Position numbers and translations under genes: made by a program | Notes under the pieces: generated by a model | The model's input: only the letters and a program-made list of their open reading frames with translations | The model's database searches: none | Told to the model about the DNA's origin: nothing | IMG/VR virus record: IMGVR_UViG_3300017963_000662 | Location: 1 to 27,634 of that record | DNA: 27,634 nucleotides | Reading direction: 5' to 3' (one strand) | DNA from: a virus | Shown: positions 1-27,634 of the stretch, in pieces | Position numbering within the stretch: position 1 is the stretch's first letter | Layout: each line of letters starts with the position of its first letter

Positions 1-977
1 AAATATATAATCCTATCGGTGCTTTTAGTTTGCCACGTAAGGCAAGAGCGTCTGTTGGCTTTCATTTAGCCGGTCTATTGCCAGGTGGTAAGGTCAAACA
101 GCTTGATAATAACAACACTAAAAACGGATCTAAGCTAAGAATACAGAGATCAACTTCTAAGAACTTTTTTAATGCTACGGTTTATAAGTTTGATGAAGAC
201 ATTTTAGAAGATGATAAGTTCAGAAGTGTTATCACAACACTTAATACAGATAGTAGGGAGCGCATACCTGTTGGTGTGCGTCCACTTATTATTGAATCAA
301 AAGGTTTAAGAACTCTTCAGGGTGCAGTAAGTATTGCTGCAAGTGCTACATCGAGAAGACTTAATAAGTACAAGTTCGGTGCTGAGTACTTAAGGGGAGT
401 TAAGCTTAACTTTAAGGCTGGATTTGATTTAGAAGTAGGTGACGTTGTTTTATTTGATTTCGGATCTCTTCAGGTCACTGACATTAAGGATGGCGGGACT
501 CGAGAGGGTGAAGTCAGACTTATGCAAATCGATAATAAGTCATTAAACATCAGAACTGGCGAGATTAGTTTAGATTTAGTTGATACAAACTTTGAAGCTG
601 ACAACAGGTTTGGTCTTATATCACCTGCTAGTTTTATTAAGTCAGGCATTGATGACCAGAACTTTGTTATTGAAGCATCTTTTAATACGACTGACTTTGG
701 CCAGAATGAATTTCGCAAATGGGAGGACTTCATAGGCTCTGAAGTGACCGTCAGAGACATTGATGGTACTACAAGTGGTAGTGCAGTGCTCCAATCTATA
801 ACTGGTAACTCTTTTGAGGTTGCGACCAGTCTTGGTTTTACGCCTAGTGCTGGTCAGTTATTGGAGTTTAGTGATTATCAGGTTACACAGCCACTGGCTA
901 ATGTTAAGTTGTTATACGTATCTCAGTTTGACGGTGTTAGTTTTCCTGATGGAGACCCGTCTTATAAGATGCTTTAG
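1..977 (+). CDS. Tail hub/fibre-like protein, 3' part (5' truncated by window edge)
   Basis: The reading frame is open from base 3 to the TAG at 975-977, with no stop upstream of the first possible TTG start at 30. The gene therefore very probably begins outside the window. The visible part is beta-rich and has the layout of a tail-hub C-terminal region: a segment reading GDVVLFD, then QVTD, then a run ending in LDLVDT. This resembles the linking beta modules of siphovirus central tail (gpJ-type) proteins. The stop is followed after 9 bases by the glycine-rich tail gene, which fits a tail-tip module. The assignment rests on recalled motif style and position, not on a search. It could instead be another baseplate or tail-fibre component. 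Confidence 0.55.
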   Translation, partial: IYNPIGAFSLPRKARASVGFHLAGLLPGGKVKQLDNNNTKNGSKLRIQRSTSKNFFNATVYKFDEDILEDDKFRSVITTLNTDSRERIPVGVRPLIIESKGLRTLQGAVSIAASATSRRLNKYKFGAEYLRGVKLNFKAGFDLEVGDVVLFDFGSLQVTDIKDGGTREGEVRLMQIDNKSLNIRTGEISLDLVDTNFEADNRFGLISPASFIKSGIDDQNFVIEASFNTTDFGQNEFRKWEDFIGSEVTVRDIDGTTSGSAVLQSITGNSFEVATSLGFTPSAGQLLEFSDYQVTQPLANVKLLYVSQFDGVSFPDGDPSYKML

Positions 978-986
978 GGGGATTTT

Positions 987-1838
987 ATGGCCGATATACC
1001 AGGTGATTTAGATAAAATAAATGACATTGAGGTTGCTGCAAATGCACCTGTAACAGAGTCATTGATGAGTCGTTTGGGAGCCAATATAAATGCTCTTATT
1101 GATCTTCAACCTGAGTTTACTGAGTTCAACGCTTCTGGTAACTACACTGTGCCTGGTAAGTCAGGCGATACCGTGACTCTCTTAGCTATCGGCTGGGGTG
1201 GCGGCGGTGGAGGTGGCGGTGGTGAATCCGGTCCCGGTGCTAACGGTGGTGGTGGCGGTGGCGGCGGAGGCGGTGCCAGGTTTGGTATCTCGTTAACGAC
1301 TGCTACTGCAGGTGCTGTTTTACCAGTTGTTGTTGGTGCTGGTGGTAACGGTGGCGGTGAAGGTTTAAATGGCAGTGGCGGGGGATCATCTACTTTTAAC
1401 GGCGCTCTTTTTAGTGCTGGTCGTGGTGGGTTTCAAGCAACTGGTACACCTGGCGGAGCTGGAGCTGCGGACATCACTAAAGGTGGTGCCGGTGGAGCTG
1501 GTGGAGCATCTTCTTCTGATGGTGGACGCGGTGACAGAGATTCTTTAGCCACAGGCGGAATTGGTGGTAGTCAGTCTGCTTCTGGTGCTGACTCGTCAGG
1601 CGGAGGCGGAGGCGGCGGAGCTGGTCCGGGCGCTAACGGAGGCGCTGGTGGTAACGGCGGAACAGTTGGAAGTCGTGACGGATCAGATGGCGCATCACCT
1701 GCTGCAAACACTGGCGCTGGAGGCGGCGGAGGTGGTGGCGGATTTGGAGTCATCAGCCCAGGCGCTGGTGGATCTGGTGGTGATGGCGGAAGTGGTAAGG
1801 TTATTATCTTAAGCTTTGCCGGATCGACTGTCTTTTAA
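987..1838 (+). CDS. Glycine-rich tail tip / adhesin-like protein
   Basis: This 283-residue protein has a short non-repetitive N-terminus (about residues 1-65) ending in a motif like GNYTVPG followed by a hydrophobic strand. About 200 residues then consist mainly of Gly-Gly-X, with long runs of glycine, alanine and serine. Such regions are known in phage receptor-binding tips, where they can pack as polyglycine-II helices, and in proteins annotated as glycine-rich domain tail proteins. The start ATG is preceded by a GGGGGA ribosome-binding site. It directly follows the tail hub-like gene and its stop overlaps the next start by one base. Host recognition is the most likely role, inferred from composition and position. 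Confidence 0.65.
   Translation: MADIPGDLDKINDIEVAANAPVTESLMSRLGANINALIDLQPEFTEFNASGNYTVPGKSGDTVTLLAIGWGGGGGGGGGESGPGANGGGGGGGGGGARFGISLTTATAGAVLPVVVGAGGNGGGEGLNGSGGGSSTFNGALFSAGRGGFQATGTPGGAGAADITKGGAGGAGGASSSDGGRGDRDSLATGGIGGSQSASGADSSGGGGGGGAGPGANGGAGGNGGTVGSRDGSDGASPAANTGAGGGGGGGGFGVISPGAGGSGGDGGSGKVIILSFAGSTVF
1195..1797 (+). repeat. Low-complexity GGN-rich tract inside the glycine-rich gene
   Basis: The tract is dominated by GGT, GGC and GGA codons in irregular short repeats. It is locally much more G-rich than the rest of the window. The opposite strand shows an artefactual proline-rich open frame here. Such tracts can expand or shrink by slippage and recombination and can cause assembly errors. 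Confidence 0.8.
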
Positions 1839-2308
1839 TGTCAGCTAAAGATGCACTGTTGAGCTATTATGAGCGACAACTTAAGAAGACAAAAAACGGT
1901 CGCACCAGAAAACGCCGTAACGCAAAACCTGAAGAAGTTGCGGTCAAAGAAATTCTCTCCTGGTGTGATAAGAATAACTGGAGTGTACACAGAGTTGAGT
2001 CGAAAGCCGTCTACTCTGCCGCTGCCGGTAGATATCTACGTGGACAAGCTGTGCCTGGATTTACAGACCTTGTCGGAAACACCGACACAGGACAAGCTGT
2101 CTTCATCGAAGTTAAAGCTAGAGGCAAACGAGCCACAATTAAACCCCATCAAACGGAGTTTATACGTGATAAAATACGCACCGGTTGCTTTGCTATGTGT
2201 GCTGATACTGCTGACTATTTGGGTAACAATTGGGTTGTTTATTCAGCCCTTAGTACCGAACTAGGAAAGAAGTACTTAAGCGATTTGCTTCCTAAGTCGC
2301 GTTCTTAA
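1838..2308 (+). CDS. VRR-NUC (PD-(D/E)XK) nuclease
   Basis: This 156-residue protein has a basic N-terminus (residues 14-30) and a compact restriction-nuclease-like core. Visible catalytic elements are E32/E33 in helix 1, D77 in PGFTDLVG, E91 and K93 in IEVKA, and Q105 in the following helix (HQTEFI). The C-terminal strand carries GCFAMCAD. This matches the phage VRR-NUC family, which includes Holliday-junction and flap-type nucleases, and the length is typical. The ATG overlaps the previous TAA by one base, so translation is probably coupled. The 3' end overlaps the convergent amidase gene. A role in processing replication or packaging intermediates is inferred from the family. Confidence 0.82.
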   Translation: MSAKDALLSYYERQLKKTKNGRTRKRRNAKPEEVAVKEILSWCDKNNWSVHRVESKAVYSAAAGRYLRGQAVPGFTDLVGNTDTGQAVFIEVKARGKRATIKPHQTEFIRDKIRTGCFAMCADTADYLGNNWVVYSALSTELGKKYLSDLLPKSRS

Positions 2309-2310
2309 GT
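2274..2310. repeat. Inverted repeat at the convergent gene junction
   Basis: ACTTAAG (2274-2280) and CTTAAGT (2304-2310) form perfect 7-base arms, with a further CGA/TCG match inside. The repeat lies where the rightward nuclease and the leftward amidase genes converge and overlap. It could act as a weak bidirectional terminator, but the arms are AT-rich and neither side has a good T-run, so the assignment is tentative. Confidence 0.25.
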
Positions 2311-2704
2311 GATCCATGTCTATGTTCGGGCATGTTTTCTGATCAGTAAACTCGTAGTGACCAAACACGTAGTCGGGCCCTATTCCGTGGCGTAGATAAA
2401 TATCCAGATACAAGCTGTCGAGACTAATATACTGATCGAAAGTAAAATTATCATCACCAATAAGGCAGACTCCAAGTGAATTGGTATTATGTCCCCTAAC
2501 GTGCGCGCCAATTTCTGTTTCGACTCGACCCATTTGGATTGTACCGTCTCTTTTAATAATGTAATGGTATCCGACATCTCGCCAACCTCTGTCTAAATGC
2601 CATCGCCTAATGTCTTCAACATCAAAGTCACGACCGTTAGGCGTTGCACTACAGTGAATAATAACCTTGTCAGGTTTATTTACTTTCCTTTTACTGTCGC
2701 CCAC
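2276..2704 (-). CDS. N-acetylmuramoyl-L-alanine amidase (T7 lysozyme-like endolysin)
   Basis: This 142-residue single-domain amidase cuts the bond between muramic acid and L-alanine in peptidoglycan at lysis. The zinc ligands of the T7 lysozyme family are visible: H17 in IIHCSAT, H116 in FGHYE, and C125 in KTCPN, with the catalytic-type Y46 (GYHYII) and K123. Length is close to T7 lysozyme (151 residues) and there is no signal peptide, so export would need a holin. It is the last gene of the leftward unit. Its 5' end overlaps the XRE gene by 25 bases and its 3' end overlaps the convergent nuclease gene. No RNA polymerase gene is visible here, so the T7-type polymerase-inhibitor role cannot be assumed. 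Confidence 0.92.
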   Translation of the reverse strand: MGDSKRKVNKPDKVIIHCSATPNGRDFDVEDIRRWHLDRGWRDVGYHYIIKRDGTIQMGRVETEIGAHVRGHNTNSLGVCLIGDDNFTFDQYISLDSLYLDIYLRHGIGPDYVFGHYEFTDQKTCPNIDMDHLRTRLRKQIA

Positions 2705-2928
2705 ACGCCAGCCTCATAGTCTGCTACTTTTGCAGCTACTATAGTCTTTAGTGGAATACGCAAAGCCTTACATAAAGGCCGCAACTTTTGAGCTTTAAGA
2801 CCTGTTTGACCGCGCTCAACCTTTCCGACAAATCCAACACTCGTACCGAGTGCCTGTGCTAATGCTGATTGAGAGATCTTCTTCTTCTCTCTAGCCGATC
2901 GAACTACTGCTGCTAACTCTGCTGCCAT
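2680..2928 (-). CDS. XRE-family helix-turn-helix regulator
   Basis: This is an 82-residue DNA-binding protein, essentially one lambda-repressor-like helix-turn-helix. The N-terminal helix is followed by SQSALAQALGTSVGFVGKVERG, written here only as its key parts: SQSALAQ for helix 2 and VGFVGKVE for the recognition helix. It lacks a dimerisation or cleavage domain, so it is a small Cro-like or repressor-like factor. ATG at 2928 is preferred over the ATG at 2934 because a TAGGAG ribosome-binding site sits six bases before it but directly abuts the earlier ATG. Genes on both sides overlap it, so all three are probably co-translated. Its operator is unknown; the inverted repeat at 6511-6531 is one candidate. 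Confidence 0.85.
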   Translation of the reverse strand: MAAELAAVVRSAREKKKISQSALAQALGTSVGFVGKVERGQTGLKAQKLRPLCKALRIPLKTIVAAKVADYEAGVWATVKGK

Positions 2929-3076
2929 TTGCATCTCCTATTTTTAATGCGTGATCCGCATCATCTTTTAATATCTGTTTATCATCAAGCCTCTTTTTTA
3001 GGTTTTTTATAACCTCAGCTTGCTGTCTTAATATATTCCTTAAGTATTCTATTTCAAGATCTCTTGAGTCCATCAT
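2891..3076 (-). CDS. Small coiled-coil protein, unknown function
   Basis: This 61-residue reading frame starts at tandem ATGs with an AAGGA ribosome-binding site eight bases upstream of the first. Residues 5-45 form a charged amphipathic helix with a leucine/isoleucine heptad pattern (LEIEYLRNIL, then VIKNLKKRL). The tail is serine-rich and lies over the start of the XRE gene (38-base overlap). The ribosome-binding site lies immediately after the T-run of a leftward terminator. I do not recognise the family. The clear Shine-Dalgarno sequence and helical pattern make it probably real. Confidence 0.55.
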   Translation of the reverse strand: MMDSRDLEIEYLRNILRQQAEVIKNLKKRLDDKQILKDDADHALKIGDANGSRVSSSSSIG

Positions 3077-3085
3077 CTAGTCCTT

Positions 3086-3109
3086 AAAAAAAGGGGAGAC
3101 TTGCTCCCC
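3086..3109 (-). terminator. Intrinsic terminator, leftward
   Basis: Read on the minus strand: GGGGAG, loop CAAGT, CTCCCC, then seven T. The six-base GC-rich stem with an adjacent U-run is a textbook rho-independent terminator. It lies between the 167-residue gene (ending at 3137) and the coiled-coil/XRE/amidase genes, and no convincing promoter lies between it and those genes. Confidence 0.88.
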
Positions 3110-3136
3110 CCTAAACAATCTAAGGAGTAGCAAGAA

Positions 3137-3640
3137 TTAAGCCCCAGGGTTTATGCCCCTTCTGCCTGCACCAACACCCTGACGAAGCGGTGATGATTCA
3201 GGTAGATCAAGTGGCAAAGCTCTTGAAATGTAATCATCCAAGAATCGCTGCATTTTATCGAGCAAAGAATCCACTCGAGTCTCATCTGGCCCGATAAGAC
3301 GTGCTGCAAGTCTGGCTGACTGAGAGCTTAATAATTCAATCTCTAATAAATCCCATAGCTGCATGATATCCACTACAGCTTCATTCTCAGGCATAGCTAA
3401 AGCTTCGCCTTCACCTAGTTCAATCACTCGACCACCATGTGATTCTGGCAAATCCAAAATCGGTTGCGATTGAAACCATTGTTTGTATGCTCTTAATCCA
3501 TCAAGATACGAGCGCAATCTTTGCGCATCAGCTTCACTAACTGCTGAAGCGTTGCCTGATTGAGACTTTGCCCACTCATACTTAAATCGTCGCGAACGGC
3601 GTATGAATCCGGCAATATCATGATTCTGTACAGTTGACAT
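3137..3640 (-). CDS. Conserved-looking phage protein, unknown function
   Basis: This 167-residue soluble, mostly helical acidic protein has an excellent GGGGGA ribosome-binding site before the ATG. An N-terminal basic stretch (IRRSRRFKYEW) is followed by helices rich in Leu, Glu and Gln and by a short glycine/arginine-rich tail. There is no signal peptide, membrane segment or recognisable catalytic motif. It is the last gene before the leftward terminator and is separated by 61 bases from the gene upstream. I do not recognise the family. Confidence 0.7.
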   Translation of the reverse strand: MSTVQNHDIAGFIRRSRRFKYEWAKSQSGNASAVSEADAQRLRSYLDGLRAYKQWFQSQPILDLPESHGGRVIELGEGEALAMPENEAVVDIMQLWDLLEIELLSSQSARLAARLIGPDETRVDSLLDKMQRFLDDYISRALPLDLPESSPLRQGVGAGRRGINPGA

Positions 3641-3701
3641 GTATTCCCCCTAATTAGGTATAGTTAACTTTTTCCTATTAGAGAGAAATTTTTACTACCT
3701 G

Positions 3702-4247
3702 TCAAACTACTGGTGTGTAAACTGGCTCCGTTGGCAGATTTTTCTCAACTTCTTCAATCTCTTCAACCGTTCTATCATGACCACGGATAGCATATATCTT
3801 ATGCACTATGTCGAAATAATCCTTACGCCATGCTGCTCTATCGCCTGGGTCAGGGATAGTTCTAAGGTGTTCAAGCAAGTCATCTACAATTGGCTCAAGT
3901 CTCGGGTCTTCAGCTGGTCCATAAACAGGGACCTCTACTATTTTCTCAACCGGCACTTCTTTAATGATTTCTTTCTCAACAACTTTTTCAACCGGCACTT
4001 CTACAGTCTGTGGTGGTTGTGATTTTAGCTCAAGAATCTCATTAGTGAGGGTGACGCAGTTTTCACACGGCTCTTGTATCGGCGTGTCCTGCTCTTTAGG
4101 TGAGTTGTCGTTATCTTTAACTGGCTCTGAGTTATACAGGTTTTTCCGACCCCAAAAAGCCACAACAGCGCTCCAGATAGATGGTACACACAATGCTACA
4201 CCGATAGCTATAGTAAAACCAAGAGCAAAGATCACTCTTCGCTCCAT
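3702..4247 (-). CDS. Membrane-anchored protein with VPVEK repeats (spanin-like candidate)
   Basis: This 181-residue protein has a basic start (MERR), one strong N-terminal hydrophobic segment (about residues 5-32, possibly two short passes) and then a long hydrophilic domain. The middle (about residues 80-110) repeats the motif VPVEK with Val/Glu/Lys spacing, typical of extended stalk segments; a charged helical C-terminus follows. The ATG at 4247 is preferred over an in-frame start at 4352, because the longer form would run deep into the upstream gene and adds an Arg/Cys-rich stretch ahead of a good signal-anchor. It overlaps the upstream gene by 16 bases. An inner-membrane lysis or envelope-spanning role is an inference from topology and the nearby amidase; no spanin family is recognised. 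Confidence 0.65.
   Translation of the reverse strand: MERRVIFALGFTIAIGVALCVPSIWSAVVAFWGRKNLYNSEPVKDNDNSPKEQDTPIQEPCENCVTLTNEILELKSQPPQTVEVPVEKVVEKEIIKEVPVEKIVEVPVYGPAEDPRLEPIVDDLLEHLRTIPDPGDRAAWRKDYFDIVHKIYAIRGHDRTVEEIEEVEKNLPTEPVYTPVV
3946..4002. repeat. Direct repeat encoding the VPVEK motif
   Basis: TCAACCGGCACTTCT occurs exactly at 3946-3960 and again at 3988-4002, a 42-base (14-codon) period. On the coding strand each copy encodes EVPVE. Perfect identity at DNA level suggests recent duplication of the stalk unit. Confidence 0.85.
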
Positions 4248-4564
4248 TTTCCGCACAGCTGATAATGGCCCCTTACCGCATCGTTTCTGTGGTTGTATCC
4301 CTTTATGTCGCGCTCTTCGCCAACATCTATTTGGTAAGGGCAACACTGCCATTCTTTTTCATTGTTTGGTTGCGCCTCAAAAACCATCGTTTCGTATTTT
4401 CTATCAAAGCCTAAATCCATCATTTCTTCTGCGCCGACAGGGAAATATTCACCAACAGTGCTTACTATGTATCCACCAACATAAGTATTAAGTCTAAACT
4501 TACAGTTGTTTGCTCCAATAAAGTGTCCAGGATGAGGCATCCATATCCAGTCTTCTTTTTTCAC
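4232..4564 (-). CDS. Conserved phage hypothetical protein (MPHPGHFIG family)
   Basis: This 110-residue soluble protein starts near WIWMPHPGHFIGAN and continues with NTYVGGYIVSTVGEY, RKYETMVF, CCPY and a C-terminal GHYQLCGKWS. I recognise this as a widespread family of uncharacterised phage proteins with the same ordered motifs; the conserved cysteines and histidines could bind a metal. The start is a GTG whose last bases overlap the preceding stop (GTGA), indicating translational coupling. An internal ATG eight codons later would truncate the conserved start, so GTG is preferred. Function is unknown. Confidence 0.8.
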   Translation of the reverse strand: MKKEDWIWMPHPGHFIGANNCKFRLNTYVGGYIVSTVGEYFPVGAEEMMDLGFDRKYETMVFEAQPNNEKEWQCCPYQIDVGEERDIKGYNHRNDAVRGHYQLCGKWSEE

Positions 4565-5019
4565 GGCAATCTTTCTTCTACGTACTGTTTAAATGTTTCA
4601 GCTTCTCTCACAACCCAGTTGGTTCCGTTTTTAAAGTAACACTTAGCACTAGCGTCTTTGCCATAATGCTCAAAGCGTTGCTGGTCATAGTTAAACACAC
4701 AGAAATTGTTGTTTTCAAAAAACTCTTTGTATTTGTCAATGATACTTAGTGAGGTTCTATACATAGTAAGAAGCTTTTCATAATTAGCTTTTGAAGCCGT
4801 GAGCTCTGTCTTAACCTTTTTTAGTTCTTGCTGTGTCTTAGGATCCGGCCTGTACTTAACAACTGTCTTCACTTGAGGCTCAGGCTTTTTTTGCACTTCT
4901 TCTTTTTTTACTTCTATCTTCTTTATCAGTTTCGGTCTTTTGTCTTTGTAGTCTGTAATGATCAAGGTTGTTATCGCTATGATGGCCACTGATAAAAAGA
5001 TCGCGGCCCATTTATTCAT
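4561..5019 (-). CDS. Signal-anchored coiled-coil protein (i-spanin-like candidate)
   Basis: This 152-residue protein has an N-terminal membrane anchor (about residues 4-22), then a lysine/proline-rich linker, then a long helical stretch (about 60-100) with coiled-coil character, and a C-terminal domain with two cysteines. The GGAGAAATAA ribosome-binding site and ATG are clear, and the ATG overlaps the stop of the upstream 31-residue peptide. N-in/C-out topology with a periplasmic coiled coil is what inner-membrane spanins look like, and an amidase gene lies downstream in the same direction. Against this, no embedded or adjacent outer-membrane spanin lipoprotein is visible on this strand. The call is tentative. 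Confidence 0.65.
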   Translation of the reverse strand: MNKWAAIFLSVAIIAITTLIITDYKDKRPKLIKKIEVKKEEVQKKPEPQVKTVVKYRPDPKTQQELKKVKTELTASKANYEKLLTMYRTSLSIIDKYKEFFENNNFCVFNYDQQRFEHYGKDASAKCYFKNGTNWVVREAETFKQYVEERLP

Positions 5020-5111
5020 TTATTTCTCCATTCAGGTGGGTCACGCAGGTCAATTAAAACCTGCGAAAACGTTAAAACGATTAAAAATACTAATATCAAA
5101 AATACTATCAA
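5016..5111 (-). CDS. 31-residue single-pass membrane peptide ending DLRDPPEW-
   Basis: This frame exactly fills the gap between two leftward genes. A TTG start overlaps the upstream TGA by two bases (5108-5110), and its TGA overlaps the ATG of the next gene. It encodes about 20 hydrophobic residues (MIVFLILVFL start, then IVLTF) followed by a polar tail containing DLRDPPEW. The tight fit at both ends, the membrane segment and a non-random polar tail argue for a real gene despite the TTG start and modest AGAAGAA ribosome-binding site. Position among envelope and lysis-type genes suggests a holin, antiholin or lysis-regulator role, but that is a guess. Confidence 0.55.
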   Translation of the reverse strand: MIVFLILVFLIVLTFSQVLIDLRDPPEWRNK

Positions 5112-5581
5112 AACGGCATTTCTTCTGACAGATCAACCTCAGGCGCTGGTGCATGGTTAGGTAAACCAGAATCGGTCACTGAGCCTTGAAACTTGCTGTT
5201 CACATAAGCTAAGTTCTTGATCGTCCCGTCTTGTTTTTCTTTTTGTTTCACATAAACATTAAAAAGGTTTCCACGTAGTGAATCCCATTTATCCACAAGT
5301 TGCTCAACACCATCAACGTCAGTATCAAGGCCAACATCAGACATAGTTTTTTTAAGATAACCCAAAGATCGTGCTGCATAATCACCACTCAAGTACCATG
5401 TTTGCCAAAGCTTACGTTTTGCATGCTCGCCAGTTGCTACAACTAATTCAAGCTGAAAGCTGTCACCAAATCTTCCTGCTAAATCTAAAGTCATGTTATC
5501 AAGCCGACAGATGTAATCGCCCTCAGGTATTGCCACCCAACCTGTTGTCTCTACTTCTTCTGCGTTGTCAAATAGTCCCAT
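5108..5581 (-). CDS. SSB-like / DUF669-type protein with acidic C-terminal tip
   Basis: This 157-residue protein starts MGLFDNAEEV and has a beta-rich core with IPEGDYICRLD and QLELVVATG, in the style of the DUF669 family found beside phage recombinases. The last residues are DLSEEMPF, closely resembling the acidic tip that bacterial SSB proteins use to recruit partners. The AGGAG ribosome-binding site lies ten bases before the ATG. It is directly downstream (2 bases) of the Sak4-like recombinase gene. Single-strand DNA binding in partnership with that recombinase is the likely role, inferred from gene order and the tip motif. Confidence 0.75.
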   Translation of the reverse strand: MGLFDNAEEVETTGWVAIPEGDYICRLDNMTLDLAGRFGDSFQLELVVATGEHAKRKLWQTWYLSGDYAARSLGYLKKTMSDVGLDTDVDGVEQLVDKWDSLRGNLFNVYVKQKEKQDGTIKNLAYVNSKFQGSVTDSGLPNHAPAPEVDLSEEMPF

Positions 5582-5583
5582 GG

Positions 5584-6267
5584 TTATTTGTCTCCTGTTA
5601 ATTGTTTTAGTAATTGTTTGTAGTCTAAATCCATTATTTCGGGGAGTTTTCCTGATCGGTCACCGGCGTTAAGGTTTGGGTTTCCTTTTGTTGCAAACTT
5701 TCTATTCCCTTCATTGTCGATATAACAGTAGAAGATAAAGTCGCAAAGACCTGAGATAACTTTTCTCGCTGATCCAGATAACGTTGTGTCGGTATAAGAC
5801 CGTTTGATCGATTTCTCTTCAAGGTCTCTAGTTTCTGCATGAGAGATAAATATAATTCCATATCCTGCTTGAGTGAGCGCCGATACGACTCCCATAAATT
5901 CGTTTTTAACAAGGCCATACCCCTTTCCGAAACTAAGATCAGACATATGTGTTATGCCTTCCTTCTTACAAATATAAGTCTCTGCCATCTTGTAAGCGTT
6001 GTCAGCAGTATCAAAAACAATTGTTTTGAATTGCTTCTTATCTCTTTGCTGAAGCAACTGCTTAGCTATTTCTCTCACATCACTCCATCCCTGCGGATCA
6101 AGCTTATAGATCTCTTGAAACTTATGCCCAGGCTCTGTCGCAATAAATAATGCTTTATCAAAGTTTGAGCAAAAGGTTGTTTTCCCAGACTTTGGTGCGC
6201 CGTAGATAAGAAACGTGTACTCATGTATGTCTGATGTCGGTTTTGATTTAGTCGATGGTAGTTTCAT
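5584..6267 (-). CDS. Sak4-like RecA-fold recombinase (AAA_24 ATPase)
   Basis: This 227-residue P-loop ATPase shows Walker A GAPKSGKT at residues 23-30 and Walker B IVFDTAD with D86. A sensor-like strand GIIFISHAE follows, then a basic loop. The compact single domain is typical of Sak4, the minimal RecA/Rad51-like phage single-strand annealing protein, which acts on ssDNA with an SSB partner; such a gene follows immediately. AAGGGA precedes the ATG by five bases. The gene overlaps the upstream small gene by 20 bases. Annotators often call such genes simply AAA family ATPase or nucleotide-binding protein. Confidence 0.85.
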   Translation of the reverse strand: MKLPSTKSKPTSDIHEYTFLIYGAPKSGKTTFCSNFDKALFIATEPGHKFQEIYKLDPQGWSDVREIAKQLLQQRDKKQFKTIVFDTADNAYKMAETYICKKEGITHMSDLSFGKGYGLVKNEFMGVVSALTQAGYGIIFISHAETRDLEEKSIKRSYTDTTLSGSARKVISGLCDFIFYCYIDNEGNRKFATKGNPNLNAGDRSGKLPEIMDLDYKQLLKQLTGDK

Positions 6268-6484
6268 TTGCGTCCCTTACGTTATCGCCTGTAATGATGC
6301 GGCGTAGACTATCGCGTTTCATGTCATTTATTCTACTTATAAGCCTAGTGTGCTTTGATGCCAATACTCTTAGTTCAACAATTATGTCCTTCTCCTGAAC
6401 TTTAGTCTCATCAAGATAAGAAGCCAAGGTGCGAACCTGCTCCCGCATCTCTAATAACTCCGTTATAAGTCTAGCTGTATTCAT
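6248..6484 (-). CDS. Small helical protein, first gene of the leftward unit
   Basis: This 78-residue protein is almost wholly amphipathic helix with regular leucine/isoleucine spacing (LITELLEMREQVRTL and following), ending in a polar tail. The AAGGGCG ribosome-binding site lies about eight bases before the ATG. It is the first gene after the strong leftward promoter and overlaps the Sak4-like gene by 20 bases, so the two are probably co-translated. It resembles short coiled-coil accessory proteins, but I do not recognise a family. Confidence 0.68.
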   Translation of the reverse strand: MNTARLITELLEMREQVRTLASYLDETKVQEKDIIVELRVLASKHTRLISRINDMKRDSLRRIITGDNVRDANETTID

Positions 6485-6510
6485 AAACTGACGCCCTTAG
6501 TAATATTTTG

Positions 6511-6531
6511 TGTACTATACTTTTTTGTACA
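6511..6531. promoter_or_regulatory. Possible repressor operator over the leftward promoter
   Basis: TGTAC (6511-6515) and GTACA (6527-6531) form a short inverted repeat whose centre covers the -10 box of the leftward promoter. A dimeric helix-turn-helix protein bound here would block polymerase. The arms are only five bases, so chance is not excluded. Confidence 0.35.
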
Positions 6532-6542
6532 GGTCTAGTCAA
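6514..6542 (-). promoter_or_regulatory. Sigma70-type leftward promoter
   Basis: On the minus strand TTGACT (6542-6537) and TATAGT (6519-6514) are separated by exactly 17 bases. Each matches the consensus at five of six positions. It lies about 30-60 bases upstream of the first leftward gene and is the best promoter in the window. Confidence 0.82.
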
Positions 6543-6544
6543 AT

Positions 6545-6599
6545 AAAAAACCAGCCAGTAGAAAGAGTAGATGGGCATCAGTGTCTAGATACTGGCTGG
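6545..6599 (-). terminator. Long-loop hairpin with T-run (leftward terminator/attenuator)
   Basis: CCAGCCAGTA (6551-6560) pairs perfectly with TACTGGCTGG (6590-6599), ten base pairs with a 29-base loop. Read leftward, the stem is followed immediately by six T (6550-6545). It ends just where the -35 box of the leftward promoter begins, so it would insulate that promoter or end a short transcript arising upstream. Confidence 0.65.
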
Positions 6600-6622
6600 C
6601 TCAAAAGAAGTGCTTATTTGTC
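6545..6622 (-). ncRNA. Possible small leftward RNA (about 75 nt)
   Basis: A perfect TATAAT lies on the minus strand at 6634-6629. A transcript starting about seven bases downstream would run through the ten-base-pair hairpin and end at its T-run, giving an RNA of about 75 nt with no good open frame. The -35 region is poor, so this is a hypothesis only. Confidence 0.28.
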
Positions 6623-6717
6623 TATTGCATTATAGAGGTCTGTCTATTATGCTCATTGAACCCGTTTAAGTATACATATACATCTTAGTACGCATTTTGT
6701 CTAACATAATATAGAGG
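6582..6717 (+). repeat. TGTCTA motifs upstream of the helicase gene
   Basis: TGTCTA occurs at 6582-6587, 6619-6624, 6641-6646 and 6698-6703. Two of these belong to a longer imperfect repeat of the form TTGTCTA, eight variable bases, then a TATAGAGG-type end (6618-6638 and 6697-6717; 16 of 21 positions match). The last copy also supplies the ribosome-binding site of the helicase gene. The region carries the divergent control signals and no gene. Confidence 0.5.
6625..6653 (+). promoter_or_regulatory. Weak candidate rightward promoter
   Basis: TTGCAT (6625-6630) and TATGCT (6648-6653) are spaced by 17 bases. Matches to consensus are only three and four of six. A second weak option starts at TTGAAC (6656-6661). 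Some rightward promoter must lie here to drive the helicase and early genes, but the sequence does not single one out. Confidence 0.3.
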
Positions 6718-6722
6718 GGTTT

Positions 6723-8219
6723 ATGGGCGTGAATGAAGGATTATCGGTTGGGGAGGCAATGGCCCAGATCGACTGGGATCCGCTAGACCTGAATTTCAGA
6801 CAGCAACTGATTGAAAAAATTACAAAAGGCACTGACGTTTCACGCCTGGATCTCGTCAATGACCTTAAAATGCAGCAAAATGACCTGTTTTATTCAAAAC
6901 ACCCCACTTATTTGAACCATTTCTACAACGCCACCGATGGTGGTAAGTTCTATCCTGACTACCTAGGTCTGGCTCAGTACTTTAAAGATGAGCTGCACTT
7001 TATATGTGATGACTCTTATCAATATATATATAACGGCACCCATTTCGTAGATATATCTAACAAAATGTTACGACAAAAAGTCATGGAGCTCACCTCAGAT
7101 CACCTGCGACCCGCACACCTTGAGCAGTTCATTAAATTCATAACAGCTCATTGCGCACTACCTATTGAAGACTTTAAAACTCGTGAAGGACTACTCAACC
7201 TTAAAAACGGTGTGCTTGATATAAAAAGTGGTGTCATGTACACGCACTCACCAACCTATCGATTCAGATACGTACTGGATCATGAGTACAACAAATCAGC
7301 TCAGTGTCCTCAGTTTTTACGCTTCCTAAATTATATATTTCAAGACAGCCCAGGACTTATCAACTTAGTTGGTGAAATACTAGGGTACACAATCATCGGC
7401 GGAGAGCCTACAAAACACCGTGCCTTTATGTTCTATGGCTCTGGCCGAAATGGCAAATCCACCCTACTGGACACCACACGTGAACTACTAGGAAAGAAAA
7501 ACGTATCGTCTGTCTCTATGAAACTTATCGACAAACCCTTTAGTGCTGTAAGACTTAGCGGAATGCTTGCAAACATTGTTGAAGAATCACCTCACCAAAT
7601 CGATGCTGAAGCTTTTAAAAATATCGTCGGTGGTGGTACTATCAGTGCTGCTTTTAAAGGCAGAGATGAGTTCGACCTTAAGGTCAACTGTCGTATGTTC
7701 TTTGCCTGTAACGAATTCCCACACTTTAAAGACGCCACTAAAGGCAATAGAGATAGGTTAGTCATTGTGCCATTTAACAAATACATACCAGACAGTGAGC
7801 GAGACACAGATATACTCGTTAAACTTCGATCAGAACTCTCAGGCATCTTAAACTTTGCACTTGATGGATACCGTAGGCTTAAAAAAAATGGGGATAAGTT
7901 TACTGTGGTGCGTGAAGTTGAAGAAGCTCATAAAGAGTTCATAGTCTCAACCGATAACGTGGCCGCGTGGGCTGATGAAAATATAGAAAAAGAAGAACAT
8001 AGTTTCGCTGTGGTTGATCTTATGTATCAAGATTATAAGAAATTCTGTGAAGACAACGGTAACCATTGCACCAATAAAGATACGTTCTCTAAGAGATTGT
8101 GCGTGATGTTAGACCAGAAAACCTCTAGAAAATGGACAGGACAACGTAGAATTAGGGTGCATGAAGGGGTTAAATGCACTGGGCCAATCTATAAATTCAA
8201 CCAAAATTGGACAGGCTAA
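6723..8219 (+). CDS. SF3 replicative helicase, D5/P4-alpha type
   Basis: This 498-residue protein has a D5_N-like region (about 85-215, with LLNLKNGVLDI) followed by an SF3 helicase core. Walker A is GSGRNGKS at 239-246, the Walker B-like acidic pair is E287-E288 in NIVEES, motif C is FFACNE with N330, and a candidate arginine finger lies in KGNRDRL (R343/R345). A C-terminal winged-helix-like region (about 425-480) could bind the origin. It lacks the TOPRIM or AEP primase domain of full primase-helicases, so it is probably a helicase/initiator only. The GAGGGG ribosome-binding site before the ATG is strong. The candidate origin begins inside its 3' end. Confidence 0.9.
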   Translation: MGVNEGLSVGEAMAQIDWDPLDLNFRQQLIEKITKGTDVSRLDLVNDLKMQQNDLFYSKHPTYLNHFYNATDGGKFYPDYLGLAQYFKDELHFICDDSYQYIYNGTHFVDISNKMLRQKVMELTSDHLRPAHLEQFIKFITAHCALPIEDFKTREGLLNLKNGVLDIKSGVMYTHSPTYRFRYVLDHEYNKSAQCPQFLRFLNYIFQDSPGLINLVGEILGYTIIGGEPTKHRAFMFYGSGRNGKSTLLDTTRELLGKKNVSSVSMKLIDKPFSAVRLSGMLANIVEESPHQIDAEAFKNIVGGGTISAAFKGRDEFDLKVNCRMFFACNEFPHFKDATKGNRDRLVIVPFNKYIPDSERDTDILVKLRSELSGILNFALDGYRRLKKNGDKFTVVREVEEAHKEFIVSTDNVAAWADENIEKEEHSFAVVDLMYQDYKKFCEDNGNHCTNKDTFSKRLCVMLDQKTSRKWTGQRRIRVHEGVKCTGPIYKFNQNWTG

Positions 8220-8389
8220 GGTTTTTTGGACAGTACCTGTCCAGTAGCTTGTCCATAGTTAAGTTATTGAATTGTTTTATTTATTTTAATTTTGGACAGC
8301 TGGGACAGGTTTTTTTAAAAAAATGGAATTATAAAAAAAGAAAATAAAATAAGAGATAAAAGTACATTTACCTGTCCACTACCTGTCCA
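8133..8389. other. Candidate replication origin: iterons around an AT-rich core
   Basis: Nine copies of TGGACAGG or its reverse complement (allowing one mismatch or a lost end base) occur at 8133, 8208, 8227, 8236 (reverse), 8249 (reverse), 8293, 8302, 8371 (reverse) and 8382 (reverse). The 8227-8243 pair is a perfect palindrome TGGACAG-TAC-CTGTCCA, and the last two copies are spaced 11 bases, one helical turn. Between them, about 8256-8370 is extremely AT-rich, including T7A7 at 8310-8323. Iterons, an AT-rich unwinding element and an adjacent initiator helicase gene are the hallmarks of an SF3-type origin. The 8220-8420 gap holds no gene. Confidence 0.72.
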
Positions 8390-8420
8390 AGAGCAGGTGC
8401 GTCAAAAAGAAAGGTTAGAC

Positions 8421-8657
8421 ATGGATCTACCAGAAGGAAACAGGCCATACGAGTGGGTGAAGGTTCAGTTAATGGGTCAGGCTGATAATCATTGCGAGCA
8501 GCGCTACTCTCAGTTCGGTCATCGCATTGAGTTCTTAGCTGGAGTACGCTGGATGCTCGACTACATGGACCGTCACGAGCTTTTAGGTGTGTTAAGTGAG
8601 ACTTTAACAGACCCAAACCCTAACGCATCGCTAACTCAAAATAAGGAGCTCAAATGA
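8421..8657 (+). CDS. Early protein, unknown function
   Basis: This 78-residue acidic protein contains FGHRIEFLAGVRWMLDYMDRH in its middle, an amphipathic helical segment. ATG at 8421 is chosen because AAGG lies six bases upstream; a GTG at 8397 lacks such a site and overlaps the iteron region. It opens the block of small early genes directly downstream of the candidate origin and overlaps the next gene by ATGA. I do not recognise the family. Confidence 0.6.
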   Translation: MDLPEGNRPYEWVKVQLMGQADNHCEQRYSQFGHRIEFLAGVRWMLDYMDRHELLGVLSETLTDPNPNASLTQNKELK

Positions 8658-8881
8658 TAAGTGAGATATTAGATCAATTCCTTCACACCATCTGGGGCGC
8701 ACTACTAGCATCACTGGCTGCTTACCACGGCGCATCACCAATAGTGTGTTGTTTGTTTTCGATCGTGTGTATTTTACCAAGGGAGTTAGTAGATCAGTGG
8801 CCGATTGAGCGTCCTATGGATACTGTGATTGATCTGGGTTTCTTTGGATTGGGTGGATTGATTATTGCATTGATTCTCTGA
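8654..8881 (+). CDS. Small two-pass membrane protein
   Basis: This 75-residue protein has two hydrophobic segments (about residues 8-42 and 58-75) joined by a polar loop with PRELVDQWPIERPMD. The ATG overlaps the previous stop (ATGA). Size and topology fit class II holins, but also many uncharacterised phage membrane proteins. It lies in the early region, far from the amidase, which weakens a holin call. Confidence 0.62.
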   Translation: MISEILDQFLHTIWGALLASLAAYHGASPIVCCLFSIVCILPRELVDQWPIERPMDTVIDLGFFGLGGLIIALIL

Positions 8882-8894
8882 AAAGGAGTGAGAG

Positions 8895-9086
8895 ATGAGT
8901 GTGTCGATAATATTACTATTAGCAGTTCAGGTTTATTGTTCGAATCCGGAGAACAACATCAAATATGCAAGACAATTTGAAGCAGAGAGTTGGATGAGAG
9001 AAGCAAGATGTGAGCATGAGTTTCATAAGTGCATAGCCGCTAAGGGTGAGGATGTTTGCGTGAAGGAGAGAGATCGTGAAGATTGA
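8895..9086 (+). CDS. Small secreted or membrane-tethered cysteine-containing protein
   Basis: This 63-residue protein begins with a hydrophobic stretch (residues 3-14) ending in VYC, a signal-peptide-like or degenerate lipobox-like start, and continues as a charged helix with three further cysteines. AAGGAG lies six bases before the ATG. Export to the periplasm is inferred. A role in superinfection control or envelope modification is possible but unsupported. Confidence 0.6.
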   Translation: MSVSIILLLAVQVYCSNPENNIKYARQFEAESWMREARCEHEFHKCIAAKGEDVCVKERDRED

Positions 9087-9447
9087 GAGACCTGATTGGT
9101 TTAGTTTAGCATTCGATATAGATTTCAAAAGCAAAACAGTTGGAGAATTAGATCTATGGTTCGACCAACACGTCGAGCCTATCAACAAGATGCTGAGTGA
9201 GGGTGTTGAGATATATGGAGATCATAATCTAGGAAATGGTTCGGCACCATACTATAGCTTTGCTTATGAACAAATACCCCATTCTGCTCATCGCGCCATA
9301 CTCATAAACATCGAACCAATCCAAAAAGAAACTGCTGAGGATGTGTTGAGGGATATTGTTAAGGCGTTTCATCCAGATGATTATGAAACCGATACTAAAG
9401 CCTTTGATTTAATTCACAGAGCCAAAGCAGTATTGGAGCAAGAGTGA
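9076..9447 (+). CDS. Early protein, unknown function
   Basis: This 123-residue acidic, mixed alpha/beta protein starts at a GTG with an AGGAG site seven bases upstream and overlaps the previous gene by 11 bases. It contains RPDWFSLAFDIDF near the start and a helical C-terminus (HRAKAVLEQE). There is no membrane segment or known motif. The 3' end overlaps the next start as GTGA. Confidence 0.62.
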   Translation: MKIERPDWFSLAFDIDFKSKTVGELDLWFDQHVEPINKMLSEGVEIYGDHNLGNGSAPYYSFAYEQIPHSAHRAILINIEPIQKETAEDVLRDIVKAFHPDDYETDTKAFDLIHRAKAVLEQE

Positions 9448-9665
9448 GAATCAATAAACTATCTGGCTACTATGAAGGACCCGACGGTGTATTTTATGAT
9501 TTTAAACACAACGAGATATTTGAATTAATTTATGATGGCTGCGAAATTTATCGAAAGAATGTTGGAATAGTGGGAAAGCGTTATAAATATAAGACTACGA
9601 TTTCAAGAACTAGAAATGCCGTATTAACCGGTATGACTAATGTAATAAGGTTAGGTGCCATATGA
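9444..9665 (+). CDS. Early small basic protein, unknown function
   Basis: This 73-residue basic protein uses a GTG start that shares bases with the previous stop and has a GGAG site five bases upstream. Tyrosine- and lysine-rich beta-type sequence (GYYEGPDGVFYDF, KRYKYKTTISRTR) could contact nucleic acid, but nothing is recognisable. Coupled translation with both neighbours is likely. Confidence 0.55.
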   Translation: MRINKLSGYYEGPDGVFYDFKHNEIFELIYDGCEIYRKNVGIVGKRYKYKTTISRTRNAVLTGMTNVIRLGAI

Positions 9666-9949
9666 CTGACACGAAATATCCAGAGTGGTTCTGTAAGTGG
9701 CGGGATGAGCAGAACGCTAAGTTATATGAAATAGAACAGCACGATGTATGGGCCTATGACTGGGGAGCTAACGCCACCTACGACAAGTTAAAGGATGAGA
9801 TGAATCATTATAGACAATGGTCAGACAAGCAATCCGAGGCCATAAAGCTTGCTAAGGACAGAATACATAGCGATATATGCGGAAGCAAATGCGTTCATGA
9901 GTGCGAGGCTTTAACCAAAGTCCAAAGCATATTGGGGGGTAAGAAATGA
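9662..9949 (+). CDS. Early protein with cysteine cluster, unknown function
   Basis: This 95-residue protein is rich in Trp and Tyr at its N-terminus (YPEWFCKWRDEQ), with a helical middle and a C-terminal CGSKCVHECEAL cluster that could bind a metal. The ATG overlaps the previous TGA, and its own stop overlaps the next ATG. It is part of the stop/start-coupled early run. Family not recognised. Confidence 0.58.
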   Translation: MTDTKYPEWFCKWRDEQNAKLYEIEQHDVWAYDWGANATYDKLKDEMNHYRQWSDKQSEAIKLAKDRIHSDICGSKCVHECEALTKVQSILGGKK

Positions 9950-10152
9950 CTGAATGTCCAAAATGCAGAGCAAGAGAGATCAACGGAACGTTAAGAACTT
10001 ATGACGGTTATGTCCCTAAGCTTGAGGCTGAGATTGAGAGGCTGGTCGAGGTTATTGATAGCTTACTAACAGCACCAGATGCACAGTGCTTTAGTGAGGC
10101 AAGAGTCAGAGCAGAGCAGATGTTAAAAGAACATAGAGGTGAGAATGAGTAA
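9946..10152 (+). CDS. Small CPKC-motif protein
   Basis: This 68-residue protein starts MTECPKCRAREI, one zinc-knuckle half, followed by an amphipathic helix (LEAEIERLVEVIDSLL). A single CxxC could bind zinc in a dimer. The helix with leucine heptads supports dimerisation. The start overlaps the previous stop (ATGA). Function unknown. Confidence 0.58.
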   Translation: MTECPKCRAREINGTLRTYDGYVPKLEAEIERLVEVIDSLLTAPDAQCFSEARVRAEQMLKEHRGENE

Positions 10153-10474
10153 GCCGAGAGAGTTTTGTGTTAAATGCCACAAAGAAATGATTGAGAGTGA
10201 CTACGATGCAAGGCTTGCAGAATCCAAGAATTGGAACGATGGCTATTCTAAAGGTATTAAGCAGGGCGAGAAACAAACAAAAGAAGCCGCCGACAAACTG
10301 GCTGAGGCTTTGGATAGTTTTAATCAGTTACTAGAGAATGAGTTTGGGCATAAAGTATGCGGACCTAAAGATAGATGCGGTGACCATGGGTTAACTGATT
10401 CAGCAAAAGTAATGCACCAGTGCTATGAAGCATCCAAACAAGCCCTCAAAGAATACAGAGGTAACAATGACTAA
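10145..10474 (+). CDS. Early CxxC/helical protein, unknown function
   Basis: This 109-residue protein starts with CVKCHKEM near its N-terminus, then long charged helices (EAADKLAEALDSFNQLLENE), then a second Cys/His group (CGPKDRCGDHG). ATG at 10145 is preferred to GTG at 10139 because the GAGGTGA Shine-Dalgarno sequence is then correctly placed. Its N-terminal CxxC resembles that of the preceding gene, hinting at divergent duplication, but the rest differs. Confidence 0.55.
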   Translation: MSKPREFCVKCHKEMIESDYDARLAESKNWNDGYSKGIKQGEKQTKEAADKLAEALDSFNQLLENEFGHKVCGPKDRCGDHGLTDSAKVMHQCYEASKQALKEYRGNND

Positions 10475-10808
10475 ACTACGCATGTACCTACCTGAACACA
10501 TGACACGAGAACACGAGAAAGCCATCGATAGAATAAGCATGCAGTTCGCATCTCGTGGTTGGCCTAAAGAGCAAATCATAGAGTTCTGGCAAAGACCTGT
10601 TGATAACCTGAATGGCTTCTGTCCACTAGAGGCAGTGTGCAATGATAAGCCTGAATTAGCACAGTTAGTGGCTGATAAAACACTTAAAAGATTTGATCAA
10701 TTAGCGTATGACATAGAGGCAGCTGCACATGAAGAGCAAAGACTGATCAAAGAAGCATGGAAAGCTGATGATAGTGTAGTTGAGATAAAGGTTGTTGAGG
10801 ATGAGTGA
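10467..10808 (+). CDS. Early protein with an MbcA/ParS-like segment
   Basis: This 113-residue protein has an N-terminal helix pair (MTREHEKAIDRIS), then FWQRPVDNLNGFCPLEAV and a terminal acidic helix. The W-x-x-P-x-x-x-L-x-G-x-x-P-L-E pattern resembles the C-terminal domain of MbcA/ParS/Xre antitoxins (DUF2384). The DNA-binding domain of those antitoxins is not seen, so the match is only suggestive. ATG at 10467 has AGAGGT upstream and overlaps the previous stop; a longer in-frame start at 10425 has no such site. Confidence 0.55.
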   Translation: MTKLRMYLPEHMTREHEKAIDRISMQFASRGWPKEQIIEFWQRPVDNLNGFCPLEAVCNDKPELAQLVADKTLKRFDQLAYDIEAAAHEEQRLIKEAWKADDSVVEIKVVEDE

Positions 10809-11082
10809 CGTAACAATAGGTGGCCCAGATAGTGGTAAAGGTATCGGCAGTGAACCAGCATATCCCGCAATGGTTGATGTTGAATATAGTAAAACTCATA
10901 TAATGACAGAGCAAACACCGGGTCTAACCAAGCGCGAGTATTTTGCAGGGTTGGCTATGCAGGGGATTGTATCTCAAGATGCTGATTTTATAAAGGCAAC
11001 TTACGACAAGGGCTACTCGATAGCATCTATGGCAGTTGAGCAGGCAGACGCACTCATCAAGGAGTTAAGTAAATATGAGTGA
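10801..11082 (+). CDS. Conserved small phage protein (REYFAGLAMQ family)
   Basis: This 93-residue protein has a disordered N-terminal third with IGGPDSGKG, then PGLTKREYFAGLAMQGIVS, a motif I recognise from many small phage proteins of unknown role, and a C-terminal helix ending in ADALIKELSKYE. ATG at 10801 overlaps the previous stop. The upstream TTG codons are not needed. The conserved motif makes it the most widely distributed product of the early block, although no function is established. Confidence 0.7.
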   Translation: MSDVTIGGPDSGKGIGSEPAYPAMVDVEYSKTHIMTEQTPGLTKREYFAGLAMQGIVSQDADFIKATYDKGYSIASMAVEQADALIKELSKYE

Positions 11083-11353
11083 CGAACCAATAATATTTCA
11101 CAGTGAAGAGTCAATTCCTAAGCCTAAACCTGGATACTACGCTGAGGTCCGGTATGTTAAGATTGACACGACAAAAGACGCAGTTCTTGATAAACTGATT
11201 AACATGGATCGCCACACCGCAAAGGTGGGTGATATTCTCGACTTGCAAATACTAGCGAAGGCAGCGTTGGATGGATCAGAAGAGCTGGGAGAATCTACAC
11301 CAGAGCATTTATCAAGAACTAATGGGAGTCAGGAAAGAACTGACAGAGATTAA
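11075..11353 (+). CDS. Early protein, unknown function
   Basis: This 92-residue polar protein has proline/lysine at the N-terminus (SIPKPKPGYYAEVRY) and a single alpha/beta segment, ending in a disordered polar tail. It overlaps the previous gene by eight bases, and its 3' third overlaps the following membrane-protein gene by 83 bases in another frame. AAGGAG lies about ten bases upstream of the ATG. Family not recognised. Confidence 0.55.
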   Translation: MSDEPIIFHSEESIPKPKPGYYAEVRYVKIDTTKDAVLDKLINMDRHTAKVGDILDLQILAKAALDGSEELGESTPEHLSRTNGSQERTDRD

Positions 11354-11456
11354 AGTCGAAATAGCAATGCTGAAAGTCAAAGCCTCATTCTGGGGTGCTG
11401 CTGCATCGTGTCTGGTCTTTCTGCCATCACTAATAATTTATATATTCAACAAATGA
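11271..11456 (+). CDS. Small coiled-coil protein with C-terminal membrane anchor
   Basis: This 61-residue protein has a helical, charged N-terminal half with heptad spacing (LMGVRKELTEIKVEIAML) and a C-terminal hydrophobic segment (about residues 39-59) ending YIFNK. This layout matches XhlA-like and other tail-anchored phage proteins placed near lysis or early membrane functions. It overlaps the upstream gene by 83 bases, unusually long here, and its stop overlaps the next ATG. The coherent topology supports it being real. Confidence 0.58.
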   Translation: MDQKSWENLHQSIYQELMGVRKELTEIKVEIAMLKVKASFWGAAASCLVFLPSLIIYIFNK

Positions 11457-12283
11457 GATCTTTTAACAAGTACTGGGATAAGTACGGTTTATTGGTTCAA
11501 AAAGACGGTGATGGTGGAGACACACTCAACCGTATGGGTCACTGGGCTATAGGTAAGTACATATGTGGCTCAGACGTCTCAAGGTACTTCTCTTATAAAG
11601 TTAACAGATACCTTCATAACGGTGATGGTGTTTATAGGCGTCACCCAGATCCAGAGATGTGGTACTCAGACTGGGATAGAGCGACACGAGATCAGTTAAC
11701 ACCATTGGTTATTGCTTTAGGTTTAATCGGCGATACGCTACTGCTTAAAGGTTTAAGACGTCAGATGTTTAAGAACTTCTTTATGACAGTTAGACTTTGG
11801 CCTAGAAACGTTTGGAAGGATAAGGATGAGCACAACAGAAAAGCTGCCCGTTGGCGTCCATGGTCTGATGCTACTTTTCGCGATGTTCTTATATCCCATC
11901 TTGCTTTGCATATTCGTGCTGGCAGGTATTGGTATTGCTATCCGTTACTTCTTATTATGGACTTGGAACTACTGGGCGGCGCTATTATCAAGACAGCATT
12001 TGGTCGCTTCAACAAAAAAGTCAGAGGCGGGGATGACCTCAATTATGCTGCACGAGTCTTTCAGGCAAAAGAAATATACCCCACTCCGTTTAGTTACCTT
12101 GCAAGAAAGGTCTATAAAAGAAGACCACACTTGAGAGATATTAATACTAAGTACAGTGAATTGAAGTTAGATTATGAGACTGAGTCAGGACCACAATCAG
12201 CGTTTCAATACTATTGCTCTAAAAAGGAGTACGCATGTCCACCGTTAGACTTATTGTACAAGCCGTTCTTGGAAGCTTTATAG
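11453..12283 (+). CDS. Conserved uncharacterised phage protein (DGGDT/RDQLTP type)
   Basis: This 276-residue protein contains an ordered set of conserved-looking motifs: DGGDTLNRMGHW, YRRHPDPEMWYSDWDRATRDQLTPLVIALG, a helical middle, DDLNYAARVFQAKE, YPTPFSYLARKVY and a C-terminal PPLDLLYKPF. I recall this arrangement from uncharacterised phage and prophage proteins. The Asp/Arg/His-rich N-terminal half could be catalytic. ATG at 11453 overlaps the previous TGA and has no clear Shine-Dalgarno site, so it depends on coupling. A 102-residue frame inside it (11826-12134) is rejected as a shadow. It is the largest gene of the early block. Confidence 0.72.
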   Translation: MRSFNKYWDKYGLLVQKDGDGGDTLNRMGHWAIGKYICGSDVSRYFSYKVNRYLHNGDGVYRRHPDPEMWYSDWDRATRDQLTPLVIALGLIGDTLLLKGLRRQMFKNFFMTVRLWPRNVWKDKDEHNRKAARWRPWSDATFRDVLISHLALHIRAGRYWYCYPLLLIMDLELLGGAIIKTAFGRFNKKVRGGDDLNYAARVFQAKEIYPTPFSYLARKVYKRRPHLRDINTKYSELKLDYETESGPQSAFQYYCSKKEYACPPLDLLYKPFLEAL

Positions 12284-12483
12284 TAGCCGTTATCATCACT
12301 GCCTGTGGTAAGAAAGAATCTACTGAGCAAGCAGCACCTAAGCCAAGTGTGCAATGTAATGCAATGTACAGAGAAGCCTCAGACGGTATGGGTACTATGT
12401 TTCAGTTTGATGCAGCTAATGTCAGATGCTATGGACGTATAGGCCAGAGCAAAGCAGAGTGCGTATGGAGACGGCTTCGTTAA
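12235..12483 (+). CDS. Small lipoprotein
   Basis: This 82-residue precursor has an N-terminal hydrophobic segment ending in a good lipobox, I-T-A-C with C24, followed by GKKEST and a mature part with three more cysteines. Glycine rather than aspartate after the modified cysteine predicts outer-membrane sorting. AAAGGAG lies five bases upstream of the ATG; the gene overlaps the preceding one by 49 bases. Roles could be superinfection exclusion, as for other phage lipoproteins, or an outer-membrane spanin. The early location and lack of proline-rich sequence favour the former. Confidence 0.72.
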   Translation: MSTVRLIVQAVLGSFIVAVIITACGKKESTEQAAPKPSVQCNAMYREASDGMGTMFQFDAANVRCYGRIGQSKAECVWRRLR

Positions 12484-12510
12484 GAAATATTAACGTAAAA
12501 AACCCTTAAG

Positions 12511-12539
12511 TTTTCTGCTCAGGTACCGATAGGTATAAT
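12511..12539 (+). promoter_or_regulatory. Candidate promoter for the 34-residue microgene
   Basis: A perfect TATAAT (12534-12539) lies about 19 bases upstream of the microgene's start codon. The -35 position holds only TTTTCT at 17-base spacing. AGGTA is repeated at an 11-base interval just upstream (12521 and 12531), a possible activator or repressor site. Confidence 0.4.
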
Positions 12540-12557
12540 GTTACTTAGGGAGTTAAG

Positions 12558-12662
12558 ATGTCTATTCAAGAACAAAACCTTACAGAAGCATTAAAAATAG
12601 GAATGATAGATTGGTTTCAATATTTGGAAGCTGTTCGTAAGCTTTCGAGACAAACTTCTTAA
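12558..12662 (+). CDS. 34-residue microprotein
   Basis: This is a short frame with a strong AGGGAG ribosome-binding site seven bases before the ATG. The product starts MSIQEQNLTEAL and is one amphipathic helix carrying IDWFQYLEAVRKL, with a basic tail. It sits between a TATAAT element and a strong intrinsic terminator, as an apparent single-gene unit. Many phages make such small helical proteins early to bind host enzymes, but no target can be named. Confidence 0.6.
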   Translation: MSIQEQNLTEALKIGMIDWFQYLEAVRKLSRQTS

Positions 12663-12682
12663 GTAACGATAACTAGTTTGTC

Positions 12683-12706
12683 GGGGCCTTCGGGCCCCTT
12701 ATTTAT
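12683..12706 (+). terminator. Intrinsic terminator, rightward
   Basis: GGGGCC, loop TTCG, GGCCCC (12683-12698), then TTATTTAT. The six-base all-GC stem with a UUCG-type tetraloop is very stable. It ends the early rightward block and separates it from the packaging and structural genes. Confidence 0.9.
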
Positions 12707-12723
12707 AACCAAGGGAGCGTTAT

Positions 12724-12948
12724 ATGTTGCATGTATGTACAATGTGTCACTCAGTAGATAAGCCAAAAAAGGTCACACCAGGTAGTTTCATTATGGAGGT
12801 CTTTTTATGGATGCTGTTTTTCTTTCCTGGAATTATCTATAGTCTTTGGAGAGTCACTAATAAGAAGAAGGTTTGTAAGTGTTGTGGTAGTGAACACATA
12901 GTGCCAAAAGAGTCTATTGCAGCTAAAAAGATAATGTCGGCGAGCTAG
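12724..12948 (+). CDS. Small membrane protein with paired CxxC motifs
   Basis: This 74-residue protein has CTMC at the N-terminus, a membrane segment (about residues 22-45, with FFFPGIIYSLWR), and CKCCGS in the C-terminal part, closing with VPKES. The two cysteine pairs could form a zinc ribbon on one membrane face. I recall similar short prokaryotic and phage proteins of unknown role. AAGGGAG lies six bases before the ATG. It is the first gene after the terminator. Confidence 0.7.
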   Translation: MLHVCTMCHSVDKPKKVTPGSFIMEVFLWMLFFFPGIIYSLWRVTNKKKVCKCCGSEHIVPKESIAAKKIMSAS

Positions 12949-12950
12949 TT

Positions 12951-13010
12951 ATGTTGATACTCATTGTGGTAGGTATATCTTATTTAGTATGGAGTTGTTT
13001 TAATGTCTAA
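12951..13010 (+). CDS. Possible 19-residue hydrophobic peptide
   Basis: ATG at 12951 opens a frame of 19 codons (MLILIVVGISYLVWSCFNV), one membrane-spanning stretch. It fills the gap between two genes and its last bases overlap the next ATG. The ribosome-binding site is weak (GGCGAG). It could be a genuine micropeptide or only a leader that couples translation of the next gene. Confidence 0.33.
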   Translation: MLILIVVGISYLVWSCFNV

Positions 13011-13191
13011 AAAAGTAATTCAAAGAGATGTCGAAGTACGTAAGGATGTGTTCGGCAAAGAGAGCAGGCGGTTCAGGGACGAGATTTATAATCCATGGAA
13101 GGATAGATTTGATCGTCTGTTAGAAGAGATTATATGGGAGAAAGGCCAGGAAAATAGACCTAAGTCTAATGGCGAAGAAGAAGAAAAATAG
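13003..13191 (+). CDS. Small charged protein, unknown function
   Basis: This 62-residue, highly charged helical protein is basic at the N-terminus (MSKKVIQRDVEVRKDVFGK) and ends in an acidic run (NGEEEEK). GGAG lies upstream of the ATG at eight-base spacing. There is no membrane segment or recognisable domain. It directly precedes the phosphoesterase gene. Confidence 0.58.
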   Translation: MSKKVIQRDVEVRKDVFGKESRRFRDEIYNPWKDRFDRLLEEIIWEKGQENRPKSNGEEEEK

Positions 13192-13205
13192 TTACGCTTT
13201 AGGGC

Positions 13206-13913
13206 GTGAAGAAGTATAAAAGCATTCTTGTTATTTCGGACACACACTTTCCATATAATCACCCGGACACAATAGCTTTTTTAAAAGCCTGTAAGAATCA
13301 TTACAAGCCAGATAAAGTAGTACACATCGGTGATGAGATTGATGGTCACGGCATTAGTTTTCACAACAGTGACCCTGACCTACTATCACCAGGCGATGAG
13401 CTACTCACTGCTATCAATAGATTAAAAGTTCTATACACGATGTTTCCTGAAGTGGATCTGGTTGAAAGTAACCATGGTTCATTGGTGTATCGCAAAGGTA
13501 AGGTGCATGGTATTCCAAGACATGTGTTTAAGAGTTATCGAGAAGTGCTAGAGGCCCCTAGGGGTTGGAAGTGGCATTTTGATTTAACTCTGACTATGAG
13601 TGATGGGAAACAAGTGTACTTCACACATGGCAAAAGCAGTGCACATGCAAAGCTATCTCAATCGATGGGTATGAGTGTGGTGCAAGGTCATTATCACGAG
13701 AGATTTGAAGTGATCTACTGGGCTAACCCTAACGGTTTGTACTGGGATATGCGAGTGGGTTGTTTGATAGAAGATAAGTCTTTAGCGTTTGCTTATAACA
13801 ATACAAATCTAAAAAGACCGATCATAGGTATTGGTGTTATTATTAACGGTCACCCTAAGCTGGTCCCGATGGTTCTTGATAAGAGAGGTCGTTGGTGCGG
13901 AAAGTTACTGTAG
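13206..13913 (+). CDS. Calcineurin-like metallophosphoesterase
   Basis: This 235-residue protein has all five family blocks: D12-x-H14 in ISDTHFP, GD43 in IGDEID, N89-H90 in SNHG, H141 in FTHGK and H162-x-H164 in GHYHE. These supply a complete two-metal site, so it should be active on phosphomonoesters or phosphodiesters; the substrate cannot be read from sequence. Such genes often sit upstream of terminase genes in phages. The start is GTG at 13206 with only a weak AGGGC site; no other in-frame start precedes the first metal motif. It overlaps the next gene by 19 bases. Confidence 0.88.
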   Translation: MKKYKSILVISDTHFPYNHPDTIAFLKACKNHYKPDKVVHIGDEIDGHGISFHNSDPDLLSPGDELLTAINRLKVLYTMFPEVDLVESNHGSLVYRKGKVHGIPRHVFKSYREVLEAPRGWKWHFDLTLTMSDGKQVYFTHGKSSAHAKLSQSMGMSVVQGHYHERFEVIYWANPNGLYWDMRVGCLIEDKSLAFAYNNTNLKRPIIGIGVIINGHPKLVPMVLDKRGRWCGKLL

Positions 13914-14158
13914 AAATAATAGAGTGGATCGATCCTTATTCTGTTGACGAGTGGTCAGAGATGTCAAGTTTTTCAAGCAAAATCAATCGTGTTACATCTA
14001 TTGGTCAAGTTTTAGATGAGACTTCTACTGAAATAGTGATGGCATTAAATTATGCACCTGCTGATGATCATGCTTCATGTATAATGGTGATTAATAAATC
14101 CACGATCACTCAAAGGCGTAAAATCGATGTCAACAAGGTTCAAAAAAAACGCAGATGA
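13895..14158 (+). CDS. Conserved small phage protein near terminase
   Basis: This 87-residue protein starts with a strand KVTVEIIEW and has ITSIGQ-like (VTSIGQVLDET) and ASCIMVINKSTI segments. This resembles the many short phage proteins that begin with a V-x-W-x-D strand and end in an IP-x-x-x-I segment. GTG at 13895 fits a GAGAGG site; a TTG at 13892 is less likely. It overlaps both neighbours. Function is unknown. Confidence 0.65.
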   Translation: MRKVTVEIIEWIDPYSVDEWSEMSSFSSKINRVTSIGQVLDETSTEIVMALNYAPADDHASCIMVINKSTITQRRKIDVNKVQKKRR

Positions 14159-14339
14159 AGTAGCGTACTTACTTGAGTGCGATGAAGACATGTATAGATT
14201 CAGGCTCACACTGATAAGTGGTGGCGAGATAACTCCCCAGATGTTTATAAATGCATTGGTTGCGTTTGTAGATGACCATATCCACGAGCCAGAAAAACTA
14301 TTTGATGAGATGGGGATAATGGACTACCCTCTGCAGTAA
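14127..14339 (+). CDS. Small acidic protein, unknown function
   Basis: This 70-residue protein carries DEVAYLLECDEDMYRFRLTLISGGEITPQMFINALVAF; only these segments stand out. It is probably a helical bundle. It overlaps the previous gene by 32 bases, with AAAGGCG upstream of its ATG. There is no membrane segment. It precedes the methyltransferase gene by 15 bases, which contain a GGGGG ribosome-binding site for the next gene. Confidence 0.58.
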   Translation: MSTRFKKNADEVAYLLECDEDMYRFRLTLISGGEITPQMFINALVAFVDDHIHEPEKLFDEMGIMDYPLQ

Positions 14340-14354
14340 AAAGGGGGTACGGCG

Positions 14355-15545
14355 GTGCAGTATCACTGTAAGTACGATGAATTAAGGGATCCAGACTTAT
14401 TAACACCACATCCACGCAATGCTAATAAGCATCCTGATCGGCAGATTGAGTTGTTAGCTAAGATTATTGATCATACTGGGTTTAGGCATCCTGTGGTGGT
14501 TAGTAAGACCAGTGGATATATAGTTGCAGGTCACGGGAGAGTGCAAGCTGCTAAAAGGTTACGCATTGAGGTGCCTGTACAAGAGCAGCACTTTGCTAAC
14601 GAGGCTGAAGAGTTTGAGTTTCTAATAGCTGATAACAAAATATCAGAGTTAGCAGAGCACGATGATAACGTGATGATAGAGGGTATTAAGGAATTAGAGA
14701 TTGAAGACTTTGAGCTATTAGGTTTAGAGGATTTTGATTTGCCTGTAGAGCCAGAAGAAGCACAGTGTGATGAAGACGAGGTACCGGAGAATGTTGATAC
14801 TAGATGTAAACTGGGCGACACTTGGATACTTGGTTCACATCGTCTGCATTGTGGTGATGCTACTGATGTACTACAGGTTGAGAAATTAATGGATGGTGAT
14901 AAAGCTGACATAACTTTTACTAGTCCACCTTATAATGCGGGGAAAAATATTAGAGGTCACTTTTATGAGAATGACACCGACGACAAGTCAGAAAATGAAT
15001 ATGTAGACTTTTTGTTGTCTTCGTCTGAGTTGTGCTTGCATAATTCAACTTTTGTTTTTTGGAATGTTCAGTTATTGGAAGGGAACAAATATTCATTAAC
15101 TGATTTTCAATTCAAGAGACGTGACCAGATAAAAGACATTTTGATTTGGAACAAAAAGCAATACCCTCCACATATAAACAAAGGAACTTTTGGGTGTAAG
15201 TGGGAATATGTTTTTGTATTATGCAATGACTCTAAATCAAGGTCGTTTCCTTGTCGTTGGCAGGGCAAATTCCCAAATGTGATAGAAACTGAAAATGCGT
15301 CGGGCAATGAATATGCAAAAACTCACAAAGCTACATTTCCGGTTTCGTTTCCATCGTGGATCCTTGAAAAAATGGATTTTGCAAAAACAGTTTATGACTG
15401 TTTTGGGGGTTCTGGTACCACCATGATCGCCGCCGAGAAGCTAGGCCGCAAATGCTACATGATGGAACTAGACCCACATTACTGCGATGTGATATTATCT
15501 AGGTGGGAGAAATACACAGGCAAAGAGGCAAAGCTTGAAGCTTGA
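14355..15545 (+). CDS. ParB-like nuclease domain fused to beta-class DNA methyltransferase
   Basis: This 396-residue two-domain protein has residues 1-100 as a ParB/Spo0J-like domain, with NANKHPDRQ, PVVVS and the GHGR motif at 59-62. After an acidic linker (about 110-148), an amino-methyltransferase follows: motif IV TSPPYN at 189-194 and, C-terminally, the SAM-binding FGGSGT at 350-355. The order IV then I defines the beta class, which makes N6-methyladenine or N4-methylcytosine; the SPP form leans to N4-cytosine. The target-recognition part lies in about 205-335. The start is GTG with AAGGGGG seven bases upstream. The gene sits directly before terminase and could protect phage DNA from host restriction. 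Confidence 0.88.
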   Translation: MQYHCKYDELRDPDLLTPHPRNANKHPDRQIELLAKIIDHTGFRHPVVVSKTSGYIVAGHGRVQAAKRLRIEVPVQEQHFANEAEEFEFLIADNKISELAEHDDNVMIEGIKELEIEDFELLGLEDFDLPVEPEEAQCDEDEVPENVDTRCKLGDTWILGSHRLHCGDATDVLQVEKLMDGDKADITFTSPPYNAGKNIRGHFYENDTDDKSENEYVDFLLSSSELCLHNSTFVFWNVQLLEGNKYSLTDFQFKRRDQIKDILIWNKKQYPPHINKGTFGCKWEYVFVLCNDSKSRSFPCRWQGKFPNVIETENASGNEYAKTHKATFPVSFPSWILEKMDFAKTVYDCFGGSGTTMIAAEKLGRKCYMMELDPHYCDVILSRWEKYTGKEAKLEA

Positions 15546-15984
15546 TTTCAGAGACGGGTCAGAAGACTTCACAGAGATACAAAAAGAATACGCTGCTTAC
15601 CTGTTAAGCGGTGCTACTCTTAATGAAGTAGAGATCAATGCCAAGTTTGGCGATCAAATAAATCAATTAAGAAACAATCTAGACATTAGAAGATACGTAG
15701 CTGATCAAAAGATATTAAGACAAAATAAAAAAGCATTATTAGATCAGATGCACATTGATAAGATAGTAAAACTAATCCCTATGGCTGTTAAGGTATTGGT
15801 TCACGGTATGAATCCTAACAGTACTAATAAGCTCACTCCTGATCAGAAGTGGGCTGCAGGTCTTGTATTAAAACCAGGTCTTGCACAGCTAGAGAAGATG
15901 TCTATTAACGCTGCGGATTTAGAATTTGAATTTGATGACAACGGAAATGCAATCAGAATCGATAAGCAAGACGAAGCTCTTTGA
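15535..15984 (+). CDS. terS: Putative terminase small subunit
   Basis: This 149-residue helical protein opens with FTEIQKEYAAYLLSGATLNE, which looks like a helix-turn-helix of terminase small subunits, followed by a helical oligomerisation region and an acidic tail (FEFDDNGN). It starts at TTG with GAGG six bases upstream, overlapping the methyltransferase stop, and overlaps the large-subunit gene. Assignment is mainly by position, size and fold style; packaging-site recognition is the expected role. Confidence 0.68.
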   Translation: MKLDFRDGSEDFTEIQKEYAAYLLSGATLNEVEINAKFGDQINQLRNNLDIRRYVADQKILRQNKKALLDQMHIDKIVKLIPMAVKVLVHGMNPNSTNKLTPDQKWAAGLVLKPGLAQLEKMSINAADLEFEFDDNGNAIRIDKQDEAL

Positions 15985-17239
15985 GAAGACTCAGAGACAG
16001 CGTGACGCTATTGATTTATTGGCTTCTAAGAAGCACGCTATGTGCTATGGCGGATCCCGGTCTGGTAAGACCTTTATCATCTGTTACGCTATCATTGTTA
16101 GGGCATCAAAGACTAAATCAAGGCATTTAGCCTGTAGATTTAAGTTTAATCATGCAAAGACCAGTCTTTGGCTTGAGACATTTCCTAAAGTATTTGCTCT
16201 ATGCTTTCCAAACTTGTCGTATAAGGAAAATAAGTCTGATTATTATTATAAATTAAGAAACGGATCAGAGATTTGGGTATCAGGTCTTGATGAAAAAGAC
16301 CGTACGGAGAAGATATTAGGTAAAGAATACTCAACAATATACTTTAATGAGTGCTCTCAAATTCCATATACCTCCGTCACTATGGCTTTAACTAGGTTAG
16401 CTGAGAAAAATGATCTACCAAAGCGTGTATTTTATGATGAAAACCCTCCAACACGTAGACATTGGTCGTATCCGCTATTTATGCTTGGTAAAGACCCTCA
16501 CACGTATGATTTAAAGAAAAACAAAGACGATTACGGTCATATATTAATGAATCCTCAAGACAATATGGATAATATTGATCAGGAGTATTTAGACTTACTT
16601 GATAGTTTGCCTGAAAAAGATAAGCAGCGGTTTTTAAAAGGGGAGTTTAGTGAAGAGGATGATTACTCTATTTACTACGCTTTTGATCGGGAAAAACACG
16701 TAAAAAAATGCTTTAGAAACCCTAACTACCCGATTTTAATTGGTATGGACTTTAACGTAAACCCTATGACTGCTGTGGTGATGCAAAACTATGGCGGCAG
16801 TACTTACGTCATAGATGAGTTTTGGGAAATGGGATCCGATACGAGAAAGTTTTCTAAACTTATAAAGTTAAAGTATGGAACAGGGCATCAAGTGATACCA
16901 GATAGTACGGGTAAAGCTTTAAAGACGAGTGGTGCGGGTTTAAGTGATCACATGATTTTAGAGGAAGAGGGATTTCGCTTGGTTGGTCAGACGAATCCAT
17001 TTAGGGTTGATAGATATAATTGCGTGAATAATTTTTTTGAAAAGGGTAAGATAACAATAGATCCAAAATGTCAAAAGCTAATTATGGATCTTGAGCAGGT
17101 GGCTTATAAAGAGGGATCATCAATGCCAGACACTAAAGATAAGTCATTAACGCATATTTCAGATGCGTTAGGTTATGGTCTTTACTGGATTGAGCCACTA
17201 TTAAAGCCAAAAGCATCTGTGGGGATGTTGCCAAGGTGA
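15947..17239 (+). CDS. terL: Terminase large subunit
   Basis: This 430-residue packaging motor and nuclease has Walker A GGSRSGKT (35-42), the Walker B-like strand IYFNE with the catalytic E135 but Asn134 where Asp is usual, and YDENPP as a coupling-motif-like element. The C-terminal RNase H-fold nuclease shows D268 (IGMDFN), D319 (IPDST) and D406 (HISDALGY). It resembles PBSX-type large terminases. Starts at 15926, 15935 and 15947 are possible; 15947 gives the usual spacing to Walker A, but none has a strong ribosome-binding site, which suggests coupling to the overlapping small-subunit gene. Confidence 0.93.
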   Translation: MQSESISKTKLFEKTQRQRDAIDLLASKKHAMCYGGSRSGKTFIICYAIIVRASKTKSRHLACRFKFNHAKTSLWLETFPKVFALCFPNLSYKENKSDYYYKLRNGSEIWVSGLDEKDRTEKILGKEYSTIYFNECSQIPYTSVTMALTRLAEKNDLPKRVFYDENPPTRRHWSYPLFMLGKDPHTYDLKKNKDDYGHILMNPQDNMDNIDQEYLDLLDSLPEKDKQRFLKGEFSEEDDYSIYYAFDREKHVKKCFRNPNYPILIGMDFNVNPMTAVVMQNYGGSTYVIDEFWEMGSDTRKFSKLIKLKYGTGHQVIPDSTGKALKTSGAGLSDHMILEEEGFRLVGQTNPFRVDRYNCVNNFFEKGKITIDPKCQKLIMDLEQVAYKEGSSMPDTKDKSLTHISDALGYGLYWIEPLLKPKASVGMLPR

Positions 17240-17245
17240 TATTTT

Positions 17246-17632
17246 ATGATTGATTTTGAAGTGGATAAAAAAACAGGGTGTTGGAATTGGTTGGGCCATA
17301 TTAATCCAAATGGATATGCTACTTTTGGTAGGCATAAGTATGCTCATAGAGTTTTTTATAAATCAAACAAGGGTGCTGTGCCTGACGGATATTGTGTTGA
17401 TCACATTTGTTTCAATAGAAAATGTGTAAACCCAAATCATTTAGAGGCTGTTACTAATAAAGAAAATTGTAGAAGGGGTAAAAACCCTAAAATAAATAAA
17501 CAACATGCCGAAGAGATTAAGTTTTTATACAAAAAATTTAAACACATAAGGCAAATAGACTTAGCGAATGCTTATGGAATAAGCCGATCTCAAGTTTCAC
17601 ATATTGTAACTAATCGGAAGTGGGTAGGTTAA
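17246..17632 (+). CDS. HNH homing-type endonuclease
   Basis: This 128-residue protein has the HNH_3 core: GCWNW and GYATF strands, AHRVFY, then D52-H53-I-C55, C60-V-N-P-N-H65-L, and NKENCRRG. A C-terminal helix-turn-helix (about 85-128, with QIDLANAYGISRSQVSHI) would give site specificity. It is a free-standing gene wedged between terminase large subunit and portal, and is visibly more AT-rich than its neighbours. Its Shine-Dalgarno sequence (AAGGTGA) overlaps the terL stop. It is probably a mobile gene that cuts related phage genomes lacking it. Confidence 0.9.
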   Translation: MIDFEVDKKTGCWNWLGHINPNGYATFGRHKYAHRVFYKSNKGAVPDGYCVDHICFNRKCVNPNHLEAVTNKENCRRGKNPKINKQHAEEIKFLYKKFKHIRQIDLANAYGISRSQVSHIVTNRKWVG

Positions 17633-17633
17633 A

Positions 17634-19268
17634 ATGGCAGAACAGGAAAGACAGTTAGACGGTAACCCAAATCTATTAGACCGAGATGTCCGCAATTTAG
17701 TTATAAAGGACATTAAATCTGAAGAAAACAGGGCCAGAAAACGAGAGCAGCAAAAGCGTTTTGATGTTTATCGTGAAAGACAAGACCGATATATACTTGA
17801 GCGTCTTGAGCGAGAGTTTTCAGCTAAAACAGTTAATGAAATGCGCAAGATTTTTAGTATTAATTTATCAAAGCGTATCATTGATGAGATGTCTTCTATT
17901 TATAACATTGCTCCTGAGCGTGACTTTGCAAAACTAAGTGGCTCAGAGTTAAGTGATGCAGAAATGGCACAGTTAGAAGCTATTTATGAAGAGTGTCGTG
18001 TGAATGTGGCTATGAGACAGGCCAACCGCTACTATAACTTACAGGATCAGACGGCTATCATGGCTGTGCCTGATAAGTGCGGTGGTTTGAAAGTTAAGGC
18101 CATACCCCAGATGCACTATGATGTTATCCCTGATGCTATTAATCCTGAGAAAGCATACGCATACATACTCAATGTTTGGAATTTTGATCTACATAAGACC
18201 ACTCGCAACAGTGAGAATGAGCCGACACAGTTAAATAGATACCGTCAGAACGATCGTATGAATCAAGTTATTGCTGATGAGAATGATCGTAAGGCAATGC
18301 AAGAGCGATACATTGTGTGGACACCGACTGAGCATTTTGTAATGAATGGCAAGGGTGAGATCCAGGGTGATGTCATGGCCAACCCTATTGGTCGCTTACC
18401 TTTTGTTGATGTTGCTGCTGAGAAGGATTTTCAGTTTTTCGTTAGGAGAGGTACAGGTGTTGTTGATTTTGCCTTGGATTTTGGGTTGTTGCTCAGTGAT
18501 CTTAGTAACATCATACGTTTGCAGGGTTACTCGCAGGCAATTGTACACTCAGAAAAACAGCCGACTAACATGGTGGTGGGTCCTAACCATGTATTGTGGA
18601 TGCAGCTTGATCCGAATCGTCCTGAGTTGTCACCTAAGTTTGAATTTGCTAGTCCTAGCCCAGATCTTGCTGGCTCATTAGAGTTTCTAGAGACTACACT
18701 TCGCTTATTCTTATCAAGTAGAGGTATTGATCCTGGAACTATTAGTGGCAAGGGTGAATCTAAGTCATTTTCTAGTGGTTTAGAGCGACTTCTTGCAATG
18801 CTTGATAAGTTTGAGGCCACTCGTGCTGACTTTGATTTATTCAAAGATGCTGAGCAAGAGTTGTTTGATATTCTAGTTCGCTGGTCAAATGTTTTCCAAA
18901 AAGTTAAAGACGATCAGGCTTTAGTCCCCTCACTAATGCAGGCGACTGTTCCTGATGATGTCTTTATGGATGTTAAGTTTAACGAGCCTATGATGGTTCA
19001 GACTCAGTCAGAAAAAGAAGCTTCTGTACAGTTTAGAGTTGATCAGGGTGTGATGAGTGAGATTCAGGCACTAATGAAGCTTGATGACTTGAGTGAAGAG
19101 GGTGCCATTCAGAAGATAAAAGAGAAAATGGAGCACGATAAGTTATTAGAAGAGATGCAGTCTGAAATGGGCATTGAGATTGCTCCTGCACCACTACCTC
19201 AAATTGATTTGCAGCCAGAAGATGTAGAGCAAGATGAACTAGAGGTAGAAGTTGGCGAAAATAACTAA
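17634..19268 (+). CDS. Portal protein
   Basis: This 544-residue protein follows the terminase/HNH genes and precedes morphogenesis and scaffold genes, the standard portal position. A charged N-terminal helix region (residues 25-75) is followed by a mixed wing region, with LGR-style turn NPIGRLPFVDV, a stem/crown helical region from about 330 (LEFLETTLRLFLSSRGIDPG) and an acidic tail. Length fits SPP1 gp6-type portals. TAGGTTAAA precedes the ATG. It should form the dodecameric ring for DNA entry at one capsid vertex. Specific family not identified. Confidence 0.82.
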   Translation: MAEQERQLDGNPNLLDRDVRNLVIKDIKSEENRARKREQQKRFDVYRERQDRYILERLEREFSAKTVNEMRKIFSINLSKRIIDEMSSIYNIAPERDFAKLSGSELSDAEMAQLEAIYEECRVNVAMRQANRYYNLQDQTAIMAVPDKCGGLKVKAIPQMHYDVIPDAINPEKAYAYILNVWNFDLHKTTRNSENEPTQLNRYRQNDRMNQVIADENDRKAMQERYIVWTPTEHFVMNGKGEIQGDVMANPIGRLPFVDVAAEKDFQFFVRRGTGVVDFALDFGLLLSDLSNIIRLQGYSQAIVHSEKQPTNMVVGPNHVLWMQLDPNRPELSPKFEFASPSPDLAGSLEFLETTLRLFLSSRGIDPGTISGKGESKSFSSGLERLLAMLDKFEATRADFDLFKDAEQELFDILVRWSNVFQKVKDDQALVPSLMQATVPDDVFMDVKFNEPMMVQTQSEKEASVQFRVDQGVMSEIQALMKLDDLSEEGAIQKIKEKMEHDKLLEEMQSEMGIEIAPAPLPQIDLQPEDVEQDELEVEVGENN

Positions 19269-19818
19269 GGGCCAAAATCGAATTGAGTCTGTTGAAAGGA
19301 TGCGTATCAAGTACGACCTTGAAGAGATATTTGGAATATCTTTAAAGGGGACACCTGAGTTGAGGCAGGCTTTAGGCCAGGCAATTATTGATCGCATTGA
19401 GAAGCGTACAAAAGAAAAGTCTAAAGACATAAATGAGAAGGCTTTTAAGAAGTATTCAAAGGCCTATCAGAACAGTGATGATTTTAAAGCATCAGGCAAG
19501 ACCAGCAAGGTAAACATGAGTTTGACTGGTGACATGTTGGCTGATGTCGACATTTTAAGAGACACATCTAAAGAAATAGTTATTGGTTTTACTGACCCTG
19601 AAGAGAGTGCTAAGGCTCATGGTCATGTTACAGGTGGCGGAAACCTTCCGAGACGTGATTTTTTTGGATTAAGTCAGCGTGATGTGAACGCTCTTAAGAA
19701 GCAGTTTTTACCGGAAGTTAAAGAAGCTATTAAGTTAAAAGAAGACCAGGGTCGGTCTGCATTTGAAGACGCAGTTTTAGGTTTGCTACGGAGATTTGAT
19801 GGCGAAGGTGAAGGTTAG
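19252..19818 (+). CDS. Virion morphogenesis protein (Mu gpG-like)
   Basis: This 188-residue basic helical protein ends its core with VTGGGNLPRRDFFGLS, closely resembling the P-R-P/F-F-G-L-S motif of phage virion morphogenesis (tail completion) proteins. The start is TTG with GAGGTAGAAG upstream, overlapping the portal stop by 17 bases. Position between portal and scaffold fits a head-tail joining or tail-completion factor. Moderately confident from the motif and context. Confidence 0.68.
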   Translation: MAKITKGQNRIESVERMRIKYDLEEIFGISLKGTPELRQALGQAIIDRIEKRTKEKSKDINEKAFKKYSKAYQNSDDFKASGKTSKVNMSLTGDMLADVDILRDTSKEIVIGFTDPEESAKAHGHVTGGGNLPRRDFFGLSQRDVNALKKQFLPEVKEAIKLKEDQGRSAFEDAVLGLLRRFDGEGEG

Positions 19819-20347
19819 ATTTGACCAGGCAGCTGCTGTAGACCGCGTTCTAAAGGTCTTTAAAAAGGTCAAACAAAACAAACAAATGAATAAAGAGATT
19901 GGTGAGTTCGTTACCGATCGCATTCGATTTGAAGCCAGAAGAGAGAAGCCACTTAATAATTCAAGAAAGTTTCCTAACCTCAAAGATTCTACAATAGAGA
20001 ACAGAAGAAGGCTTGCAAAGTTTAACGCAACACATCCATCATTTACACCGCCTAAGAGTAACGCGACGATAACGGGTCAATTGTTGGAAGCTGTTTTGTA
20101 TAGAGTTTTCCGTGGTGCTGTTGAGATATTTGTTAGTGACAAGCCCCGCACTCCGTATAGAACAGGACCTAGTTCTAGACAAAAGAAAGTTATTACTAAT
20201 AAAGAAGTAGATGAGTTTTTAAGAATTATAGGTTTCAATATTTTTACAGCTAAAGGTATAAATAGTGATCCTAAGATAACAAAAAGAATTAACACAATCG
20301 TTAAGCGAACACTCAGACGCGCTTTGGCGATTGCAAATAAACTATAG
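19799..20347 (+). CDS. Head-tail/tail completion-type protein, unknown subtype
   Basis: This 182-residue strongly basic protein carries SFTPPKSNATITGQLLEAV in the middle, in the style of HK97 gp10-like or Mu gpG-like neck proteins, where a T-G-x-L motif precedes a beta domain. ATG at 19799 is selected because GGAG is well placed; it overlaps the upstream gene by 20 bases. Together with the preceding gene it may form the neck. Not confidently assigned. Confidence 0.6.
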   Translation: MAKVKVRFDQAAAVDRVLKVFKKVKQNKQMNKEIGEFVTDRIRFEARREKPLNNSRKFPNLKDSTIENRRRLAKFNATHPSFTPPKSNATITGQLLEAVLYRVFRGAVEIFVSDKPRTPYRTGPSSRQKKVITNKEVDEFLRIIGFNIFTAKGINSDPKITKRINTIVKRTLRRALAIANKL

Positions 20348-20359
20348 GGGGAATATAAT

Positions 20360-20983
20360 ATGAGTGAATCTAAAGACGCCAGTGGCGTGCCTGAAACAGC
20401 AGACAGTGTCGCAATCCAGGAGAGTGTAACTACTGCAAGTGTCAGTGACACTGGAGACACCGTTAAGTATGACACCTACCGTAGAACTGTAAGCGAAGCT
20501 AAGAGAGCAAAGGCTGAGTTAGAAGAAACTCGAGCTAAGTTAAGTGCTTTTGAACAGCAGAAGCTTGAAGAAGAAGGTAAGTGGCGTGAAGCATACGAGA
20601 AATCGCAGAACGAATTAAAAGAAGCGAAATCAAAGTATGCTCAAACAATGGGTGGAGTTGTTAAAGGTAACGCAATGACAGCAATCTTAGATGAGGCTCG
20701 CAAAGCAGGATTCCAAGGTTCTAGAAATACTCTAGAGGCTCTTGTCAGTGACAAGTTAGCGGATCTTGAATACGACGATCAACTAAGACCAGTTCAAGAC
20801 GCAGTTATGTCTGCTGTTAATGGAGTTAAAGAGATCGAACCTAGACTGTTCGGTACTGATGCTCCGAAAGTTGCTGATCATAAACTTAATCCTATTGATG
20901 GTGTAGCTCCTGCAGGCCCCGACAGTGTAAAAACGGCTAAGGACGATGAGCTTATGGCTCTTTGGGCTAAGGCAGAACAATAA
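20360..20983 (+). CDS. Capsid scaffolding protein
   Basis: This 207-residue protein has a disordered Ser/Thr/Asp-rich N-terminus, a long coiled coil (about residues 40-95, with KRAKAELEETRAKLSAFEQQ) and a C-terminal part ending in a short helix (DELMALWAKAEQ). This is the classic layout of scaffolds placed directly before the major capsid gene, where the C-terminal helix contacts coat protein. AGGGGGAATATAAT ribosome-binding context is strong. It is probably lost or cleaved on capsid maturation. Confidence 0.82.
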   Translation: MSESKDASGVPETADSVAIQESVTTASVSDTGDTVKYDTYRRTVSEAKRAKAELEETRAKLSAFEQQKLEEEGKWREAYEKSQNELKEAKSKYAQTMGGVVKGNAMTAILDEARKAGFQGSRNTLEALVSDKLADLEYDDQLRPVQDAVMSAVNGVKEIEPRLFGTDAPKVADHKLNPIDGVAPAGPDSVKTAKDDELMALWAKAEQ

Positions 20984-21001
20984 TAATAGGAGAATTTAAA
21001 A

Positions 21002-21874
21002 ATGGCTAATGAAGTAGGTAACACTGAATTATCGGCCACTAAACAAGAAGTCATCACTGAGATCGCCCAGCGCGCTCTTATTGCTGCTTCTGTTTATGTG
21101 CCTTCTTGGAAGGATCTTTCTAGCCGTGCTGTTAAAGGTGCGTCTCAGATTTCTTTCCCTAAATATTCTAGCTTGTTTTCAGTTGAGAACAGAGCTTCAG
21201 CTACTGCTGGATCTAACCAGTTGTCAGCTTTCTCAAAAGACACAATGGATCTGGACGTTCGCGCTCACATCCAATGGGTTGTTGACACTGACGATGAGAT
21301 TGAATCAACTCTTGATGTACAACGTGAGTACATTGAGCAAGCTTCTAAAGAGCACGCGTCTGATTTCGATCAGCGTGGTATCGCTAAAATGGAAGCTGAT
21401 GCAATCACTACAACTACTGCTGGTGACATTTCACAAGCTGTATCTCTAGAGATGCGCAGAGTTCTTTGCCAGAATAAAGCAAACATGGATGACCTTTGGT
21501 TGTCTGTTGGTTGCGATCAGGAAGAGAAGCTTCTGCAAATCGACCCATTCATCTCTGCTGAGAAGTATGGTCGCGCAATCATTCCTGAGGGTGTTCTCGG
21601 AAAACTTTATGGCATGATGGTTTTAGTTTCTAACAACCTGGCTGCTCAACAGTATTTCGCACACAGTTCTGAGGGATTTGGTTTTGCTCTTCAGCGCGCT
21701 CCAGCGTTTGACGAAGCTCCAAAGCCTGAGTTTGGTGTTGGTGCTAAGTTGCAAGTTCTTGCTCAAAAGTACGGGCAAAAATCTTTGCAAGTTGGTGTAC
21801 CTAACGCTTTCTTGGCTGATGGAACTACTGCGATCACCACTCAGAGTGCATTGATCGTTAAGGATGCTAACTAA
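21002..21874 (+). CDS. Major capsid protein (HK97 fold)
   Basis: This 290-residue protein follows the scaffold and has the strongest ribosome-binding site nearby (TAGGAGAA). It has an N-terminal helix, E-loop-like AVKGASQISFPKY, a long spine helix (DVQREYIEQASKEHASDFDQRG) and an A-domain with KLYGMMVLVSNN, a pattern recalling P22-like and N4 gp56-like coats. Codons are mostly abundant types. About 30 kDa is normal for a phage coat. There is no protease domain in the window. Confidence 0.88.
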   Translation: MANEVGNTELSATKQEVITEIAQRALIAASVYVPSWKDLSSRAVKGASQISFPKYSSLFSVENRASATAGSNQLSAFSKDTMDLDVRAHIQWVVDTDDEIESTLDVQREYIEQASKEHASDFDQRGIAKMEADAITTTTAGDISQAVSLEMRRVLCQNKANMDDLWLSVGCDQEEKLLQIDPFISAEKYGRAIIPEGVLGKLYGMMVLVSNNLAAQQYFAHSSEGFGFALQRAPAFDEAPKPEFGVGAKLQVLAQKYGQKSLQVGVPNAFLADGTTAITTQSALIVKDAN

Positions 21875-21876
21875 TA

Positions 21877-22119
21877 GTGGCAATGGGTATAATGTCTCCC
21901 CGTTTGGGGATTGACACTATTCCAAATTTTATCTCGGCGCGGACTCCTGCGGGTCTGCGTCGGGCTATGTTAAGAAACAACACAAAGCAAAAGGGCTATG
22001 TTTTTTACCATCACATTCAGTGGGTTGAGTCTGAAAAAAGATGGTATGCCTGGTTTGACGTAAAAGAAGAAATACAGTCGCTTGAATCGCTAGCAGGTGG
22101 TGGTAATGGCGATAGATGA
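21877..22119 (+). CDS. Small protein after the capsid gene, unknown function
   Basis: This 80-residue basic N-terminal protein contains RTPAGLRRAMLRNN and YHHIQWVESEKRWYAWFDV. It opens two bases after the capsid stop with GTG; in-frame ATGs at 21883 and 21892 are alternatives, and no start has a clear Shine-Dalgarno sequence. The C-terminal end overlaps the next gene by 14 bases. Its place suggests a structural or head-completion protein; I do not recognise it. Confidence 0.55.
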   Translation: MAMGIMSPRLGIDTIPNFISARTPAGLRRAMLRNNTKQKGYVFYHHIQWVESEKRWYAWFDVKEEIQSLESLAGGGNGDR

Positions 22120-22396
22120 TAGATATAAAAGCACGATAGATCGTGAATATAATAAATTTGTAGAATCACCTACAAGACCTGGTGAGCCAGCTATTGAAAT
22201 TGTTGGATCACTAGACGCACAAAGCGGATCAATCTTATCTGGACTTGATTACGATGACATAGAGTTAACAGCATCAACATCCACTACGGAAACATATACA
22301 ATTAGAAACAACGCAACTGATATTGCTACGTTATTAGTTACTTATCAGAATGCTTCAAAGAGTAAAGTTACAAGAGCGCAAAGGACTGACATCTAA
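22106..22396 (+). CDS. Small virion-type protein, unknown function
   Basis: This 96-residue polar, Thr/Ser/Asp-rich protein has a short N-terminal helix and a beta-rich second half (TETYTIRNNATDIATLLVTYQ). ATG at 22106 sits behind AGGTGGTGG; GTG codons at 22097 and 22100 are less likely. The stop overlaps the next ATG by one base. Composition suggests a head decoration or fibre-attachment protein, inferred only from context. Confidence 0.58.
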   Translation: MAIDDRYKSTIDREYNKFVESPTRPGEPAIEIVGSLDAQSGSILSGLDYDDIELTASTSTTETYTIRNNATDIATLLVTYQNASKSKVTRAQRTDI

Positions 22397-22755
22397 TGGG
22401 TATTACTTTAAATCCATTTACAGGACAGTTTGATTTTATCGGTGAGTGGATAAAAATAAAAGATCCGATCTCTGCAAGTGCGTCTTCGACTTTTGACACA
22501 ATACCGCTAACTGACTTCGTACATGCAGAGTACTTAATTAACTATAGAAGTCAGACAACAGACGAGGCAAAGAGTTTTAAGTTTAGTGTTTTAAATGATA
22601 ACTCTGTTCTAAAAGATTCAGTGTATGTTAAAATGGGCACAAACATACGCGTCGATGTTAGTGCAGATGTTAACGCCGGAAATTTTGAACTAAACTTTAC
22701 TAACAATGAAATTTTCGATGTTGATATTTCAGTAGCGAGACTCGTCTTAGAATAA
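22396..22755 (+). CDS. Virion structural beta protein
   Basis: This 119-residue protein begins MGITLNPFTGQFDFIG, an opening common in phage tail or fibre-associated proteins. The rest alternates polar and hydrophobic residues, consistent with a beta-sandwich (SFKFSVLNDNSVLKDSVYVK). Its start shares a base with the previous stop. It is placed between capsid and larger adhesin-like genes, so it is probably part of the virion. Confidence 0.6.
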   Translation: MGITLNPFTGQFDFIGEWIKIKDPISASASSTFDTIPLTDFVHAEYLINYRSQTTDEAKSFKFSVLNDNSVLKDSVYVKMGTNIRVDVSADVNAGNFELNFTNNEIFDVDISVARLVLE

Positions 22756-22768
22756 GGGGGAACCAAGG

Positions 22769-24052
22769 ATGGCAAGACAATTTTTCGGGGTAGAAAAGGG
22801 CCTAGACATTTTTCAGGAGAATGGGGATATACAGGTAAGAATCTTATCTGGTTCTGCAGTTCCTGATGGATTGCTAGATCAATCAAGTGCTCCAATAGGA
22901 TCACTATACTTAAGAAACACTACTGGTGAGTTATACCAGAAGATTGCAAACGCAGGAAACTCTGCTGACTGGGAGCTTAACGGTTCATCTAGCGCGGGGC
23001 TTGGAAACTGGAGACCAGAACGGGTTGACGCTCATACTGGCCAGGTTTTAAGTGCTGGTGTTACTGATCCTACGGGCTGGTCAGACAACGATGGTGGCTT
23101 TGACGGTACTGATGCAACAGTTGGGCATTATGTACTAGATGGCAACTGTGACTTGTTTGAGATTACTGTAGTAGGTGGTGCGAGTTCTATAACTCTTGCT
23201 GCTGCCGCTAGTGCTCCAGTTGCGGATGACATGTTTGCAGTTAAGTTTAATTTACCTGATCCTGCAGGACAGGAAAACCAAGCGATCATAGTTTATGATG
23301 GCGCTGCATGTATTAAAGTTGCGGACGTTGATTTTGCTAACGCTTCAGGGATTACAGTAGATGCGGGTTACACTGCAGGTACTGGAGACCCGGTTGCTGG
23401 CGATTCAGTTCTAGAGGCTTTGCAAAAGATTGATGGCAATGTTGATGAATTAACATCTGCTGTTGGTGTTGCTCAAGGCGATAACGACATGGGTACCTAT
23501 ACGGGATCTTTGTTGAACGATAACGAGTCGGCTAAGCAAAATATTCAGCAACTTGAAACAGAGGCAGAGGCTTTAAGATCTTCTATTGGTGGATCTGCTG
23601 GCGATACTGACATGGGTACTTACACTGGTGAGATCCTGACAGATAATACCGACCAGCGCACTATCAATCAGGAGCTTGAGGATGCTATCGAGACTGGTGG
23701 AGTTACTAAAGAAGAAACTGGCGTTTCAACTCCTACTGTTTTGGATGCGGTTTTAGTTGATGAAGCAAGATCATGTGTTTGGTTAGTAAGTGCATTTGAT
23801 GAATCAAATCTAGACGATGTGCAATCAGTAATGATTCACGGACTTAATGATGGAACTGCTTCTGCGGATGCTTCTTCTGTTACTGATGATGTGTTTTCAA
23901 AAGAAAGACTTAACAGTAACTTTAACTTTCAGGTTTCGGTTGTTTTAAACGGCGCTGGTGCAGCTCAAGAGATGCGCTTGCAGGTTGATACATCAGAAAC
24001 TGGATTGACTTACACTGCTGTAAGGTTGGGATGTTCACCTAGTGGCTATTAA
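22769..24052 (+). CDS. Virion structural protein with internal DMGTYTG repeats
   Basis: This 427-residue protein has an N-terminal domain (about 1-75) with SAPIGSLYLRNTTGELYQKI, then Gly/Ala/Asp-rich beta regions. Two adjacent repeats follow, built as D-x-D/x-MGTYTG, L-x-DN, a helix and an LE-x-x-E end (about 232-268 and 270-305). The C-terminal beta domain ends at SPSGY. The MGTYTG module occurs in other phage structural proteins. AAGGGGG lies ahead of the ATG. It is likely a head fibre or tail-associated protein; its N-terminal domain recurs in the next gene. Confidence 0.72.
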   Translation: MARQFFGVEKGLDIFQENGDIQVRILSGSAVPDGLLDQSSAPIGSLYLRNTTGELYQKIANAGNSADWELNGSSSAGLGNWRPERVDAHTGQVLSAGVTDPTGWSDNDGGFDGTDATVGHYVLDGNCDLFEITVVGGASSITLAAAASAPVADDMFAVKFNLPDPAGQENQAIIVYDGAACIKVADVDFANASGITVDAGYTAGTGDPVAGDSVLEALQKIDGNVDELTSAVGVAQGDNDMGTYTGSLLNDNESAKQNIQQLETEAEALRSSIGGSAGDTDMGTYTGEILTDNTDQRTINQELEDAIETGGVTKEETGVSTPTVLDAVLVDEARSCVWLVSAFDESNLDDVQSVMIHGLNDGTASADASSVTDDVFSKERLNSNFNFQVSVVLNGAGAAQEMRLQVDTSETGLTYTAVRLGCSPSGY

Positions 24053-24860
24053 TATTCAAAACGCTTTTGATACTGAAGAGGATGGTTTTGCTGTAACTGA
24101 TCAAGACGGCAATACCGAACTCTATGTAACAAGTGGAACGGGAGACCCTAGCGGGTCTTCTGCTCCGATTAATACTTGGTATTTAAGGCAGGACTCACAG
24201 CTTTTATATTACAAGTTCGGCTCTGGCAACAGTGATTGGCGCCAAATTCGAGCTGGTGATATAACATTTGATCCATCGTCGAATAGTTTAACTGCTACAG
24301 ATTTACAGGCGGCATTAGCAGAAGCGTCTGGTCTTATAGATACAAACATTGCAGATATTGCTACTAATGCTAGTGATATATCTACTAATGCAGGTAATAT
24401 AGCTACTAATGCTTCAAATATATCATCAAATGATTCAGATATTGCAGACTTGCAATCGCAAATTGACGGCTTAGTTTATGGTTTAGACTTTGATGAAACG
24501 ACTAGAACCTCGTCACTAACGGTAACAGGTAGTTCGTTTACCACTTATGACACTTTAAACTTTAATGTTTCAGATGTTAGTGGAACTAATAAGTATAGGG
24601 TTAATTGTAACTTTCTATACAGACATAATGCCGCATCAAATGATATTAGAGTGCAGCTTTCAATAGATGGTAGCACTATAGAAATGAGAGAAGAGCCAAA
24701 GGATCAAGGTAGTGACCAGAGATACACTAGGTCAATTACTGCTTTTGTTTCTAACTTATCATCAGGTGCTCATACTGCTTTAATACAATTTAGACCAGCT
24801 ACTGCAAGTAGACAGTCAACCTTGCATAGATCAATTATTGAAGTTTGGAGGGTTGAGTAA
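24042..24860 (+). CDS. Fibre/adhesin-like protein with heptad repeats
   Basis: This 272-residue protein carries a copy of the upstream N-terminal module (SAPINTWYLRQDSQLLYYKF, residues 41-60), a trimeric-coiled-coil-like stretch of asparagine/serine heptads (about 96-145), and a C-terminal jelly-roll-like domain (about 155-272). Anchor, stalk and head are the plan of phage fibres and adhesins. The start is GTG, overlapping the previous gene by 11 bases with weak Shine-Dalgarno; the next gene overlaps by one base. Receptor or glycan binding is a plausible inference. Confidence 0.7.
   Translation: MAINIQNAFDTEEDGFAVTDQDGNTELYVTSGTGDPSGSSAPINTWYLRQDSQLLYYKFGSGNSDWRQIRAGDITFDPSSNSLTATDLQAALAEASGLIDTNIADIATNASDISTNAGNIATNASNISSNDSDIADLQSQIDGLVYGLDFDETTRTSSLTVTGSSFTTYDTLNFNVSDVSGTNKYRVNCNFLYRHNAASNDIRVQLSIDGSTIEMREEPKDQGSDQRYTRSITAFVSNLSSGAHTALIQFRPATASRQSTLHRSIIEVWRVE
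24354..24437 (+). repeat. 21-bp tandem repeats encoding coiled-coil heptads
   Basis: Four consecutive 21-base units begin at 24354, 24375, 24396 and 24417, with the shared core CTACTAATGC in most. They encode seven-residue units of type (D/N)-I-(A/S)-(T/S)-N-x-(S/G). The match of repeat length to the heptad suggests stalk length can change by slippage or unequal recombination. Confidence 0.8.
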
Positions 24861-25924
24861 TGCCATCAACTGTTTATAGCTATTCTGTTTCAAGTGATAC
24901 CGCAAACGCTTCTGTTGCTACAGATGCTTTATGGCAGGAAATACTAGATAGCTCAATTATTATAGCGCCTGAATCGATTGTAAACGATGCTGATGATTTA
25001 GATATCACAATGAAGGATGCTATTACAAAAGCAGACCTTGATGCTGTTGTTTTAGCACATCAGGGTGTGCCGATTGATGATACCAATGTTGCGCAACTTG
25101 TACACATTGATTCAGAAACTCCTAGTGGCACTCCACTTTTTGCATCTAAAAAGGCTGACGGGTCTTCTTTTACTGCTGTCACTCATGACTTTACTGATAA
25201 AACAACCTGGTACAAACAGTCTATACAGTCAGTTGATGAAACCCTTACTGGTAGCGGTGTTGGGCCATATTCGAGCGCAAATCCAAACTGGATAGATGTG
25301 ATAAACGGTAAAGTTTATCAACAACACACCAAGCAAGACTATGCGGTTATTGTTAAGGTTGATGATGTTGTACAAACAATTGGCTATACGATAGATCATG
25401 CATCAGGTGAGGTTACTTTTGATAGCTCTCAAAGCGGAGTTATAAAAGCTACCTATCATTATCAAAGCGGATCGACTTGGATACTAGAGCCTGATTCGGG
25501 TAAAGAAATAGGACTAGAGCATAGTGAGATACAGTTTACAAAAGACTGTACTGTTACAACTCCCGTTGCTTTTGAAGTGTGGGCATATAACCCACTTTTT
25601 AATCCAGGCCTTGCAATTGATCCAGATGATAAAACGTTTATACCTGGAGTTAGTTCAGGCAATCCTTTAAGGTTTATGTTTAAGTATGAAAAATATCATA
25701 ACATTAAAGACATCATAAACACTGCAAACTTAGGGCAGGGTTCAATACCTGCTCTTAGTGGATTAACAAATGATATTTTAGTTTTTCCTTTTAACTACGT
25801 GACAGAGATTAAGCTTAAGAGTTCAGAGGGAGCGCAGCTTAGAATCACACTCTACGAAAATACAGCTTTTACAGGCGAGTGGGCAACAGCTACGTTTTAT
25901 TGCACCAGCGAGGATGAAGGCTAA
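24860..25924 (+). CDS. Virion structural protein, unknown subtype
   Basis: This 354-residue beta-rich acidic protein begins MPSTVYSYSVSSDTANASVATDALWQEI, here only its first part being distinctive. Middle regions carry DDVVQTIGYTIDHASGEVTF and CTVTTPVAFEVWAYNP, strand-turn-strand sequence typical of phage decoration or fibre proteins. The start overlaps the previous stop by one base, and its own stop overlaps the next ATG. No catalytic motif. Likely part of the same appendage as its upstream neighbours. Confidence 0.68.
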   Translation: MPSTVYSYSVSSDTANASVATDALWQEILDSSIIIAPESIVNDADDLDITMKDAITKADLDAVVLAHQGVPIDDTNVAQLVHIDSETPSGTPLFASKKADGSSFTAVTHDFTDKTTWYKQSIQSVDETLTGSGVGPYSSANPNWIDVINGKVYQQHTKQDYAVIVKVDDVVQTIGYTIDHASGEVTFDSSQSGVIKATYHYQSGSTWILEPDSGKEIGLEHSEIQFTKDCTVTTPVAFEVWAYNPLFNPGLAIDPDDKTFIPGVSSGNPLRFMFKYEKYHNIKDIINTANLGQGSIPALSGLTNDILVFPFNYVTEIKLKSSEGAQLRITLYENTAFTGEWATATFYCTSEDEG

Positions 25925-26517
25925 TGAGTTGGCAAATAAAGCTTTTACAATTCATTAAGCCCGTGCTTCGATACTTAGGTAAACTGTATCTACCTTACAC
26001 GGTAAAAAAAGTGACTGGACGCGAATACTTTGAAATTAGAGACATCATAGAGCCAGGTGACATTATCTTAAGCTCTACTCATGGACAGATTAGCAACTTG
26101 TTAAATCCTGCTGAATGGAGTCATGCTGCTATTTATTGCGGGTTACAAAAAAACAGTGTTGGTTATGTTTTAGAGGCTGTCGGTCGCGGTGTTGTAAAAA
26201 CAGATATTATCACTCACATATTAAGCAAAGATGAAATTGCAGTTATAAAAGCAAAGCAGCTATCTAAATACAAAAGAGCAAAAATAAGAAGTGAAGCAAT
26301 CGACCTATACGAAGGTACAGACTACGATTTTTTATTTCTCCCCGGCGCAAAGGCACTTTATTGTTATGAACTTTGTGTTGAGATATTAAGGCAATACTGC
26401 CCTGCATTAGACATGAAAATGGAAGATAAGTTTTTAGGTCACGAATACTATGGCTACAAAACTTTTATTAATAATACTGATGATTTTGAGTTAGTATTTA
26501 ATACTAGAGGTAAATAG
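25924..26517 (+). CDS. Permuted papain-fold hydrolase (YiiX/C92-like)
   Basis: This 197-residue protein has the circularly permuted NlpC/P60-type order: EPGDIILSST (43-52), WSHAAIYCG with H67, YVLEA with E84, then YDFLF and YCYELCVEIL with C147. Cys after His is the permuted arrangement of YiiX/YebB enzymes, where the usual motif is C-S-E-L; here it is C-Y-E-L. These families act as peptidases, amidases or lipid-linked acyl enzymes. An amphipathic basic N-terminus (residues 1-30) may touch membrane. In a virion gene block it could help breach the envelope on entry. Confidence 0.8.
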   Translation: MSWQIKLLQFIKPVLRYLGKLYLPYTVKKVTGREYFEIRDIIEPGDIILSSTHGQISNLLNPAEWSHAAIYCGLQKNSVGYVLEAVGRGVVKTDIITHILSKDEIAVIKAKQLSKYKRAKIRSEAIDLYEGTDYDFLFLPGAKALYCYELCVEILRQYCPALDMKMEDKFLGHEYYGYKTFINNTDDFELVFNTRGK

Positions 26518-26518
26518 T

Positions 26519-27229
26519 ATGGCTATTTTTCCAAATTTAGAACTAGAGCGAGAAGTCCAGACCGACGACAAAATTCGTCTCGATGCCACAAAATCATTTG
26601 TTTCTAAAGAAGAAGCTAGCATTACGCTAGTCGAAATAGAACCTGAAAGTGGCTCAGGTTTTATTGATGTAACTGGCTCTAGTTCAAGCGATTACTTTCT
26701 CGACTGGAGCTACTCAGGGTCGAGTAGGACAGTAACTGTTAGTTGCCGTATAACCACGGATGGCTCTCCAGTCACTTTTACAAAAGATATCGAAGTACTA
26801 ACACCAGCCGACGATCTATTATTTAGTGACGACCAGGATCTTGTAGCATTAGAGCAAGACATACTCAAGTGGGTTAAGAACGGTCGCAACTCTTTTTTAA
26901 ACATGCATCGCAAGGCGCAATACTTAATACTTGAGCGCTTTAATGACTTAGGTGTCAGAACTACTGACGGTGATCGTGTTTCAAAGAGTATTGTTTTAGA
27001 TGTTGAGGACGTAAAGAAATGGTCTCAGTATTTAACTTTAGAGTTAATCTACGGTGACTTATCCAATTCTGTTGATGATATTTTTGCACAGAAGAGACAA
27101 TTTTATGGTGGTAAGGCTGCAGAGTCACAAGACGTTAGTTTTAAAAAGTTTTTAGATTTGAATGAAAACGGAAGTCTTGAAAACGATGACATCATAAACA
27201 TGAAGACGATGGACTTAGTTAGAACATGA
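26519..27229 (+). CDS. Virion protein with Ig-like and helical domains
   Basis: This 236-residue protein has a beta-sandwich-like N-terminal half (about 1-95, with ASITLVEIEPESGSGFIDV) that resembles an Ig/PKD-type fold, then a helical half (about 100-236) with KWVKNGRNSFLNMHRKAQYLILERF, typical of head-tail connector helical bundles. AGAGGTAAATAGT precedes the ATG. Position just before a tail-terminator-like gene supports a head-tail adaptor. Family not identified. Confidence 0.65.
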   Translation: MAIFPNLELEREVQTDDKIRLDATKSFVSKEEASITLVEIEPESGSGFIDVTGSSSSDYFLDWSYSGSSRTVTVSCRITTDGSPVTFTKDIEVLTPADDLLFSDDQDLVALEQDILKWVKNGRNSFLNMHRKAQYLILERFNDLGVRTTDGDRVSKSIVLDVEDVKKWSQYLTLELIYGDLSNSVDDIFAQKRQFYGGKAAESQDVSFKKFLDLNENGSLENDDIINMKTMDLVRT

Positions 27230-27634
27230 GTTTAGCAGCAGTTAGACCTTACTTTAGAACTAGATTAGATGCTTTAGGTTATAAAGAGTGGTCAGATGGA
27301 TTTAACTTTGCAAACATACCTCAGACTATTTTGGATGGCAGTTATCATTTAGAAGTTGGCACTGCTGGCGGAACTAAGGTTGGTCAGCTTGTTACTGAGA
27401 TAGACTTTCCGATAACTGTTCGGGTATTTTTTCAGGGTTATTCAGATCCGCGTGGCAGAATAGATGATGCTATGGCTGCTGCGGATGCTATATTGGCTGA
27501 AGTTTTAATAGAATCAAACTCACAGGGAGCCACAATAAAAGCAGTGCTTTTTGACAGTGTCACGGTAAACCCTTACGATGGTTCTGATGATAACGATATT
27601 ATTTTAGAATTAGTTTTTACTGCAGTATTAGATT
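27226..27634 (+). CDS. Tail terminator / minor tail protein-like, 3' truncated by window edge
   Basis: ATG at 27226 overlaps the previous TGA and the frame stays open to the window end (136 codons). The visible part starts MSLAAVRPYFRTRLDALGYKEW, with a helix, then strand and FPITVRVFFQGYSDPRGRIDDAM, a second helix and IILELVFTAVL. Helix, beta sheet and amphipathic helix in this order fit tail-terminator folds. Following a connector-like gene, this supports a long-tailed virion. Confidence 0.65.
   Translation, partial: MSLAAVRPYFRTRLDALGYKEWSDGFNFANIPQTILDGSYHLEVGTAGGTKVGQLVTEIDFPITVRVFFQGYSDPRGRIDDAMAAADAILAEVLIESNSQGATIKAVLFDSVTVNPYDGSDDNDIILELVFTAVLD

Follow-up and report, generated by a model that had tools for sequence, protein, structure and literature searches.

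The window, by which we mean the whole stretch of DNA analysed here, is a complete IMG/VR record of 27,634 bases, which may itself be a fragment; all motif counts cover this record alone. Its tailed-phage context is clear, as a terminase large subunit and a major head protein are encoded in it. The gene of interest (6723-8219, plus strand; the open frame starts at 6705) encodes a presumed initiator, an SF3 (D5/DUF5906) AAA+ helicase of 498 amino acid residues, assigned by Pfam and by AlphaFold2/Foldseek. Divergent from it lies a recombination module, in which a Sak4-like AAA_24 ATPase gene (5108-6267, minus strand) adjoins a gene for a putative single-strand DNA binding protein. Elsewhere, the window encodes a Cro/CI-like HTH protein (2680-2934), a fusion of a ParB-N-like domain with an N6/N4 DNA methyltransferase (14355-15545; phrog_498), and, between the terminase gene and the next structural gene, an HNH-endonuclease-like ORF (17246-17632), which was judged from its translation alone. 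The searches found no close relative for the phage as a whole: the searches of viral_contigs with the helicases of the window and of L024 gave no matches, an eight-sequence D5 alignment was too divergent to serve as a query, and the search of phage records at the DNA level gave weak AT-rich matches only.

The Pfam matches of the helicase were D5_N (1.3e-14), DUF5906 (8e-17), and Pox_D5 (2.9e-6), with no other domain. Its Walker A sequence is GSGRNGKS, and G241, G244, and K245 are invariant across 24 sequences. No fused primase domain was detected by Pfam in the 498 residues, the PHROGs primase profiles aligned over their helicase part only, and no primase was recognised among the proteins scanned across the possibly incomplete record. 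The description of the helicase as primase-less in the first-pass annotation thus holds for the protein itself and for the proteins scanned.

In the AlphaFold2 model (mean pLDDT 79.7), the C terminus contains a strand (421-430), two helices (431-444 and 452-463), and a hairpin (467-472/475-485). Residues 421-485 of the model are a winged helix, with DNA binding predicted; its codons (7983-8177, plus strand; wing hairpin, residues 467-485) were delimited from the modelled secondary structure and from RFX profile matches, and they would encode the iteron-reading domain. The SaPI5 primase-helicase was the best solved structural match of the model (7ola, Foldseek E 7.6e-23) as well as the best sequence-profile match (E 8.5e-82). 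Positions 320-385 of the A4 profile, the C-terminal segment, weakly matched the DNA-binding domains of RFX5 and hRFX1 (E 0.005 and 0.06); hRFX1 uses its wing to read DNA. A C-terminal RFX_DNA_binding Pfam match was also seen in a 438-residue D5/DUF5906 helicase of contig L107 (region 5112-8539), where a GGACAGGG array precedes the helicase gene by about 1.8 kb instead of following it.

Iterons and AT-rich core at the end of the helicase gene

With one mismatch allowed, TGGACAGG has 18 sites in the window, nine of which fall in 8133-8389, where 0.08-0.14 would be expected (0.084 from the rate outside the cluster, over 257 bp; Poisson P 6e-16). The biggest cluster in 300 Markov-1 genomes consisted of four sites. 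Higher repeat scores than that of the array were found only in stretches in and around a glycine-rich protein gene, at about 0.8-1.9 kb of the window; this gene (987-1838) contains strong GGT/GGC repeats. GGACA is invariant in all nine sites, and the sequence flanking the 8-mer is variable.

The first site (8133-8140, plus strand) lies within the stretch that encodes W471-T472-G473 of the wing tip; it is an outlier and has no counterpart in the closest relative described below. The left dyad (8208-8255) consists of plus-strand iterons at 8208 and 8227 (the latter TGGACAGT), followed by minus-strand iterons at 8236 and 8248 (the latter TGGACAAG). An AT-rich spacer (8256-8292) separates it from the right dyad, of which the first half (8293-8309) carries plus-strand iterons at 8293 (TGGACAGC) and 8302 (GGGACAGG), and the second half (8371-8389) minus-strand iterons at 8371 and 8382 (CCTGTCCA twice). 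Between the halves lies the AT-rich core (8310-8370), a presumed unwinding element with T7A7 at 8310-8323. The first-pass annotation had described nine sites around a very AT-rich core with T7A7, one palindromic pair, and two iterons that double as W-T-G codons in the 3' end of the helicase gene. All of these were found: the palindromic pair is 8227/8236, and the W-T-G coincidences are at codons 471-473 and 496-498, the latter being the last three residues of the helicase (8208-8215). The spacing of "exactly one helical turn" is only approximate, as the spacings within pairs are 9, 11, 12, and 19 bp. A scan for 17-mer palindromes gave chance matches only.

At lengths of 60, 100, and 120 bp alike, the most AT-rich segment of the record falls in 8256-8370, which also contains its third least stable 80-bp segment; the most AT-rich 60 bp begin at 8311. 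The cumulative GC skew, proposed earlier as a check, has its minimum at 7601, inside the helicase gene. This position is closer to the array than to the strand switch at 6.5-6.7 kb; however, it is about 0.5 kb away from the array, and because skew is confounded by gene direction, we regard it as weak support.

Arrays and motif turnover among related helicases

We applied a de novo repeat finder to 55 loci with enough downstream sequence. Clustered at 70% identity, these loci form 24 lineages, one of which is that of the window. Among the 23 other D5 lineages, mostly from phages, 13 have the top-scoring repeat cluster of their locus within 400 bp past the helicase stop, against 0.64 lineages expected (P 4e-15); about 10 others had no clear array by this finder. 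Judged from these sequences, a downstream iteron array is frequent, but not universal, among D5 helicases. The iteron motifs are lineage-specific (CATCCGTC, CTGTCACA, ATAAGACAC, AGGGAGAGT, and others). Motifs defined downstream gave seven matches in gene tails (the last 120 bp; 1,845 bp in total) and four in gene bodies (29,439 bp in total), a 28-fold enrichment (Fisher 7e-7; 7e-5 with the window excluded). Sharing of iterons with codons is thus a recurrent property; iterons reach into the 3' end of the helicase gene in several lineages, and this feature, contrary to what had been supposed, is not unusual.

The closest relative of the window helicase (46% identity over residues 4-488) is encoded on a contig of a Bdellovibrionales MAG (L069). 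It is followed by 11-14 copies of GTCCCAGG, the first one 67 bp past the helicase stop. The left dyads of L069 and the window (8208, 8227/8236, 8248) share the order of two plus-strand and then two minus-strand sites, with identical 19- and 12-bp spacings. The right dyad of L069 has two plus-strand sites, an AT-rich stretch, and two minus-strand sites, and a 60-bp stretch of 95% AT occupies the position matching the core of the window. Compared with TGGACAGG, the L069 motif is half-changed; CAGG alone is common to both. L069 also encodes, at 6247-6612, an N-terminal part similar to that of the ParB-N-like/methyltransferase fusion of the window, which suggests that L069 comes from a related phage. 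Among 369 genomes searched in the phylum of L069, 23 encode related helicases, of which many are about 460-500 residues long. We read 25 of these D5-like loci (L132-L156), and only the gene of L069 itself (= L132) had a clear downstream array. In three more, the region ranked top in its own short stretch, but the scores were low. The array-less helicases may belong to chromosomal or decayed elements. Another relative, on an Alicyclobacillus dauci plasmid with a phage morphogenesis gene close by (L024), is a 459-residue helicase with TTGCGCAA copies straddling the stop; this repeat is near-palindromic and arranged in simple series.

Pairs of Lacticaseibacillus-type phages bear on the question of which part of the helicase reads the iterons. 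The helicase cores of L029 and L030 are practically identical, and their last residues and iterons differ (CAGGGAGG and GACGGATG). At the DNA level, this pair keeps 94-100% identity until about -100 relative to the helicase stop and regains 90-100% past about +230; in the trough between, it is about 46-60% over most of the block to about +230, although one 50-column window within reaches 88%. L029/L031 has a similar trough, and that of L042/L028 is wider, starting near -250. Outside the trough, these three pairs are mostly 84-100% identical; within it, most of the wing-codon and array sequence is at about 46-75%. Pairs with the same iteron (L030/L063, L027/L028, and L029/L033) have no such trough in this region. 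The block exchanged between these phages, located at -80 to +240 from the stop in L029/L030, holds the wing codons plus the iteron array. As otherwise near-identical phages differ in this block, sequence comparison makes the C-terminal winged helix the probable reader of the iterons. The exchange could reflect passive linkage of neighbouring sequences rather than selected co-exchange. We also considered, as a tentative and rather doubtful proposal, that wing and array form a single exchangeable specificity cassette, in which the iteron at 8133-8140, by encoding W471-T472-G473 of the wing tip, would be recognised DNA that encodes its own recognising residues. If so, a single recombination would change origin specificity and keep helicase and origin matched.

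Independently of helicase similarity, we scanned viral contigs for arrays of TGGACAGG, and the outcome agrees with the helicase-based comparison. Such arrays were found about 100 bp or less after initiator genes (about 160 bp in L108). The initiators were of the DUF5906 type in L075 (array at 2915-3194) and in L127/L128 (L127, 1266-1672; assigned by a match to a model built from L075), VapE-like in L085 (5585-5795), L093 (7070-7261), L099 (5838-6041), and L115 (3525-3810), AAA_25 in L097 (3579-3689), and DUF927 in L108 (7342-7435). Many further matches had no helicase and were simply tandem repeats on one strand. One scrambled motif, used as a control, gave six matches, all of them same-strand repeats and none beside an initiator. 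The recurrence of TGGACAGG with VapE, DUF927, and AAA_25 helicases was considered as a signal of shared recognition and set aside: the collection contains very many SF3 phages, so some chance sharing of an 8-mer is expected, and we do not make this claim. In L075, a separate Prim-Pol gene lies upstream of the helicase-only gene, an arrangement that is, by analogy, a possible model for the primase-less helicase of the window.

A candidate replication origin and the rival readings

Since relatives and other lineages show helicase-linked arrays with motif turnover, the array at 8208-8389, perhaps together with the site at 8133, is very probably the replication origin of the phage, recognised by the helicase encoded just upstream. 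The earlier proposal of an iteron origin beside an SF3 helicase is thus well supported by sequence comparison. At such an origin, the D5/DUF5906 helicase would bind the TGGACAGG iterons through its C-terminal winged helix, mainly the wing. The inverted iteron pairs flanking the AT-rich core would then place two hexamers face to face, and the AAA+ motors would melt the core and begin bidirectional unwinding. Synthesis would be primed by a separate primase, either host DnaG or the product of a phage gene outside the record.

A different role, in which the sites are operators bound by a phage repressor or by the helicase and control the genes from 8422 on without any origin function, is highly improbable. 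Inverted arrays of short sites are typical of operators too, and the window does encode the Cro/CI-like HTH protein; autoregulation by an initiator would fit an origin as well. However, a sigma-70-like promoter was not found in 8000-8700, and the divergent intergenic region (6485-6722), the expected target of a repressor, has one one-mismatch site only (6526). Moreover, the arrays follow the 3' end of the helicase gene despite differing downstream genes, and they change with the helicase wing.

The nested inverted repeats might alternatively extrude as a cruciform, the structure rather than the iteron sequence being recognised, as proposed for the origin of pRN1. The array folds better than shuffled sequences as single-stranded DNA (z -2.9), and ORF904 of pRN1, which shares domain types with the window helicase, requires a 100-bp stem-loop just downstream of its gene [PMC4234260]. 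We give this reading only a very slight chance: an 8-mer that recurs in direct as well as inverted orientation, its core unchanged and its flanks variable, fits recognition of sequence, the inverted iterons themselves account for the stem energy, and the near-palindromic repeat of L024 is arranged in simple series. An equally slight chance is left to a partition, packaging, or incompatibility site that lies beside the helicase gene by chance, as iteron arrays act as centromeres too and the ParB-N-like fusion is present, but no ParA and no partition operon could be recognised in the scanned proteins, the arrays of relatives are tied to the initiator helicase, and an AT-rich melting core lies within the array.

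The origin reading provides a precise candidate origin for an uncharacterised phage. In phage D5 helicases more generally, downstream iteron origins appear frequent, and the iteron motif and the C-terminal wing appear to change together. With matched pairs such as L029/L030, it may be possible to decipher the DNA-recognition code of these initiators, and such a code would then permit origin prediction from sequence in many metagenomic phages.

Comparison with known systems

The closest known arrangement is that of the SaPI Rep helicases, of which the C-terminal domain recognises an iteron origin directly downstream of the helicase gene [PMC7581432]. The SaPI5 primase-helicase (7ola, 7om0) resembles the window helicase in its D5/SF3 helicase, its C-terminal DNA-binding domain (predicted in the window), and the multi-iteron array directly downstream; it differs in its fused primase, its iteron, and its location in a satellite island rather than a tailed phage genome. 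Cch2 of SCCmec, a D5-type (D5/Primase_Cterm) helicase, uses residues 400-538 to bind direct repeats that lie downstream of its own gene [PMC7581432]. Like the window helicase, Cch2 has no fused primase; unlike it, Cch2 has only three iterons (AAGTG), and a neighbouring A-family polymerase-based pair, not seen in the window, serves as primase. The features that characterise SaPI Rep and Cch2 were also found here, namely a D5_N + DUF5906 core, a modelled C-terminal winged helix fold, and an array at the stop.

Among tailed phages, the D5 helicases of Lactobacillus phage A2-type and other Lacticaseibacillus phages (L050, L002, L029, and L030) likewise have downstream arrays, which extend from near the helicase stop for about 250 bp, with the first half inverted relative to the second. 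These proteins are longer than the window helicase, with an NrS-1-polymerase-like domain in L050, and their iterons and spacing are different. Experimental work on the origin of phage A2 reportedly exists.

In P4 alpha, the winged helix of an SF3 helicase reads the origin repeats [PMC4234260]; there, the same polypeptide also carries a TOPRIM-type primase, which the window helicase lacks. In pRN1, the origin, a stem-loop, likewise lies downstream of the gene for the primase-SF3-winged-helix protein [PMC4234260], the same place as the candidate origin region of the window relative to its helicase gene; ORF904 differs in its fused prim-pol, and its 100-bp stem-loop has no iterons, against nine in the window. 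The pairing of iterons with an SF3 helicase in a tailed phage, which the first-pass annotation had presented as a novelty, is common in tailed phages and has been published for SaPI Rep and Cch2 [PMC7581432]. The downstream-iteron arrangement is thus already known in phages and mobile elements; what is new here is a phage with a different iteron sequence.
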